A DNA stretch of 64,000 nucleotides from Microbacterium sp. SD291. GTDB lineage: Bacteria; Actinomycetota; Actinomycetes; Actinomycetales; Microbacteriaceae. Below, piece after piece: positions 1 through 64,000 of the stretch; the stretch's first letter is position 1; every line of letters starts with the position of its first letter. The stretch is from assembly GCF_017355365.1 (NCBI RefSeq), contig NZ_JADIJR010000010.1:1-64000 (forward strand), written 5' to 3'. The notes under the pieces are model-generated. The model ran no database searches and was not told where the DNA came from. It worked only from the letters and a program-made list of their open reading frames with translations. The position numbers and the translations under genes are program-made.

Positions 1-912
1 CTTCGTATTGTCGGTGTAGTCAGGCGAGACGGTCACGACCTTCTGACCGCGGTAGCGGGCCTCCGCCATGAAGTGCGCGTCAGGTGTGCGGGTCACGGGC
101 ACGTTCGAGCCCCACATGATGAGATAGCCCGCGTTCCACCAGTCCGCCGACTCGGGAACGTCGGTCTGGTCGCCGAACACCTGGGGGCTTGCCACCGGAA
201 GGTCGGCGTACCAGTCGTAGAAGGACAGGATTGTGCCGCCGAGGAGATTGAGGAAGCGCGCGCCGGCACCGTGTGAGACCATCGACATCGCCGGGATCGG
301 CGAGAAGCCGGCAACGCGGTCGGGACCGTACTTCTTGACGGTGTGCACGTGCGCGGCGGCGGCGATCTCGACCGCCTCGTCCCAGGTGGTGCGCACCAAG
401 CCGCCCTTGCCGCGCACGCTCTTATAGGCACGCGACTTCTCGGGATCCTCCACGATCGACGCCCAGGCCTCGACGGGGTCGGGGTGCGCGCGCTTGGCCT
501 CGCGGTAGAGCTCGGCGAGCGTGTCGCGGATGTACGGATACCGCACCCGCGTGGGCGAGTAGGTGTACCAGCTGAACGCTGCGCCGCGGGGGCACCCGCG
601 CGGTTCGTACTCGGGTGAGTCTGGGCCGACGGACGGATAGTCGGTCTGCTGGGTCTCCCACGTGATGATGCCGTCCTTGACGTACACCTTCCAGGAGCAG
701 GACCCCGTGCAGTTCACGCCGTGCGTCGAGCGCACGACCTTGTCGTGAGACCAGCGGTCGCGATAGAACACATCGCCTTTGCGGCCGCCCTCCAGGAACA
801 GCGACCGGAGGTCTTGCGAGACTTCACCGCGACGCAGGAACCGGCCCATCCCGAGGAGGGTGTCGGCGAGCGGACCGTCCGTTGCGGATTTCGTTCGGAT
901 GTCAGGGGTCAT
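1..912 (-). CDS. narG: respiratory nitrate reductase alpha subunit, 5' part
   Basis: Catalytic molybdenum subunit of membrane-bound quinol:nitrate oxidoreductase. The first 304 codons are in the window; the other roughly three quarters lie beyond base 1. ATG at 912 follows a GGAGG-like site. The FS0 cluster ligands are visible as His64-x3-Cys68-x3-Cys72-x34-Cys107. Further on are conserved blocks SHGAGARFLNLLGG, QTDVPESADWW and TRTPDAHF. In this family the Mo-coordinating Asp lies in this neighbourhood, but I cannot fix its position without an alignment. There is no twin-arginine leader, as expected for a cytoplasm-facing NarG. It diverges from narK, and narHJI would be expected to follow outside the window. 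The reading frame is uninterrupted as far as it can be seen. Confidence 0.95.
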   Translation of the reverse strand, partial: MTPDIRTKSATDGPLADTLLGMGRFLRRGEVSQDLRSLFLEGGRKGDVFYRDRWSHDKVVRSTHGVNCTGSCSWKVYVKDGIITWETQQTDYPSVGPDSPEYEPRGCPRGAAFSWYTYSPTRVRYPYIRDTLAELYREAKRAHPDPVEAWASIVEDPEKSRAYKSVRGKGGLVRTTWDEAVEIAAAAHVHTVKKYGPDRVAGFSPIPAMSMVSHGAGARFLNLLGGTILSFYDWYADLPVASPQVFGDQTDVPESADWWNAGYLIMWGSNVPVTRTPDAHFMAEARYRGQKVVTVSPDYTDNTK

Positions 913-988
913 CTGCCGTTCCTCCAGCGTCGCGATTCGCCTTCAGTATGCTCCTCCGCTCGGCGCGGTGGTAGGCGGGGTTCACCGT

Positions 989-1020
989 GTTTATTCGGTA
1001 GTGGTGCGCGCCGAATAAAC
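989..1020. promoter_or_regulatory. perfect inverted repeat between narG and narK, likely operator
   Basis: GTTTATTCGG, a 12-nt spacer, then CCGAATAAAC: 10-bp arms with no mismatch, centred in the 174-bp gap between the divergent narG and narK starts. The arms are AT-rich in a GC-rich gap and lack a U-tract, so an operator for a dimeric regulator fits better than a terminator. It does not match the FNR/CRP half-site consensus. I found no second full copy in the window. Confidence 0.6.
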
Positions 1021-1086
1021 CCGCCCATCGCCCTGTCGCGGGGGCGCCCACGGTGGGTACCTTTGCACCAACGATTGGAGCGACCC

Positions 1087-2304
1087 GTGACCACGACCGC
1101 AGCTCGTCCGGTGACGCCCGATCTGCGTGCCGGACTCGGCCAGGTGATCCTGGCCACGCTCGCCTCCACCGTCGGATTCTGGGCGTGGATGGTCATCGCG
1201 CCCTTGCAGAACATCTACGCGACCGAGATGGGCCTGGACCAGGGGCAGATCTCGATCATGCTGGCCACACCCATCCTCGTGGGCGCACTCGGCCGGGTGG
1301 TCGTCGGTGCGCTGACAGATCGATTCGGTGGCCGGAAGATGTTCACCGGCGTCCTGCTGACCGCCGTGCCCGCCGTGCTGCTCGTGGCACTCGCCGGCAC
1401 CATCAAAAGCTATCCGCTGCTCGTGGCGGCCGGCTTCATCCTCGGCGTGGCCGGAACGATCTTCGCGGTCGGCATTCCCTTCTCCAGCCCCTGGTTCCCC
1501 GCCACCCGGCGCGGTCTGGCGACAGGCATCTTCGGCATGGGCATGATCGGCACCGCAGTGTCGGCGTTCGTCACCCCGCGGCTGGTCGGCGCCATCGGCT
1601 ATCTGCCGACCCACCTGCTCTTGGCGGCGGTGATGGTGGCCATGGCAGCGCTCGTATGGTTCACGATGAAGGAGTCCCCGGCCTGGTCATCGAGCAGCCA
1701 ACCACTCATCCCCAAAGTCAAGGGCGCGCTGAAACTCGCCGTGACATGGGAGATGGCTTTCCTCTACGCGATCGTCTTCGGCGGGTTCGTCGCCTTCTCC
1801 ACGTACCTTCCGAAGTACCTGACCACGATCTATCCCGATCAGGTGGATCCGGTCGGTGCGGGAACGCGGACGGCCCTGTTCGCCGCCGCCGCCGTCATCG
1901 CGCGTCCGATCGGTGGCGTCCTCGCCGACCGCTTCGGACCGAAAGTCATCTCGCTGATCTCCCTGGCGGGCATCGTCGCCGCGGCGTACGTCGTCGGCCA
2001 GCAGCCGCCGGAGGGCGTGCTCACCGGAGTCACCTTCCTGCTCATGGCCGCCGCGATGGGTCTGGGCATGGGGGCGGTGTTCGCGTGGATCGGCCCCTCG
2101 ACGCCGCCCGACAAGGTGGGTGCGGTCAGCGGGGTCGTCGCGGCCGCCGGAGGGCTCGGCGGATTCTTCCCCCCACTCGTCATGGGCGCGACCTACAGCG
2201 AAGAGACCAACTCATACGCCCTCGGGCTCTGGCTGCTCGTGCTCGTCGGTGCCGCTGCGCTCGTCGTCGCCGGGATGCTGCGCGACGCGCGCGCACCCCG
2301 GTAG
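1087..2304 (+). CDS. narK: NarK-type nitrate/nitrite MFS porter
   Basis: Major facilitator superfamily transporter of the NarK/NasA nitrate-nitrite porter family, 405 residues with about 12 hydrophobic segments. It would import nitrate or exchange it for nitrite at the inner membrane. GTG at 1087 (VTTTAARPVTPDLRAG) is chosen because GGAG lies 6 nt upstream; the open frame extends further upstream but would run into the narG promoter. The loop between helices 2 and 3 has the MFS motif GALTDRFGGRKMF, and a second copy GGVLADRFGPK sits in the C-terminal half. Glycine-rich stretches such as GLGMGAVFAW and GVVAAAGGLGGFF match the nitrate-signature helices of the family. It is divergent from narG, a common arrangement. 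The nitrate specificity is inferred from family features and the neighbour. Confidence 0.88.
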   Translation: MTTTAARPVTPDLRAGLGQVILATLASTVGFWAWMVIAPLQNIYATEMGLDQGQISIMLATPILVGALGRVVVGALTDRFGGRKMFTGVLLTAVPAVLLVALAGTIKSYPLLVAAGFILGVAGTIFAVGIPFSSPWFPATRRGLATGIFGMGMIGTAVSAFVTPRLVGAIGYLPTHLLLAAVMVAMAALVWFTMKESPAWSSSSQPLIPKVKGALKLAVTWEMAFLYAIVFGGFVAFSTYLPKYLTTIYPDQVDPVGAGTRTALFAAAAVIARPIGGVLADRFGPKVISLISLAGIVAAAYVVGQQPPEGVLTGVTFLLMAAAMGLGMGAVFAWIGPSTPPDKVGAVSGVVAAAGGLGGFFPPLVMGATYSEETNSYALGLWLLVLVGAAALVVAGMLRDARAPR

Positions 2305-2340
2305 TGCATCCGTCGGGCGCAGCGCCTGCTCTACAGATCG

Positions 2341-2367
2341 ACCGATCACCGCACCGTGCTGATCGGT
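2341..2367. promoter_or_regulatory. inverted repeat upstream of nirK
   Basis: ACCGATCA, 11-nt spacer, TGATCGGT (perfect 8-bp arms) in the 232-bp gap between narK and nirK. It could be an operator for nirK or a weak narK terminator. There is no T-run after it, so I lean to operator. Confidence 0.35.
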
Positions 2368-2536
2368 GCCGGCGGGAGTTTCCACGGTCTTCGGCCCATG
2401 GTCCGCCGTGAGCGCCGCGTAGCGTGGAATCGTGAATCCCGTCACGCCGCGCACTGTGCTCCTCTCGTTCCTGCGGCGCTTGTGACGCCCCGAACCGGTA
2501 CGGAGGCGCCGGCGCTCGGAGGGAGGGGGGCGTCCG

Positions 2537-5179
2537 GTGAGCGGAAAGAGAGGATCGCGCAGAATGTCACGGCGTGACTGGTACCTCGCGACGAATGGGA
2601 TCGTCCTGGCGTGGATCGTCGCCGCGCTCGTCGCCGTCGGAGTGCACAGATTCGTCGATCAGCCTCTGTGGCTGCTCGTGCACGTCCCGCTCCTCGGCGC
2701 GGCGACGGCCGCGATCCTCATCTGGTCGCAGCACTTCGCCGACACGCTCCTGCGTCGCCCGGCCTCGGGAGGTCGGCTGAGCCTCGGCGTGCGGCTCGGG
2801 CTGCACACGGCCGGTGCCGCGATGGTCGTCGCGGGTGTGCTCGTCGCGGCGACCCCGCTCGTGGTGGCAGGCGCCTCGGTCGTCGCCGTCGCCATCCTCG
2901 CGCACGGCGTGATCATCGTGCTGCAGAGCCGTAAAGCTCTGCCGACCCGCTTCGGGCCGCTCGCCCGCTACTACGTCGCAGCGAGCGCCGTCTTCGTACT
3001 CGGCATCGGCGCAGGGGTCGCGCTCGCCGCGTATCCCTCTCTCGCTGACCGCCTCGTCACGGCGCACCTGGTGTTGAACGCGTACGGCTGGATCGGCCTC
3101 ACGGTGCTGGGCACGCTGGTCCTGCTGTGGCCGACCGTGCTCCACGCGCGCATACCCCCGACGGCGGATGCCGCAGCCCGGCGCGGACTGCCGGTGCTGG
3201 TCGTCGGCATCCTCATCGCGGCATCGGGTCCTCTCTTCGACGTGCGGGTGCTGCTCGCGGTGGGTATGGCGGTCTGGCTCGGCGGCGCGGGGCTGCTCGC
3301 CGCCGAGGGATGGCGTGAGGCGCGGAAGATGCCACCGGCCACGTTCGCGGGATGGAGTCTCGCGGCGGGGTTCGTGTGGCTGGTCGCCTCCGCCATCGTG
3401 CTCGGCGTTCAGGCGGTGCTCGTGTCGGAATGGGCGACACTGCGCAACGGCTACCTCGTGATGCTCGGCCCGCTCGTGGTCGGCTTCGGCGTGCAGGTGC
3501 TCACGGGTGCGCTGAGCTACCTTCTCCCCGTCGTTGCCCTCGGCAGTCCCGCCGCGGCGAAAGCCGGCGCCGAAGCGCTCGACACGGCGGCGGCGTTCCG
3601 CGTCACGGCCTTCAACGGTGCCCTGCTGCTCTACCTCCTGCCGGTGCCGTCGCTCGTGCGTGTGCTCCTGTCCGTCGTGGCAGTCGGTGTCGTCGTCGCA
3701 TTCCTCGTCCTCGCCATCCGCGCCGTCGTGGTCGGCCGGCGTGTGCGGCGGTCGGAGGGTGCCGACCCCGATCGGACGGGACGGGTCAGCATCGGCATGC
3801 CTCTCGCCGCGCCGCCGCCGGCGCAGCCGCGCCGCGGCCGAGCCGTCATGGCTGCCGTGGGCCTGCTCGCCCTGAGTGTCACCGCGGGTGTCGTGGCCGA
3901 CCCAGCCGCCGCGGGAATCGCGATCGCTGCCCGCAACGAGAGCGTCGTCGCGACCGGAAACACGACCGAGGTCACCGTCACGGTGCAGGGCATGCGATTC
4001 GACAGCCCGGTCATCGAGGTCCCCTACGGCGATCGGCTCGTCGTGATCTTCGAGAATACGGGCACCGACGTACACGACCTCACCTTCGCGAACGGCGTGC
4101 GCACGCAGCGGCTCGCCCCTGGCGAGTCCGAGACGATCAACGCGGGGATCATCGGCCGAGACCTCGAGGCGTGGTGCTCGATCGCAGGCCACCGGCAGAT
4201 GGGAATGGAGCTGATGTTCCACGTACTCGGCGCGCCGGCCGGCGTCGCCGACTCCGACGACCACGCGGACATGGAGATGGGGTCGGATGAGGTGGCCGGT
4301 GACGCTGCCGCCGACGTCGATCTGCAGCGGGAGCCTGCCGACGACTTCGAGTCGGCGGCCGCCGCCCTCACGCCCGCGCGACCCGAGGCTGTGCATCGCG
4401 TGACGCTGCGCGTCGAAGAGGTCGTGGCCGAGATCGCGCCCGGCGTCTCGCAGGCCCGGTGGACATTCGGCGGCACGGCGCCGGGTCCGGTGCTGCGCGG
4501 CCGAGTGGGTGACCGGTTCGAGATCACGCTGGTCAACGACGGCACTATCGGCCACTCGATCGACTTCCACGCGGGTGCTCTGGCCCCCGACGGTCCGATG
4601 CGCACCATTGCACCGGGGGAGAGTCTCACCTACGTCTTCACCGCTGCGAAGGCGGGCATCTGGATGTATCACTGCTCGACGATGCCGATGTCGATGCATA
4701 TCGCGAACGGCATGTTCGGGGCGGTCATCATCGATCCGCCCGATCTCACGCCGGTCGATCGCGAGTACCTGCTGGTGCAGGGGGAGCTCTACCTGGGAGC
4801 GCAGGGTGACACGGGCCATGCCCAGAAGATCGCCTCTCAGACGCCTGACCTCGTCGCGTTCAACGGCTCCGCCGACCAGTACGTCCATCGCCCTCTCGAA
4901 GCGGGCGCGGGCGACCGGGTGCGCGTGTGGGTGCTCGATGCCGGGCCGAACACCCCGACGTCGTTCCATGTCGTGGGCGGTCAATTCGACACGGTCTACC
5001 GCGAGGGGGCGTACGCGCTGCGCGCAGGAGACCCGGGCGGTTCGCAGGCGCTGGCACTCGAGCCCGCACAGGGCGGATTCGTCGAGCTGGTCTTTCCCGA
5101 ACCCGGTGACTATCCATTCGTGACGCACCGCATGAGCGACGCGGAGAAGGGGGCGCGCGGTGTCTTCCGGATCGAGTGA
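2537..5179 (+). CDS. nirK: membrane-fused copper nitrite reductase (TM domain + cupredoxin + NirK)
   Basis: 880-residue fusion. Residues about 10-420 hold around 12 hydrophobic helices with conserved His in them (for example LVHVPLL, LAHGVII, TAHLVLNAYGW), a pattern recalling heme-copper-oxidase-like or NnrS-like membrane domains. Another hydrophobic stretch lies at 437-460. Residues about 475-560 form a blue-copper cupredoxin with His513, Cys547, His552 and Met557. A Met/His/Asp-rich linker leads to a NirK core at about 615-880. That core has a type 1 site (His673, Cys713, His721, Met726), a type 2 site (His678, His712, His864) and the catalytic pair Asp676/His811. All NirK ligands are present, so reduction of nitrite to NO on the outer face is well supported. 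The fused cupredoxin could pass electrons to it. GTG 2537 follows GGGAGGGGGG; ATG 2564 is an alternative start. Confidence 0.93.
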   Translation: MSGKRGSRRMSRRDWYLATNGIVLAWIVAALVAVGVHRFVDQPLWLLVHVPLLGAATAAILIWSQHFADTLLRRPASGGRLSLGVRLGLHTAGAAMVVAGVLVAATPLVVAGASVVAVAILAHGVIIVLQSRKALPTRFGPLARYYVAASAVFVLGIGAGVALAAYPSLADRLVTAHLVLNAYGWIGLTVLGTLVLLWPTVLHARIPPTADAAARRGLPVLVVGILIAASGPLFDVRVLLAVGMAVWLGGAGLLAAEGWREARKMPPATFAGWSLAAGFVWLVASAIVLGVQAVLVSEWATLRNGYLVMLGPLVVGFGVQVLTGALSYLLPVVALGSPAAAKAGAEALDTAAAFRVTAFNGALLLYLLPVPSLVRVLLSVVAVGVVVAFLVLAIRAVVVGRRVRRSEGADPDRTGRVSIGMPLAAPPPAQPRRGRAVMAAVGLLALSVTAGVVADPAAAGIAIAARNESVVATGNTTEVTVTVQGMRFDSPVIEVPYGDRLVVIFENTGTDVHDLTFANGVRTQRLAPGESETINAGIIGRDLEAWCSIAGHRQMGMELMFHVLGAPAGVADSDDHADMEMGSDEVAGDAAADVDLQREPADDFESAAAALTPARPEAVHRVTLRVEEVVAEIAPGVSQARWTFGGTAPGPVLRGRVGDRFEITLVNDGTIGHSIDFHAGALAPDGPMRTIAPGESLTYVFTAAKAGIWMYHCSTMPMSMHIANGMFGAVIIDPPDLTPVDREYLLVQGELYLGAQGDTGHAQKIASQTPDLVAFNGSADQYVHRPLEAGAGDRVRVWVLDAGPNTPTSFHVVGGQFDTVYREGAYALRAGDPGGSQALALEPAQGGFVELVFPEPGDYPFVTHRMSDAEKGARGVFRIE

Positions 5180-6258
5180 AGAGGCTTGTCTTCGCGACGA
5201 CCGCGGGCGACTCGTGGTGGTGGGTCACGCCGAGGTCGTGAGGATCGCGAACAGCCCGGTCACGTTCTCGAATGCCGTCTCACGCCACCTGCAGATCCCG
5301 AACGGCCTCGATGGCCAACGCCACGTCGAGGCGCGCCGTCTGCTTGCGCCCTTCTTCCACCCACCCGCACTCGACGCCCTCGAGCCGGCGTTGTCGCGCA
5401 TCGCAGCCGGCCTGATCGCCGACCTCGGGGAGCGAACCTTCGATGCGGTCGAGGACCTCGGCGTGGTCTACGCCGTCCGCGCGGCCTCGGCGTGGTTGGG
5501 CTGGCGGGATGACCTGGAGCCGGAGTTCATCGCATGGGTGGCCGAGCATCGGGCGGCCGGCCGCAGTGGTCAGCCCGAGCGGCTCGCCCACTCCGCGGCG
5601 CGCTTCGACACCCTCGTGCGCGGCCTCATCGACGAGCGCCGGCGGCGGCGCGCGTGCGACCTCACCGGGCTGCTGATGACCGTGCGCTGGCGAGGCCGGC
5701 TGATCACCGATGCGGAGGTGGTCTCGATCCTGCGCAACTGGACGGGGGGAGACCTGTCTTTCGCTTGCGCTGTGCGCCGGGGTGGTCCTCCACTGGGTCG
5801 CCGCGCATCCCGACCACATCCGTCACCTCTCAGCGTCCGACGACGTCGCACTGGACCGGGCGGTCGATGAGATGCTGCGGCTCGATGATCCCTTCGTGTC
5901 GAACCGTCGCGTCGCGGTGCGCGACACGGTCGTCGCCGGCTGCCCGGTGCGCGCCGGGGAGGAGATCGTGCTCGACTGGCGAGCAGCCAACCGCGACAGC
6001 GACATATTCGGTGATCCCGAATCGTTCGACCCCGACGGTCACGGCACCGCCAATCTCGTCTACGGCGTCGGACCACACGTCTGCCCGGGCACAGGACTCG
6101 CCACGCGGCAACTGCGCATCCTGCTGCGCGCGGTCATCTCGGCGGGGCGACCCGAACTGGTCCCCGACCAACCGCCTGTGCGCGAGCACGCGCCGGCAGC
6201 GGGCTTCCGCACACTTCCGATCCACCTCGTCCCAGAGGCGCCCGAGCACCGCCGCTGA
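5160..6258 (+). pseudogene. cytochrome P450, single-base frameshift
   Basis: Cytochrome P450 read in two frames. The first part starts at GTG 5160, overlaps the last 20 bp of nirK and shows the family's N-terminal half, including NGLDGQRHVEARRLLAPFF and the I-helix-like ILRNWTGGDL. Near 5759-5761 the frame shifts. Removing one T of the TTT there restores GGDLSSLALC and joins the second part. That part has the K-helix E-x-x-R (DEMLRLDDPF) and the heme-Cys loop GVGPHVCPGTG (Cys codon 6082-6084). Rejoined, it would have about 365 residues, short for a P450 because the N-terminus is trimmed. It may be a recent null allele or a base-calling error. Overlap with nirK suggests coupled expression and a role near nitrite or NO chemistry; the substrate is unknown. 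Confidence 0.85.
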
Positions 6259-6297
6259 AGCCTGTGCGGCCTCTGAGGGTCTGGAGTCTGTCCGATC

Positions 6298-6909
6298 TCA
6301 GAACAGAATGCCGAGAAGGTCGAGCTGCACCTGAGCGGCTACCGCGATGACGATGCAGTCGACCACCACGATGAGGACGAGCCACGAGACGATGAGTGCT
6401 CCGATCCGGCGCGCCCCGGCGCCCCAGACGCCCGCCTGAAGCGTCCATCCCGCGACGGACCAGAAGAGCGGAATCGTCATCAGCCAGACGATGAGGCACC
6501 AGGGGCAGAGCGAACCGAACTCGAAGATGCTGCGATAGGCGAAGACGTGGACGAGCACATAGCCGCCCAGCACGAACACAGCGAAGACGCGCCAGTACCA
6601 GGCGCGCATGCCCCCTGGCGACGCCAGAGCGCCGACCGCAGCGAAGATCGGTCCGAGGAACAGGGTCATGCCCAGGATCGCATTGGTGAAGCCCAGCAGG
6701 TTGCCCGCGGGCGCCAGCAGGTTCGGGCCGCAAGTGATGAACGGGCTGATGTTGCACGAGAGCATCGGCGGCGCGTCGGAGAGCTGTCCGACGTACTCGC
6801 GGTACAGCAGGAACGACACCGTCCACGACACCGCAGCCGTGACGATCCAGAGGATCGCCGTCCCCGTCCCCGGTCGAAAGGTGGGGAGGTCGGGGGCGGC
6901 CAGGGTCAT
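6298..6909 (-). CDS. VKOR family membrane protein
   Basis: 203-residue vitamin K epoxide reductase family protein. These are membrane enzymes that pass electrons from disulfide-forming thioredoxin-fold partners to quinone. The active-site pair is Cys135-Pro-Trp-Cys138 in SLCPWCLIVW, and the loop cysteines are Cys52 and Cys60 (SCNISPFITCGPN). About four to five hydrophobic helices are present. ATG at 6909 overlaps the TGA of the upstream TDT gene by 4 bp (ATGA), so the two are translationally coupled. Quinone use ties it to menaquinone. In this cluster it might maintain thiols or copper-site proteins, which is inference. The frame stays open further upstream but only inside the neighbouring gene. 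Confidence 0.88.
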   Translation of the reverse strand: MTLAAPDLPTFRPGTGTAILWIVTAAVSWTVSFLLYREYVGQLSDAPPMLSCNISPFITCGPNLLAPAGNLLGFTNAILGMTLFLGPIFAAVGALASPGGMRAWYWRVFAVFVLGGYVLVHVFAYRSIFEFGSLCPWCLIVWLMTIPLFWSVAGWTLQAGVWGAGARRIGALIVSWLVLIVVVDCIVIAVAAQVQLDLLGILF

Positions 6910-7979
6910 GATCGGGCCTCTCTTCGGGTGAGCCGGCGCACGATGTCCGCGATCATCGCCGCCGCGACGAGACTCCACACGCCGAGGCCCAGCCAGAACG
7001 AGGTGGCGCCGACCGCCTCCACGACGGGGAGCCCGTCTGCACGACCGAGGTAGATGCTCGCGGTCGCGTACATCCCCATCGGGAAGACGAAGCTCCACAG
7101 CGTCGGCAGGTATTTCAGCGGTACTCGACGCACACCGTGGCGCCAGATGCCGGCGGCGACGAGGACGGGGATCAGCCATGTGGCGAAGGCCCAGAAGATC
7201 ACCGAGAGTCCCGCGATGAGCTCGCGGGTGACGTCGACCATCGGGGCCTCGTCCATCTCGACGATCCGGGCTCCCGCAACCACGGTGATCGCCACGGCTC
7301 CCATCGATACCCAATACGGAGGCTCGAGGCTCTCCGGTTCAATCGGGAACAGGACGAGTCTCAGGAGTACCAGCACGGCGCACGCACCGTAGACGACCAC
7401 GCCGACCGACCAGGTCACGATGGCGAGGATCGCCAAACCCTGCCGCCACTGCGGGAACAGCGGCTCGAGCCCCGCCGCCAGAACGGCGACCGACTGGCTG
7501 GCCACCACGCCGATGAACCAGGTGCCGTTCGCGCTGTCGAGGATCGGACGCCGCGGATTGCCCAGCACCGCCGTCCAGGGAACCACGTATCCGAGCGCCA
7601 GCCAGGCGGTGGTGGCGACGCCCAGGAGCACGGCTGCGGGCGTGACCAGACCGATCCCCGCCAGCATGGCGCCGATCACGTTGGTCGCCGCGACGAAAGT
7701 GAAGAACCCGAACGCCCGGGCCGGGTCATGCAGGTCGGCGGTCATCCGGGGACGGAACGCGATGTACCGCCAGACGTTGAGCGCGAGCAGAACGATGTAG
7801 AACACGAGCGCCAGCCAGAACAGCACGGAGGCCAGCACGTGCTGCCCGATCAGCTGGGCGCCGATCGATACGATGCCGCTGGCCATGACGCCGGCGAAGT
7901 ATCCAGGCGTAAGTGCGGCGGGCCCGATCGCCCTCTCCGAGGCGATCCGAGGCCCGGCCTCGGTGGTGACATCGCTCAT
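6906..7979 (-). CDS. TDT (TehA/SLAC1-type) transporter
   Basis: 357-residue membrane protein with about ten hydrophobic helices, of the tellurite-resistance/dicarboxylate transporter family that includes TehA, Mae1 and plant SLAC1 anion channels. Visible family traits are the opening TPGYFAGVMASGIVSIG, YVVPWTAVLGNPRRP and the late SFVFPMGMYATASIYLG segment. ATG 7979 is preceded by a GAGGAGG-like site (7984-7990 on the complement) and by TAGCCT at 8013-8018, so it heads a two-gene transcript with the VKOR gene. In a nitrate/nitrite cluster an anion-channel fold could serve nitrite or nitrate movement. Sulfite or a dicarboxylate is equally possible from sequence. Confidence 0.85.
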   Translation of the reverse strand: MSDVTTEAGPRIASERAIGPAALTPGYFAGVMASGIVSIGAQLIGQHVLASVLFWLALVFYIVLLALNVWRYIAFRPRMTADLHDPARAFGFFTFVAATNVIGAMLAGIGLVTPAAVLLGVATTAWLALGYVVPWTAVLGNPRRPILDSANGTWFIGVVASQSVAVLAAGLEPLFPQWRQGLAILAIVTWSVGVVVYGACAVLVLLRLVLFPIEPESLEPPYWVSMGAVAITVVAGARIVEMDEAPMVDVTRELIAGLSVIFWAFATWLIPVLVAAGIWRHGVRRVPLKYLPTLWSFVFPMGMYATASIYLGRADGLPVVEAVGATSFWLGLGVWSLVAAAMIADIVRRLTRREARS

Positions 7980-8116
7980 GGCGCCTCCTCGGGCACGTCG
8001 CTCGTCGAGCCCAGGCTAGGCGCCGGAGTGCCTCCGCGCACGGGGCATGACCGTGCATATTCCGGCGTCACCGCGACATCCACCTGGACGGATGACGGGC
8101 GCACCATCTCGGGTCG

Positions 8117-8743
8117 TCACTCGGCTGCGGGCGGGTGCGACGAGGCGATCTTCAGCGCCAGATGACACTGATGGGCGGTCACGAGCGGCAGGAGCCGGTC
8201 GACTTCGAGGGGTCCCCCCGCCTGATGCAGCACGCCACGGATGAGTTCGCCGTGCACATGGCAGAGCATCGTCAACTGACCGTCGACGAGGTCGTGGAAT
8301 GCGCACGGCGCGAGCTCGACCGTCAGCGTCTTCTCATCCATCTGAGGGTCGAGCCCGACGTCGTCGAGGTGCTCGTACAGCGCATCGAGCTGGTGGGCCA
8401 CGGTCTCGTCCGTGGCAGTGGTGTGCGTCATTACTTTGCGCAGCAGGTCGCCGTGGTGCTTGGCGTCCTCGACGCGCCGAGCTGCGACGGGACTCGGCGT
8501 CTCGGGTCCGGACGGGTCGAAGATGTCGCGGGGACGCCCGCGGGTGCCCCTGTGTTCCGTGCGGCGCACGATGAAGCCTTGGGACTCGAGGACATGGAGG
8601 TGATCGCGAAGGGTGTTCTCGTGCAGCCCCGTCACGGCGGCGAGATCGGCGAGCGACTGACCAGGGGTCACCAGCAACTCGTGCATGATGCGCAGTCGGC
8701 TGGGCTGGGACAGCCCGCGATAGGCATCGGCGCGACGAGTCAT
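8117..8743 (-). CDS. winged-helix regulator with Cys/His-rich sensor domain (SufR/ArsR-like)
   Basis: 208-residue transcription regulator. Residues 10-70 form an ArsR/SufR-type winged helix (SQPSRLRIMHELL, LADLAAVTGLHENTLRDHLHVLESQGFI) with the basic wing RGTRGRPRDIF. The C-terminal part has Cys147, Cys161, His164 and Cys193 in APCAFHDL, MLCHVHGEL and HQCHLAL. This spacing resembles related actinobacterial regulators believed to bind an Fe-S cluster. Its place at the end of the nar/nir block, on the same strand as the TDT/VKOR pair, suggests an NO, O2 or redox sensor for the cluster. That role is inferred. ATG 8743 is chosen because GATAAT lies exactly 6 nt upstream on the coding strand, giving a leaderless start. 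Confidence 0.8.
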   Translation of the reverse strand: MTRRADAYRGLSQPSRLRIMHELLVTPGQSLADLAAVTGLHENTLRDHLHVLESQGFIVRRTEHRGTRGRPRDIFDPSGPETPSPVAARRVEDAKHHGDLLRKVMTHTTATDETVAHQLDALYEHLDDVGLDPQMDEKTLTVELAPCAFHDLVDGQLTMLCHVHGELIRGVLHQAGGPLEVDRLLPLVTAHQCHLALKIASSHPPAAE

Positions 8744-8749
8744 GTGCCC

Positions 8750-8755
8750 ATTATC
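8750..8755 (-). promoter_or_regulatory. -10 element, leaderless start of SufR-like regulator
   Basis: GATAAT on the minus strand, 6 nt before ATG 8743, so transcription should begin at or next to the start codon. Confidence 0.5.
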
Positions 8756-8962
8756 CCGGCTCCTCCCTCGGCTGCGGTTCTTCGACCACCAGCACCGGTG
8801 CATTGTTCCGCAGCTGGTGCTTCCCAAGCCGCGCTGCGGCAGGTCGGGGGCCGAGCACGCCTCGGCGCGCAGGCGGCGGGGCTTTCGTCGAGTCCGACGG
8901 CCGGAGCCGATCGAGATGCGCGGCGCGGTCGATCATGCCTCATTCATGCCCGAAGACTCTCA

Positions 8963-8978
8963 CAAAGACTCTCACCTG
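8963..8978. repeat. left target duplication of the IS
   Basis: CAAAGACTCTCACCTG, repeated exactly at 10340-10355. TCA precedes both copies, so the true length may be 16-19 bp. The target itself already contained a partial GACTCTCAC repeat. Confidence 0.75.
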
Positions 8979-8987
8979 TGTTATCTC

Positions 8988-9008
8988 TCAGGACATCTCT
9001 GACGGTTG
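8988..9008 (+). repeat. IS left terminal inverted repeat
   Basis: 21 bases beginning TCAGGACATCTC, identical to the reverse complement of 10312-10332. Confidence 0.85.
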
Positions 9009-9075
9009 CGCATCAATAGATCTCTGACGCTTCGGGACTGTTTGGTCCTGACACTTCTCCCTCGATGTTGGGGGG

Positions 9076-10289
9076 ATGAGCCGTGTTGACCCCGTTGATC
9101 CTCATGTCCGTCTCGCGATCACGCAGTGGCCGCCGGACGCGCCGCGCGGGTCGGTGACGACGTTCTGTCTGGAGCAGGGGATCTCGCGGGAGACGTTCTA
9201 CGCGATCCGGAGACGCGCCGCGGTCGACGGGCCGGCGGCGGCGTTAGAGCCGCGTTCGCGGCGCCCGAAAAAGAGCCCGACGCGGCTCCCGGACGACATC
9301 GCGAGGCAGGCGGTCGCGGTGCGGGCGGCGTTGGAGCAGTCCGGGTTGGACCATGGCCCGATCAGGGTCCACGACAAGATGCGCTCGCTGGGGATGACCC
9401 CGGTGCCGTCGACGGCTTCGCTGGCGCGATCTTCCGTGATGCGGGCGTCGCGAGGGTCGAGCCGCGGAAGAAGCCGCGGTCCTCGTATCGACGGTTCGTC
9501 TATCCAGCACCCAACGCATGCTGGCAGTTGGATGCCACCGAGTATGTCCTCACCGGCGGTCGCAAGTGTGTGATCTTCCAGTTCATCGACGACCACTCCC
9601 GTCTCGCGATCGCCTCACATGTCGCGTGGGGTGAAACGTCCGAAGCGGCGATCACGGTCGTGAAGAAGGGCATCGCTGCCTACGGAGTCCCGCAACGGCT
9701 GCTCTCCGACAACGGGGCAGCGCTGAACCCGTCCCGCCGCGGCGTGCTCGGGCAGCTGGTCGCGTATCTGCGTTCTCTCGGCGTCGAGCCGATCACCGGG
9801 AAGCCCTACAAACCCACTACGCAGGGGAAGAACGAGAGATTCCATCAGACCCTGTTCCGCTACCTCGACAAGCAGCCCCTCGCGGACACGCTCGAACAGC
9901 TGCAGCTCCAAGTCGATGGCTTCGACCTCGTCTACAACACCCAGCGCCCACACCAAGCTCTTCCGGGCCGGGTCACCCCGAGAGCCGCCTGGGACGCCAC
10001 ATCCAGGACCGACCCACCTCGACCCGTTGCTCCGCGCGCACCACTCCCTGGGCCATCGGAGGAGATCCGGGTGAAGCTGGTCGGCAACACCGGCGCGGTC
10101 GAGTTCCGCGGCATCCGATTCGGAATCGGCCGCACCTTCGCCGAGCAAAGAGTCTGCGTCATGGACTCCGGGAAGACCGTCATGATCTTCGACCTCCGCG
10201 GCACCCTGATCATCGAGCACCCCTGGCCGAAACCCGGCACCAAATACGTCAGCAACGGCCGCCGACGCGGACCCGTCAAGACTCTCTAA
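9076..10289 (+). pseudogene. IS481-family DDE transposase, frameshifted
   Basis: ATG 9076 opens a helix-turn-helix region (TTFCLEQGISRETFYAIRRRA) that runs in frame to about base 9427. There the sequence drops one base: SLAR should continue into IFRDAGVARV, which is read in the next frame from about 9430 on. The second part holds the rve/DDE catalytic core: Asp in WQLDATEY, Asp in LLSDNGAAL and Glu in KNERFHQTLFRYL, then a C-terminal extension. IS481 transposases are normally one continuous frame of about this combined length. I therefore read this as an inactivating one-base deletion, not programmed frameshifting. Confidence 0.85.
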
Positions 10290-10311
10290 CGTCAGCGATG
10301 TCCTGATACAT

Positions 10312-10332
10312 CAACCGTCAGAGATGTCCTGA
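10312..10332 (-). repeat. IS right terminal inverted repeat
   Basis: Reverse complement of the left repeat at 8988-9008, 21 of 21 bases. Bases 10290-10339 also carry two tandem copies of a segment of about 25 bp. Confidence 0.85.
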
Positions 10333-10339
10333 TACATCA

Positions 10340-10355
10340 CAAAGACTCTCACCTG
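10340..10355. repeat. right target duplication of the IS
   Basis: Second copy of CAAAGACTCTCACCTG. Bases 10356-10536, between here and arfB, contain no gene I can support. A tandem 'ttgcccacac' pair occurs at 10370-10390. Confidence 0.75.
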
Positions 10356-10536
10356 GCGGCGTCCAAACTTGCCCACACTTTGCCCACACTTTCGCGAAAC
10401 GACCCCTGATCGACGTGATCGAGGAGCATCGACGAAGCCTCAACTGCCGCGGAATTACGCGGGATTCGAAGCTCTTTGTCGGTGGTCGTTAACGCCCTGC
10501 TTCAGTTCGACTCCCGCCGTCGCGTCCACTCTCAGG

Positions 10537-10542
10537 GATGAT
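10537..10542 (+). promoter_or_regulatory. possible -10 element for arfB
   Basis: GATGAT ends 6 nt before ATG 10549, the same spacing seen at other leaderless genes in this window, although it departs from TANNNT at the first base. Confidence 0.3.
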
Positions 10543-10548
10543 GGATCC

Positions 10549-10989
10549 ATGCCTGTTCCGCACCGCCCCGGTCTGCGGGTCTCGTCGGGCCTCACGATCC
10601 CCGAGACCGAGCTGTCCTGGCGCTTCTCGAGGTCGTCCGGTCCGGGTGGGCAGGGCGTGAACACTGCGGACTCCCGCGTTGAGCTCGTCTGGGATGTGGC
10701 GGGCTCCGCAGTGCTCTCGCCGGCGCAGCGCGCGAGGCTTCTCGAAAGGCTGAGCACTCGTCTGCCGAACGGGGTCCTGACGATCGCGGCATCCGAGCAC
10801 CGCGCGCAGCTGCGCAATCGCGAGGCGGCGCGCGAGCGGCTGGCAGCCCTCGTGGCCGAAGCGCTGCGACCGCCGGCGCCGCCGCGACGCGCCACCAAGC
10901 CGAGCCGAGGCTCTAAGGAGCGGCGGCTGAAGGAGAAGCAGCGGCGCACCGACGTCAAGCAATTGCGCCGGCCGCCGCGCGACGCCTGA
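10549..10989 (+). CDS. arfB: alternative ribosome-rescue factor ArfB
   Basis: 146-residue peptidyl-tRNA hydrolase of the ArfB/YaeJ/ICT1 family, which frees ribosomes stalled without a stop codon. The catalytic GGQ is at 33-35 in SSGPGGQGVNTADSRVEL, with the family sequence around it. The C-terminal tail (about 115-146) is a basic, Lys/Arg-rich helix (SKERRLKEKQRR), which in ArfB enters the empty mRNA channel. The length matches the family. ATG 10549 is chosen over the longer open frame because homology starts at IPETELSWRFSRSSG. Confidence 0.93.
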   Translation: MPVPHRPGLRVSSGLTIPETELSWRFSRSSGPGGQGVNTADSRVELVWDVAGSAVLSPAQRARLLERLSTRLPNGVLTIAASEHRAQLRNREAARERLAALVAEALRPPAPPRRATKPSRGSKERRLKEKQRRTDVKQLRRPPRDA

Positions 10990-11018
10990 GGCGCGACCCT
11001 TACGTCTGGACTCGAGCG

Positions 11019-11804
11019 TCAGTCCCGTGCTCCGCTCGCAGACTCCGTCTTCGGCGGGCGCGCTTCTCCGGCTGCCGGCGGCGTCGGCCGGCGCGGCACG
11101 TAGTGCGCCCAGGCCCACCGGTATCCGAAGCCTCCGAACACCACGAAACCCGCGCTGAACAGCACCCCCGCGGTGACGGCGAGTCGCATCGCCCAGTCGA
11201 ATCCGCCACCGGCGGCGATCGTGGCAGACCCCACCAGCAGCCCGACGACGCACGCGTTGACCACGATCAGCAGCAGCGCCGAACTTCCGAGAAGAACGGA
11301 GGCGCCGCGCGGGCGAAGGAACGAGTAGGTCCGCTTCATCCCGGCCATGTCATCGTAGAACGAGGCGAGGAACACATCCGCGACCTGCGGATCGAGATCG
11401 ACGTACGCCGTGCGGATCCTGTTCATCGCGACGACGTACATCATGTCCTCCTCAGACACGTTCATCACCCGCACCTGGGTCATGAACCCGATCACCGAGA
11501 GGAAGCCGAGGATCCCGAGTGACGCTCCGCCGAACCACCCGCCGAACCGGGATGCCTGGCCGAGGAGGCCGATCGTCACCAGCCCGGCCGAGACCAGCGC
11601 GAGGAAGATCGTGATCCTCGTGAGGACCTCGCTCTGAGCGGTGCTGCGCGCGGCCAGCAGCCCCCAGTGCTCGGTGGCGAGGATCTGCGCGCGCCGGCCG
11701 AGCGCTGCATCCGATTCGGCGCGTGGCGCGCCGCTCTCATCGTCGGATGCCGGTACCGATGACGCATCAGGCGGGAGACCGCTGCGGGATGAGCGCTCGC
11801 TCAT
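11019..11804 (-). CDS. membrane protein of unknown function, four TM helices
   Basis: 261 residues. An acidic, disordered N-terminus of about 45 residues leads to a conserved-looking helix (QILATEHWGLLAARS), then a TM pair at about 65-115 and a second pair near 175-230, separated by the cytoplasmic segment with DPQVADVFLASFYDDMAGMKRTY. It ends in a Pro/Lys-rich tail. I do not recognise a named family. ATG 11804 has CACAAT 6 nt upstream on the coding strand, favouring a leaderless start; GTG 11819 in frame is an alternative. It is divergent from the hydrolase at 11904. Confidence 0.75.
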   Translation of the reverse strand: MSERSSRSGLPPDASSVPASDDESGAPRAESDAALGRRAQILATEHWGLLAARSTAQSEVLTRITIFLALVSAGLVTIGLLGQASRFGGWFGGASLGILGFLSVIGFMTQVRVMNVSEEDMMYVVAMNRIRTAYVDLDPQVADVFLASFYDDMAGMKRTYSFLRPRGASVLLGSSALLLIVVNACVVGLLVGSATIAAGGGFDWAMRLAVTAGVLFSAGFVVFGGFGYRWAWAHYVPRRPTPPAAGEARPPKTESASGARD

Positions 11805-11810
11805 ATCGCC

Positions 11811-11816
11811 ATTGTG
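11811..11816 (-). promoter_or_regulatory. -10 element, leaderless start
   Basis: CACAAT on the minus strand, 6 nt before ATG 11804. Confidence 0.35.
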
Positions 11817-11891
11817 CACCCGGGTACGGGGGCGGCGATACGGCTCGGCGCCGAGAGCCCTTCGATGCTGATCTCACCGGCAGGGGAGGCG

Positions 11892-11897
11892 TATGCT
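11892..11897 (+). promoter_or_regulatory. -10 element, leaderless start of hydrolase gene
   Basis: TATGCT ends 6 nt before ATG 11904. Confidence 0.5.
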
Positions 11898-11903
11898 CGC
11901 CGC

Positions 11904-12743
11904 ATGTCCGAGGTCGTCGTCGACGGGCTGCGCATCGCCTATCGCAGGAGGGGAAGCGGGCCTCCCCTCCTTCTGCTGCACGGCGCCTTCGAGGACTCCC
12001 GGATCTGGACGGCGGACATGGAGCGGCTCGCCGGCGACCTCGACGTGATCGCCTGGGACGCCCCCGGGTGCGGACTCTCCGACGACGTCCCCGATGGTTG
12101 GGGTGACTCGGACTGGGCGGCTGCCGCGGCGGGCTTCATCGACGCGCTGGGGCTGACCCGTCCCGCTGTCGCCGGATTCTCGCTCGGTTCCGTGCTCGCG
12201 CTGCTGCTCGCCCGAGAGCATCCGGCATCCGTCGGGCGTCTCGTGCTGGTCGGAGCGTACGCGGGCTGGGGCGGCTCGCTGGGTCCTCACGACCTGGCTG
12301 AACGAGTGGCCGCGGCGCGTTTCACGATGGAGCACCCGGTGCAGGAATGGGCGGACGGGTTCCTCGATTCGGTGTTCGCGCCGGGCACGGCGCCGGAGCG
12401 CCGTGCGCTCGCCCGGGGCCTTCTCGACGACTGGCGGCCTCGCACCACGGATGCGCTGCTGCGGGTGATGGTGCAGGACCTTCGTCCTGGGCTGCCGAGG
12501 GTCGAGAGTCCGACTGCGGTCGTCCGCGGGGCCGAGGATGCGCGGAGCCCGCGCAGCGCGTCCCTGGAGCTGCGCGCACTCCTCCCGCACGCCGTCCTTC
12601 GCGAGATCGCGGGCGCGGGCCACGACTGCACGGGGCCGGAGCCCGACGCGCTGCTCGTCGCCGTCGCGCGCGACGCCGCCGCTGCCGCGGATGCTCGACC
12701 GGTGGGGTGGCACCCGCCGGGAGTGCGAGAGGAGCGACGATGA
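11904..12743 (+). CDS. alpha/beta-fold hydrolase
   Basis: 279 residues. The oxyanion-hole motif is at LLLLHGAFEDSRIW (His26-Gly27), the nucleophile elbow GFSLGS has Ser93, and the catalytic His lies in GAGHDCTGPEPD near the C-terminus. Between them is a typical cap region rich in aromatic residues. The substrate cannot be told from sequence; haloperoxidase-like or lyase-like activities share this fold. ATG 11904 is set by the -10 hexamer 6 nt upstream. Its TGA overlaps the ATG of the next gene (ATGA), so the two form a coupled pair. Confidence 0.88.
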   Translation: MSEVVVDGLRIAYRRRGSGPPLLLLHGAFEDSRIWTADMERLAGDLDVIAWDAPGCGLSDDVPDGWGDSDWAAAAAGFIDALGLTRPAVAGFSLGSVLALLLAREHPASVGRLVLVGAYAGWGGSLGPHDLAERVAAARFTMEHPVQEWADGFLDSVFAPGTAPERRALARGLLDDWRPRTTDALLRVMVQDLRPGLPRVESPTAVVRGAEDARSPRSASLELRALLPHAVLREIAGAGHDCTGPEPDALLVAVARDAAAAADARPVGWHPPGVREERR

Positions 12744-13798
12744 CGGTGCCGAGTGCACGACGTGCGAGGAGGGCGGGTCTCGGGGCCGTGCTCATCGCGG
12801 CATCCGTGCTGGCGCTGACGTCCCGCACCTCGGCTCCGGCGTCGAGTCCGGCTCCTGACACCGTCATCGCACAGAACCTCGACGCTCCGTGGTCGATCGT
12901 CTTCCACGAGGGTGCCCCGCTCGTCAGCGAACGCGACAGCGCCCGCATCCTCGAACTCGGCGACAGCGGCGAGGCGCGGGAGGTCGCCGTCATCGACGGC
13001 GTCGCCCCTGGCGGCGAGGGGGGACTGCTCGGGCTCGCCGTGCGCGACGGCGAGCTGTACACGTACTTCACCGCGCAGGGGGAGAACCGCGTCGAGCGGC
13101 GCGAGATCCGAGGCCGCCCCGGCGCGCTCTCCCTGGGCGAACCGGATACGGTGATCGACGGCATCCCCGCGGCGGGCAACCACAACGGCGGGCGCATCGA
13201 CTTCGGCCCCGACGGGATGCTGTACATCACCACGGGTGACGCAGGAGATCGCGGCAGCGCCCAGGACCCGGATGCCCTCTCCGGAAAGATCCTCCGCCTC
13301 GAGCCCGACGGCGGCATCCCCGGCGACAACCCCTTCGGGGACTCGCCGGTCTACAGCTACGGACACCGCAACCCGCAGGGTATCGGCTGGGATGCCGAGG
13401 GCACGATGTACGCGAGCGAGTTCGGCCAGGACACCTGGGACGAGCTCAACGTCATCGAGCCGGGCGGGAACTACGGCTGGCCCGAGGCCGAGGGGATCGC
13501 CGGGAACCCCGACTTCATCGACCCGGTCCAGCAGTGGGCGCCCGATGCCGCCAGCCCGAGCGGCATCGCGGTCACGGACACGGAGATCCTCGTCGCGAAC
13601 CTGCGCGGTGAGCGGCTCCGCGTCGTCCCGCTCGACGATCTGTCGACGAGCACCGAGCGGTTCGTCGGCGAACTCGGCCGGCTGCGCGACGTCACCGTCA
13701 CACCCGAGGGGGAGCTCTGGGTCCTGACGAACAACACCGACGGGCGCGGAGACCCGTCCGAAGGCGATGACCGGATGATCCGGATCAGCCCCGGCTGA
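12740..13798 (+). CDS. PQQ-dependent sugar dehydrogenase-like protein, secreted
   Basis: 352 residues with an N-terminal basic/hydrophobic export signal (RRARRAGLGAVLIAASVLAL). The rest is the six-bladed propeller of the soluble glucose/sorbosone dehydrogenase family (Asd/YliI type). Family motifs are DAPWSIVF, GEGGLLGLAV, NHNGGRIDFGPDGMLYITTGD, SYGHRNPQGIGWD and YASEFGQDTWDELN. These carry the His/Asp/Arg residues that hold PQQ and calcium in homologues. Translation is coupled to the hydrolase by a 4-bp overlap, with GAGAGGAG upstream of ATG 12740. No PQQ synthesis genes are in the window, so cofactor supply is unknown. Confidence 0.9.
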   Translation: MTVPSARRARRAGLGAVLIAASVLALTSRTSAPASSPAPDTVIAQNLDAPWSIVFHEGAPLVSERDSARILELGDSGEAREVAVIDGVAPGGEGGLLGLAVRDGELYTYFTAQGENRVERREIRGRPGALSLGEPDTVIDGIPAAGNHNGGRIDFGPDGMLYITTGDAGDRGSAQDPDALSGKILRLEPDGGIPGDNPFGDSPVYSYGHRNPQGIGWDAEGTMYASEFGQDTWDELNVIEPGGNYGWPEAEGIAGNPDFIDPVQQWAPDAASPSGIAVTDTEILVANLRGERLRVVPLDDLSTSTERFVGELGRLRDVTVTPEGELWVLTNNTDGRGDPSEGDDRMIRISPG

Positions 13799-13902
13799 CG
13801 GTGACGGGCGCTCCGTCGTCGGGAACGGGCAGGTCTCCCCATGGCACGGGCGCGCGCCACTCCCTACGATCGGTGAAGACGCAGAGAAGCAGGGGGTGGC
13901 GG

Positions 13903-14514
13903 ATGTCGATCAAGCCGGTGATCCGTGAACTGAAGCAGGCCGTCATGCACGGCATGAGGCATGCCGACGACAGGCTGCCCCAGATGGCGGACAATCTCTT
14001 CGACCATTTCGACTCCCTCAAGAGGTCCGTCCGTGATCTCGACCACCTGGACGATGCGGTCTCCCGCGGATGGCTGAAGAACCGGCGGCTCCGCAGGGGC
14101 GGCAAGACGGATGTCGGCTGGCACTTCCTGCCCGAGAAGGACCGGGCAGCCGCGGGAGATGTCCCGGAGTACCCCGGCGAGTACGTGCTCGACCTGCACG
14201 GCTCGCCGAACGCGGTGCAGGGCGGCGACGGGTCGATGCTCAGCGCCGAGGACTTCGCAGACCATGTGCGCAAGCACACCGACTGGGACGGTCAAACGCC
14301 GATACGCTTGTTCTCGTGCGACACCGGAGCGGATCCAGACGGATTCGCCCAGCAGCTGTCGAACCACCTGGACGTCGACGTGACAGCGCCGACGAAGCCC
14401 GTGTGGTCGACGAAGAGCGGATCGCCGTTCGTCACGGACGTCGACCCGATCACGGGTGCTCCGGTCTGGCCGCCGAACGGCGGCTGGGTGCCGTTCCAGC
14501 CGAAGGGATTGTGA
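13903..14514 (+). CDS. small caspase-clan-like protein (His-Gly/Cys dyad)
   Basis: 203 residues. The N-terminus (1-60) is helical and polar. From residue 90 the protein alternates hydrophobic strands with a possible clan-CD dyad: YVLDLHGSP (His99-Gly100) and IRLFSCDTGADPDGFAQQL (Cys139). The C-terminus ends in NGGWVPFQP after an APTKPVWST strand. This C-terminal module resembles domains I recall at the ends of actinobacterial polymorphic toxins, here free-standing and without a signal peptide. ATG 13903 follows AGGGGG; the frame is open upstream but lacks a better site. It pairs with the gene at 14521. Protease activity is an inference from the dyad only. Confidence 0.6.
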   Translation: MSIKPVIRELKQAVMHGMRHADDRLPQMADNLFDHFDSLKRSVRDLDHLDDAVSRGWLKNRRLRRGGKTDVGWHFLPEKDRAAAGDVPEYPGEYVLDLHGSPNAVQGGDGSMLSAEDFADHVRKHTDWDGQTPIRLFSCDTGADPDGFAQQLSNHLDVDVTAPTKPVWSTKSGSPFVTDVDPITGAPVWPPNGGWVPFQPKGL

Positions 14515-14520
14515 GAGCGA

Positions 14521-14898
14521 ATGGTCAAGCAGGTCTCCGTCTTCCAGCCCGGATGGGTGCAGACGGCCGCAGATCAACGGCCGTCTCTGAACGAGGAGCG
14601 GCTCTCGGACGACGAGGCGGCCGCGGTGGGGGCGTATCTGGATGCCGGCACCGTGGTGATGCACACCACAGTGCGCGGGATCGACATCCTGGCGGATGAC
14701 GACCCCGTCATCCCGCTGACGACCAGGACCGACGGCGAGTTCGTGTGGACGGGGCCGGTCACGTACTACGTGCAGACCTATGGCGTCGCCCCGGACCCGG
14801 AGTTCCTCGAGTACGTGCGGGCCCGTGATTACCAACCTCGGGTGCCGAACGACGAGGAGATCGAAGCGGCAGCCGCCGTCTTCATGCCGCCGCGCTGA
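14521..14898 (+). CDS. small acidic protein, possible immunity partner
   Basis: 125 residues, acidic, soluble, no signal. It has an N-terminal segment ending LSDDEAAAVGAYLDAGTVV, then TTVRGIDILADDDPVIPLTTRTDGEFVWTGPVTYYV, and a C-terminal helix with PDPEFLEYVR. The 'R-TDG-x-x-VW-T-x-x-V-x-YY' pattern recurs, as I recall, in small actinobacterial proteins beside toxin genes, but I cannot name a family. It starts 6 nt after the caspase-like gene and has no promoter of its own, so the two are co-transcribed. The toxin-immunity relationship is inferred from the pairing, sizes and charge. Confidence 0.6.
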   Translation: MVKQVSVFQPGWVQTAADQRPSLNEERLSDDEAAAVGAYLDAGTVVMHTTVRGIDILADDDPVIPLTTRTDGEFVWTGPVTYYVQTYGVAPDPEFLEYVRARDYQPRVPNDEEIEAAAAVFMPPR

Positions 14899-14953
14899 CG
14901 CGACCGCCTCGGCGCCTCCCGTCAACCCCGGATCCGGCGACCTCCCGCACGCC

Positions 14954-14959
14954 TAGACT
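14954..14959 (+). promoter_or_regulatory. -10 element, leaderless start
   Basis: TAGACT ends 6 nt before GTG 14966. Confidence 0.55.
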
Positions 14960-14965
14960 GGCAGT

Positions 14966-15316
14966 GTGGCGAGACTGTTGATCGTCGGCGGCTTCCTGGC
15001 CGCCGTCTTCTGGGTGTTCAGCATCGTCGACTGCTCAGTGCAGCCGGCGACGCGGCACCGTGGCGTGCCGAAAGCCGCATGGATCGCGATCGTCGTGCTG
15101 ATCCCGGTGATCGGCGGCATCCTCTGGTTCATGATCGGGCGCCGCCGCGCGAACGACCAGGGCGTTCCCCGCGTGGTCGCCCCTGATGACGACCCCGAGT
15201 TCCTGCACAGCCTCGGCAAGTACGACCAGGACGCCCGCATCCGCCGTCTCGAAGAGGAGCTCGCGCGCCTCGAGGACGAGACCGACGACGGCCAGGCGCC
15301 GGACAAGCGCCCGTGA
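14966..15316 (+). CDS. PLDc_N-type membrane protein
   Basis: 116 residues with two TM helices (about 3-20 and 38-55) framing VDCSVQPATRHRGVPKAAWIAIVVLIPVIGGILWFMIG. This is the phospholipase-D-nuclease N-terminal domain found alone in many actinobacteria next to menaquinone genes. A charged coiled-coil-like tail follows (RIRRLEEELARLEDE). The function is unknown; in cardiolipin synthases the same module is a membrane anchor. GTG 14966 is leaderless. Its TGA overlaps the menD start (GTGA). Confidence 0.85.
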   Translation: MARLLIVGGFLAAVFWVFSIVDCSVQPATRHRGVPKAAWIAIVVLIPVIGGILWFMIGRRRANDQGVPRVVAPDDDPEFLHSLGKYDQDARIRRLEEELARLEDETDDGQAPDKRP

Positions 15317-16989
15317 CGGCATCGCCGGCGACGGATGCCGCGGCATCCCTGATCGCCGACCTCGTCACGCACGGCGTCCGCGACCTGGTGCTCTCGCCGG
15401 GATCCCGCTCGCAGGCGCTCGCGCTCGCCGCCGTGCGCGCCGCGCGCGAGGGGCTGCTGCGCGTGCACGTGCGCATCGACGAACGGGTCGCCGGGTTCAC
15501 GGCTCTCGGGCTCTCCCGTGAGACCGGAGCGCCGGCCGCCGTCGTGTGCACGTCAGGCACCGCGGTCGCTGGCCTCCTCCCCGCCGTGATGGAGGCGTTC
15601 CACGCCGGCGTTCCGCTGCTCCTGCTCACCGGCGACAGGCCACCCGAGCTCCGGGGAGTCGGCGCGAACCAGGCGACCGTCCAGCCCGGCATCTTCGCCG
15701 CGTTCGTGCGAGAGCAGATCGACGCTCCGGTCCCCGGCGACGGCGAGGGCGACGGCGACTGGTCGGGACTCGCTGCGCGCGCGGTGGCTGTCGCGATGGG
15801 AGCGGATGCCGCGCACGGGCATGCCGGCGTCGAAGGACCAGTGCACCTGAACCTCCCGTCGCGCGAGCCGCTGTCGGGGGAGATGTCCGCTCTCGTGGCC
15901 GAACCAGGCACGGCGGCGCGGCCGGAGCGGGGCGAGCCCGTCGTGCTGGATCGCGGCCGGCGCACCGTGGTGATCGCGGGCGCCGACGCCGGCCCGGCCG
16001 CCGAGGAGGTGGCGCACGCAGGCTCCTGGCCGCTCATCGCCGAGATCGTCAGCGGCGCGCGTTTCGGCCGGCAGATCGTGCACGGCTATCGCGGGCTGCT
16101 GTCCACCCCCGAGCTCGGCGGCCGCATCGAACGCGCGGTCGTGCTCGGGCATCCGACTCTCAGCCGCGAGGTCACCCGGCTGCTGTCGCGGTCCGATGTC
16201 GAGGTGATCGCGGTCCGCGGCGGCGGCGAGGAGCTGGACCTCAACGGGCGCACCCGGGCGGCGGCATCCGTCATCGTCGCCGAGGGCGCGCCGGACAGGG
16301 AGTGGCTCGGCGCCTGGCTCGCCGCCTCGGCCGCGGCGGCGGTCGACCTGAGCGAGCGCGCCCCCGACACCGACGGCCTCGCCTCGACGGACTTCGCCGC
16401 ACGCCGCGACGCCGTGAAGGCAGAGCTCGACGCCGTGCGCCGACCCCTCGACCGGGAGCTGCTCGTCGACGCGGTGTGGCGCGCGACCTGGCCGCATGAT
16501 CGCCTGATGTTCGGCTCCTCCCGGCTGGTGCGCGTGGCCGATGCGGTGCTCGGCGGCAAGAAGGTGCCTGTCCACGCCAATCGCGGCCTCGCCGGCATCG
16601 ACGGCACGATCGCGACCGCGACCGGCATCGCGGTCGCGAGTCAGGCCGATGGCTCGCCCGGCGTCACCCGCGTGCTGCTCGGCGACCTCGCCTTCCTGCA
16701 CGACGTCGGCGCCCTCCTGATCGCACCGGACGAGACGCGGCCCCGGATGCAGGTGATCGTGGGGAACGACGGCGGCGGCACCATCTTCGACGGCCTGGAG
16801 GTGGCGGCATCCGCCGACCCCGCCGACCTCGACCGCGCGTTCTACACGCCGCACGACGTGGGTCTCGAGCAGCTCGCGCTCGCCTACGGCTGGGAGTACC
16901 ACCGCGTCACGACCCGCACCGCTCTCGACCAGGTGCTCACGACTCCATCGGGCGGCCGGCAGCTGATCGAGGTGCCGCTGGCCCGCTGA
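15313..16989 (+). CDS. menD: SEPHCHC synthase (menaquinone)
   Basis: Thiamine-diphosphate enzyme joining 2-oxoglutarate and isochorismate to form SEPHCHC, the first committed step of menaquinone synthesis. 558 residues. The N-terminal TPP-binding domain has VLSPGSRSQALALA, RIDERVAGFTALGLS (with the catalytic Glu region) and VVCTSGTAVAGLLPAVMEA. The C-terminal domain has HANRGLAGIDGTIATATGIA, LLGDLAFLHDVGAL and VIVGNDGGGTIFDGLE, the GDL...NDGG metal/TPP motif. GTG 15313 overlaps the upstream TGA. Together with menF, menG and the prenyl synthase downstream it supplies the quinone that Nar would use. Confidence 0.96.
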   Translation: MTASPATDAAASLIADLVTHGVRDLVLSPGSRSQALALAAVRAAREGLLRVHVRIDERVAGFTALGLSRETGAPAAVVCTSGTAVAGLLPAVMEAFHAGVPLLLLTGDRPPELRGVGANQATVQPGIFAAFVREQIDAPVPGDGEGDGDWSGLAARAVAVAMGADAAHGHAGVEGPVHLNLPSREPLSGEMSALVAEPGTAARPERGEPVVLDRGRRTVVIAGADAGPAAEEVAHAGSWPLIAEIVSGARFGRQIVHGYRGLLSTPELGGRIERAVVLGHPTLSREVTRLLSRSDVEVIAVRGGGEELDLNGRTRAAASVIVAEGAPDREWLGAWLAASAAAAVDLSERAPDTDGLASTDFAARRDAVKAELDAVRRPLDRELLVDAVWRATWPHDRLMFGSSRLVRVADAVLGGKKVPVHANRGLAGIDGTIATATGIAVASQADGSPGVTRVLLGDLAFLHDVGALLIAPDETRPRMQVIVGNDGGGTIFDGLEVAASADPADLDRAFYTPHDVGLEQLALAYGWEYHRVTTRTALDQVLTTPSGGRQLIEVPLAR

Positions 16990-16993
16990 CTGG

Positions 16994-16999
16994 CAGTAT
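16994..16999 (+). promoter_or_regulatory. -10 element, leaderless start of ppk2
   Basis: CAGTAT ends 6 nt before ATG 17006; weaker than the TAGNCT cases. Confidence 0.35.
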
Positions 17000-17005
17000 G
17001 TGCAC

Positions 17006-17848
17006 ATGAACGCGCACACGTGGGCTCGCATCCTCCAGGTCACGCCCGGCTTCCGCCTGGCCGACGTCGATCCTGACAGCACTCCCGGCTACGAAGGCGG
17101 CAAGACCGCGGGCAAGGCCGATCTCGCCACCGGGCTCGAAGAGCTGAGCGGGCTGCAGGAGCAGCTGTTCGCCGAGAGTCGCTCAGGCGTCGCGAAGGAC
17201 GCAGTGCTGCTCGTCCTGCAGGCGATGGACTCGGCGGGCAAGGGCGGCATCGTGCGACACGTCGTCGGCGGCGTCGACCCGCAGGGCGTCGCGCTCACCG
17301 CGTTCAAGGCGCCGACCGAGCAGGAGCGCGCCCACGACTTCCTCTGGCGAGTGGAGCGGCGGCTGCCCGAACCCGGCTTCATCGGCGTCTTCGACCGGTC
17401 CCATTACGAGGACGTGCTGATCGCACGGGTGCGGGCGCTCGCCCCGGCCGAGGAGATCGAGCGTCGCTACGACGCCATCAACGACTTCGAGGCGCGCGTG
17501 GCCGGCTCCGGCATCCGCATCGTCAAGGTCATGCTGCACATCTCGCCGGACGAGCAGAAGGAGCGGCTGATGGAGCGGCTCGACCGCGCCGACAAGCACT
17601 GGAAGTACAACCCGGGCGACGTCGACGAGCGGATGCTGTGGCCGGACTACATGGCGGCCTACCAGACCGCGATCGACCGGACCTCGACCGAGACCGCACC
17701 GTGGCACGTGATCCCGGCGAATCACAAGTGGTACGCGCGCCTCGCGGTGCAGGAGCTGCTTCTCGCGGCCCTGCTGGACATCGACCCGCAGTGGCCCGCC
17801 GCGGACTTCGACGTCGAGGCCGAGAAGGAGCGCCTCGCCGCGAGCTGA
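17006..17848 (+). CDS. ppk2: PPK2-family polyphosphate kinase
   Basis: 280 residues. PPK2 enzymes move phosphate between polyphosphate and nucleotides. The Walker A-like LQAMDSAGKGGIVRHV, the lid-region GVDPQGVALTAFKAP, the Walker B-like IGVFDRSHYEDVL and the later WKYNPGDVDER and WHVIPANHKWYARL motifs are all present. The single-domain length fits class I or III; the exact acceptor (AMP, ADP or GDP) cannot be decided by eye. ATG 17006 is preferred over the in-frame GTG 17000. It is convergent with menF, with only 7 bp between the stops. Confidence 0.92.
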   Translation: MNAHTWARILQVTPGFRLADVDPDSTPGYEGGKTAGKADLATGLEELSGLQEQLFAESRSGVAKDAVLLVLQAMDSAGKGGIVRHVVGGVDPQGVALTAFKAPTEQERAHDFLWRVERRLPEPGFIGVFDRSHYEDVLIARVRALAPAEEIERRYDAINDFEARVAGSGIRIVKVMLHISPDEQKERLMERLDRADKHWKYNPGDVDERMLWPDYMAAYQTAIDRTSTETAPWHVIPANHKWYARLAVQELLLAALLDIDPQWPAADFDVEAEKERLAAS

Positions 17849-17855
17849 GGCTGCG

Positions 17856-19106
17856 TCAGGCGAGGGCGTCGACCAGCGGGCGGAACTTGACTCGGGTCTC
17901 CAGCAGTTCCGACTCGGGGTCGGAGCCCGAGACGATGCCGGCGCCCGCGTACGCGGTGACGGTGATCTCGTCACGCCCGGCGGTGAACTGCGCGCAGCGC
18001 AGCGCGATCGCCCACTCGCCGTTGCCGGATGCGTCCACCCAGCCCACGGGCCCCGCGTACCGCCCGCGGTCGAAGGGCTCGAGTTCGCGGATCGCGGCGA
18101 TCGCGGCCGGTGTCGGAGTGCCCGCGACGGCGGCGGTCGGATGCAGTGCGCCGACCAGGTCGAGCGAGGAGTCGCCGTCGGCGAGTTCGCCCTCGACATC
18201 CGTCGCCAGATGGAACAGGTTGGGCAGCTTCAGCAGGAACGGCTGCTCGCTCGCGGCCAGCGCCCGGGTGTGCGGGCGCAGGCAGGCGAGGACGCTCTGC
18301 ACGGCATACTGATGCTCGTCGAGGTCTTTTGTGCTGGAGGCGAGATGCGCGGACGCGGCGGTGTCGGCATCCGCATCCGCCCCCCGACCGATGGTTCCGG
18401 CGAGGACGCGCGCCGTGACGGTGCGACTCTGCACGGTGACCAGCGTCTCCGGGCTCGCGCCGATCAGCCCGTCGACCGCGAACGCCCAGGTGTCGGGGTA
18501 GCCGGTCGACAGCGCGCGCACGAGCCGGCGCAGGTCGGAGCCGGCGGGGATGCTGCCGGTGAGGTCGCGCGCGAGCACGACCTTGCTCAGTTCGCCGCCG
18601 GCGATCCGCGCCAGGGCCTCGCCGACGGAGGCCTGGTAGCCCTGCGGGCTCTGCGCCCCCGGGCCGACGGTGCCTGCCCAGTGGGGTCCGTACTCCTGCG
18701 GCTCTGCGCTCCGCTCGTGCGCGGCGTCTGCGTCGGCGGCGCGGATGCGGGTGAGCCAGGTGCGCCCGCGGTGGCGTCCGATGATCGCCGCGGGCACGAT
18801 GAGCACGCTGTCCGCAGCGGAGTTCTCGTCGAACGTCAGCGCGCCGAAGGCGACGAGCCCGGTGCCGGGCAGCCGGACGGGGTCGTCGATGACGGCATCC
18901 TGCGCCAGCTTCCGCCATGCCGACGCGATGATGTCCGATCGTGCGGACTCGACTCCCGCGGGCACCCGGATCGTCGACACGACGTCGTCGCCGATCGCCA
19001 CGATCCCGTCGCCGCGCCGCAGCCAGGCCAGGGGGGCTGCCGGATCCGCGTACGCGAGGGGGTCCTCGATCGGGTCGATCTCGCGGGTCTCCACGACCAG
19101 GCTCAT
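17856..19106 (-). CDS. menF: isochorismate synthase
   Basis: 416 residues of the chorismate-binding family, converting chorismate to isochorismate for menaquinone. Conserved C-terminal motifs are ELSKVVLARDLTG, FAVDGLIGASPETLV, TRVLAGTIGRG, KDLDEHQYAVQSV, LHPTAAVAGTP, RGRYAGPVGWVDASGNGEWAIALRCAQ and TAYAGAGIVSGSDPESELLET, including the Mg-binding Glu residues. Isochorismate synthase is preferred over a salicylate or anthranilate role because of the menD/menG neighbours. ATG 19106 has GGAGGAG 6 nt upstream; an in-frame GTG at 19112 would sit on top of that site. A TAGGCT at 19119-19124 on the coding strand implies a very short leader. Confidence 0.93.
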   Translation of the reverse strand: MSLVVETREIDPIEDPLAYADPAAPLAWLRRGDGIVAIGDDVVSTIRVPAGVESARSDIIASAWRKLAQDAVIDDPVRLPGTGLVAFGALTFDENSAADSVLIVPAAIIGRHRGRTWLTRIRAADADAAHERSAEPQEYGPHWAGTVGPGAQSPQGYQASVGEALARIAGGELSKVVLARDLTGSIPAGSDLRRLVRALSTGYPDTWAFAVDGLIGASPETLVTVQSRTVTARVLAGTIGRGADADADTAASAHLASSTKDLDEHQYAVQSVLACLRPHTRALAASEQPFLLKLPNLFHLATDVEGELADGDSSLDLVGALHPTAAVAGTPTPAAIAAIRELEPFDRGRYAGPVGWVDASGNGEWAIALRCAQFTAGRDEITVTAYAGAGIVSGSDPESELLETRVKFRPLVDALA

Positions 19107-19135
19107 GCTCACTCCTCCAGCCTAAGACGTGAGCA

Positions 19136-19141
19136 TAGGGT
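19136..19141 (+). promoter_or_regulatory. -10 element, leaderless start of DUF402 gene
   Basis: TAGGGT ends 6 nt before ATG 19148. It lies 12 bp from the divergent menF -10, so the two promoters nearly overlap. Confidence 0.5.
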
Positions 19142-19147
19142 GAGAGC

Positions 19148-19744
19148 ATGAGCGACGCCCGCCCGGCCCCCGGCACCGAGATGATCTTCCAATGGCGCAA
19201 GTGGGACGGGTCGCCGCACTGGCGCAACGAGTGCGTGTACCTCGGCGCCGACGAGTGGGGTGATTGGATCGGGCAGCCCGTCGGCTGGCACAGCGCGCGC
19301 CCCGGGGCGCAGTTCACCGCGTCGGCGCCCAATGTGACTCTCGTCCCCGCGGTCGATCGCACAGCGCACCGCACCCGCGACGTGTTCGAGCAGGGCGCGA
19401 CCGACTACGCGCTCACCGTCAACAGGAACCACCCGAAGCGGATGCGCGTCTACATCGATCTCGGATGGGACGTGCGCTGGTCGGATGACCCGCTGGTCGT
19501 GACCGGCATCGACATGGACCTCGACGTCATCCGCATCGACGGGGACCGCGGCACCTGGGTCGACGACCGCGACGAGTGGGAGGAGCACAGCGCGCAGTTC
19601 GGCTACCCCGCCGACGTGATGGCCCGGCTCGAAGCCCTCGCGCTCGACCTCGAGGAGCGCGTCCGCGCGAAGACCGCCCCGTTCGACGACGCGACCGCCG
19701 ACGTGTGGCTCGACCGGCTGATCGCGCTGAACCTTCACCGCTGA
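19148..19744 (+). CDS. DUF402 domain protein
   Basis: 198 residues of the DUF402 (FomD-like) beta-barrel family. The pattern is W-[RN]-EC-x-YLGxDEWGDWIGQPVGW early, then MRVYIDLGWDVRWSDDPLVVTGIDMDLDVIRIDG with the Asp pair that in characterised members holds a metal for nucleotide-phosphate cleavage. A C-terminal helix (YPADVMARLEALALDLEERV) closes the protein. Phosphohydrolase activity on a nucleotide-linked substrate is known for relatives; the substrate here is unknown. Its promoter almost touches that of menF. Confidence 0.88.
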   Translation: MSDARPAPGTEMIFQWRKWDGSPHWRNECVYLGADEWGDWIGQPVGWHSARPGAQFTASAPNVTLVPAVDRTAHRTRDVFEQGATDYALTVNRNHPKRMRVYIDLGWDVRWSDDPLVVTGIDMDLDVIRIDGDRGTWVDDRDEWEEHSAQFGYPADVMARLEALALDLEERVRAKTAPFDDATADVWLDRLIALNLHR

Positions 19745-19791
19745 CCGGCGACCGGAGATCAGCGGCCACGAACTCGCACAGGCACCGCGCC

Positions 19792-19797
19792 TAGACT
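19792..19797 (+). promoter_or_regulatory. -10 element, leaderless start of menG
   Basis: TAGACT ends 6 nt before ATG 19804. Confidence 0.55.
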
Positions 19798-19803
19798 CGA
19801 CTC

Positions 19804-20553
19804 ATGACCCCGAACGAGCCCAACCGCGCAGATCTCGGCAAGGACCCCGCCCGCGTCAGCGGCATGTTCGATCAGGTCGCCGCGGGCTACGACCGCACCA
19901 ACACGGCCATGACGGTCGGCAATGACGCGCTCTGGCGTGCCGCCACGACGCGCGCCGTCGCCCCGAAGCCGGGGGAGAAGATCCTCGACCTCGGAGCAGG
20001 CACCGCGTCGTCCTCGGCATCCCTCGCCCGAAGCGGCGCCGAGGTGGTCGCCGCTGACTTCTCCAGGGGGATGCTCGCTGAGGGCAGGCGCCGTCACGGC
20101 GGCATGCGCAACCTCTCCTTCGTCGAGGCGGATGCCACGGCGCTGCCGTTCGACGATGACGAGTTCGACGCCGTCACGATGTCATACGCGCTGCGCAACG
20201 TGAACGACCCGAAGAAGGCGCTGCGCGAGCTGCACCGGGTGACCAAGCCCGGCGGCCGGCTCGTCATCAACGAGTTCTCCACCCCGCCGGGGAAGCTGTT
20301 CCGCGGTGCCTACCGGTTCTACAACTCGCAGGTGCTCCCGCGGGTCGCGCGCGTCGCCGGCACGAACGGCGAGGCGTACGACTACCTGAACGAGTCGATC
20401 AGCGCCTGGCCCGACCAGAAGGAGCTCTCCGCCTGGATCCGCGAGGCCGGCTGGACCGATGTCGCGTACCGCAATCTCTCCTTCGGGATCGTCGCCCTGC
20501 ACCGGGCGCGCAAGCCGTTCGCCCGCCCGCCTCGCGCCGCTGAGACGGCGTGA
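19804..20553 (+). CDS. menG: demethylmenaquinone methyltransferase
   Basis: 249-residue SAM-dependent C-methyltransferase of the UbiE/MenG family, last step of menaquinone formation. SAM motif I is ILDLGAGTASSSASL, the acidic loop is VVAADFSRGML, then VEADATALPFDDDEFDAVTMSYALRNV, the classical UbiE signature, and LHRVTKPGGRLVINEFSTP. The N-terminal VSGMFDQVAAGYDRTNTAMTVG is also diagnostic. It is leaderless and followed closely by the prenyl diphosphate synthase gene. Confidence 0.96.
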   Translation: MTPNEPNRADLGKDPARVSGMFDQVAAGYDRTNTAMTVGNDALWRAATTRAVAPKPGEKILDLGAGTASSSASLARSGAEVVAADFSRGMLAEGRRRHGGMRNLSFVEADATALPFDDDEFDAVTMSYALRNVNDPKKALRELHRVTKPGGRLVINEFSTPPGKLFRGAYRFYNSQVLPRVARVAGTNGEAYDYLNESISAWPDQKELSAWIREAGWTDVAYRNLSFGIVALHRARKPFARPPRAAETA

Positions 20554-20575
20554 TCGCACGGCGGCACAGCCCGGG

Positions 20576-20581
20576 TAGGCT
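20576..20581 (+). promoter_or_regulatory. -10 element, leaderless start of prenyl synthase gene
   Basis: TAGGCT ends 6 nt before GTG 20588. Confidence 0.55.
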
Positions 20582-20587
20582 GAGAGC

Positions 20588-21649
20588 GTGACTTCGAGCC
20601 CCATCGCCCCGGGTTCGCGACTGGCGAGCCGTCTCGGCTTCAGCGACCGCGTGTTCGTGGGCCCCGCCGCCCGCCGCGTCGCCCGCGCCATCGAGGACGG
20701 GCTCGAGCGTGTCGAGAACGGCCTTGCAGAGGACGTGCGGGTCGCGGATCCGCTCGCCGACGCCACCAGCCGCTACCTGTACGAGGCCGGCGGCAAGCGC
20801 ATCCGCCCCGTGCTCACCCTGCTGGCGGCCCAGCTGGGGGAGGGCAACACGGATGCCGTCATCGACGTCGCCAAGGCGCTGGAGATGACCCACCTCGGCT
20901 CGCTGTACCACGACGACGTGATGGACGGCGCCGACCGCCGCCGCGGGGTTCCGGCGGCGCACGCCGTGTGGGGCAACAGCATCGCGATCCTCACCGGGGA
21001 CATCCTGTTCTCCCGCGCCAGCCAGCTCATGTCGCGCCACGGCGACCGCGCGATCCGCCTGCAGGCCGACACGTTCGAGCGCCTGGTCCTCGGCCAGATG
21101 CACGAGACCATCGGCGTGCAGCCCGGCGACGAGCCGATCCAGTTCTACATCCAGGTACTGGCGGACAAGACCGGCTCCCTGATCGCCGCGGCGACGCAGG
21201 CCGGGGTCATCTTCTCGAACGCGCCGACGGAGTACGAAGAGCCGATGCGCGTCTACGGCGAGAAGATCGGCGTCGCGTTCCAGCTCCTCGACGACGTCAT
21301 CGACCTCTCGGCGAAGCCGGAGGACACGGGGAAGGTTCCCGGTACCGACCTCCGTGCCGGCGTGCCGACGATGCCGTATCTGCTTCTGAAGGCCGAGCCC
21401 GACGCCGCGTCGCGGGATCTCGCCGCCCGCATCGACGAGGGGGTGGCGCTCATCGCCGACGGCGCGGATCCCGCGATCCTCGATGAGCCGCTTACCGAGC
21501 TGCGCGATCACGCCGTCACGCAGAAGACCCTCGAGCTGGCGCTCGCCTGGACGCAGGACGCGATCCACGCTCTCGATCCTCTTCCGCGCGGCACCGTCCG
21601 CGACGCGCTGACCCGATTCGCAGAGACCCTCGCCGAGCGCTCCAGTTGA
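20588..21649 (+). CDS. long-chain polyprenyl diphosphate synthase
   Basis: 353 residues, all-trans isoprenyl diphosphate synthase that would build the menaquinone side chain. First aspartate-rich motif YHDDVMDGADRRRG, second FQLLDDVIDLSAKPEDTGK, with AGGKRIRPVLTLL and HLGSLYHDD before it. The residues before the first motif are not bulky aromatics at all positions, fitting a long-chain (hepta- to nonaprenyl) product, but the chain length cannot be fixed by eye. It lies directly after menG, which supports the menaquinone role. Confidence 0.93.
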   Translation: MTSSPIAPGSRLASRLGFSDRVFVGPAARRVARAIEDGLERVENGLAEDVRVADPLADATSRYLYEAGGKRIRPVLTLLAAQLGEGNTDAVIDVAKALEMTHLGSLYHDDVMDGADRRRGVPAAHAVWGNSIAILTGDILFSRASQLMSRHGDRAIRLQADTFERLVLGQMHETIGVQPGDEPIQFYIQVLADKTGSLIAAATQAGVIFSNAPTEYEEPMRVYGEKIGVAFQLLDDVIDLSAKPEDTGKVPGTDLRAGVPTMPYLLLKAEPDAASRDLAARIDEGVALIADGADPAILDEPLTELRDHAVTQKTLELALAWTQDAIHALDPLPRGTVRDALTRFAETLAERSS

Positions 21650-21704
21650 TCCAGCGCCGCGCTCGCGCGGCTGATCGAGCGTCCGGAGCGACGAAAGGAC
21701 CTTC

Positions 21705-23099
21705 ATGACCAAGCTCAGACTCGCCATCGTCGGGGCGGGCCCCGCCGGCATCTACGCCGCGGACATCCTGCTGAAGGCCGAGCGCAAGTTCGACGTCTCG
21801 ATCGACCTGTTCGAGCAGCTCCCGGCCCCGTACGGCCTGGTCCGCTACGGCGTCGCGCCCGATCATCCCCGCATCAAGGGCATCATCACGGCCCTGCGCG
21901 ACGTGCTCGACCGTGGCGACATCCGCCTGTTCGGCAACGTGCGCTTCGGCGAGGACATCACCCTCGACGACCTCAAACATCACTACAACGCCGTGATCTT
22001 CGCGACCGGCGCGATCCGCGACACCGCGATGGAGATCCCCGGGATCGACGCGGTCGGCTCGTACGGCGCGGCCGACTACGTCAGCTGGTTCGACGGCCAC
22101 CCCGACGTGCCGCGCGAGTGGCCGCTGGATGCGGCATCCGTCGGCGTCCTCGGCAACGGCAACGTCGCGCTCGACGTCGCGCGGATGCTCGCCAAGCACG
22201 CCGAGGACCTGCTGGTCACCGAGGTCCCCGAGAACGTCTACGAGGGGCTGAAGTCGAGCGCCATCACCGACGTGCACGTGTTCGGACGCCGCGGGCCCGC
22301 GCAGGTCAAGTTCACACCGCTCGAGCTCCGCGAACTCGGCGAGCTGCGCGATGTCGACATGGTCGTCTACGACGAGGACTTCGATTACGACGAGGCGTCG
22401 AAGGACGCCGTGGCCAGCAACAAGCAGGTCATGGTCATCGACCGCGTCCTGCAGTCGTGGCGCAAGCGCCCGTCTGCCAATGGCGCCAGAGGCGACGTCG
22501 ACAACGCCGGCGGCACGGCATCGCGTCGCCTGCACCTGCACTTCTGGGCGCGTCCCGTCGAGGTCCGCAAGGACGAGGAGGGCCGCGTCGCGGCCCTCGT
22601 GTACGAGCGCACCCAGCCGGACGGTCAGGGCGGTGCCGTCGGCACCGGCGAGCTGCGTGAGGTGCCGATGCAGGCGCTGTACCGCGCGATCGGCTACTTC
22701 GGCTCGCCGCTGCCCGGCGTCCCGTTCGACAAGAAGCACGGCGTGATCCCGAACCGCGAGGGGCAGGTGCTCGCGAAGGACTCCAACCAGCGCGTGCCCG
22801 GCATCTACGCCACCGGCTGGATCAAGCGCGGACCGGTAGGCCTGATCGGCCACACCAAGTCCGACGCCATGGAGACCGTGCGTCACATCATCAACGACCA
22901 GGGCTCCTGGTGGCAGCCGGTCGACCCTTCGGAGGCGTCGATCCCCGCGCTCCTGCACGAGCGCGGCGTGAAGTGGACCGACCTGGCGGGCTGGCACCGG
23001 CTCGACGAGCACGAGATCGGGCTGGGAGCCCCGCAGGAGCGGGCCCGCGTCAAGGTCGTGCCGCGCGACGAGATGGTGCGCGTCTCCCGCGGGGAGTGA
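21705..23099 (+). CDS. fprA: ferredoxin/adrenodoxin-type NADP reductase
   Basis: 464 residues of the adrenodoxin-reductase-like FprA family, moving electrons between NADPH and ferredoxin through FAD. FAD-binding Rossmann motif VGAGPAGIYAADILL at the N-terminus, then LPAPYGLVRYGVAPDHPRIK, NADPH motif VLGNGNVALDVARML, and the C-terminal GWIKRGPVGLIGHTKSDAMETV, which closes the FAD site. The length is standard. ATG 21705 has a GAAAGGA site upstream. It could serve P450s such as the one at 5160, but no ferredoxin gene is in the window, so a link is speculative. Confidence 0.95.
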   Translation: MTKLRLAIVGAGPAGIYAADILLKAERKFDVSIDLFEQLPAPYGLVRYGVAPDHPRIKGIITALRDVLDRGDIRLFGNVRFGEDITLDDLKHHYNAVIFATGAIRDTAMEIPGIDAVGSYGAADYVSWFDGHPDVPREWPLDAASVGVLGNGNVALDVARMLAKHAEDLLVTEVPENVYEGLKSSAITDVHVFGRRGPAQVKFTPLELRELGELRDVDMVVYDEDFDYDEASKDAVASNKQVMVIDRVLQSWRKRPSANGARGDVDNAGGTASRRLHLHFWARPVEVRKDEEGRVAALVYERTQPDGQGGAVGTGELREVPMQALYRAIGYFGSPLPGVPFDKKHGVIPNREGQVLAKDSNQRVPGIYATGWIKRGPVGLIGHTKSDAMETVRHIINDQGSWWQPVDPSEASIPALLHERGVKWTDLAGWHRLDEHEIGLGAPQERARVKVVPRDEMVRVSRGE

Positions 23100-23150
23100 C
23101 CGACGCCGGATCGTTGTCTGCGCTGCGGCGAGTCACGGTCGGAGCGCTCG

Positions 23151-23156
23151 TAGTCT
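23151..23156 (+). promoter_or_regulatory. -10 element, leaderless start of lipoprotein gene
   Basis: TAGTCT ends 6 nt before ATG 23163. Confidence 0.55.
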
Positions 23157-23162
23157 GAGCGC

Positions 23163-24194
23163 ATGCGGATGCGTTCTCTCCTCGCACTGGGTGCGGTGGC
23201 CGTGCTGGCCCTCTCCGGGTGCGCCCCGGGTCCGGAGCCGAAGCCGAAGCCTTCCGCGTCGCCATCGACCCCGGAGACGCCGCCGCCGACGCCCGAGCCC
23301 GTGGAGGCGCCGGAGGCGGCGTTCGACGTGACCTGCGAGGACCTCGCGACCACGATGGCGACCCTGGTCGGCGAGCCGTCGACACCCGTCGAGCCGGTGA
23401 TGTCGACCGTCTCCACCATGAGCTGGCTCCCGGGTCCGGGGCAGTACATGTTCCAGCGCTCCGGCGGCCTCGCCTGCTCGGCCGGCGAGGAGCCGTCGTA
23501 CTGGGAGGTCACGATGATCCCGGATGCGCAGGGCGTCATCGACGGCGCGGCGGAGAGGAACGGCTTCTGGGGCGAGCAGGCCGACTGCAACGAGTCAGGG
23601 TGCTCCTTCGAGATCGTCGAGGGCGATGTCCTCCTCTCCGCGAGGATCGTCGATGCCGGACTGGGTGCGAGCCTCGACCCCGGGCCTCCCGGTGATGCAC
23701 TGCGAGGCCTTGCCGCGGCGGCTGCCTCGACGCTTCACGATGTCGTGTCCGTCGACAGCGCGATCGTCGGTGCGGAGTGCGAGAGGTTCCTCACCGCCCA
23801 GGAGCTCGCCGACTCGGTCGGCGGCGAGACCCGGATCGTCTCCGAGTTCGGCGGCTGGGGCATCCCGGCCGAGGTCTATCACGTGGTCAACGGATCGAAG
23901 ATCTGCCTCTACACCGACGGGGGCGACGAGTACTCCGGAGTGCATCACCTCACGATCACGACCCTGCCAGGAGGAGCCTGGGCGTTCGAGCGGACACCGG
24001 GCGAGGCCATCGACGTCGAGGGGGCGGACGAGGCCAGGCTCAGCACGGACGCGAGCGGTGCGACCGCTCTGGATCTCCGTGTCGGACCGGACTGGATCCG
24101 CCTGACGACGCGCGTGACCGAGGCGGCGACGATGACGGGCGTCGCCGAGAAGATCGTGCGCAACCTCACCAAGGGGCACACTGCTCCGCAGTAG
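23163..24194 (+). CDS. secreted lipoprotein of unknown function
   Basis: 343 residues. Signal peptide with lipobox LALSGC (lipid-modified Cys20), then a Pro/Ser/Thr-rich spacer (about 21-55). A globular part follows with several Cys (VTCEDLATTM, GGLACSAGEE, ADCNESGCSF, GAECERFLTA, KICLYTDGG), suggesting disulfides and two similar sub-domains. I recognise no named family. It would be anchored to the outer face of the membrane. Confidence 0.85.
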   Translation: MRMRSLLALGAVAVLALSGCAPGPEPKPKPSASPSTPETPPPTPEPVEAPEAAFDVTCEDLATTMATLVGEPSTPVEPVMSTVSTMSWLPGPGQYMFQRSGGLACSAGEEPSYWEVTMIPDAQGVIDGAAERNGFWGEQADCNESGCSFEIVEGDVLLSARIVDAGLGASLDPGPPGDALRGLAAAAASTLHDVVSVDSAIVGAECERFLTAQELADSVGGETRIVSEFGGWGIPAEVYHVVNGSKICLYTDGGDEYSGVHHLTITTLPGGAWAFERTPGEAIDVEGADEARLSTDASGATALDLRVGPDWIRLTTRVTEAATMTGVAEKIVRNLTKGHTAPQ

Positions 24195-24210
24195 CCGGCA
24201 TCCGCTCGGC

Positions 24211-24216
24211 TAGCCT
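24211..24216 (+). promoter_or_regulatory. -10 element, leaderless start
   Basis: TAGCCT ends 6 nt before ATG 24223. Confidence 0.55.
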
Positions 24217-24222
24217 GGCGAC

Positions 24223-25227
24223 ATGCCTGACTGGATCCCGGATGTGCTCGGCGACGAGTTCGAGCAGCTCACGCTCGAGCTCGAGCCGGACGATCAGGGG
24301 CCAGTCGTCGCGACGCTCGTCCGCGCGCTGCCGGCGCCGCAGAGCTGGTGGGACCGGCTGCGGGGAAGCAGGCTCCTGCTCGAGGACGTCGACGTGCTCT
24401 ACGTGCACGGCTGGTCGGACTACTTCTTCCAGAAACGCCTCGCGCGGTTCTGGACGGCCCGAGGCGCACGCTTCTTCGCGCTGGATCTGCGCAAGTACGG
24501 CCGCAGTCTCCGCGCGGGGCAGACCGCCGGATACATCTCCGACCTCAGCACCTATGACGAGGACATCGCGGCCGCGATGGAGGCCATGGGGCGCGCAGTC
24601 GACGGTGCGGCATCCGGTCGTCGTCTCGTCCTCCTGGGGCACTCGACCGGCGGCCTGACGCTGAGCCTGTGGGCGTCCCGGCATCCGGGCGGCGCGGATG
24701 CCGTCATCCTGAACAGCCCGTGGCTGGAGTTCCAGCTCCCGGTGCGCGCCGCCATCGTGCCGGTGGTCGAGCTGCAGGCGCGGCTGCGGCCACTGGAGGT
24801 CGCACCGCAGGTGGATCTCGGCTTCTACACGCGCGCGCAGGCGGAGGTCGCGGATCCTGACGACCCGGTCGAGGTCAACCCCGACTGGCGGCCGGCGCAG
24901 TCCATGGCGGTGCATGCGGGCTGGTTCCGCGCGATCCTCGCCGGGCACACGCAGGTCGCCGCCGGGCTGTCGATCACGGCCCCGGTGTGCGTGCTGCTCT
25001 CGGCGAGGTCGGCGACGCCGACGCGGTGGTCGGACGATCTCACCCGGGCCGACTCGGTCCTGGTCGTCGACGACATCGCCAGGACCGCCCTGAAGCTCGG
25101 CCCCTCGGTCACCGTCGAGCGCATCGAAGGCGCGCTGCATGACGTGTTCCTGTCGCGGCACGAGGCGCGCGAGGATTCGTACCGTCGGCTCGACCGCTGG
25201 GTGCGCGGGTGGAGAGCGTCGAGCTGA
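24223..25227 (+). CDS. alpha/beta hydrolase, lysophospholipase-like
   Basis: 334 residues of the serine-aminopeptidase-S33/lysophospholipase-like group. The oxyanion motif is LYVHGWSDYFFQ, the nucleophile motif LLGHSTGG (Ser141), then an Asp near SARSATPTRWSDD and a His in EGALHDVFLSRHEAR. The motif FFALDLRKYGRS before the nucleophile is typical of this group. No export signal, so cytoplasmic. A lipid ester substrate is plausible but unproven. Confidence 0.87.
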   Translation: MPDWIPDVLGDEFEQLTLELEPDDQGPVVATLVRALPAPQSWWDRLRGSRLLLEDVDVLYVHGWSDYFFQKRLARFWTARGARFFALDLRKYGRSLRAGQTAGYISDLSTYDEDIAAAMEAMGRAVDGAASGRRLVLLGHSTGGLTLSLWASRHPGGADAVILNSPWLEFQLPVRAAIVPVVELQARLRPLEVAPQVDLGFYTRAQAEVADPDDPVEVNPDWRPAQSMAVHAGWFRAILAGHTQVAAGLSITAPVCVLLSARSATPTRWSDDLTRADSVLVVDDIARTALKLGPSVTVERIEGALHDVFLSRHEAREDSYRRLDRWVRGWRASS

Positions 25228-25229
25228 GC

Positions 25230-25862
25230 TCAGACGCCGTAGACGGCGCGTGCGAGGCGCTCGGCCTCGTCGCCGTCGCCCCGACGGACGGCTTCGCCGA
25301 GTCGCCGGCCGATGTCCTGCACCCGTTCACCGTCGGATGCCGGCGCCTCCCACGCCCGGAGATTGCGCAGCAGCGCCAGTCTCGCGTCGCCCAGGAGCAT
25401 TTCGTGCTGTGCGTTGCCGGAGTGATCGCTGAGGTAGGCGAACAGCCTCCAGCGCGCATCGGCCGGATGCGCGTCCTCATCGTCGTGCGCCGCGCTCAGG
25501 TCGTCGGCGAGGGCCGCGACGTGCTCGCGCTCCTGCTCGGTGAGCCGTGGCACTGCCATCCTGGCGGCCACGCCGGCCTGGTATCCGGCGAACTCCCGCG
25601 CCTGCTCGACCATCTCCGGCGTCACGGCCGTGACCTCGGTGTAGCGGCTCGGGTACATCGTCACCAGCCCGAGTCGCTCCAGCCGCTGCAGCGCTTCCCG
25701 CACGGGCGTGCGGGAGACGTGCATCTCCGCGGCGAGATCGACATCCCGGATGCGGTGCCCGGCCGGCAGTGAGCCGTCGACGATCTGCGCGCCGATGTGC
25801 TCGAAGACCGCGTCCGCCAGAAGCTTCTTGCTTCCGCCGAGGCTCGACTGATCGCTGTACAT
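25230..25862 (-). CDS. GntR-family transcription regulator (FCD type)
   Basis: 210 residues. The N-terminal GntR winged helix shows IGAQIVDGSLPAGHRIRDVDLAAEMHVSRTPVREALQRLERLGLV, followed by an all-helical FCD-like ligand domain with spaced acidic and His residues (HDDEDAHPADARWRLFAYLSDHSGN). FCD domains usually sense small organic acids; the ligand here is unknown. ATG 25862 with GGGGG upstream is preferred; ATG 25901 in frame would add 13 residues. Its stop lies 2 bp from that of the convergent hydrolase. The target genes are not obvious. Confidence 0.88.
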   Translation of the reverse strand: MYSDQSSLGGSKKLLADAVFEHIGAQIVDGSLPAGHRIRDVDLAAEMHVSRTPVREALQRLERLGLVTMYPSRYTEVTAVTPEMVEQAREFAGYQAGVAARMAVPRLTEQEREHVAALADDLSAAHDDEDAHPADARWRLFAYLSDHSGNAQHEMLLGDARLALLRNLRAWEAPASDGERVQDIGRRLGEAVRRGDGDEAERLARAVYGV

Positions 25863-26033
25863 GGATTGCCCCCAGATGCATTCCCATTCCGGCGGGATCA
25901 TCCGAAGACGAGTCCGCCCCGTTCAGTCCCCACGACTGGCCGGTTCCCGGGCGGCCCCATGACATGCCCGGATGGCCAACTACATCACGAACTCGACCAG
26001 GATGCCAACATTCCGGCGCGATTCGCCGGAACG

Positions 26034-26071
26034 ACGAAGGGGACGGATGCCATGGCATCCGTCCCCTTCGT
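26034..26071 (-). terminator. long hairpin after yajQ
   Basis: Near-perfect 38-bp palindrome: 18-bp arms (ACGAAGGGGACGGATGCC and its complement) around a 2-nt centre, 10 bp beyond the yajQ stop. There is no long T-run, as is usual in high-GC actinobacteria. The rest of 25863-26033 contains no gene I can support. Confidence 0.75.
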
Positions 26072-26080
26072 GAACACCGT

Positions 26081-26569
26081 TCAGCGGTAGTTGATGAACT
26101 GGAGATCGACGTCGAGGTCGGCGTCCTTCAGCAGCGCGATGACCGCCTGGAGGTCGTCGCGGCTCTTCGACTGGACGCGCAGCTCGTCGCCCTGGATCTG
26201 GCTCTTGACGCCCTTCGGTCCCTCGTCGCGGATGACCTTGCTGATCTTCTTCGCGTTCTCCGAGGAGATGCCGTCCTTCAGGGTCGAGACGATGCGGAAC
26301 TCCTTGCCGCTCGCGAACGGCTCGCCCGACTCGAGGCTCTTCAGGGAGATCCCGCGCTTGATGAGCTTGGACTGGAAGACGTCGAGAACGGCCTTCGCGC
26401 GCTCCTCCGTGTTCGCGATGATCAGCACCTGCTCGCCGCTCCAGGCGATCGACGCACCGGTGCCCTTGAAGTCGTAGCGCTGCTCGATCTCCTTGTGTGC
26501 CTGGTTCAGCGCGTTCTGCGCTTCCTGGTGATCCACTTTCGAGACGATGTCAAAGGAACTGTCAGCCAT
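26081..26569 (-). CDS. yajQ: YajQ family nucleotide-binding protein
   Basis: 162 residues, the usual length. Starts [35 protein letters not shown] and continues through [27 protein letters not shown]-like segment and [23 protein letters not shown], all hallmark YajQ segments. Two ferredoxin-like domains are expected. Homologues bind cyclic di-GMP or nucleic acid; the role here is unknown. It is monocistronic, divergent from malE, and ended by the hairpin at 26034. Confidence 0.96.
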
Positions 26570-26607
26570 GGGGAAATTGTATCGACACCGCTGTTTCAGC
26601 GCGGACT

Positions 26608-26621
26608 TGGAAGCGTTTTCA
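26608..26621. promoter_or_regulatory. LacI-family operator, upstream copy
   Basis: TGGAAGCGTTTTCA matches the CRE-type consensus TGWAANCGNTNWCA at all but one position. It lies in the yajQ-malE intergenic region about 135 bp before malE. Confidence 0.6.
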
Positions 26622-26703
26622 CTGCATCTGGCAGTGAGTGACTCGGTCACAGGTTGATATCGGCACAGGTTTTCATTGCAGATCACCCTGTTCTCGGTGC
26701 ATA

Positions 26704-26719
26704 CTGTAAGCGCTTGCAG
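26704..26719. promoter_or_regulatory. LacI-family operator near malE start
   Basis: CTGTAAGCGCTTGCAG, a near-perfect 16-bp palindrome with the central CG step typical of MalR/CcpA-class repressors, 37 bp before the malE ATG. Maltose operons in actinobacteria are known to be repressed by LacI-family MalR. Confidence 0.75.
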
Positions 26720-26756
26720 TTCTGCAGGTCATCAGCACTCAGAGAGGCACACACCA

Positions 26757-27971
26757 ATGAAGGTGAACAGGAGAGGCGTCGTCGCCGCAGGCGCCATCGC
26801 GATCGTTTCGACTCTGGCGCTCGCCGGTTGCGCAGGCGGGACCGACGGCGCAGACACGTCCGGCGGCGAGGGCGAAGGCTCGAGCAAGCTGACCGTCTGG
26901 GTCGACGCCGAGCGCGTGGACGCGCTGAAGGGTGCGGCCGAGTCGTATGAGGACAAGACCGGCGTCAAGGTCGACCTCGTCGGCAAGTCCGTCGACGACA
27001 TGAAGGACGACTTCATCCAGCAGGTTCCGACCGGCAAGGGCCCCGACGTCGTCATGGGCGCCCACGACTGGCTGGGCGAGCTCTCCACCAACGGCGTGGT
27101 CGCACCGCTCGAACTCGGCGACTCCTCGGCCGACTACCTCCCCGTCGCGCTCCAGGCCGCGACCTACGACGGCACCGTCTACATGCTCCCGTACGCGGTC
27201 GAGAACATCGCCGTGCTCCGCAACGCCGACCTCGTCCCCGAGGCCGCGTCGAGCTTCGACGACATGGTCTCGAAGGGTGCGTTCGTGGTCGAGCAGGGCG
27301 CCGAAGGCAACCCCTACCACCTGTACCCGTTCCAGACCGCGTTCGGCGCACCCGTCTTCGGCACCGACGACACCGGCAGCTACGACTCCACCGACCTGCA
27401 GCTCGGCAGCGAGGGCGGGATCGCCTTCGCCGACTGGCTCGCGGCGCAGGGCGCTGCCGGAACGCTGAACACCGACATCGACGGTGAGATCGCGAAGCAG
27501 CAGTTCCTCGACGGGACCGCCGCCTTCTGGCTCACCGGCCCGTGGAACGTCGGTGCGGCCGTCGACGCCGGCATCAACGTCGCGATCGACCCCGTCCCCA
27601 GCCCCACCGCCGACGCCGCCTCGCCGTTCGCCGGCGTGAAGGGCTTCTTCGTCAGCGCGGAGTCCGAGAACAAGGTCGCCGCGAACGACTTCCTGGTCAA
27701 CTACATCGGCACCGAGGATGTCCAGCTTGCGCTGTTCGAGGCCGGCAACATCCTGCCCGCGCTGACCGCAGCGGCGGACTCCGCGGCATCCGACCCGATC
27801 ATCGCCGGCTTCCAGGCCGTGGGCGAAGAGGCCGTCCCGATGCCGGCGATCCCCGCGATGGGCTCGGTCTGGCAGTTCTGGGGTGTCGCAGAGGCTGCGA
27901 TCATCAACGGCGCCGACCCGGCGGCGACGTGGCAGAAGCTCGTCGAAGACGTGACCGCCGCGACCAAGTAA
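26757..27971 (+). CDS. malE: maltodextrin-type ABC substrate-binding lipoprotein
   Basis: 404 residues. Signal peptide with lipobox LALAGC (Cys25), then an acidic Gly/Ser spacer and a family-1 sugar-binding fold: KLTVWVDAERVDALKGAAESYEDKTGVKVDLV, GKGPDVVMGAHDWLGELSTNGVVAPL, YMLPYAVENIAVLRN and AFWLTGPWNV. The 'VWVD...L' opening and the PYAVEN segment match maltose/maltodextrin binders. It is the first gene of malEFG and would be membrane-anchored to deliver oligosaccharides to MalFG. The ATPase (usually a shared MsiK/MalK) is not here. Confidence 0.93.
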   Translation: MKVNRRGVVAAGAIAIVSTLALAGCAGGTDGADTSGGEGEGSSKLTVWVDAERVDALKGAAESYEDKTGVKVDLVGKSVDDMKDDFIQQVPTGKGPDVVMGAHDWLGELSTNGVVAPLELGDSSADYLPVALQAATYDGTVYMLPYAVENIAVLRNADLVPEAASSFDDMVSKGAFVVEQGAEGNPYHLYPFQTAFGAPVFGTDDTGSYDSTDLQLGSEGGIAFADWLAAQGAAGTLNTDIDGEIAKQQFLDGTAAFWLTGPWNVGAAVDAGINVAIDPVPSPTADAASPFAGVKGFFVSAESENKVAANDFLVNYIGTEDVQLALFEAGNILPALTAAADSAASDPIIAGFQAVGEEAVPMPAIPAMGSVWQFWGVAEAAIINGADPAATWQKLVEDVTAATK

Positions 27972-27985
27972 CCTCCAGCACCATC

Positions 27986-28019
27986 CTGCCGGGGCGGACG
28001 TCACCGTCCGCCCCGGCAG
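27986..28019 (+). terminator. intercistronic stem-loop between malE and malF
   Basis: Perfect 15-bp stem (CTGCCGGGGCGGACG and complement) with loop TCAC, filling most of the 66-bp malE-malF gap. No U-tract follows. In mal operons such stems protect the 3' end of malE mRNA and/or partly terminate, giving more binding protein than permease. Confidence 0.75.
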
Positions 28020-28037
28020 ATCCACGACGGGGACGAG

Positions 28038-29642
28038 ATGACTTTCACCGCTGAGCCCACGGCTCCTCCCACCAAGCGCCAGCGTCAGGCCGCGAAGATC
28101 GCCGAGGCGGCATCCGACCCGATCGGCTGGACGCTTCTGAAGATCCTGCTGCTGGCCGTCGTCGACGCGATCGCGGTGTATGCCGCATTCGTGCTCTTCA
28201 GCCAGCAGGAATGGCTGGTGCTCGGCCTCGTGGTCGTCGTCGCCGTCCTGGTCAACTGGGTGTACTTCTCGCGGAAGCTCATCCCCGCGAAGTACCTCAC
28301 GCCGGGGATCATCTTCCTGGTGATCTTCCAGGTGTTCACGCTGCTGTACACCGGATACATCGGGTTCACGAACTACGGCACCGGCCACAACGGCACGAAG
28401 GACCAGGCAGTCTCGGCCCTGCTCGCCTCGGCGCAGGAGCGCGTCGAGGACTCGGCGACGTACCCTGTCACGGTCGTGGAGCAGTCCGGCACGTACGGAC
28501 TCCTGGTCACCGATCCTGACTCGGGTGAGGCTCTGCTCGGCACGTCCGAGCAGCCGCTCGAGGAGGTCGACGCGGAGTTCGAAGGAGGGCAGGCGGTCGC
28601 CGTCGACGGCTGGAGCACCCTCCCGCTCGCGAAGGTGTTCACCCTCTCCGCAGAGCTCGAGAAGCTCTCGGTCCCGTTCAGCGAGGACCCCAACGACGGC
28701 AGTCTGCGCGCACCGGACGGCCAGAAGGGCTACCTCTACATCTCGACGCTCGAGTACGACGCGGCCGCCGACACCATCACCGACACCGGCACCGGCACCG
28801 TCTACTCCGACTCCGGCGCGGGCGCTTTCACCGCCGAGAACGGCGATGAGCTCCTTCCCGGGTGGCAGACCACTGTGGGCTTCGACAACTTCGTCCGAGC
28901 GGTCACCGACGAGTCGATCCGCGGCCCCCTGATCTCGGTGACGATCTGGACGTTCGTCTTCGCCCTGATCTCCGTGGCGACCACGTTCTTCCTCGGCCTG
29001 CTGCTCGCCCTGGTCTTCAACAACACCACGATGCGGTTCCGCAACGGCTACCGGATCATCCTGATCCTCCCGTACGCGTTCCCCGCCTTCCTCTCCGCGC
29101 TGGTGTGGGCCGGCATGATGAACGAGAGCTTCGGCTTCATCAACCAGGTCATCTTCGGCGGAGCCGAGATCCCCTGGCTCACCGATCCGACCCTCGCGAA
29201 GGTCTCGGTGCTCCTGGTGAACCTCTGGCTCGGATTCCCGTACATGTTCCTCGTGTGCATGGGCGCGCTGCAGGGCATCCCGGGCGAGGTCAACGAGGCG
29301 GCCGTCATGGACGGTGCGAACCCGTGGCAGATCTTCCGCCGTATCAAGCTCCCGCTGCTGCTGGTGACGGTGGCCCCGCTGCTGATCTCGTCCTTCGCGT
29401 TCAACTTCAACAACTTCAACCTGATCTACATGCTCACCAACGGCGGCCCTCGCTTCGGTGACGTGAGCATCCCGGTCGGGCACACCGACATCCTGATCTC
29501 GATGGTCTACAAGGTGGCCTTCACCGGCCAGAACCGCGACTACGGGCTGGCCTCCGCCTTCACCATCCTGATCTTCCTCGTGGTCGCGACGATCTCGATC
29601 GTCAGCTTCCGCAAGACCAAGGCACTCGAGGAGCTGAACTGA
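28038..29642 (+). CDS. malF: maltodextrin ABC permease MalF
   Basis: 534 residues. An N-terminal cytoplasmic segment and three TM helices (about 30-105) precede an extracytoplasmic domain of roughly 170 residues, as in MalF proteins, then the transport core. The EAA loop for ATPase contact is VNEAAVMDGANPWQIFRRIKLPLL. Other permease traits are LALVFNNTTMRFRNGYRIILILPYAFPAF and NFNNFNLIYMLTNGGP. MalG begins 1 nt after its stop, so the two are tightly coupled. Confidence 0.95.
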   Translation: MTFTAEPTAPPTKRQRQAAKIAEAASDPIGWTLLKILLLAVVDAIAVYAAFVLFSQQEWLVLGLVVVVAVLVNWVYFSRKLIPAKYLTPGIIFLVIFQVFTLLYTGYIGFTNYGTGHNGTKDQAVSALLASAQERVEDSATYPVTVVEQSGTYGLLVTDPDSGEALLGTSEQPLEEVDAEFEGGQAVAVDGWSTLPLAKVFTLSAELEKLSVPFSEDPNDGSLRAPDGQKGYLYISTLEYDAAADTITDTGTGTVYSDSGAGAFTAENGDELLPGWQTTVGFDNFVRAVTDESIRGPLISVTIWTFVFALISVATTFFLGLLLALVFNNTTMRFRNGYRIILILPYAFPAFLSALVWAGMMNESFGFINQVIFGGAEIPWLTDPTLAKVSVLLVNLWLGFPYMFLVCMGALQGIPGEVNEAAVMDGANPWQIFRRIKLPLLLVTVAPLLISSFAFNFNNFNLIYMLTNGGPRFGDVSIPVGHTDILISMVYKVAFTGQNRDYGLASAFTILIFLVVATISIVSFRKTKALEELN

Positions 29643-29643
29643 C

Positions 29644-30570
29644 ATGAGCACCAGCACCGTCACAGCCACGCAGACCACGGCCTCCCGACCGCAGCGCCTC
29701 GCTCCCCGGAAGCGCTCGTTCGGCGCCTGGTTCGCCGACACCGGATGGCGCCATGTCGTCGCGATCGTGGTGAGCGCTTTCGCGCTGTTCCCGCTGCTCT
29801 ACGTGCTCTCCGCATCGCTGAACCCGAAAGGCACGCTGACCGGCTCCAACCAGCTGTTCTCGGCGTTCGGCATCGACAGCTACGTGCGCATCCTCAGCGA
29901 CCCGCAGAGTCCGTACGGACTGTGGTTCCTGAACACGCTGGTCATCGCCGTCGTCACGGGAGCCGTGACCGTCTTCATCGGCGCGTGCGCGGCGTACGCG
30001 TTCTCGCGCATGCGGTTCACCGGCCGGCGCGTCGGCCTCGTGACGATCGTGGTCGTGCAGATGTTCCCGCAGCTGCTCGCTGTCGTCGCGATCTTCCTGC
30101 TGATGTCCTCCATCGGCGACTGGTTCCCGGCGATCGGGCTGAACACGCACACCGGCCTGATCCTGGTGTACCTCGGCGGCGCGCTCGGCGTGAACACCTA
30201 CCTGATGTACGGGTTCTTCAACACGCTCCCGATGGAGCTCGATGAGGCGGCGCGCATCGACGGCGCCGGCCACGCCAGGATCTTCTTCACCATGATCCTG
30301 CCCCTCGTGGCGCCGATCCTCGCGGTCGTGGCGCTGCTGTCGTTCATCGGGACGGTGAACGAGTACGTGATCGCGAGCATCATGCTCGTGGACGTCGACA
30401 AGCAGACGCTCGTGGTGGGTCTCACCAAGCTCGTCGCGAACCCGCGCTACGCGGACTGGTCGGCGTTCTCGGCCGGCGCGGTGATGGCGGCCATCCCCGT
30501 GATGATCCTGTTCCTGTTCCTGCAGAAGTACATCGTCGGCGGACTCACGGCCGGAGCGACGAAGGGCTGA
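29644..30570 (+). CDS. malG: maltodextrin ABC permease MalG
   Basis: 308 residues, six TM helices, partner of MalF. The EAA loop is MELDEAARIDGAGHARIFFTMILPLVAPI. Also typical are FLNTLVIAVVTGAVTVFIGACAAYAFSRMRF and the C-terminal YIVGGLTAGATKG seen in MalG, where the tail reaches toward the ATPase. It starts 1 nt downstream of malF. No strong hairpin follows it. Confidence 0.95.
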   Translation: MSTSTVTATQTTASRPQRLAPRKRSFGAWFADTGWRHVVAIVVSAFALFPLLYVLSASLNPKGTLTGSNQLFSAFGIDSYVRILSDPQSPYGLWFLNTLVIAVVTGAVTVFIGACAAYAFSRMRFTGRRVGLVTIVVVQMFPQLLAVVAIFLLMSSIGDWFPAIGLNTHTGLILVYLGGALGVNTYLMYGFFNTLPMELDEAARIDGAGHARIFFTMILPLVAPILAVVALLSFIGTVNEYVIASIMLVDVDKQTLVVGLTKLVANPRYADWSAFSAGAVMAAIPVMILFLFLQKYIVGGLTAGATKG

Positions 30571-30616
30571 CTCCACGGCCCCGGCGTTGCGACGGGGGAG
30601 GAGCTCGCCCCGGCCG

Positions 30617-30622
30617 TACCGT
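30617..30622 (+). promoter_or_regulatory. -10 element, leaderless start of small ORF
   Basis: TACCGT ends 6 nt before ATG 30629. Confidence 0.4.
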
Positions 30623-30628
30623 ATAGGC

Positions 30629-30781
30629 ATGGCACGCACCGGGGGGAGGAACCTGGCGATCAGCTGGGTCGCCGGTCTCCTGTGCACCGCCGTCATCGCC
30701 GGTCTGATCTGGTTCGCGATCCCGATCATGCCCGCGATGGCATCGTTCGTCGGAGACGGCCTGCGCACCCTTCTTCCGTGA
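30629..30781 (+). CDS. 50-residue single-span membrane protein
   Basis: Very small protein with a basic N-terminus (ARTGGRN) and one or two hydrophobic stretches (LAISWVAGLLCTAVIAGLIWFAIPIMPAMASFV). It looks real because a -10 hexamer sits at the usual leaderless spacing before ATG 30629 and the composition is that of a membrane peptide. The function is unknown. The open frame reaches upstream to 30587, but those residues look like spurious basic sequence. Confidence 0.6.
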   Translation: MARTGGRNLAISWVAGLLCTAVIAGLIWFAIPIMPAMASFVGDGLRTLLP

Positions 30782-30901
30782 TCGTCGCGACGCCCGATAC
30801 CGCTCCGGATCCGGCTCGGCGACACGTCGGCACGCCTCCGGGCGGGCACGCGCGCACGGCGGTAATCTCGCACTGCACACATCCGATGAGAGGCGCACCC
30901 C

Positions 30902-31909
30902 ATGAGTGACCCCGAGGTTCCCCGGCCCGAGCGACCGAAGGACGTCGATGACGTCGTCGACAGTGCGAACGCCGGTCTCGATGCAGCCGCCGCTGCGGGT
31001 GCGGACGTCCCGGGTGGCGACGCGCAGCGCGCCGACCAGCAGGACGCCGACGCGCAGGATGCCGACGCGCAGGATGCAGAGACTGCTGACGCGGACAGGC
31101 ACGTCGATCCGGATCTCGCCGCCTTCGAGGCCGCGGAGAAGGAACACCCCGGCACGTTCGCGACCCCCGAGCTCAACGCCATGGCGGATGCGGATGGCGA
31201 CGAGACCGCCGTGATCGCCGCTCCCGTGCACGAGGAGTCGGCGATGGCGGATGCCGCGTACGCGGCGCCGGACGACACCGAGACGCGCATCGTGCCCTCC
31301 GAGCCGGTGCCCTCGGGGCCGATCATCGCGCCGGTGGTGCAGCAGCAGCCGATCTTCGTCCAGGCGCCCGAGCCTCCCCGTGAGCGCGGGAACCGCGGCA
31401 CGGCGGGCGGCATCGGCCTGATCGCCGCCGTCGCCTTCGCGATCCTGTATCTCGGCGCCATCCTCGGACTCGGCGCGCTCGCGGGCGACGTCACCGGCGA
31501 GAACATCGGCCAAGAGGCGCTCGCGCCGCTGATGACCTGGGGCTTCTGGGTCCCGGTCGTCGTGTTCTTCCTCGGCTTCTGGCTCCTCGGTGCGTTCATC
31601 AACCGCGGTCGCTGGGGCCTCTGGGTCGTCTTCGGCATCATCGTCGGCGCCATCGCCTACGGCGGGCACATCCTCGGCCAGCTCTTCGAGGGGCCGTTCT
31701 GGCTGCTCACCGCCGCGGAGGGTGCTGAGCTCGTCTCCTCGCAGCTCCTGGCTCCTCTCGCGATCGCCGCGTTCGTCTTCGCCCGCGAGCTGACCATCTG
31801 GTTCGGTGCGTGGGTGGCCCGAAGCGGCGCTCGGAAGACCGAGCTCAACGCCGAGGCGCAGCGCGAGTACGAGCGCACTCTCGAAGCCGGTCCCAGCCTG
31901 TCGAGGTAG
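30902..31909 (+). CDS. membrane protein with long acidic N-terminus
   Basis: 335 residues. Residues 1-165 are acidic and disordered, with a DAQ/DA short repeat (DADAQDADAQDA) and a Pro-rich end. Then about four TM helices (LIAAVAFAILYLGAILGLGALAG, FWVPVVVFFLGFWLLGAFI, GLWVVFGIIVGAIAYGGHIL, LLAPLAIAAFVFAREL) and a basic cytoplasmic tail. ATG 30902 has GAGAGGCG upstream. No family recognised beyond Microbacteriaceae-type membrane proteins. Confidence 0.8.
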   Translation: MSDPEVPRPERPKDVDDVVDSANAGLDAAAAAGADVPGGDAQRADQQDADAQDADAQDAETADADRHVDPDLAAFEAAEKEHPGTFATPELNAMADADGDETAVIAAPVHEESAMADAAYAAPDDTETRIVPSEPVPSGPIIAPVVQQQPIFVQAPEPPRERGNRGTAGGIGLIAAVAFAILYLGAILGLGALAGDVTGENIGQEALAPLMTWGFWVPVVVFFLGFWLLGAFINRGRWGLWVVFGIIVGAIAYGGHILGQLFEGPFWLLTAAEGAELVSSQLLAPLAIAAFVFARELTIWFGAWVARSGARKTELNAEAQREYERTLEAGPSLSR

Positions 31910-31924
31910 GCCACGAACACCACC

Positions 31925-32410
31925 ATGCCGAACCCCCGCGGGCCCGAGTCCGCGGGGGTTTCCGCTGTGCTGGCACTGGTCCTCGCGGCCGTCTCGTTCT
32001 TCGCGCTGGCCGTCTTCGGGCTCGGCGCGCTGAGCGTGGCCACCGACGCCGACATCATCGCCGTGAGAGGCCTCGGTCCGCTGCCGGGGGTTGCGGGGAT
32101 GCTCGGGGCCGTCGCGGCGTTCGCCGTGATGCTCTTCCTCGCTCTGCGCCGCGGGCATCCGTCGTTCGTCTCGGTGCCGGCGGTCTCGCTCGTGACCGCC
32201 CTGGCGCATCTGCTCGCAGTGTGGACGGCCGTGCTCGCCGGCACGGGCGATCTGATCGTCGCGACCGTCGTGGCCGGGGATCTCGTCCGCGGGGGTGCGA
32301 GCGTCGTGCTGCTGCTCGCGGCGGCGATCGCCGGCTGGGGCGGTGTCGCCCTCCGCCGCACCAGGGCGCAGCATCCGCGGTGGCCAGGGGAGCGCGACGA
32401 GGAGGAATAG
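31925..32410 (+). CDS. DUF6121-like four-TM membrane protein
   Basis: 161 residues, four hydrophobic segments and a charged C-terminal tail (RRTRAQHPRWPGERDEEE). It looks like the short actinobacterial family I would name DUF6121, without known function. Its first 12 codons contain the terminator-like hairpin 31931-31960, so translation of its start and termination of the upstream transcript would compete. GTG 31967 is a possible later start but has no better ribosome site. Confidence 0.7.
   Translation: MPNPRGPESAGVSAVLALVLAAVSFFALAVFGLGALSVATDADIIAVRGLGPLPGVAGMLGAVAAFAVMLFLALRRGHPSFVSVPAVSLVTALAHLLAVWTAVLAGTGDLIVATVVAGDLVRGGASVVLLLAAAIAGWGGVALRRTRAQHPRWPGERDEEE
31931..31960 (+). terminator. 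hairpin after the 335-aa gene, inside the next gene's start
   Basis: AACCCCCGCGG, 8-nt loop, CCGCGGGGGTT, then TT: 11-bp perfect stem, 21 bp past the preceding stop and within codons 3-12 of the following gene. Confidence 0.6.
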
Positions 32411-32458
32411 GCGCGCCGTGCCCGGCCGGAAATCAGGGCTGACACGCCCGGCCGGCCG

Positions 32459-32464
32459 TACGCT
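32459..32464 (+). promoter_or_regulatory. -10 element, leaderless start
   Basis: TACGCT ends 6 nt before GTG 32471. Confidence 0.45.
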
Positions 32465-32470
32465 TGAGGG

Positions 32471-33118
32471 GTGGAGCGCTCACTGGAGACGCAGGTCGGC
32501 CAGGCCGTCGAGGCCTGGCTGCGCTGGGTGCCGCGCTGGGAGCCGGCGACCCACCGAGGGCGCGTCGCGCCCTGCCGTCGCTGCCTCGGCTCCCCGATCC
32601 TCTCCGCCGCGGGCATCGGGGCGAACACCCCGCACGGCGTGCAGCACGGACTCTCGACCCGCATCAAGACGATCGTCGACCACGCCGTCGCCGAGTACAC
32701 GGCGAGGAATCTGCCGATGCTGCAGCGCGAGCTGGACCAGCAGGCGACCCGCAACCGTGCGCGCAGCTACCGTCCGGCGGAGGATCTCGACCCGGAGTTC
32801 GACGGGATGCCGCTGGATCCGGACCCGGTGCCGGGCGCGCCGTTCCTGTTCACGATCGCGGGCATGGCGGATGACGCTGCGGCCGCGCTTCCGCCGCTGC
32901 CGCCGCTGAGCGATGAGGCGAAGGCCGCGCTGCGCCACGAGGTGGCACTCGCAGACGAGTACGCCAACATGGTGGGCCGGGAGATCTGCGGCATCCTGCT
33001 GCGTCACAGGATCCACATCCAGGCGGCGATCTCGCAGCACGTCGAGCCGCAGATCGAGGCCATGCTCGCGGAGCTCACCCAGTCGCTGGACTCGCCGTTC
33101 GACCCGGACCCGTCCTGA
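32471..33118 (+). CDS. conserved hypothetical protein
   Basis: 215 residues, soluble, no signal peptide. It begins with an amphipathic helix (LETQVGQAVEAWLRWVPRWE), has one CRRC pair (APCRRCLGSP), a Pro/Asp-rich middle and a long helical end (EVALADEYANMVGREICGILLRHRIHIQAAISQHVEPQIEAML). I do not recognise the family. The start is set by the -10 hexamer 6 nt before GTG 32471. It is followed by the str operon promoter. Confidence 0.75.
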   Translation: MERSLETQVGQAVEAWLRWVPRWEPATHRGRVAPCRRCLGSPILSAAGIGANTPHGVQHGLSTRIKTIVDHAVAEYTARNLPMLQRELDQQATRNRARSYRPAEDLDPEFDGMPLDPDPVPGAPFLFTIAGMADDAAAALPPLPPLSDEAKAALRHEVALADEYANMVGREICGILLRHRIHIQAAISQHVEPQIEAMLAELTQSLDSPFDPDPS

Positions 33119-33134
33119 CGCGGCGCGCGCTCAT

Positions 33135-33163
33135 TTGACCGCCCGGTTACGCACCATTACACT
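33135..33163 (+). promoter_or_regulatory. str operon promoter (rpsL)
   Basis: TTGACC (33135-33140), 17-nt spacer, TACACT (33158-33163): a near-consensus sigma-70 class promoter about 165 bp before rpsL. Confidence 0.7.
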
Positions 33164-33235
33164 TGATCAGGTGTGTGCACGTCTTGACGTGCGCGCTGGG
33201 CGTCGGCTCCATAGCCGGTCCGCCCCCACGGCATA

Positions 33236-33277
33236 CCCACCACACAGAAGGCACGTCGATTCCGGCGTGCCGGTGGG
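33236..33277 (+). promoter_or_regulatory. leader stem-loop upstream of rpsL
   Basis: Nested stem in the rpsL leader: outer CCCACC/GGTGGG, inner GGCACG/CGTGCC, with an 8-nt bulge on one side and a 10-nt loop. It could be an autoregulatory ribosomal-protein site; no match to a named leader is claimed. Confidence 0.4.
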
Positions 33278-33328
33278 TCTGATGTGAATCCATCACGCTG
33301 TCACCGTGCAGCACTATGAGGAGAGAAC

Positions 33329-33697
33329 GTGCCAACCATTCAGCAGTTGGTTCGCAAGGGTCGTTCGCCCAAGGTCTCGAAGACCAAGGCGCCCGCACTG
33401 AAGTCGAACCCCCAGCAGGCCGGTGTCTGCACCCGTGTGTACACCACCACCCCGAAGAAGCCGAACTCGGCGATGCGCAAGGTCGCACGTGTGAAGCTCC
33501 GCAACGGCACCGAGGTCACCGCCTACATCCCCGGTGAGGGCCACAACCTGCAGGAGCACTCCCTCGTGCTCGTGCGCGGTGGTCGTGTCAAGGACCTCCC
33601 CGGTGTGCGTTACAAGATCGTCCGCGGCGCCCTGGACACCCAGGCAGTCAAGAACCGTAAGCAGGCTCGCAGCCGCTACGGCGCGAAGAAGGGTTGA
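33329..33697 (+). CDS. rpsL: 30S ribosomal protein S12
   Basis: 122 residues, decoding-centre protein. [14 protein letters not shown] opens it; the streptomycin-relevant loops [19 protein letters not shown] and [28 protein letters not shown] are intact with the wild-type Lys residues in KKPNS and GRVKDLPG. First gene of the str operon, with GAGGAGA-type ribosome site; rpsG starts 5 bp after its stop. Confidence 0.98.
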
Positions 33698-33702
33698 GTT
33701 AG

Positions 33703-34173
33703 ATGCCTCGTAAGGGTCCCGCACCTAAGCGTCCCGTCGTCAACGACCCGGTATACGGCGCTCCGATCGTCAGCCAGCTGGTCAACAAGATCCTCGTCGA
33801 CGGCAAGAAGTCCCTCGCCGAGTCGATCGTCTACAACGCCCTCAAGGGCGTCGAGGCGAAGAACGGCCAGGATGCCGTCGCCACTCTGAAGAAGGCGCTC
33901 GACAACGTGCGCCCGACGCTCGAGGTCAAGAGCCGCCGCGTCGGCGGCTCGACCTACCAGGTTCCGGTCGAGGTCAAGCCGCACCGCGCGAACACCCTCG
34001 CGCTGCGCTGGCTCGTCAGCTACGCGAAGGGTCGTCGTGAGAAGACGATGACCGAGCGTCTGCAGAACGAGATCCTTGACGCGTCGAACGGCCTCGGTGC
34101 CGCGGTCAAGCGCCGCGAGGACACCCACAAGATGGCCGAGTCGAACCGCGCGTTCGCTCACTACCGCTGGTAG
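33703..34173 (+). CDS. rpsG: 30S ribosomal protein S7
   Basis: 156 residues, primary 16S 3'-domain binder and head assembly protein. Typical sequence [64 protein letters not shown], ending NRAFAHYRW. Second gene of the str operon; a strong hairpin separates it from fusA. Confidence 0.98.
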
Positions 34174-34181
34174 ACAGCTTC

Positions 34182-34212
34182 GCCCGCCCCCGGCCATCCG
34201 CCGGGGGCGGGC
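34182..34212 (+). terminator. hairpin between rpsG and fusA
   Basis: GCCCGCCCCCGGC, loop CATCC, then the perfect complement (13 bp), 8 bp after the rpsG stop. No U-tract; it probably acts as partial terminator or mRNA stabiliser within the operon. Confidence 0.7.
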
Positions 34213-34258
34213 ACCCCCCTCTTCGCAGTACGACTGCCAAAAAGATAAGGACACTCCT

Positions 34259-36376
34259 GTGGCACAAGACGTGCTCACCGACCTGAGCAAGGTTCGGAAC
34301 ATCGGCATCATGGCTCACATCGATGCTGGCAAGACCACCACGACCGAGCGCATCCTGTTCTACACGGGCGTCAACCACAAGCTCGGCGAGACGCACGACG
34401 GCGCCTCGACCACCGACTGGATGGAACAGGAGAAGGAGCGCGGCATCACGATCACGTCTGCCGCCGTGACCTGCTACTGGAACAACAACCAGATCAACAT
34501 CATCGACACCCCCGGTCACGTGGACTTCACCGTCGAGGTGGAGCGCTCGCTCCGCGTGCTCGACGGCGCTGTCGCCGTGTTCGACGGCAAGGAGGGCGTC
34601 GAGCCCCAGTCCGAGACCGTGTGGCGTCAGGCCGACAAGTACAACGTCCCCCGCATCTGCTTCGTCAACAAGATGGACAAGCTCGGCGCGGACTTCTACT
34701 TCACCGTCGACACCATCATCAACCGCCTCGGCGCCAAGCCGCTCGTCATCCAGCTGCCGATCGGCGCGGAGAACGACTTCATCGGTGTCATCGACCTCGT
34801 CGAGATGCGCGCGCTCGTCTGGGCCGGCGACTCCAAGGGTGACGTCACCATGGGCGCCTCCTACGAGATCCAGGAGATCCCGGCCGACCTCAAGGACAAG
34901 GCCGACGAGTACCGTCAGGCCCTCCTCGAGACCGTCGCCGAGACCGACGACGCGTTGCTCGAGAAGTTCTTCGGCGGCGAGGAGCTCACTGTCGCCGAGA
35001 TCAAGGGCGCGATCCGCAAGCTCACCGTGGCTTCCGAGATCTACCCGGTGCTGTGCGGCTCCGCGTTCAAGAACCGCGGCGTCCAGCCGATGCTCGACGC
35101 GGTCGTGGACTACCTCCCGAACCCGCTCGACGTGGGCTCGATCCAGGCGCACGACCCCAAGGACTACGACACGATCATCGAGCGTCACCCCGACGCGAAG
35201 GACCCGTTCGCGGCTCTTGCGTTCAAGGTCGCCGTGCACCCGTTCTTCGGTCGTCTGACCTACGTGCGCGTCTACTCGGGTCAGCTCGACTCCGGTGCTC
35301 AGGTCATCAACTCGACCAAGGGCAAGAAGGAGCGCATCGGGAAGATCTTCCAGATGCACGCCAACAAGGAGATCCCTGTCGCCTCGGTCACCGCGGGCAA
35401 CATCTACGCGGTCATCGGCCTGAAGGACACCACCACCGGTGACACCCTCACCGATCCGGCCTCGCCGGTCGTCCTCGAGTCGATGACGTTCCCCGAGCCC
35501 GTCATCGAGGTCGCGATCGAGCCGAAGACCAAGGCCGACCAGGAGAAGCTGGGTGTCGCCATCCAGAAGCTCGCTGAGGAGGACCCGACCTTCCGCACGG
35601 AGCTCAACCCCGAGACCGGTCAGACGACCATCAAGGGCATGGGCGAGCTGCACCTCGACATCCTCGTCGACCGCATGAAGCGCGAGTTCAACGTCGAGGC
35701 GAACGTCGGCAAGCCCCAGGTCGCGTACCGCGAGACGATCAAGAAGGCCGTCGAGAAGCACGACTACACCCACAAGAAGCAGACGGGTGGATCGGGTCAG
35801 TTCGCGAAGATCCAGTTCAACATCGAGCCCCTCGACCTCGACAACGAGAAGACGTACGAGTTCGTGAACGCCGTCACGGGTGGACGCATCCCCCGTGAGT
35901 ACATCGGCTCGATCGACGCCGGCTTCCAGGACGGCATGAACGTCGGCGTGCTCGCCGGCTACCCGATCGTCGGCGTCAAGGCGACCATCGTCGACGGTGC
36001 CGCTCACGACGTCGACTCCTCGGAGATGGCGTTCAAGATCGCGGGTTCCATGGGCTTCAAGGAAGCTCTGCGCCGGGCGAACCCCGTTCTCCTCGAGCCG
36101 CTGATGGCGGTCGAGGTCCGTACTCCCGAGGAGTACATGGGCGACGTCATCGGCGACCTGAACTCTCGTCGTGGTCAGATCCAGTCGATGGAGGACGCCG
36201 CAGGCGTCAAGGTCGTCCGTGCGCACGTCCCGCTGTCCGAGATGTTCGGCTACATCGGCGACCTGCGCTCGAAGACCTCGGGTCGCGCCGTCTACTCGAT
36301 GGAGTTCAACAGCTACGCTGAGGTTCCCCGCGCAGTGGCCGACGAGATCATCCAGAAGCACCAGGGCGGCGAGTAA
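34259..36376 (+). CDS. fusA: translation elongation factor G
   Basis: 705-residue GTPase that drives ribosomal translocation. G1 [19 protein letters not shown]2 [12 protein letters not shown]3 [13 protein letters not shown]4 [10 protein letters not shown], followed by domains II-V ending [22 protein letters not shown] 34259 follows ATAAGGA; a much longer upstream frame through rpsG is not used. A hairpin after the stop separates it from tuf. Confidence 0.98.
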
Positions 36377-36381
36377 CACTT

Positions 36382-36413
36382 CCTGGGAGCCGGGCTTCGG
36401 CGCGGCTCCCAGG
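36382..36413 (+). terminator. hairpin after fusA
   Basis: CCTGGGAGCCG, 10-nt loop, CGGCTCCCAGG: perfect 11-bp stem starting 6 bp past the fusA stop. Confidence 0.7.
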
Positions 36414-36442
36414 TCTCCTACAACTTCACATTCCCTCTCTAC

Positions 36443-36448
36443 TAAACT
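36443..36448 (+). promoter_or_regulatory. possible tuf -10 element
   Basis: TAAACT in an unusually AT-rich stretch of the 149-bp fusA-tuf gap, after the fusA hairpin. No convincing -35 at 17 bp. It is consistent with separate tuf transcription but weak. Confidence 0.3.
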
Positions 36449-36525
36449 GAGAAACCTAAACCCGTAGAGATCCGGTCGCAATCCAGTGCCCGGTCACCTC
36501 TACACGACGTCCTGAGGAGGACCAA

Positions 36526-37719
<1,194 letters not shown>

Positions 37720-37734
37720 GCATCTGCTTCCTCG

Positions 37735-37768
37735 CAGAGGGGTCGGGCCTTCGGGTCCGGCCCCTCTG
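37735..37768 (+). terminator. tuf terminator
   Basis: CAGAGGGG...CCCCTCTG continuing inward to a TTCG tetraloop: a 15-bp stem with two G-T pairs, 15 bp after the tuf stop. Confidence 0.85.
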
Positions 37769-37891
37769 TCGTACCCGGTGCAGTCATCCGAGGGAAACGC
37801 CGACGCGCCGGGGTTCCGTTTACCCCCGTCGCCATGCAGAATGAGGGGGTCGGCTTGAACGGCCGGCAGCACACCTCAGAAGGGGAGACGA

Positions 37892-38104
37892 ATGGGTATC
37901 GAGGACGCCGTCAACAAGGGCAAGGAACTCTTCGAGCAGAACAAGGACAAGATCGAAGAGGCGGTCAAGAGCGAGCAGGCCGAGGACATCAGCGACAAGG
38001 TGCTCGACGGCATCGCGGACTTCGCCAAGAAGGTCGCCCCTGGTGCTGCTGACCAGATCGACGACATCCGTCAGAACGCGGACAACGCTGTCGGCAACGA
38101 GTAG
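37892..38104 (+). CDS. MT0933-like small helical protein
   Basis: 70 residues, highly charged, all helical: GIEDAVNKGKELFEQNKDKIEEAVKS, then DKVLDGIADFAKKVAPGAADQIDDIRQNAD. It resembles the short actinobacterial family annotated as MT0933-like antitoxin (Rv0909 type), though no toxin gene is adjacent, so the antitoxin label should not be taken literally. ATG 37892 has AGGGGAG upstream. A terminator hairpin follows at once. Confidence 0.75.
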   Translation: MGIEDAVNKGKELFEQNKDKIEEAVKSEQAEDISDKVLDGIADFAKKVAPGAADQIDDIRQNADNAVGNE

Positions 38105-38124
38105 AACTCGTCGCACGAACTGAG

Positions 38125-38157
38125 AGCGGCGGTCCTCCACACAGGAGGGCCGCCGCT
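38125..38157 (+). terminator. terminator after MT0933-like gene
   Basis: AGCGGCGGTCCTCC, loop ACACA, GGAGGGCCGCCGCT followed by TT: 14-bp stem with one T-G pair, 20 bp past the stop. Confidence 0.85.
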
Positions 38158-38282
38158 TTCGCGCGCCACGAGCGCATCGGGGCCGAGCCGGAATATCACA
38201 GCGGGGTGGGCGATGCGCGTAGACTGCTCACGACCGCTGGGGCTTTGTGGTCCGGTTGCCGAAGGGGTTCGGCATCCGAATT

Positions 38283-38301
38283 CGCGTGATCCGATCACGC
38301 G
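38283..38301. promoter_or_regulatory. 19-bp palindrome
   Basis: CGCGTGATC-C-GATCACGCG: 9-bp perfect arms around one base, 18 bp before the start-like ATG at 38319. Operator-like; no gene downstream is convincing. Confidence 0.4.
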
Positions 38302-38477
38302 ACTATCTGGGGAGAACGATGTCGGGGTTCATCGTGCGGCGCACGCATAAGGTGCACCATCGTTCCTCCGTGCCTGCGTGGAACGCATCGGTCCCGCGCC
38401 CTCGATCGAGGATTTCGCTGCCCTCCACGGCGGAATCCTGGCGCTCGGCGTGCCCCCTCGCGCCGTCCGCCGCCCCG

Positions 38478-38513
38478 GAGCGGGATGAGGCATGGGGATG
38501 CCTCATCCCGCTC
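38478..38513. terminator. 16-bp GGGG-loop hairpin
   Basis: GAGCGGGATGAGGCAT, loop GGGG, then the perfect complement. No U-tract. It may be a terminator for either strand or a structured RNA element. Confidence 0.5.
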
Positions 38514-38965
38514 GCCCCCTGAGCCCGGAATCCCGCGGTTCCTGAGCGCCGATCGTCTCTCGCTCCCTGTCCGGGGACCAGGACACAGCGGATGCTCAGC
38601 CGCCGCGACACGCCCGGGTTTGCGGAAGTGAAATCGGGCATGGCAGAATAGACAGGTTCGACATTTCGGCGCCGCTGTGCGCCGGATCACCACCAGGGCA
38701 GTGCATAGGCGGCGCAGAAGCGCAGGGACCTAGGCCGCGGGTGGCAGGACACCCCCGACACCTTCTCGCGAGGGCTCTGCCGTGCGCGGCAGAGGTCGGC
38801 ATCCGCTCGTCGAGAGATGTGCGGGCTGACAGCAGAACAGTGGTGCAGCAGATCGGCTCGCAGGAGCCGCTCGAGTGCCGAGGCGCGAACAGCGCCGACG
38901 TGCGTCCAATGCCCCAGGGTCACCCGGCCCAGGACGGTAAGACGCTTAAAGAGAGAGAGCAGACA

Positions 38966-39274
38966 ATGGCGGGACAGAAGATCCGCATTCGCCTGAAGTC
39001 GTATGACCATGAGGTCATCGACACGTCCGCACGCAAGATCGTCGACACCGTGACCCGTGCGGGTGCGACCGTCGTCGGACCCGTGCCCCTTCCGACCGAG
39101 AAGAACGTCGTGTGCGTCATCCGGTCGCCGCACAAGTACAAGGACAGCCGCGAGCACTTCGAGATGCGCACCCACAAGCGCCTGATCGACATCGTCGACC
39201 CGACGCCCAAGGCCGTCGACTCGCTGATGCGCCTCGACCTGCCGGCCGATGTCAACATCGAGATCAAGCTCTGA
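38966..39274 (+). CDS. rpsJ: 30S ribosomal protein S10
   Basis: 102 residues. [28 protein letters not shown] opens it; the 30S loop [39 protein letters not shown] is intact. Leads the S10 operon (rpsJ to rpsQ). Also the NusE antitermination factor. GAGAGAGAG precedes ATG 38966. Confidence 0.98.
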
Positions 39275-39282
39275 GGTTCGAC

Positions 39283-39942
39283 ATGGCTGACATCAACGCA
39301 AAGATTTCCAAGGGCATGCTGGGCACCAAGCTCGGTATGACCCAGGTGTGGAACGAGAACGGCAAGCTCGTTCCCGTCACCGTCATCGAGCTCGCCTCGA
39401 ACGTGGTCACCCAGATCCGTACCCCCGAGAAGGACGGCTACAACGCCGTGCAGATCGCGTACGGCCAGATCGACCCGCGCAAGGTGAACAAGCCCCTGAC
39501 CGCTCACTTCGAGGCCGCCGGCGTCACGCCGCGTCGTCACGTCACCGAGATCCGCACCGCGGATGCCGGCGACTACGCGCTCGGCCAGGAGCTCACGGTC
39601 GACGGCACCTTCGAAGCCGGCCAGCTCGTCGACGTCGTCGGCACGAGCAAGGGCAAGGGCTTCGCCGGTGTCATGAAGCGTCACAACTTCAAGGGCGTCT
39701 CGGCTTCGCACGGTTCGCACCGCAACCACCGCAAGCCCGGCTCCATCGGCGCATCGTCGACCCCGAGCCGCGTCTTCAAGGGCATGCGCATGGCCGGCCG
39801 TATGGGTGGCGAGCGCGTGACCGTCCTCAACCTCACGGTGCACGCCATCGACATCGAGAAGGGCCTGCTGCTCGTCAAGGGCGCCGTCCCCGGTGCTCGT
39901 GGCCGTATCGTCTACGTCCGCAACGCAGTGAAGGGTGCCTGA
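39283..39942 (+). CDS. rplC: 50S ribosomal protein L3
   Basis: 219 residues. [25 protein letters not shown], then [58 protein letters not shown]-type core (the long loop reaching the peptidyl-transferase centre). ATG 39283 lies 8 bp after the rpsJ stop. Confidence 0.98.
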
Positions 39943-39944
39943 TC

Positions 39945-40607
39945 ATGGCTGACTCCACTCTCGCGCTTGACGTCCTCAAGGCAGACGGCAAGAAGGCAGG
40001 CTCGATCGAGCTTCCCGCCGCGCTGTTCGACGCCAAGACGAACATCCCGCTCATCCACCAGGTCGTCGTCGCGCAGCTCGCGGCGGCTCGCCAGGGCACG
40101 CACTCGACCAAGCGTCGTGGCGAGGTCTCCGGTGCCGGCCGCAAGCCCTTCAAGCAGAAGGGCACGGGTAACGCCCGTCAGGGCTCGATCCGCGCGCCGC
40201 ACATGACCGGTGGTGGCATCGTGCACGGCCCGAAGCCGCGTGACTACTCGCAGCGCACTCCCAAGAAGATGATCGCCGCCGCCCTCCTGGGCGCGCTCAG
40301 CGACCGCTTCCGCGGAGACCGCATCCACGCCATCGAGTCCTTCGGGATCGACGGAACGCCTTCGACCAAGACCGCGGTGAGCTTCCTCACCAACGTCGTC
40401 TCGTCGAAGAACGTGCTCGTCGTGATCGAGCGCAATGACGACGTGACGCTGAAGAGCATCCGCAACCTGTCGAACCTGCACGTTCTGACGTTCGACCAGC
40501 TCAACGCCTACGACGTGCTCGTCTCCGACGACATCGTCTTCACCCAGGCCGCTCTCGAGGCGTTCATCGCCTCCAAGACCGGCGCCAACCAGGAGGTCTC
40601 CGCATGA
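39945..40607 (+). CDS. rplD: 50S ribosomal protein L4
   Basis: 220 residues. The tunnel-lining loop [34 protein letters not shown] is present. L4 is a known autogenous regulator of S10 operons in some bacteria; no matching leader can be proved here. Starts 2 bp after rplC and its TGA overlaps the rplW ATG by 4 bp. Confidence 0.98.
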
Positions 40608-40927
40608 GCGAGCAGGCATCTGTTCTCCAGACGGCCCTGAACAAGGACCCGCGCGACATCATCCTGAAGCCGGTCGTGTCCGAGAAGAGCTACGGGCTCA
40701 TCGACGAGGGCAAGTACACCTTCCTCGTGGACCCGCGCGCCTCGAAGACCGAGATCAAGCTCGCCATCGAGAAGATCTTCGGCGTCAAGGTCGCAGGGGT
40801 CAACACGATCAACCGCGTCGGCAAGGCCCGCCGCACCCGTTTCGGCACCGGCAAGCGCAAGGACACCAAGCGTGCCATCGTGAGCCTGAAGTCGGGCACC
40901 ATCGACATCTTCACGGCAGTCGGCTGA
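40604..40927 (+). CDS. rplW: 50S ribosomal protein L23
   Basis: 107 residues. Tunnel-exit protein and docking site for SRP/trigger factor: [42 protein letters not shown] and a C-terminal basic hairpin [20 protein letters not shown] overlap with rplD. Confidence 0.98.
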
Positions 40928-40949
40928 CCCGGGGGATAAGGACTAGATA

Positions 40950-41789
40950 ATGGCTATTCGCAAGTACAAGCCCACGACCCCGGGCCGTCGCGGCTCGTCG
41001 GTGGCTGACTTCGCCGAGATCACTCGATCGACGCCTGAGAAGTCGCTGCTGCGCCCGCTCTCCAAGACCGGTGGTCGCAACAACCAGGGCCGCATCACGA
41101 CCCGTCACATCGGTGGTGGCCACAAGCGCCAGTACCGTGTCATCGACTTCCGTCGCAATGACAAGGACGGCGTCAACGCCAAGGTCGCTCACATCGAGTA
41201 CGACCCCAACCGCACCGCGCGCATCGCGCTGCTGCACTACTTCGACGGCGAGAAGCGCTACATCCTCGCGCCGAACAAGCTGAAGCAGGGCGACGTCATC
41301 GAGTCGGGTGCCGGGGCTGACATCAAGCCGGGCAACAACCTCCCGCTGAAGAACATCCCCACGGGTACCGTGATCCACGCGATCGAGCTCCGCCCCGGCG
41401 GCGGCGCGAAGATCGCGCGTTCGGCCGGTGTGTCGGTGCGTCTCGTCGCAAAGGACGGCCCCTACGCCCAGCTGCGTCTGCCCTCGGGCGAGATCCGCAA
41501 CGTCGATGCGCGCTGCCGCGCGACCATCGGCGAGGTCGGCAACGCCGAGCAGTCGAACATCAACTGGGGCAAGGCCGGCCGTATGCGCTGGAAGGGCGTC
41601 CGCCCGACCGTGCGTGGTGTCGCCATGAACCCGGTCGACCACCCGCACGGTGGTGGCGAGGGCAAGACGTCCGGTGGACGTCACCCCGTCTCCCCTTGGG
41701 GCCAGGCTGAGGGTCGTACCCGTCACGCCAACAAGGAAAGCGACAAGTACATCGTGCGTCGTCGTAACGCCGGCAAGAAGCGCAAGTAG
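40950..41789 (+). CDS. rplB: 50S ribosomal protein L2
   Basis: 279 residues. [23 protein letters not shown] at the start and the peptidyl-transferase-proximal [31 protein letters not shown] with the conserved His. Ends in a Lys/Arg tail [10 protein letters not shown]. Confidence 0.98.
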
Positions 41790-41801
41790 GAGTAAGAGAA
41801 G

Positions 41802-42083
41802 ATGCCTCGCAGTCTTAAGAAGGGCCCCTTCGTCGACGAGCACCTGCTTCGCAAGGTGATCGGCCAGAACGAAGCCGGCACGAAGAACGTCATCAAGACC
41901 TGGTCGCGCCGGTCCATGATCATCCCGGCCATGCTGGGGCACACGATCGCGGTCCACGACGGACGCAAGCACATCCCTGTGTTCGTGTCCGAGACCATGG
42001 TCGGTCACAAGCTGGGCGAGTTCGCGCCCACCCGCACCTTCCGCGGCCACGAGAAGGACGACAAGAAGGGCCGCCGCCGCTGA
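41802..42083 (+). CDS. rpsS: 30S ribosomal protein S19
   Basis: 93 residues. [66 protein letters not shown]: complete S19 of the small-subunit head. ATG 41802 lies 12 bp after rplB. Confidence 0.98.
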
Positions 42084-42108
42084 CGCGGCGGTGTAGGAGG
42101 AGAGAGAA

Positions 42109-42507
42109 ATGGTGGAGTCCATCGCACGCGTGCGACACATCCGCGTGACCCCTCAGAAGGCTCGTCGTGTCGTCGCGCTCATCAAGGGCAAGCAGGCCCA
42201 GGAAGCTCTCGCGATCTTGAAGTTCGCGCAGCAGAGCGCCAGTGAGCCGATCTACAAGCTTGTCGCGTCGGCCATGGCCAACGCGCAGGTCAAGGCGGAT
42301 CGTGACGGCGAGTACCTCGACGAGCAGGACCTGTACGTGGCTAACGCCTACGTAGACGAGGGCACGACGCTCAAGCGTTTCCAGCCCCGTGCACAGGGTC
42401 GCGCTTTCCAGATCAAGAAGCGCACGAGCCACATCACGGTCGTGCTCTCGACGCCTGAGGCTGCTCCGGCCGCCACGGGCGATAGCAACAAGAAGGCGAG
42501 CAAGTAA
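42109..42507 (+). CDS. rplV: 50S ribosomal protein L22
   Basis: 132 residues. [32 protein letters not shown] and the tunnel hairpin ending [25 protein letters not shown] short Ala/Pro/Lys tail extends the C-terminus. Its last base is the first base of rpsC (TAATG). Confidence 0.98.
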
Positions 42508-43265
42508 TGGGACAGAAGGTAAACCCGTACGGCTTCCGTCTCGGCATCACCACGGACCACGTGTCGCGCTGGTTCTCGGACTCGACGAAGCCGGGTCAGC
42601 GTTACGCCGACTACGTCGCCGAGGACATCAAGATCCGTCATCTGCTGCAGACGCAGCTCGACCGCGCCGGCGTCTCGAACATCGAGATCGAGCGCACCCG
42701 TGACCGCGTCCGCGTCGACATCCACACCGCCCGTCCGGGCATCGTGATCGGTCGTCGTGGCGCCGAGGCCGAGCGCATCCGCGGCGACCTCGAGAAGCTC
42801 TCGGGCAAGCAGATCCAGCTGAACATCCTCGAGGTCAAGAACCCCGAAGCGGATGCTCAGCTCGTCGCCCAGGGCGTCGCCGAGCAGCTGTCTGCTCGTG
42901 TGGCGTTCCGCCGCGCGATGCGCAAGGGCATGCAGGGCGCGCAGCGCGCTGGTGCCAAGGGCATCCGCATCCAGGTCTCCGGCCGCCTCGGCGGCGCCGA
43001 GATGAGCCGCTCGGAGTTCTACCGCGAGGGTCGTGTGCCGCTGCACACGCTGCGCGCGAACATCGACTACGGCTTCTACGAGGCGAAGACCACCTTCGGC
43101 CGCATCGGCGTGAAGGTCTGGATCTACAAGGGCGACCTCACCGCCAAGGAACTCGCTCGTGAGCAGGCCAACGCGCCCAAGTCCCGTGGTCGTGACGACC
43201 GCGGTGGCGACCGTCGCCGTGGCCCGCGCAACGAGGCCCCCGTCGCAGAAGGAGCGTCTGCCTGA
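42507..43265 (+). CDS. rpsC: 30S ribosomal protein S3
   Basis: 252 residues. [24 protein letters not shown], the KH domain [26 protein letters not shown], then [35 protein letters not shown]. The C-terminus is an Arg/Gly/Asp-rich tail ([17 protein letters not shown]). Overlaps both neighbours by one base. Confidence 0.98.
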
Positions 43266-43684
43266 TGCTTATTCCCCGCAAGGTCAAGTACCGCAAGCAG
43301 CACCACCCGAAGCGCGATGGCGCAGCCACCGGCGGCACGAAGGTCTCCTTCGGCGAGTACGGCATCCAGGCGCTCACCCCCGCTTACGTGACCAACCGTC
43401 AGATCGAGTCCGCTCGTATCGCGATGACCCGTCACATCAAGCGTGGTGGAAAGGTGTGGATCAACATCTACCCCGACCGTCCGCTCACGAAGAAGCCTGC
43501 CGAGACCCGCATGGGTTCCGGTAAGGGTTCCCCCGAGTGGTGGGTCGCCAACGTCAAGCCGGGTCGCGTCCTCTTCGAGGTCGCGGGCGTCAATGAGGAA
43601 CTCGCTCGCGAGGCCCTCACCCGTGCAATTCACAAGCTGCCGTTGAAGGCACGCATCATCAAGCGCGAGGAGGGCGACGCGTAA
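43265..43684 (+). CDS. rplP: 50S ribosomal protein L16
   Basis: 139 residues. [88 protein letters not shown]-site tRNA region protein. TGATG/TAATG one-base overlaps at both ends. Confidence 0.98.
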
Positions 43685-44001
43685 TGGCGATCGGCACCAA
43701 GGAGCTCGCTCCGGCAGAGCTCGACACGTTCGAAGACCAGCGCCTCGTTGAGGAGCTGCGTAAGGCCAAGGAGGAGCTGTTCAACCTCCGTTTCCAGTCG
43801 GCCACCGGCCAGCTGGAGAGCCACGGCCGCATCCGCGCCGTCAAGCGCGACATCGCGCGCCTGTACACCGTGATCCGCGAGCGCGAGCTGGGCATTCGTG
43901 CGACGCCCGCTCCGGTCGAGGTTCCGGCCAAGAAGGCGACCAAGTCGAAGGCGAAGAAGGCGGATGCCGCTGACGACGCCGTGAAGGAAGAGGCTGAGTG
44001 A
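43684..44001 (+). CDS. rpmC: 50S ribosomal protein L29 with C-terminal extension
   Basis: 105 residues, long for L29 (usually about 65-70). The core is [60 protein letters not shown]. From about residue 75 an Ala/Lys/Val tail ([21 protein letters not shown]) is added, like the tails of L15 and L17 in this cluster. Confidence 0.97.
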
Positions 44002-44333
44002 TGGCCACCAAGAAGGAAGCCGCTGTGGACGCGCAGGTCGCGGGCCACGAGTCGGCCGAGCACGACGTCCGTGACGTCGAGGCGCGTGGCTACCGCAAGT
44101 CCCGCCGCGGCTACGTCGTCAGCGACAAGATGGACAAGACCATCGTGGTCGAGGTCGAGGACCGCGTGAAGCACCCGCTTTACGGCAAGGTCATCCGCCG
44201 CACCTCGAAGGTCAAGGCGCACGATGAGGCGAACTCCGCCGGCATCGGCGACCTCGTCCTGATCAACGAGACCCGCCCGCTGAGCGCCACCAAGCGCTGG
44301 CGTCTGGTGGAGATTCTGGAGAAGGCCAAGTGA
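44001..44333 (+). CDS. rpsQ: 30S ribosomal protein S17 with N-terminal extension
   Basis: 110 residues. An extra N-terminus of about 25 residues ([21 protein letters not shown]) precedes the core [51 protein letters not shown] 44001 shares its A with the rpmC stop; GTG 43998 would add one residue. Last gene of the S10 group. Confidence 0.97.
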
Positions 44334-44698
44334 TTCAGCAGGAGTCCCGCCTCAAGGTCGCCGACAACACCGGCGCGAAGGAACTGCTCACCATCCGCGT
44401 CCTCGGCGGCTCGCGCCGTCGGTACGCCGGCCTCGGTGACACCATCGTCGCGACCGTCAAGGACGCGATCCCGGGCGGAAACGTCAAGAAGGGCGACGTC
44501 GTCAAGGCGGTCATCGTCCGCACCGTGAAGTCCACGCGCCGTCCCGACGGCTCGTACATCAAGTTCGACGAGAACGCTGCCGTCATCCTGAAGAACGACG
44601 GGGAGCCCCGCGGCACCCGCATCTTCGGACCGGTCGGTCGTGAGCTTCGTGACAAGAAGTTCATGAAGATCGTCTCGCTGGCACCGGAGGTCATCTGA
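44330..44698 (+). CDS. rplN: 50S ribosomal protein L14
   Basis: 122 residues. [45 protein letters not shown] and [37 protein letters not shown] 44330 overlaps the rpsQ stop (GTGA), so the S10 and spc groups are joined. Confidence 0.98.
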
Positions 44699-44700
44699 TC

Positions 44701-45060
44701 ATGGCGAAGCTGAAGAAGGGCGACCTGGTTCAGGTCATCACCGGACGCACCCAGGCCAAGGGCGGCGACCGCGGCAAGCAGGGCAAGGTCCTCGAGATCC
44801 TGTCCGGGCAGAACCGCGTCATCGTCGAGGGCGTGAACTACGTCACCAAGCACACCCGCGTCGGACAGACGCAGCGTGGCACCAAGACGGGCGGCATCGA
44901 GACGATCGAAGCCCCCATCCACATCTCGAACGTCGCAGTCGTCGACCCCTCGACCAAGAAGCCGACCAAGGTCGGCCACCGGGTCGAGGAGCAGACCAAG
45001 GACGGCGTCAAGCGCACCGTCCGCGTGCGTTACGCGAAGAAGAGCGGTAAGGACCTCTGA
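44701..45060 (+). CDS. rplX: 50S ribosomal protein L24
   Basis: 119 residues. [32 protein letters not shown] (KOW motif) and [39 protein letters not shown]. Two bases after rplN; TGATG overlap with rplE. Confidence 0.98.
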
Positions 45061-45650
45061 TGAGCAACGCCACTGCCGCGCCGGCTGGCAAGATCCAGCC
45101 GCGCCTCAAGCAGAAGTACAACGCCGAGATCAAGAAGGCGCTGCAGGAAGAGTTCGGCTACTCGAACGTCATGCAGATCCCCGGTCTGGTCAAGGTCGTC
45201 GTGAACACCGGTGTCGGCGAGGCAGCTCGCGACAGCAAGGTGATCGATGGTGCGGTCGACGACCTCACCAAGATCACCGGCCAGAAGCCGATCGTCACGA
45301 AGGCTCGCAAGTCGATCGCGCAGTTCAAGCTGCGTGAGGGCCAGGCCATCGGCGCGCACGTCACCCTCCGCGGTGACCGCGCGTGGGAGTTCGTGGACCG
45401 TCTCGTCTCTCTCGCACTGCCCCGCATCCGCGACTTCCGCGGTCTGTCGGCCAAGCAGTTCGACGGCAACGGCAACTACACCTTCGGTCTCCAGGAGCAG
45501 AGCGTGTTCCACGAGATCGATCAGGACAAGATCGACCGGGTTCGCGGTTTCGACATCACTGTCGTCACCACCGCGAAGACGGATGACGAGGGACGGGCGC
45601 TGCTGCGCCACCTCGGCTTCCCGTTCCGCTCGGACGACGCGCAGGCGTGA
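45060..45650 (+). CDS. rplE: 50S ribosomal protein L5
   Basis: 196 residues. [82 protein letters not shown]. In many bacteria rpsN follows; here it does not, and a repeat-bearing 131-bp gap precedes rpsH. Confidence 0.98.
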
Positions 45651-45655
45651 CCTCT

Positions 45656-45692
45656 CGACAGGCTCAGGGACCATCGGTCACTGAGCCTGTCG
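45656..45692. repeat. dispersed intergenic repeat, copy 1
   Basis: CGACAGGCTCAG, 13-nt spacer containing GGACCATCGGTC, CTGAGCCTGTCG: a 12-bp perfect stem with an inner GACC/GGTC pair. It shares the TCGACARGCTCAGSGACC core with copies near 53027 and 53971. It lies between rplE and rpsH, 5 bp after the rplE stop, and could also attenuate. Confidence 0.7.
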
Positions 45693-45701
45693 GAGTTCCC
45701 G

Positions 45702-45707
45702 TACAAT
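45702..45707 (+). promoter_or_regulatory. possible internal promoter before rpsH
   Basis: TACAAT, close to the -10 consensus, 75 bp before rpsH and 9 bp after the repeat hairpin. The -35 region (17 bp upstream, CACTGA) lies inside the repeat and is poor. Confidence 0.4.
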
Positions 45708-45781
45708 TGAAGATTGCGTGTCATCGCAGGCCGTCTGTCGTGTAACGGCAGCCGGAACCTCATGAACAAAGGAAAACAACA

Positions 45782-46180
45782 ATGACAATGACAGACCCGG
45801 TCGCAGATCTGCTGACCCGTCTGCGCAACGCGAACTCGGCGCACCACGACTCTGTGACGCTGCCGTCGAGCAAGCTGAAGACGCACATCGCCGAGATCCT
45901 CCAGCAGGAGGGCTACATCGCAGGCTGGGAGACCTCTGACGCTCGCGTCGGCCAGAACCTCACCCTGCAGCTGAAGTATGGCCCGAACCGCGAGCGGTCG
46001 ATCGCCGGCATCAAGCGCGTCTCGAAGCCCGGCCTTCGCGTGTACGCGAAGTCGACGGAGCTCCCCAAGGTCCTCGGCGGCCTCGGCGTGGCCATCCTGT
46101 CCACCTCCTCCGGTCTCCTCACGGACCGTCAGGCAGAGCAGAAGGGCGTGGGCGGAGAAGTTCTCGCCTACGTGTGGTAA
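45782..46180 (+). CDS. rpsH: 30S ribosomal protein S8
   Basis: 132 residues. [38 protein letters not shown] and the C-terminal [27 protein letters not shown]8 is the spc operon autoregulator in E. coli. ATG 45782 or ATG 45788 could start it; both follow AAAGGAAAA. Confidence 0.98.
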
Positions 46181-46186
46181 TCGAAA

Positions 46187-46723
46187 ATGTCGCGTATTGG
46201 ACGACTTCCCATCGACGTTCCCGCGGGCGTGACCGTTTCGGTCGACGGCCGTGAGGTAGCGGTGAAGGGCCCGAAGGGTGAGCTCACCCTGACGGTCGCA
46301 AACCCCATCGAGGTCGCGGTCGAGGAGAACCAGGTTCTGGTCACCCGTCCCGACGACGAGCGCGCGTCCCGGTCGCTTCACGGCCTGACCCGCACGCTCA
46401 TCAACAACAACATCATCGGCGTGACCCAGGGCTACACCAAGGGTCTCGAGGTCGTCGGCACCGGTTACCGCGTGGCTCAGAAGGGCGGCTCGGTCGAGTT
46501 CGCCCTCGGCTTCTCGCACCCGGTCCTGATCGACCCGCCCGCCGGCATCACGCTCACGGTCGAGGGCACCAACAAGCTCACCGTCAGCGGCATCGACAAG
46601 CAGGCTGTCGGCGAGGCAGCTGCGAACATCCGCAAGATCCGCAAGCCCGAGCCGTACAAGGGCAAGGGTGTGCGCTACGCCGGCGAGATCGTGCGTCGCA
46701 AGGCCGGAAAGAGTGGTAAGTAA
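46187..46723 (+). CDS. rplF: 50S ribosomal protein L6
   Basis: 178 residues. [68 protein letters not shown] and the C-terminal [29 protein letters not shown]. Confidence 0.98.
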
Positions 46724-46725
46724 CC

Positions 46726-47085
46726 ATGGCTCTCAAGTCAAAGTCTGACGCCCGCGCGCGTCGTCACGCCCGCCTTCGCAAGAAGGTCGTCGGCACCGAG
46801 TCGCGTCCGCGTCTCGTCGTCAACCGCTCGGCCCGCCACGTCTTCGTGCAGCTGGTCGACGACAGCAAGGGTCACACCGTCGCGTCGGCTTCGACGCTCG
46901 AGACCGACCTGCGCTCGCTCGAGGGTGACAAGACCGCCAAGGCACGCAAGGTCGGCGAGCTCCTCGCCGAGCGCGCGAAGGCCGCAGGCGTTTCCGAGGC
47001 AGTGTTCGACCGTGGCGGCAACCGCTACGCAGGTCGTGTCGCCGCCATCGCCGACGGCGCCCGCGAAGGGGGTCTCGCACTGTGA
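46726..47085 (+). CDS. rplR: 50S ribosomal protein L18
   Basis: 119 residues. [45 protein letters not shown] and [24 protein letters not shown]; 5S rRNA binder. Stop overlaps the rpsE start (GTGA). Confidence 0.98.
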
Positions 47086-47789
47086 GTGACAACAAGGAGA
47101 ACGAAGTGACCGAGACGGCTGCTGCCGCTCCCGAGACGGCCGCTGCCTCGACCACCGAGGCCGCAGAGCCCGCTCGCGACCAGCGTGAGGGTCGCCGCGG
47201 CGGCCGTGGCGACCGCAACCAGGGCGGCCGCGACCGCAACTCGCGCGACCGCGGTGACAACCAGTTCCTCGAGCGCGTCGTCACCATCAACCGCGTCTCC
47301 AAGGTCGTGAAGGGTGGTCGTCGCTTCAGCTTCACCGCTCTCGTGGTCGTCGGCGACGGCAACGGTCTGGTCGGCGTCGGCTACGGCAAGGCCCGCGAGG
47401 TGCCCCTGGCCATCTCGAAGGGCGTCGAAGAGGCGAAGCGCAACTTCTTCCGCGTTCCGCGCGTCGGCAGCACCATCCCGCACCCCGTGCAGGGTGAGGC
47501 GGCCGCCGGTGTCGTGCTGCTGCGTCCGGCCGCTGCCGGTACCGGTGTCATCGCCGGTGGTCCGGTTCGCGCCGTGCTCGAGTGCGCCGGCATCCACGAC
47601 GTGCTGTCGAAGTCGCTCGGCTCGTCGAACACGATCAACATCGTGCACGCGACGGTGACGGCACTGAAGCAGCTCGAGGAGCCCCGTGCGGTCGCCGCGC
47701 GCCGTGGTCTCGAGTTCGACCAGGTCGCGCCTGCGCGTCTTGTCCGCGCCGAGGCCGAGGCCATCGCCGCACAGAAGGTAGGTGCCTGA
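47082..47789 (+). CDS. rpsE: 30S ribosomal protein S5, extended N-terminus
   Basis: 235 residues. About 62 extra N-terminal residues: an acidic Ala/Glu/Thr stretch then a Gly/Arg/Asp-rich one ([22 protein letters not shown]). The core is [49 protein letters not shown]. The extension is of the RGG type common in Micrococcales S5 proteins. GTG 47082 overlaps rplR; its TGA overlaps the rpmD ATG. Confidence 0.97.
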
Positions 47790-47974
47790 TGGCCGCCCGG
47801 CTCAAGGTCACGCAGATCAAGTCCAAGGTGAGCGAGAAGCAGAACCAGCGCGACACGCTGCGCAGCCTCGGTCTGAAGCGGATCGGTGACAGCACCGTCC
47901 GCCCCGACGACGCGCAGACGCGCGGTTACGTCAAGACCGTCGCCCACCTCGTCAAGGTTGAGGAGATCGACTAA
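47789..47974 (+). CDS. rpmD: 50S ribosomal protein L30
   Basis: 61 residues. [59 protein letters not shown], full length. One-base overlaps with rpsE and rplO. Confidence 0.97.
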
Positions 47975-48603
47975 TGGCTGAGAAGAACGAAGCCGTGGAG
48001 GCCGAGAAGGCCCCGAAGAAGGCTGCGGCTCCCAAGGCCGCCGCTGAGAAGAAGCCCGCTGCCAAGAAGGCGCCCGCGAAGGCGGCCGCCACCAAGGCAG
48101 AGGCGCCGGCCAAGAAGCCTGCCGCCAAGAAGGCGGCGCCCGCGAAGGATGCTCCGGCTTCCCGCCCGGGCGTGCTGAAGGTCCACCACCTGCGTCCGGT
48201 CCCCGGATCCAACACCGCGAAGACCCGTGTCGGTCGCGGTGAGGGCTCCAAGGGAAAGACCGCGGGTCGCGGAACCAAGGGCACCAAGGCTCGCAACACC
48301 GTGCGCGTCGGCTTCGAGGGTGGGCAGATGCCGCTGCACATGCGCACCCCGAAGCTGCGCGGGTTCAAGAATCCGTTCCGCGTCGAGTACCAGGTCGTGA
48401 ACCTGGAGAAGCTCGCGGAGCTCTACCCCAAGGGTGGAGACGTCACCGTCAGCGACCTGGTCGCCAAGGGCGCGGTTCGCAAGAACGAGAAGGTCAAGGT
48501 TCTCGGAGACGGCGACATCGCCGTGAAGCTCACCGTCTCGGTCGACAAGGTCTCCGGCTCTGCCGAGCAGAAGATCGTGGCGGCCGGCGGATCCGTCAAG
48601 TAA
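47974..48603 (+). CDS. rplO: 50S ribosomal protein L15, Ala/Lys-rich N-terminal tail
   Basis: 209 residues, against about 145 usual. Residues 1-63 are an Ala-Lys-Pro tail ([23 protein letters not shown] and similar) resembling histone H1 tails. The normal L15 start follows: [37 protein letters not shown]. The C-terminus is standard ([23 protein letters not shown]). The tail is in frame with the TAATG overlap start at 47974, so it is translated. Last gene before a strong terminator. Confidence 0.97.
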
Positions 48604-48614
48604 CCACCTCACAG

Positions 48615-48644
48615 AAGGGGCCGGAGTCACTCCGGCCCCTTTTG
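48615..48644 (+). terminator. terminator after rplO
   Basis: AAGGGGCCGGAG, loop TCA, CTCCGGCCCCTT then TT: 12-bp stem with T-run, 11 bp past the stop. The best intrinsic terminator in the window. Confidence 0.92.
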
Positions 48645-48757
48645 CGATTCCGTCCACCGGCTCCGATGGTCGGCTAGTCTTACCGGGTCCTGGGTTTGAG
48701 TTACCCTGGTCTTTCAGCCGTTCTTCTGGATCGGCCACCCTTTCAGGAGGAACGTTC

Positions 48758-50080
48758 TTGTTTAGCGCCATCGCGCGGATCTTCCGCACCCCCGACCTCC
48801 GTCGGAAGATCGGTTTCACCCTCGCCATCGTCGCGATCTACCGGCTGGGGTCGAACGTCCCCGCTCCGTTCGTGCACTTCCCGAACGTCGAGGCCTGTCT
48901 CGCCGAGAACGCGGGCACCGATGGACTGCTCGGTCTCGTCAACCTCTTCTCCGGCGGCGCGCTGCTGCAGCTGTCGATCTTCGCCCTCGGCGTCATGCCG
49001 TACATCACGGCGACGATCATCACCCAGCTCCTGCGTGTCGTCATCCCGCACTTCGAGGCCCTGCACAAGGAGGGCCAGGCCGGCCAGTCGAAGCTGACGC
49101 AGTACACGCGCTACCTGACGATCGCACTCGCACTGCTGCAGTCGACCACCCTCGTCACCGTCGCGCGCAGCGGTCAGCTGTTCGGCACCACCGACGTCGC
49201 AGCCTGCCAGAACCTGCTCACCAACGACGTGTGGTGGGCGCAGCTGCTCATCATCATGACGATGACCGCAGGCACGGGCCTGATCATGTGGTTCGCCGAG
49301 CTCGTCACCGAGCGGGGCATCGGCAACGGCATGTCCCTGCTGATCTTCACCTCGATCGCGGCAACGTTCCCCGGCGCCATGGGCCTGATCTGGGAGAGCA
49401 AGGGCTTCGAGGTGTTCCTCCTCGTGCTCCTCGTCGGCATCCTCGTGATGGCGCTGGTGGTGTTCGTCGAGCAGTCGCAGCGGCGCATCCCTGTGCAGTA
49501 CGCCAAGCGCATGGTCGGGCGCCGCACCTACGGCGGCACCAACACCTACATCCCGATCAAGGTGAACATGGCGGGTGTGATCCCGGTCATCTTCGCGTCG
49601 TCGCTGCTGTACATCCCCGCACTCATCGCGCAGTTCAACACCCCGCAGGACGGCACGGAGCCGGCCGCCTGGGTCACCTGGATCAGCGCGAACTTCACCA
49701 CGGGCAACCAGCCGATCTACATGGCGGCGTACTTCCTGCTGATCATCGGCTTCACCTACTTCTACGTCGCGATCACGTTCAACCCCGTCGAGGTCGCCGA
49801 CAACATGAAGAAGTACGGCGGCTTCATCCCCGGCATCCGCGCAGGGCGACCGACTGCCGAGTACCTCGACTACGTGCTCACCCGCATCACGCTGCCGGGT
49901 TCGCTCTACCTCGGCCTGATCGCGCTCATCCCGCTGATCGCCCTGGCCACCGTCGGCGCCAACCAGAACTTCCCGTTCGGCGGCGCCTCGATCCTCATCA
50001 TCGTGGGTGTGGGGCTCGAGACCGTCAAGCAGATCGATGCGCAGCTGCAGCAGCGTCACTACGAAGGGCTTCTCCGATGA
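48758..50080 (+). CDS. secY: preprotein translocase subunit SecY
   Basis: 440 residues, ten TM helices, the Sec channel. FSAIARIFRTPDLRRKIGFTLAIVAIYRLGSNVPAP, GALLQLSIFALGVMPYITATIITQLL, NGMSLLIF and the cytosolic loop QSQRRIPVQYAKRMVGRRTYGG. TTG 48758 start, set by CAGGAGG at 48744-48750. The ATGA overlap couples it to adk. Since the rplO terminator lies upstream, it must have its own promoter in 48645-48743. Confidence 0.98.
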   Translation: MFSAIARIFRTPDLRRKIGFTLAIVAIYRLGSNVPAPFVHFPNVEACLAENAGTDGLLGLVNLFSGGALLQLSIFALGVMPYITATIITQLLRVVIPHFEALHKEGQAGQSKLTQYTRYLTIALALLQSTTLVTVARSGQLFGTTDVAACQNLLTNDVWWAQLLIIMTMTAGTGLIMWFAELVTERGIGNGMSLLIFTSIAATFPGAMGLIWESKGFEVFLLVLLVGILVMALVVFVEQSQRRIPVQYAKRMVGRRTYGGTNTYIPIKVNMAGVIPVIFASSLLYIPALIAQFNTPQDGTEPAAWVTWISANFTTGNQPIYMAAYFLLIIGFTYFYVAITFNPVEVADNMKKYGGFIPGIRAGRPTAEYLDYVLTRITLPGSLYLGLIALIPLIALATVGANQNFPFGGASILIIVGVGLETVKQIDAQLQQRHYEGLLR

Positions 50081-50673
50081 CAGCATCCGCTCGTCTCCTC
50101 ATCGTCGGGCCGCAGGGCTCCGGCAAGGGCACGCAGGGTGTCCGCATCGCCGAGTCGTTCGGCATCCCGGTCGTCTCGACCGGCGACATCTTCCGCGCGA
50201 ACATCAAGGACGGCACCGAGCTCGGCCAGCAGGTGACCGCGATCCTCGAGGCCGGCGATCTCGTGCCCGACGAGCTGACCAGCGAGATCGTGCGCGATCG
50301 CCTGTCGCAGGATGACGCCGCGCACGGGTTCCTCCTCGATGGATACCCGCGCAACACGACCCAGGTCGGTCACCTCGACGAGTTCCTCGGCGCACGCGGC
50401 GAGGGCCTCGACGCGGTGATCCTGCTCGACGTGCCGCGAGGCGAGAGCCTCAGCCGGCTGAAGCTGCGGGCTGCGGAGCAGGGCCGTGCGGATGACACGG
50501 ACGAGGCGATCGCGCACCGTCTGGACATCTACGAGCACGAGACGGCTCCGATCCTCGAGGTCTACGGCGCGCGTGGCATCGTCGACACCATCGACGGCGT
50601 CGGGTCGCTCGACGAGATCACTGATCGCATCTTCGCGGCGCTGGACGCGCGCGGCCTCCGCGTCGCGGTCTGA
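50077..50673 (+). CDS. adk: adenylate kinase
   Basis: 198 residues, ATP + AMP = 2 ADP. P-loop IVGPQGSGKGTQGVRIAE, AMP site STGDIFRANI, GFLLDGYPRNTTQVGHLDEFL. It lacks the zinc-type LID and has the short LID of actinobacterial forms. Overlaps secY by 4 bp; map follows 10 bp after the stop. Confidence 0.97.
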   Translation: MTASARLLIVGPQGSGKGTQGVRIAESFGIPVVSTGDIFRANIKDGTELGQQVTAILEAGDLVPDELTSEIVRDRLSQDDAAHGFLLDGYPRNTTQVGHLDEFLGARGEGLDAVILLDVPRGESLSRLKLRAAEQGRADDTDEAIAHRLDIYEHETAPILEVYGARGIVDTIDGVGSLDEITDRIFAALDARGLRVAV

Positions 50674-50683
50674 GCCGGCCACG

Positions 50684-51532
50684 ATGTTCCGCCGGTCGAT
50701 CTACAAGACCCCGGCCCAGCTGCGATCCATGGTCGAGCCGGGGCTGATAACGGCTGCGGCGCTGGATGCCGTGCGCCCGCTGATCCGCCCGGGAGCGAGC
50801 ACTCTCGAGCTGGATGCCGAGGCGAACCGCGCCATCCTCGCGCGAGGTGCCGAGTCGAACTTCCAGCTCGTGCGCGGGTACCACCACACCATCTGCGTGT
50901 CGGTGAACGAGGAGGTCGTGCACGGCATTCCCGGCGGCCGCGTCCTGCAGCCCGGCGACATCGTCTCGGTGGACTGCGGAGCCCAGTACGAGGGCTGGAA
51001 CGGCGACAGCGCCATCACCGTGGTGATCCCGGACGACACCCGCCCGGACGTCGTCGCGCAGCGTGAGGAGCTCTCCAGGGTCACGGAGGGGTCGATGTGG
51101 GCAGGCATCGCCGCCATGGCATCCGCCTCCCACCTCGGAGACATCGGCGCGGCGATCCAGGGCTTCATCGAGGCGCAGGGGCCATCGGCCCGGTCGGGGG
51201 AGACCTACGGCATCCTCCGGGAGTACGTCGGCCACGGCATCGGGCGCAAGATGCACGAGGCGCCGAGCGTGTTCAACTACCGCACGCCGGATGCCGGTGC
51301 CGCGGTGAAGCCCGGACTGGTGCTCGCCATCGAGCCGATGGTCACCTCCGGCGGCGAGGAGACGTTCGTCGAGGACGACGACTGGACGGTCTCGACGGTC
51401 GACGGCAGCGACGGGTCGCACTGGGAGCACAGCGTCGCCGTGCACGCGGGCGGCATCTGGGTGCTCACGGCGCCCGACGGGGGAGCAGCAGGCCTCGCGC
51501 CGTTCGGCGTGGTCCCGGCGCCCCTGGCGTAG
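50684..51532 (+). CDS. map: methionine aminopeptidase, type I
   Basis: 282 residues. Metal-binding residues are visible in VDCGAQYEGWNGDSAITVVI, YVGHGIGRKMHEAPSVFNY and AIEPMVTSGG, with the terminal HWEHSVAVHAGGIWVLT. N-terminal Met removal. The C-terminus has a short extra segment (DGGAAGLAPFGVVPAPLA). Confidence 0.96.
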   Translation: MFRRSIYKTPAQLRSMVEPGLITAAALDAVRPLIRPGASTLELDAEANRAILARGAESNFQLVRGYHHTICVSVNEEVVHGIPGGRVLQPGDIVSVDCGAQYEGWNGDSAITVVIPDDTRPDVVAQREELSRVTEGSMWAGIAAMASASHLGDIGAAIQGFIEAQGPSARSGETYGILREYVGHGIGRKMHEAPSVFNYRTPDAGAAVKPGLVLAIEPMVTSGGEETFVEDDDWTVSTVDGSDGSHWEHSVAVHAGGIWVLTAPDGGAAGLAPFGVVPAPLA

Positions 51533-51743
51533 ACGCGAAGCCTCAGGGCCCGCGTGAGGGCTCTCAGTCCGCAGGTTCCTCACGCACCCGCGTGCCCTGC
51601 GTGTGCCGACACCTTCTGCATGAGCCAGGCGCGATCACAACGGGCGCATAGCTTTCTCAGGGCACAATAGTCGTGGGCGCGCCTGCGCCCGAGAACTTCA
51701 GGCGGACCCGCGCGACGCGCGGGCCTCGACAGAACGGAATGCA

Positions 51744-52406
51744 ATGGCAGCCGCGAAGAGCAAGACCAACTGGTTCGCGATCTGGGTCTCGGTCGTCGTC
51801 GTCGTGGTGCTGGTCGGGCTCGGCGCCGTCGTCGTGATCCTGAACAACCAGGCCACCGCACCCGGGCCGGCACCGGAGAGCGCGCTCATCAACGAGGAGA
51901 CCGGCGCGATCTCGTTCGGCGAGGGCAAGGACGAGGTCGACACCTACGTCGACTTCATGTGCCCGATCTGCGGTGACTTCGAGGCGCAGTACGGCGAGTC
52001 GCTGCAGACGGCGGCCGCGAACGGCGACATCACCCTCAACGTGCACCCCGTGTCGATCCTCGACCGTCTCTCGCAGAACACGAAGTTCTCCACGCGCGCG
52101 GCCGGCTCGATGTACTGCGTCGCCGAGGAGGCGCCGGATGCCGCACTCGACTACTTCAACCTGCTGTTCCAGAACCAGCCGGCGGAGAACTCCGCCGGCC
52201 TGTCGGACGACGAGCTCGCCGCCCTCGCCGAGCAGGCGGGTGCCGGTGCCGCTGCGGACTGCATCGCGGACGGCACGTACATGAGCTTCGTGGGCGCGCA
52301 GACCCAGGCGCACGAGATCCAGGGCACGCCGACGGTCGAGGTCAACGGCAAGAGGCTGGACCTGACGGCCGGCGAAATCACCGAGATGGAGAAGCTGCTC
52401 GGCTGA
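51744..52406 (+). CDS. membrane-anchored DsbA-like thioredoxin-fold protein
   Basis: 220 residues: one TM anchor (about 10-33), then a DsbA/DsbG-like domain with Cys73-Pro-Ile-Cys76 in DTYVDFMCPICGDFEAQYG and the cis-Pro loop QGTPTVEVNGKRL. It probably oxidises or isomerises disulfides of exported proteins. VKOR proteins reoxidise such enzymes, so it could partner the VKOR at 6298. Unusual position between map and infA. ATG 51744 has GAACGGAA upstream. The 211-bp gap before it shows a CACAATAGT (-10-like) near 51664. Confidence 0.9.
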   Translation: MAAAKSKTNWFAIWVSVVVVVVLVGLGAVVVILNNQATAPGPAPESALINEETGAISFGEGKDEVDTYVDFMCPICGDFEAQYGESLQTAAANGDITLNVHPVSILDRLSQNTKFSTRAAGSMYCVAEEAPDAALDYFNLLFQNQPAENSAGLSDDELAALAEQAGAGAAADCIADGTYMSFVGAQTQAHEIQGTPTVEVNGKRLDLTAGEITEMEKLLG

Positions 52407-52433
52407 CCCGGCATCACGGCGGCGGGGCCCGGT

Positions 52434-52462
52434 TTGCCGGATGCCCCGCCGTCGGATACCAT
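52434..52462 (+). promoter_or_regulatory. infA promoter
   Basis: TTGCCG (52434-52439), 17-nt spacer, TACCAT (52457-52462), about 110 bp before infA. It starts a new transcript for infA-rpmJ-rpsM-rpsK-rpoA-rplQ. Confidence 0.6.
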
Positions 52463-52569
52463 AGATCTTTGGTGCCTTGCGCCTTGATTCGGCGTGTCCG
52501 AATCGGCGCATCACCGCAATCCAACCACCCACCGCAGATCGACCGGTCTGCAGAAGCGTCAGCGAGGCT

Positions 52570-52791
52570 ATGGCTAAGAAAGACGGTGTCATCGAGATCG
52601 AGGGCGTGATCTCCGAGGCTCTGCCCAACGCGATGTTCCGCGTTGAGCTCACCAACGGGCACAAGGTCCTTGCAACGATCTCCGGCAAGATGCGGCAGAA
52701 CTACATCCGCATCATCCCGGAGGACCGCGTGGTCGTGGAGCTCAGCCCCTACGACCTGACCCGCGGCCGCATCGTCTACCGCTACCGCTGA
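52570..52791 (+). CDS. infA: translation initiation factor IF-1
   Basis: 73 residues, complete OB fold: [72 protein letters not shown] segments, identical in layout to actinobacterial IF-1. rpmJ follows after a small hairpin. Confidence 0.98.
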
Positions 52792-52812
52792 TCGGTCGAG
52801 AAGTAACGGCCT

Positions 52813-52831
52813 GACTCCGCGCGGCGGAGTC
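52813..52831 (+). terminator. small hairpin between infA and rpmJ
   Basis: GACTCCGC, loop GCG, GCGGAGTC (8-bp stem) in the 68-bp gap. More likely a partial attenuator than a full terminator. Confidence 0.45.
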
Positions 52832-52859
52832 GGTACGAAGACAGCGAACAGGAAACATC

Positions 52860-52976
52860 ATGAAGGTCAACCCCAGCGTCAAGGCCATCTGCGATCACTG
52901 CAAGGTGATCCGCCGTCACGGCCGCGTCATGGTGATCTGCAAGAGCAACCCGCGCCACAAGCAGCGCCAGGGCTGA
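52860..52976 (+). CDS. rpmJ: 50S ribosomal protein L36
   Basis: 38 residues. [20 protein letters not shown] then [18 protein letters not shown]. The zinc ribbon CxxC...C...H ([14 protein letters not shown]) is complete, so this is the zinc-binding C+ form. ATG 52860 has ACAGGAAA upstream. Confidence 0.98.
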
Positions 52977-53026
52977 TCTCTCTTCAGGTCGACACACAAC
53001 TCAATACACACAACGGCAGGATCAGA

Positions 53027-53050
53027 CGCTTCGACAAGCTCAGCGACCCA
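53027..53050. repeat. dispersed intergenic repeat, copy 2
   Basis: Contains TTCGACAAGCTCAGCGACC, the same core as copies 1 and 3, in the 166-bp rpmJ-rpsM gap. Flanking inverted arms are not evident here. Confidence 0.65.
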
Positions 53051-53142
53051 GGTGGGAGCTGTGGGGATTGGAGCTGACACCTCGGGGCGGAGGCCCGGGC
53101 ACCGATCCTGCTCCACACCTCCACAAAACACAGGAGAACCGC

Positions 53143-53517
<375 letters not shown>

Positions 53518-53548
53518 GCGCGGCCCCAGGGACTAGGAGAACACTTTC

Positions 53549-53947
53549 ATGGCTGCACCCAAGGCCGCCGCGCGCAAGCCGCGCCGCAAGGAAAAGAAGA
53601 ACATCGCGCTGGGCCAGGCCCACATCAAGTCGACGTTCAACAACACGATCGTCTCGATCACGGACCCGTCCGGCGCTGTCATCAGCTGGGCATCGTCGGG
53701 TGGCGTGGGCTTCAAGGGCTCGCGCAAGTCGACCCCTTACGCCGCCGGCATGGCCGCCGAGTCCGCTGCGCGTCAGGCGCAGGAGCACGGCGTCAAGAAG
53801 GTCGACGTCTTCGTGAAGGGTCCGGGCTCCGGCCGCGAGACCGCGATCCGCTCGCTCCAGGCCGCAGGCCTCGAGGTCGGCTCGATCTCGGACGTCACCC
53901 CGCAGGCGCACAACGGCTGCCGCCCGCCGAAGCGCCGCCGCGTCTGA
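53549..53947 (+). CDS. rpsK: 30S ribosomal protein S11
   Basis: 132 residues. [56 protein letters not shown] and the end [18 protein letters not shown]. In relatives such as mycobacteria rpsD follows; here a repeat element and rpoA follow instead. Confidence 0.98.
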
Positions 53948-53954
53948 CACGGCT

Positions 53955-54004
53955 CGGCGAGCCGCTCGGCCCTTCGACAAGCTCAGGGACCGAGCGGCTC
54001 GCCG
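53955..54004. repeat. dispersed intergenic repeat, copy 3, with long stem
   Basis: 15-bp perfect arms (CGGCGAGCCGCTCGG and complement) enclose CCTTCGACAAGCTCAGGGA, the repeat core. It starts 8 bp after the rpsK stop, so it may also act as a terminator or processing site before rpoA. Confidence 0.75.
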
Positions 54005-54110
54005 CCCGTGCGGGCACAGCGTCCGCTCCGCGGACCACAGGCATCGTCACAACTCAAGACCTCACCCACCACATGTCATATAGCGGGCATGTGATCGAAA
54101 GGAACACAGA

Positions 54111-55100
54111 GTGCTTATTGCACAGCGTCCCACACTGACCGAGGAAAAGATCGTCGAGAACCGGAGCCGGTTCATCATCGAGCCTCTGGAGCCCGGCTTC
54201 GGCTACACGATCGGCAACGCGCTGCGTCGCAGCCTGCTGTCGTCGATCCCCGGCGCCGCGGTCACCAGCGTTCGCATCGACGGCGTGCTGCACGAGTTCA
54301 GCACCATCCCCGGCGTGAAGGAGGATGTCACCGAGATCATCCTCAACATCAAGCAGCTCGTCGTCTCGAGCGAGCGCGACGAGCCCATCACGGCTTACCT
54401 GCGCAAGACCGGTTCGGGCGAAGTGACCGCTGCCGACATCTCGGCTCCGGCCGGTGTCGAGGTGCAGAACCCCGAGCTCGTGATCGCGACGCTGAACGAG
54501 ACCGCGAAGTTCGAGCTCGAACTCACGATCGAGCGTGGCCGTGGCTACGTCTCGGCGACGCAGAACCGCAACGAGTACGCCGAGGCCGGTCAGATCCCGA
54601 TCGACTCGATCTACTCGCCGGTCCTCAAGGTCAGCTACCGCGTCGACGCCACCCGTGCCGGTGAGCGCACCGACTTCGACAAGCTCGTCCTGGATGTCGA
54701 GACGAAGTCCTCGATCAGCCCTCGCGACGCCGTCGCGTCGGCTGCGAAGACTCTCACCGAGCTGTTCGGCCTCGCCCGCGAGCTGAACGTCGAGGCCGAG
54801 GGCATCGAGATCGGCCCGGCGCCGGTGGAGGCAGTGAACTCCAGCGAGCTGTCGATGCCGATCGAGGACCTGGACCTGTCGGTCCGCTCCTACAACTGCC
54901 TCAAGCGCGAGGGCATCAACACCGTTTCGGAGCTCGTCGCCCTTTCGGAGACGCAGCTCATGAACATCCGCAATTTCGGCCAGAAGTCGGTCGACGAGGT
55001 GCGCGACAAGCTCATCTCGCTCGGTCTGTCGCTCAAGGATTCGGTGCCCGGTTTCGACGGCGCCCACTTCTACGGCGGCAGCGAAGACGAGTCCTTCTGA
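54111..55100 (+). CDS. rpoA: RNA polymerase alpha subunit
   Basis: 329 residues. N-terminal assembly domain: [60 protein letters not shown]-terminal domain: [50 protein letters not shown], the DNA/UP-element-binding part. GTG 54111 follows AAAGGAAC. A CACATG/CATGTG inverted pair lies at 54070-54093, function unknown. Confidence 0.98.
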
Positions 55101-55133
55101 CCTTCCCGAATTCTGACCAGGAGTTAGTCAACT

Positions 55134-55853
55134 ATGCCTAAGCCCACCAAGGGACCCCGCCTCGGAGGCGGCCCCGCCCACGAGCGTCTGCTGCTTGCCA
55201 ACCTCGCGGCTGCGCTGTTCACCCACAAGTCGATCAAGACGACCGAGACCAAGGCCAAGCGCGTGCGTCCGCTCGCCGAGCGCCTGATCACGTTCGCCAA
55301 GCGCGGCGACCTGCACGCTCGTCGTCGTGTCCTCTCGGTCATCGGCGACAAGAGCGTCGTGCACGAGCTGTTCGCCGAGATCGCCCCGCTCGTCGCGGAC
55401 CGCGAGGGCGGCTACACGCGCATCACCAAGGTCGGCAACCGCAAGGGCGACAACGCCCCGATGGCCGTGATCGAGCTCGTCCTCGAGCCCGTCACGCCGA
55501 AGGCGAAGTCCACCAAGAAGGCCGCCGCCAAGACCGAGGCTCCGAAGGCCGACGAGGCTGCCGACGCCGGTGCCGAGTCGCAGGAGGAGGGCGCAGCTGC
55601 TGAGGCTGCCGCTGAGGAGGCAGTCGTCGAGACCGCCGCTCCCGCCGCGTTCGTGGCCGCCGAGTTCGGCGACGACTCGGCCGAGCCCCTCGAGGACGGT
55701 TCCGCCCCCGAGGGATTCGACATCAAGGGCAACAAGGACTCGATGAAGTTCCACCGCCCGGACGGCCAGTGGTACGACGCGACCATCGCCGAGGTGTGGT
55801 TCCGCACCGCCGAGGCCGCTGAGGCCGCCGGCTTCGTCGAGGCCGGCAAGTAA
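55134..55853 (+). CDS. rplQ: 50S ribosomal protein L17 with C-terminal linker and extra domain
   Basis: 239 residues, about twice a normal L17. The core (1-120) has [63 protein letters not shown]. An Ala/Glu/Lys-rich linker (about 121-190) leads to a compact module at about 193-239 with the pattern [27 protein letters not shown] then [15 protein letters not shown] recognise that module as the short actinobacterial 'sunset'-type domain, otherwise seen on L21 and secreted proteins. Its ribosomal role is not known to me. Confidence 0.95.
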
Positions 55854-55868
55854 GCCGCAGCTTCACTG

Positions 55869-55910
55869 CGAAGAAGCCCGCCATCCCTCACGGGATGGCG
55901 GGCTTCTTCG
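55869..55910. terminator. bidirectional terminator
   Basis: Perfect 19-bp stem (CGAAGAAGCCCGCCATCCC and complement) with loop TCAC between the convergent rplQ and acyl-CoA synthetase genes. Read in either direction it ends in a short TTCTTCG run. Confidence 0.9.
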
Positions 55911-55927
55911 CGTCGTGGCGGTCCGGG

Positions 55928-57502
55928 TCAGCGCGCGCGAAGGTCCTTGCGCAGGATCTTGCCGGACGCGGACTTCGGGATCGCCTCGATGAACTCGACC
56001 TGCCGCACCTTCTCGTGCGGTGCCACGTGCGCCGCGACATGGGTCATCACGGCATCCTCGTCGAGTTCCGCTCCCGGCTGCCGGACGACGTACGCCTTGG
56101 GCACCTCCTGGCCGTCCTCGTCGAGCACGCCGATCACGGCGGCATCCGCGATCGAGGGATGCTCCAGCAGCACGGCCTCGAGCACCGCCGGCGCCACCTG
56201 GTAGCCCTTGTACTTGATCAGCTCCTTCAGCCGGTCGACGATCCGGAAGATGCCGTCGTGCGTGACCGTCGCGATGTCGCCGGTGTGCAGCCAGCCGTCG
56301 GCGTCGAGCATCTCGGCGGTGGCGTCGGGCCGGTTGAGGTATCCGGTCATGACCTGCGGGCCGCGCACCCACAGCTCGCCCGGTGCGCTGACGCCGTCCG
56401 CCGGCTGCTCGATATCGGCCCCCGAATCCGGGTCGACCAGCCGCGCCTCGGTGTTGGGCACCAGAGGGCCGATGCTCGATCGGTCGATGTCGTCGCGGTC
56501 GGCGGAGATGAGGTTCACGGCGGGACTGGTCTCGGTCATGCCGTACCCCTGGGTCACGGTGCAGCCCAGCCGGGTCGCGACGGCCGACGCGAGGGCACCG
56601 TCCAGGGGCGCTGCACCGGAGAAGATCACCCTGACCGCCGAGAGGTCGTACTGATCGACGATCGGATGCTTCGCCAGCGCGACCGCGATCGGCGGAGCCA
56701 CGAACACCCAGGTCGTCCGGTGCTCTGCGATGATGCGCAGGAACTCGACCAGGTCGAACCGGGGCATCGTGACGAGGCCCGCACGCTGCTTCAGCGCGAA
56801 GTTGAGCAGCACGGTCATGCCGTAGATGTGGAAGAAGGGGAGGACGGCGAGCAGGCGGTCGGTCTCGTCGACGTCGAGCACCGGTCGGCACTGCGACACG
56901 TTCGCGACCAGGTTGCGGTGCGTCAGCATCACGCCCTTCGGCCGCCCGGTCGTGCCTGAGGAGTAGGGGAGCACCGCGAGGTGGGTCGCGGGGTCGAAGG
57001 ACACGTCGGGTGCGGTGCGTCCTTCTCCGAGGAGTGCCGGGAGCGACGGGTGGCCGTCGGCACCGTCGAGCACGATCACGTGATCGGCGTCGAACCCCAG
57101 GCTCTCTGCCGCGGACCAGGCGCCCGCGAGCAGCGGCGAGACGGTCACCAGCCAGGTCGCGCCGGCATCGGTCAGCTGATTCGCGATCTCCTCCGCGGTG
57201 TACAGGGAGTTGATCGTCGTGGCGGTCGCGCCCGCGCGCAGGATGCCGTGGAAGACCGTCGCGAACGCGGGCACGTTCGGGCAGAGCACCGCGACGGTGG
57301 TGCCGACACCGACGCCGCGGGCGGCCAGGGCGCCGGCGAACAGATCGATCTGCCCGATCAGCTGGCGGTAGGTGGTGGTGGCGCCGCTCATCCCGTCGAT
57401 GAGCGCGACACCGTCCAGCTGCGATTCGTCGAGGTCGCCGAAGAGGAACTCGTGGATGGTGACATCCGGGATGTCGACGTCGGGGTAGGGGCTGCGCACC
57501 AT
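55928..57502 (-). CDS. 4-coumarate-CoA ligase-like acyl-CoA synthetase
   Basis: 524 residues, AMP-forming adenylate synthetase. A3 motif LPYSSGTTGRPKGVMLTHRN, LPFFHIYGM, A5 QGYGMTETSPA, A7 GWLHTGDIA, A8 RIVDRLKELIKYKGYQVAPAVLEA and A10 PKSASGKILRKDLR with the catalytic Lys. The overall layout matches the 4-coumarate/fatty-acid CoA ligase group; the acid substrate is unknown. ATG 57502 has GGAGATC upstream. It does not end in a peroxisomal signal, as expected in bacteria. Confidence 0.94.
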   Translation of the reverse strand: MVRSPYPDVDIPDVTIHEFLFGDLDESQLDGVALIDGMSGATTTYRQLIGQIDLFAGALAARGVGVGTTVAVLCPNVPAFATVFHGILRAGATATTINSLYTAEEIANQLTDAGATWLVTVSPLLAGAWSAAESLGFDADHVIVLDGADGHPSLPALLGEGRTAPDVSFDPATHLAVLPYSSGTTGRPKGVMLTHRNLVANVSQCRPVLDVDETDRLLAVLPFFHIYGMTVLLNFALKQRAGLVTMPRFDLVEFLRIIAEHRTTWVFVAPPIAVALAKHPIVDQYDLSAVRVIFSGAAPLDGALASAVATRLGCTVTQGYGMTETSPAVNLISADRDDIDRSSIGPLVPNTEARLVDPDSGADIEQPADGVSAPGELWVRGPQVMTGYLNRPDATAEMLDADGWLHTGDIATVTHDGIFRIVDRLKELIKYKGYQVAPAVLEAVLLEHPSIADAAVIGVLDEDGQEVPKAYVVRQPGAELDEDAVMTHVAAHVAPHEKVRQVEFIEAIPKSASGKILRKDLRAR

Positions 57503-57587
57503 GAGATCTCCTTCGATCCGGTCAGTCGACGATCATCGTCTGCGAGCCAGTGTCGCACAACATGGCACTGAGTCCCAGGCGATGTGA

Positions 57588-58811
57588 TCAGACCGGGTCG
57601 TTCGCGCGGTAGCGCGTGCTCGGCCGCCCCTTGGTCGAGTAATCGAGCGCGCGGATGGCCCGGCCGGAGCTGGCGAGGTGCTCGAGATAGCGGCGCGCGC
57701 TCACTCGCGAGATCTGCAGGTCATCGCCGATCTCGGTCGCGGACGCATCAGGGCGCGCGGCGAGGGCGGCGGCCACCCGGTCGAGCGTCTCGGCGCTCAG
57801 GCCCTTCGGCACGCCGAGGCGCTGACGGAAGGCGATGATCGCGTCGGCCGCCTCGACACGCCGGACGACGTCATGCAGCTCGGTGTGATCGCGCAGCAGC
57901 AGCGTGGTCGCCCCGACGTCGGCGCTGTCGATCTCGCCCCCGGTGCTGCGTGCGACGAGCACGTGCGAGCCGACGATGACCGGCCGGCCCGCGTCCTCGC
58001 CCTCCCTGAGCACGGTGTACAGCTCTTCTCCGAGCACATCGGCCGCCATGGCGCCGTCGAGGCCGGCCGCCTCCGTTCCGAGCAGCCGCGCGGCCGCGTC
58101 GTTCACGAGCGTGATCCTCCCGGAGCCGTCGACCGTGATCACGCCCTCGCTCAAACCGTGCAGGGTCGTCTCCTGGTTCTTCACCAGCGCGGCGATCTGA
58201 TGCGGTTCGAGGAGGTAGATGCGGCGGCGGATCACGGAGGTGACCCACGCCGACCCGAACACGCCGAGCACCGCAGCGGCGAGCATGGCGGCGATGAGCC
58301 AGGCGAGGTTCCGCATGAACTCGTCGTTCAGCTCGGACTCGAGGATGCCGACGGATGCCGTGCCGATCACCGTGCCGTCATCCGCGAAGATCGGCACCTT
58401 CACCCGCCACGATGTGCCGAGCGTCCCCGTCTGCGTGCCGATGTAGATCTCCCCGGAGAGCGGGATGGAGGGGTCGGTGGAGACCCTCTCGCCGATCCGG
58501 TAGGGGTTCGGATGGGAGTAGCGGATGCCGTCGGCGTCGGCCACCACGACGTAGGCCAGATCGGATGCCTCCCGGATGACCTCCGCGATCGGCTGGATCG
58601 TCGCCGAGGGATCCTCGTCGTCGAAGGCCTCGCGCACGGTCGGCAGGGACGCGATCGACTGCGCGACGGCCTGCATGCGGTCCTTGTACGACTCGCGAAG
58701 GGCCTGCTCCTGGAATGCGCCCGCCACGATTCCCGTCGCAAGGGTCACCAGGAACACGATCAGCGCCTGCAGCAGCAGCAGCTGTACGCGGAGCGTCATC
58801 TTCGAGGCCAC
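57588..58811 (-). CDS. chimeric membrane regulator: CitA-type sensor fused to CitB-type HTH
   Basis: 407 residues. TM1 (about 12-32), extracytoplasmic sensor domain of the CitA/DcuS type (35-165, with DADGIRYSHPNPYRIGERV and GTLGTSWRVKVPIF), TM2 (168-190), cytoplasmic PAS (205-310, TTLHGLSEGVITVDGSGRITLVNDAAARLLG). In CitA kinases the dimerisation helix with HEF-N and the ATPase would follow TELHDVV. Instead, residues 316-335 read like a CitB/DcuR response-regulator linker (RRVEAADAIIAFRQRLG). They run into its HTH: VPKGLSAETLDRVAAALA, SATEIGDDLQISRVSARRYLEHLASSGRAIR, GRPSTRYR. No kinase, no receiver. It diverges from tctCBA, the usual CitAB/TctDE target. GTG 58811 (VASKMTLRV) or ATG 58799 starts it. 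Confidence 0.85.
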   Translation of the reverse strand: MASKMTLRVQLLLLQALIVFLVTLATGIVAGAFQEQALRESYKDRMQAVAQSIASLPTVREAFDDEDPSATIQPIAEVIREASDLAYVVVADADGIRYSHPNPYRIGERVSTDPSIPLSGEIYIGTQTGTLGTSWRVKVPIFADDGTVIGTASVGILESELNDEFMRNLAWLIAAMLAAAVLGVFGSAWVTSVIRRRIYLLEPHQIAALVKNQETTLHGLSEGVITVDGSGRITLVNDAAARLLGTEAAGLDGAMAADVLGEELYTVLREGEDAGRPVIVGSHVLVARSTGGEIDSADVGATTLLLRDHTELHDVVRRVEAADAIIAFRQRLGVPKGLSAETLDRVAAALAARPDASATEIGDDLQISRVSARRYLEHLASSGRAIRALDYSTKGRPSTRYRANDPV

Positions 58812-58864
58812 CCGACCATTCTGGTCCCTGCAGGGACGGGCGGCGAGCGGCGTCGGCAGCTGTT

Positions 58865-58905
58865 CGCGACCAATAGTTTCAGAACCGCGACCAATGGTTT
58901 CCGAA
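58865..58905. promoter_or_regulatory. phased direct repeat upstream of tctC
   Basis: CGCGACCAATAGTTTCAGAA (58865-58884) and CGCGACCAATGGTTTCCGAA (58886-58905): 18 of 20 identical with a 21-bp period, about two helical turns, so both copies face the same side of the DNA. It lies between the divergent regulator and tctC, a likely operator for the CitB-type HTH. Confidence 0.65.
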
Positions 58906-58973
58906 GCTATCGCTGCGGCATCCGGCCCTCCAGGGTGGACGGACAGCAACCCGAACGCTCAAGGAGGAGCGCA

Positions 58974-59993
58974 ATGAAGCACACACGAATCGTCACGGCA
59001 GGCGCAGCATTCGCCGTGATCGCGCTGGCACTCACAGCATGCTCCGGCGGGAACGCACCCGCAGGCGGCAACGACGGCGGCGGCGACGCGGTCGCCGCCA
59101 TCGAGGATGTCAAGATCATCGTCCCGGCCGACCCCGGCGGCGGCTGGGACCAGACCGGACGCGCGATGTCGCAGGTGCTGACCGGCGACGAGATCGTCGG
59201 ATCCGCGCCGGTCTCGAACGTCGGCGGCGCCGGCGGCACCGTCGGACTCGCGCAGCTCGCGAACGAGAAGGACCCGGCGACCCTCATGGTGATGGGCCTG
59301 GTCATGGTGGGCGCGATCGAGACGAACGCATCGGCCGTGCGCCTCGAGGACACCACCCCGATCGCCCGCCTCACCGACGAGCCCCTCGTCGTCGTGGTTC
59401 CGGAGAGCTCGAAGTACGAGACGCTGGAAGATCTCGTCGAGGACATCGTCGACAAGGGGCAGGAGGTCACCGTGACCGGCGGATCCGCCGGCGGTGCCGA
59501 CCACATCCTCGCCGGGCTCCTGCTCGAGGCGGCAGGGCTCGAAGGCGCGGAGATCCCCGAGAAGCTGAACTACACGCCGAACTCGGGCGGCGGCGAGGCC
59601 GTCTCCCTGCTCGTCGGCAACAAGGTCGCGGCCGGCATCTCGGGCGTCGGCGAGTTCCTCCAGTACATCGAGGACGGCTCGATGCGGGCGCTTGCGGTCT
59701 CCGGCGCGGAGCCGGTCGAGTCGCTCCCCGACGTGCCCACGATCACCGACGCCGGATACGACGTCGTTCTCACCAACTGGCGCGGAGTGATCGCACCGGG
59801 TGGCATCTCCGACGAAGAGCGCGCGGAACTCGAGCGCATCGTCACGGAGCTGCACGACGCGGAAGCCTGGACGGACGAGCTCGAGACCAAGGGCTGGGCC
59901 GACGCGTTCCTGGTCGGCGACGAGTTCGACACCTTCCTGGAGGAGAACATCTCCGACGTCACCGGGACGCTCGAGAACATCGGGCTGATCTGA
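58974..59993 (+). CDS. tctC: tripartite tricarboxylate transporter, binding protein TctC
   Basis: 339 residues, lipoprotein (lipobox ALTAC, Cys23). TctC/Bug fold: [88 protein letters not shown]. It captures a tricarboxylate (citrate in characterised systems) for TctAB. First gene of tctCBA; AAGGAGG lies 6 nt before ATG 58974. Confidence 0.95.
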
Positions 59994-59994
59994 C

Positions 59995-60540
59995 ATGGAA
60001 GCCCCGATCCTCGGGGCGAGCGGGCGGGCCGAGGCTACTCGGCCCGCCCCGCGGGTTCCCATCGGTGAACTCGTCTTCGCCCTGCTCATGCTCGCCCTCG
60101 GCGTCTTCGCGCTCATCGGCGTCTTCACGATCCACGTCCCCAAGGGCGTGAAGGTCGGGCCGACCATCTTCCCGATCTTCGTCTCGGTGATCCTGCTGGC
60201 GTCCGCGGCCGCCGTGCTCGTCGACGTGCTCCGCGGCAAGCGCGCGGAGCTGGAGGATGCCGAGGACATCGACCCGCACGCCAGGACCGACTGGCTGACG
60301 CTCGCGAAGATCGTCGGAGCCGTGGTCGCCCACCTGCTGCTGATCGACGTGATCGGCTGGGCGCCGGCGGCGGCCGTGCTCTTCGGAGTCGTTGCATGGT
60401 CGCTCGGCGCCAAGCGCTGGTGGCTGGCGTTCGTCATCGGCCTGGCCGTCAGCCTGACGGTGCAGATCGTGTTCGGCGGGCTGATGGGGCTGTCACTGCC
60501 CTGGGGTCCGGCTCTCGGATGGCTCGGAGGGATGTTCTGA
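59995..60540 (+). CDS. tctB: tripartite tricarboxylate transporter small subunit TctB
   Basis: 181 residues, four TM helices, poorly conserved partner of TctA. A Pro/Arg N-terminus, then [58 protein letters not shown] and a second pair around [23 protein letters not shown] and [26 protein letters not shown]. 1 nt after tctC; its TGA overlaps the tctA ATG. Confidence 0.94.
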
Positions 60541-62087
60541 TGGACAGCTGGACCCTGCTTCTGGAAGGCTTCGCCACCGCGCTGCAGCCGCAGTACCTCA
60601 TATTCGCGTTCTTCGGCGTGCTGGTGGGCACCGCAGTGGGCGTGCTCCCGGGCATCGGCCCCGCCATGACGGTCGCACTGCTGCTGCCGCTCACCTACAC
60701 GCTCGACCCCACCGCCGCGCTCATCACGTTCGCCGGCATCTACTACGGCGGGATGTACGGCGGCTCGACCACCAGCATCCTGCTGAACACCCCAGGTGAA
60801 TCGGCATCCATCGTCACGGCCATCGAAGGCAACAGGATGGCGAAGCTGGGCCGCGGCGCTGCCGCGCTCGCGACCGCCGCGATCGGCTCGTTCGTCGCCG
60901 GCACCATCGCCACGGTCGGCCTCACGCTGCTCGCCCCCGTGCTCGCGCAGTTCGCGGTGAACCTCGGCCCTGCCGACTACGTCGCGCTCATCGTGATCGC
61001 ATTCATCACGGTCGGCGCGCTGATCGGCAGCTCGGTCCCTCGCGGCATGACGTCGCTCGGCGTCGGGCTGTTCCTCGGGCTCGTCGGCACCGACACCCTC
61101 ACGGCGCAGCAGCGCTACACGCTCGGACTGCTGCCCCTGTCTGACGGCATCGACATCGTGCTCGTCGCCGTCGGCCTCTTCGCCGTGGGCGAGACGCTGT
61201 ACATCGCCGCGCGGATGCGGCACGGAGCCATCGACGTGATCCCTGTGACGCGCGGCTGGCGCAGTTGGATGACGAAGGACGACTGGAAGCGCTCGTGGAA
61301 GCCGTGGCTGCGCGGCACCGCGATCGGCTTCCCGATCGGCACGATTCCCGCCGGCGGCGCGGACGTGGCGACATTCCTCTCGTACGCGACCGAGCGCAAG
61401 CTCTCCCGGCACAAGAGCGAGTTCGGCCGCGGAGCGATCGAGGGCGTCGCCGGTCCCGAGTCCGCGAACAACGCGGCTGCGGCCGGCGTGCTCGTCCCGC
61501 TGCTGACACTCGGGCTGCCCACGACCGCGACGGCGGCGATCATCCTCGTCGCGTTCCAGGCGTACGGCCTGCAGCCGGGGCCGCAGCTGTTCCAGAACCA
61601 GCCGGCTCTGGTGTGGGCGCTCGTCGCGAGCCTCTATCTCGGCAACGTCATCCTCATCATCCTGAACCTGCCGCTCGTCGGCATGTGGGTGAAGCTGCTG
61701 CAGATCCCGCGGCCGTACCTGTACGCGGGCATCCTGCTCTTTGCCGCCTTCGGCGCGTACGCGCTGAACTTCGCGGTCGTCGACATCCTGATCCTCGCGA
61801 TCATCGGCGTCCTCGGCTACTTCATGCGGCGATACGGATATCCGGTGGCACCGCTGGTGGTCGGCATGATCCTGGGGCCGATGGGGGAGGAGTACCTGCG
61901 CAAGGCGCTGCAGCTCAGCCAGGGCGACCTGTCGACGCTGGTCCTGCAGCCGTTCGCCGCGAGCGCCTACCTCGTGCTGGCGCTCCTCGTCGTCGGCGGG
62001 CTGTGGCTGCGCCGGCGCCAGCAGCGCTACGAGCAGGCGCTGACCGAGTCGATCGCGGTTCCCATCAAGGCGGATCAGGAGGTCTGA
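60540..62087 (+). CDS. tctA: tripartite tricarboxylate transporter large subunit TctA
   Basis: 515 residues, about 12 TM helices, the permease proper. The two family signatures are [24 protein letters not shown] with [20 protein letters not shown], and, in the second half, [26 protein letters not shown] with [32 protein letters not shown] overlap with tctB couples translation. The complete tctCBA set is present with no extra genes. Confidence 0.97.
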
Positions 62088-62113
62088 CGAAGAGGCCGGA
62101 GAGCCCCGGCGAG

Positions 62114-62119
62114 TAGGCT
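62114..62119 (+). promoter_or_regulatory. -10 element, leaderless start of TauE/SafE gene
   Basis: TAGGCT ends 6 nt before GTG 62126. Confidence 0.55.
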
Positions 62120-62125
62120 GATCCG

Positions 62126-62923
62126 GTGAGCACCGCCGAGACCCTGAACCGAGGGCCTCGGGCGTACACGGCATTCATCGGGATCGGCCTCCTCGCCGGC
62201 ATCCTCTCCGGCCTCTTCGGCGTCGGCGGCGGCACGGTGATCGTCCCGCTGCTCGTGCTGCTGCTGCATTTCGACCAGCGGCTGTCCGCCGGCACCTCGC
62301 TGGCGGCGATCGTGCCGACGGCGACGGTCGGAGTCATCTCGTACGCCGTGCACGACTCCGTCGCCTGGATCCCCGCGCTCATCCTCGCTGCCGGCTCGGT
62401 GGTGGGTGCGCAGATCGGCACGCGGCTGCTGCCGAGGATCTCGCAGACCGCCCTGCGCTGGGGGTTCGTCGGGTTCCTCGGCCTGGTCATCGTCAGCCTC
62501 TTCCTGGTGATCCCCTCACGGGACGCCCCGTTCGAGCTGAACCTGCTCAGCGGTCTCGCCCTCGTGGTCGTCGGCGTGGCCACCGGCGTCCTCGCCGGTC
62601 TCATCGGAGTGGGCGGCGGCGTGATCGTCGTGCCTGTGCTGATGCTGGCGTTCGGCACGAGCGACCTCGTCGCAAAGGGCACGTCGCTGCTGATGATGAT
62701 CCCCACCGCACTGTCCGGCACCATCGGCAACATCCGCACCCGCAACGTCGACCTGGTCGCGGCGACCATGATCGGCCTGGCCGCCTGCACCACGACGGCG
62801 CTCGGCGCGTGGCTGGCGACGCTCATCGACCCGGCCGCCGGGAACATGCTCTTCGCGGCATACCTCGTCGTGATCGCGGTGCAGATGGCGATGAAGGCGT
62901 TCCGCGGTCGCCGGCGGGACTGA
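62126..62923 (+). CDS. TauE/SafE family exporter
   Basis: 265 residues, about eight TM helices in two repeats, each with the family signature: GILSGLFGVGGGTVIVPLLVLLL and GVLAGLIGVGGGVIVVPVLMLAFG, followed by SAGTSLAAIVPTATVGVISY and AKGTSLLMMIPTALSGTIGN. Members export sulfite, sulfoacetate or related anions; the substrate here is unknown. It has its own leaderless promoter, so it is separate from tctCBA. Confidence 0.93.
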   Translation: MSTAETLNRGPRAYTAFIGIGLLAGILSGLFGVGGGTVIVPLLVLLLHFDQRLSAGTSLAAIVPTATVGVISYAVHDSVAWIPALILAAGSVVGAQIGTRLLPRISQTALRWGFVGFLGLVIVSLFLVIPSRDAPFELNLLSGLALVVVGVATGVLAGLIGVGGGVIVVPVLMLAFGTSDLVAKGTSLLMMIPTALSGTIGNIRTRNVDLVAATMIGLAACTTTALGAWLATLIDPAAGNMLFAAYLVVIAVQMAMKAFRGRRRD

Positions 62924-62970
62924 GCGGCGCTTCCGGCGCTCTCGGCAGTCCAGGCGCTCGGATCGCCGAA

Positions 62971-62988
62971 GATGAAGAGACCTTCATC
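62971..62988. promoter_or_regulatory. inverted repeat upstream of the two-component genes
   Basis: GATGAAG, 4-nt loop, CTTCATC, followed by TCAT copies at 62995 and 63003. This could be a response-regulator site for autoregulation; weak evidence. Confidence 0.35.
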
Positions 62989-63031
62989 CGCGCCTCATGC
63001 GCTCATCATCAAGGCACGGCACGATGGAGTC

Positions 63032-63298
63032 ATGACCAGCCCCCGACGCATCCTGATCCCCGGCGCACTGATCGCCATTCCGGTGATCTTCGCTGTGGGG
63101 AGCGTGGCGCTGGCTCAGACGCCGCCGGCGCCGAACCTCCCCGCGACCCCCGTGACCGTGCAGCTCTCGACGCCGACGCCGACGCCGACGCCGGCCGCTC
63201 CGACGGAGGTCGTCCCGTCTCCCGCTCCCGCCCCGGCCCCGGCCCCGGTGCCGCCGCCGGCGGGCGATGACGACGATGACGGCGGCGATGATGACTGA
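63032..63298 (+). CDS. small secreted Pro-rich protein with acidic tail
   Basis: 88 residues. N-terminal signal peptide or anchor (RRILIPGALIAIPVIFAVGSVALA, cleavage possible after ALA), then Pro/Thr/Ala repeats (TPTPTPTP, PAPAPAPAP) and an Asp-only end (DDDDDGGDDD). No globular domain. Its last 11 bases overlap the histidine kinase start, so the two are coupled and the protein may be a sensory accessory, for instance by binding cations with its acidic tail. That role is inference. Confidence 0.7.
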   Translation: MTSPRRILIPGALIAIPVIFAVGSVALAQTPPAPNLPATPVTVQLSTPTPTPTPAAPTEVVPSPAPAPAPAPVPPPAGDDDDDGGDDD

Positions 63299-64000
63299 CG
63301 CCACCACGGAGGTCATCGAGGTCGCCGCACCCGAAGCGCCGCCGCGCAGGAAGCAGGAGCAGGGCGCGCCGCTGCGCACCCTGCGCGCTCGCACCCTGCC
63401 CGCTCGCTGGCGGATCACGCTCTGGATCATCCTGAGCTCCCTGATCACGCTGCTCGCGGTCGGGATGATCGGCCGCAGCATCTTCCTCGCGGGCGTCGAG
63501 CAGAACGCCAACGAACAGATCGAGCAGGAGGCGGCCGAGTTCGTCCGCTTCGCCGAGGACGCCACGACCAGCGGCCACACCACGCTCGAGGAGCTTCTGG
63601 ACGAGTACTTCGCACGCCAGTCGGCGCACGCCGGCGAGGTCGTGGTCGGCGTGGCCGACGGCGAGGTCGTGTCGGTGCTGAACGGGCTGCCGGGTGGGGT
63701 CGCCGCGCCGGCGTTCGACGGCATCCCCGGCGGCGGCGTCCTGATCGAGCGGATGCTGCGCTCCACGGCGACCGCGGGCGAGCTGACGACCGGCGAGCAG
63801 GGCCCGGTGCGCTGGGGGCGCATGGATTTCGTGGCAGGCGGCCACGAGGGCGCGGTGCTCATCGTGCAGTACACGCAGCAGGCCCGCGCCCAGGTGGATG
63901 CGACGTTCGGCACCATCGCGTGGGTCGCGCTGCTGGGTGTGCTGCTCAGCTCCGGCATCGCCTGGCTCGTGGCCGGTCAGATCCTCGCCCCCGTGCGCGA
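63288..64000 (+). CDS. sensor histidine kinase, 5' part
   Basis: Starts at ATG 63288 or 63291 and stays open to the window end (about 237 codons). A basic N-terminus (APLRTLRARTLPARWRI), TM1 (TLWIILSSLITLLAVGMIG), an extracytoplasmic domain of about 130 residues (EQNANEQIEQEAAEFVRFAEDA to GRMDFVAGGHEGAVLIVQYT), TM2 (IAWVALLGVLLSSGIAWLVAG) and the first residues of a HAMP domain (QILAPVR). Kinase domains lie outside. The layout matches actinobacterial two-component kinases with an adjacent OmpR-type regulator, not seen here. Confidence 0.85.
   Translation, partial: MMTDATTEVIEVAAPEAPPRRKQEQGAPLRTLRARTLPARWRITLWIILSSLITLLAVGMIGRSIFLAGVEQNANEQIEQEAAEFVRFAEDATTSGHTTLEELLDEYFARQSAHAGEVVVGVADGEVVSVLNGLPGGVAAPAFDGIPGGGVLIERMLRSTATAGELTTGEQGPVRWGRMDFVAGGHEGAVLIVQYTQQARAQVDATFGTIAWVALLGVLLSSGIAWLVAGQILAPVR

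Follow-up and report, generated by a model that had tools for sequence, protein, structure and literature searches.

The window, that is, the whole 64,000-nucleotide stretch of DNA analysed in this study, contains a 407-codon frame on the minus strand that diverges from the tctCBA operon. The encoded 407-residue protein has the domain order TM1, CitA-type sCache, TM2, PAS, helix, and CitB/DcuR-type HTH. The sequence-only reading of this DNA had described a CitA sensor and PAS part joined in frame to a CitB HTH, and the continuous frame was indeed present. The features of the locus are as follows.

57588..58811, minus strand: chimeric regulator gene, 407 codons, GTG start at 58811, stop at 57588-57590
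58716..58784, minus strand: TM helix 1, about residues 10-32 (hydrophobic stretch; model helix 7-55)
58317..58709, minus strand: extracytoplasmic sCache_3_2 citrate-type sensor domain, residues 35-165 (Pfam, Foldseek)
58242..58310, minus strand: TM helix 2, about residues 168-190 (from the sequence; model helix 158-199)
57894..58196, minus strand: cytoplasmic PAS domain, about residues 206-306 (Pfam PAS at 215-285; DcuS model match to residue 320)
57810..57893, minus strand: fusion helix or linker from PAS to HTH, residues 307-334 (dN/dS, column entropy, fixed length)
57843..57857, minus strand: putative junction of the CitA and CitB parts, residues 319-323 (unfused CitA and CitB of sister genomes; profile boundaries)
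57606..57809, minus strand: CitB/DcuR-type DNA-binding HTH and wing, residues 335-402 (DcuR profile match; blast to sister CitB HTH)
58818..58823, minus strand: candidate regulator -10 element CAGAAT, 6 bp before the GTG
58868..58884, plus strand: putative operator repeat 1, GACCAATAGTTTCAGAA, a conserved repeat
58889..58905, plus strand: putative operator repeat 2, GACCAATGGTTTCCGAA, 21 bp from repeat 1
58931..58936, plus strand: tctC -10-like element, which reads CAGGGT here and TAnnGT in several relatives and lies 25 bp past operator repeat 2
58974..59993, plus strand: tctC, tricarboxylate-binding protein, divergent from the regulator
59995..60540, plus strand: tctB
60540..62087, plus strand: tctA

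The Pfam search matched sCache_3_2 at residues 35-165 (E 1e-33) and PAS at residues 215-285 (5e-7) of the chimera. The C-terminal Pfam matches were weak (HTH_11/HTH_64 at 350-401, below the curated cut-offs), but the DcuR/CitB identity of this end was clear in the profile and blast matches. NCBIfam split the protein cleanly: residues 4-320 matched positions 3-324 of 529 of the DcuS/MalK kinase model, and residues 326-403 matched positions 149-226 of 239 of the DcuR model. These boundaries place the junction at about residues 319-325, in agreement with the earlier estimate of residues 310-335. The omission of the kinase core and receiver had also been claimed, with a refuting test set beforehand, and the profile searches were negative, with no Pfam match to HisKA, HATPase_c, or Response_reg in the 407 residues at E values up to 10. 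A kinase core or receiver hidden in these residues was thus rejected, both being excluded by the Pfam and NCBIfam matches. Because the defining domains are missing, the chimera is no longer a CitA kinase nor a CitB response regulator; with TM segments and a DNA-binding domain but neither kinase nor receiver, it fits the class of one-component transmembrane transcription regulators.

The AlphaFold2 model comprised helix 7-55, the sensor, helix 158-199, PAS, helix 312-331, and the HTH, and its confidence was good for the sensor and the HTH, whereas the pLDDT of the fusion helix was below 50. A Foldseek comparison with the PDB recovered the CitA/DcuS sensor domain, the chimera sensor resembling citrate-bound CitA 8bgb with 41% identity over 128 columns; the multi-domain matches had large rmsd and were uninformative on coupling.

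Among the Microbacterium genomes sampled, 54 of 367 carried the chimera at full length, with 73-100% identity, including those of M. oxydans, M. maritypicum, M. hydrocarbonoxydans, and M. azadirachtae. The same junction was found in complete chromosomes, including NZ_CP078076.1, NZ_CP042412.1, and NZ_CP050453.1, and the GTG start was kept in most orthologues. The chimera diverged from tctC, followed by tctB and tctA, in all 22 of the chimera loci inspected. A TSUP-family transporter lay downstream nearly always, and rpoA-rplQ lay on the far side in most loci. An acyl-CoA ligase (AMP-binding) gene, at 55928-57502 on the minus strand of the window, directly followed the chimera in most chimera genomes, with some exceptions. 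In one single-contig genome (locus L065 of G339), frameshifts were present in rpoA, the acyl-CoA ligase gene, the chimera, and tctA, and these look like sequencing errors rather than decay. No further fusions were seen outside Microbacterium in samples of 396 genomes each of the order and the phylum, in which fusions to another HTH type would escape.

No second close CitA match was present in any chimera-bearing genome of the 367 sampled from the genus. An orphan CitB or a second tct-linked CitA elsewhere in the SD291 genome was also considered and rejected, and only an ordinary CitA/CitB-family pair was found, on contig 23 (G000 locus L002, 1501-3359). The kinase of this pair has no evident PAS, its sensor and TM2 leading to the kinase core. 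Since the pair is divergent from a gene for a DctA-like dicarboxylate:cation symporter, it is probably a C4-dicarboxylate system.

Sister Microbacterium genomes carry separate, adjacent citA and citB genes at the same position opposite tctCBA, and the same two-gene arrangement was found in another genus of the family (G635). The N-terminal half of the sister CitA was about 56-62% identical to the CitA part of the chimera, and the sister CitB HTH was about 55-60% identical to its HTH part, with 55-57% in the blast matches. The chimera therefore stands where the CitAB pair for tctCBA would be, as the sequence-only reading had proposed. That reading had left two options, a deletion fusion if relatives had adjacent CitA and CitB genes matching the two halves and a conserved architecture if the full-length chimera recurred; the relatives have such genes, and the chimera recurs in 53 other Microbacterium genomes. 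In the regulator tree, the chimeras formed one clade (100/99) nested within the two-gene systems, which indicates one derived fusion event, and the TctA tree was concordant (SH-aLRT 92). A tree of the C-terminal half only was weakly supported (77 columns, 84/69) and was not relied upon. At the join, the CitA sequence RDHTELHEALRxMDGxQSLTEGLRAQAHEFAN aligned with RDHTELHDVVRRVEAADAIIAFRQRLGLPKGLS of the chimera and VDAVLRPVTRRPLPKGLS of CitB. The deleted span ran from just past the CitA PAS exit helix into the CitB receiver-HTH linker, with the join at about residues 319-323, and a single in-frame deletion, starting from the two-component state, explains the chimera.

We estimated selection as Nei-Gojobori medians over 22 chimeras. 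The dN/dS ratio was 0.23 for the whole protein, 0.256 for the sensor and TM part, 0.253 for PAS, and 0.145 for the HTH, and it was lowest, at 0.058, in the fusion helix (residues 307-338), where column entropy was also lowest. By these estimates, purifying selection on the chimera is strongest in the fusion helix. The spacing from RDHTEL to PKGLS was exactly 22 residues in all 51 of 51 chimeras, and Leu312, Val315, Val319, Ala322, and Ile326 of the helix appear to fit a heptad pattern. A segment that is both the most conserved and invariant in length suggests a rigid signalling element and is unlike a neutral scar. These findings support the view that a deletion fusion gave rise to the chimera, which selection has since maintained as a conserved architecture.

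The locus is nevertheless dispensable, as many Microbacterium carry neither the chimera nor a citA-citB pair and as it has decayed in two genomes, G042 and G233. In both, the sensor half of the chimera is deleted together with the operator, tctC, tctB, and some of tctA, so that the PAS-HTH end remains; this joint loss of sensor and transporter fits a private partnership. The remnants lie at 5450-6119 of L047 (G042) and 5512-6637 of L066 (G233), the two deletions being similar and running from mid-chimera to tctA. Among the chimera loci, TctA/TctC similarity was discordant with the regulator tree (L034, L035, L040, L045, and L046 versus L036-L044); in one example, TctA was 96-97% identical in distant hosts versus 88% in nearer ones, hinting that the transporter genes may have recombined between species.

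Between the regulator and tctC lies a putative tandem operator in which GACCAATAGTTTCnGAA occurs twice (consensus GACCAATRGTTTCnGAA). The two copies were the sole exact matches in the window, where 0.33 matches were expected at up to three mismatches, and also the sole exact matches in the genome. A wider regulon was rejected: at two or fewer mismatches, the operator had 1 further match in the genome versus 2 for a reversed control pattern, which points to chance. The pair was present in almost all chimera loci with a period of 20-21 bp. In the sister citA-citB loci, 11 of 11 had a good copy in the same place with a degenerate copy after it, and more distant CitAB loci, with a differing HTH wing, were without the motif. 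The distance from the last repeat to the TAnnGT-like tctC -10 element was 25 bp in most chimera loci; in most citA-citB pairs, the first repeat lay 44-45 bp from this element, the same geometry as in the chimera loci. The shared place and spacing in pairs and chimeras indicate that the operator came through the fusion unchanged, and its conservation supports the regulation of a promoter from the membrane. Lying upstream of the tctC -10-like element and abutting the -35 position, the putative operator would occupy an activator-like position, the -10 assignments of both tctC and the regulator being post hoc. In Corynebacterium glutamicum, CitB binds the tctCBA promoter and is an activator of the operon (PMC3353115).

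On the regulator side, an alignment of 18 intergenic regions showed the CATT core of the candidate -10 element to be conserved. Chimeras and sister CitA genes alike carry a conserved A(G/C)AATG 5-6 bp ahead of the GTG (58817-58823, minus strand), its ATG being out of frame in the window. A leaderless transcript of the regulator is possible.

The residues of Klebsiella pneumoniae CitA that are important for citrate, R66, H69, L102, R107, K109, and S124 (PMC3353115), aligned with R97, H100, L131, R136, K138, and S153 of the chimera, and all six were invariant in 24 chimeras. CitA positions T58 and S101 differ in the chimera, and the same two positions differ in C. glutamicum CitA (PMC3353115). 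The K109 position is Lys in the chimera and Phe in E. coli DcuS, which makes citrate or another tricarboxylate likelier than fumarate as the ligand. On this alignment, we infer citrate or another tricarboxylate; a DcuS-like C4-dicarboxylate specificity, with Lys rather than Phe at this position, is less likely.

On the whole, we consider it quite likely that the chimera is a membrane-tethered one-component citrate regulator that arose when an ancestral citA-citB operon opposite tctCBA underwent a single in-frame deletion, and it probably activates tctCBA. When CitA binds citrate, TM2 is pulled and the cytoplasmic PAS dimer changes its arrangement, its C-terminal exit towards the kinase shifting on the nanometre scale (PMC11754779). 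In the chimera, the extracytoplasmic sCache domain would bind citrate, and TM2 would shift and the cytoplasmic PAS dimer rearrange as in CitA (PMC11754779). The rigid helix that formerly led to the DHp would now enter the CitB HTH directly, and phosphotransfer is gone. Citrate would thereby set the geometry of the two tethered HTHs of a dimer and hence their grip on the tandem operator, and the HTH pair on the operator would recruit RNA polymerase to the tctC promoter. The tether would limit the search, and the only recognisable target adjoins the chimera gene itself. We favour, with rather less assurance, the fuller reading that a two-component system turned into a selectively kept, tethered one-component regulator in which a new rigid helix wires the CitA PAS dimer change into the CitB HTH at the inherited operator.

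The sign of regulation could be the opposite, the chimera repressing tctCBA and itself without citrate and the ligand freeing the HTH from the operator. The operator does lie within the shared divergent promoter region, and DNA binding by a fused regulator that phosphorylation no longer controls could be constitutive. However, the position of the operator, which abuts the -35 position and keeps a constant distance on the upstream side of the tctC -10-like element, is an activator arrangement, its geometry is unchanged from the CitAB ancestors, and the characterised relative is an activator (PMC3353115); we therefore regard repression as unlikely. Regulated proteolysis, by which a soluble PAS-HTH or HTH fragment would be freed to bind the operator, is known for some membrane transcription factors (PMC7593790). 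The fusion helix, most constrained and length-invariant, suits rigid signal transmission better than a cleavable tether, and release by cleavage seems very unlikely here.

The chance is slimmer still that the chimera is a deletion relic, either a remnant without regulatory function or merely a constitutive DNA-bound anchor. Such a reading draws on the related deletions, which decay and leave only the PAS-HTH end in G042 and G233, and on the report that gonococcal Rsp is without effect on pilE (PMC6528607), but it is opposed by a frame that is open in 54 species-level genomes, purifying selection, invariant ligand residues, and a preserved operator. A sequencing or assembly error that joined two genes, for which nothing speaks but the single draft genome, is refuted by the same junction in 54 genomes, complete chromosomes included, and misassembly was rejected on this recurrence.

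The chimera resembles the CitA-CitB and DcuS-DcuR systems (C. glutamicum CitAB, K. pneumoniae CitAB, and E. coli DcuSR) in its sCache, two TM helices, cytoplasmic PAS, and CitB-type HTH, and resembles the CitA-CitB systems also in its probable tctCBA target and citrate-binding residues. Unlike these systems, it is one polypeptide with no DHp, HATPase, or receiver, and it lacks a diffusible regulator such as E. coli DcuR, whose search of DNA proceeds by free diffusion (PMC9429925). ToxR, CadC, and TcpP share with it a membrane-tethered DNA-binding domain, extracytoplasmic input, and the absence of phosphotransfer, but their winged helix is N-terminal, they possess a single TM helix, and their sensor folds are unrelated, whereas the chimera has a C-terminal CitB-type HTH after two TM helices and PAS. 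It thus has neither the N-terminal OmpR/ToxR-type winged helix nor the single TM segment of the ToxR/CadC class. The hybrid two-component regulators of Bacteroides likewise combine a sensor and a DNA-binding domain in one membrane protein, but they retain the kinase and receiver that the chimera lacks.

A precedent is Rsp of Neisseria gonorrhoeae, a fusion of a PilS/Nps-like sensor and a PilR/Npa-like regulator (PMC10269533, PMC6528607). Like the chimera, Rsp has a sensor-kinase N-terminus fused to a response-regulator DNA-binding end and derives from an operon that is intact in relatives; unlike it, Rsp comes from different families, and no preserved multi-species operator is described in these two papers. 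Its function is disputed, being repression of pilA according to one paper and no role in pilE transcription according to another (PMC10269533, PMC6528607). In the open-licence papers searched, no description of a CitA-CitB chimera was found. Of the earlier suggestion of a functional new architecture, conservation and selection stood and novelty in kind did not, given Rsp and the transmembrane transcription regulators (PMC10269533). Membrane-tethered one-component regulators are already known, and the chimera adds a citrate-family case in which the evidence of selection is strong and the target is preserved.

CitA is among the best-understood transmembrane sensors, and the chimera is thus suited to testing whether direct control of an HTH by a PAS-dimer switch is possible, what phosphotransfer contributes, and how an HTH on a tether locates a single site. 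It is also a natural template for citrate biosensors. A single genus offers for comparison the state before the fusion (the citA-citB pairs) and the state after it, together with the junction, the operator, and the target operon. A 2023 survey considered a two-component origin of membrane-tethered one-component regulators possible and cited gonococcal Rsp (PMC10269533). The chimera is a preserved example of a simple membrane-tethered switch arising from a complex one and, if the present reading is true, it would provide a natural test case for the idea that some transmembrane transcription regulators derive from two-component systems.
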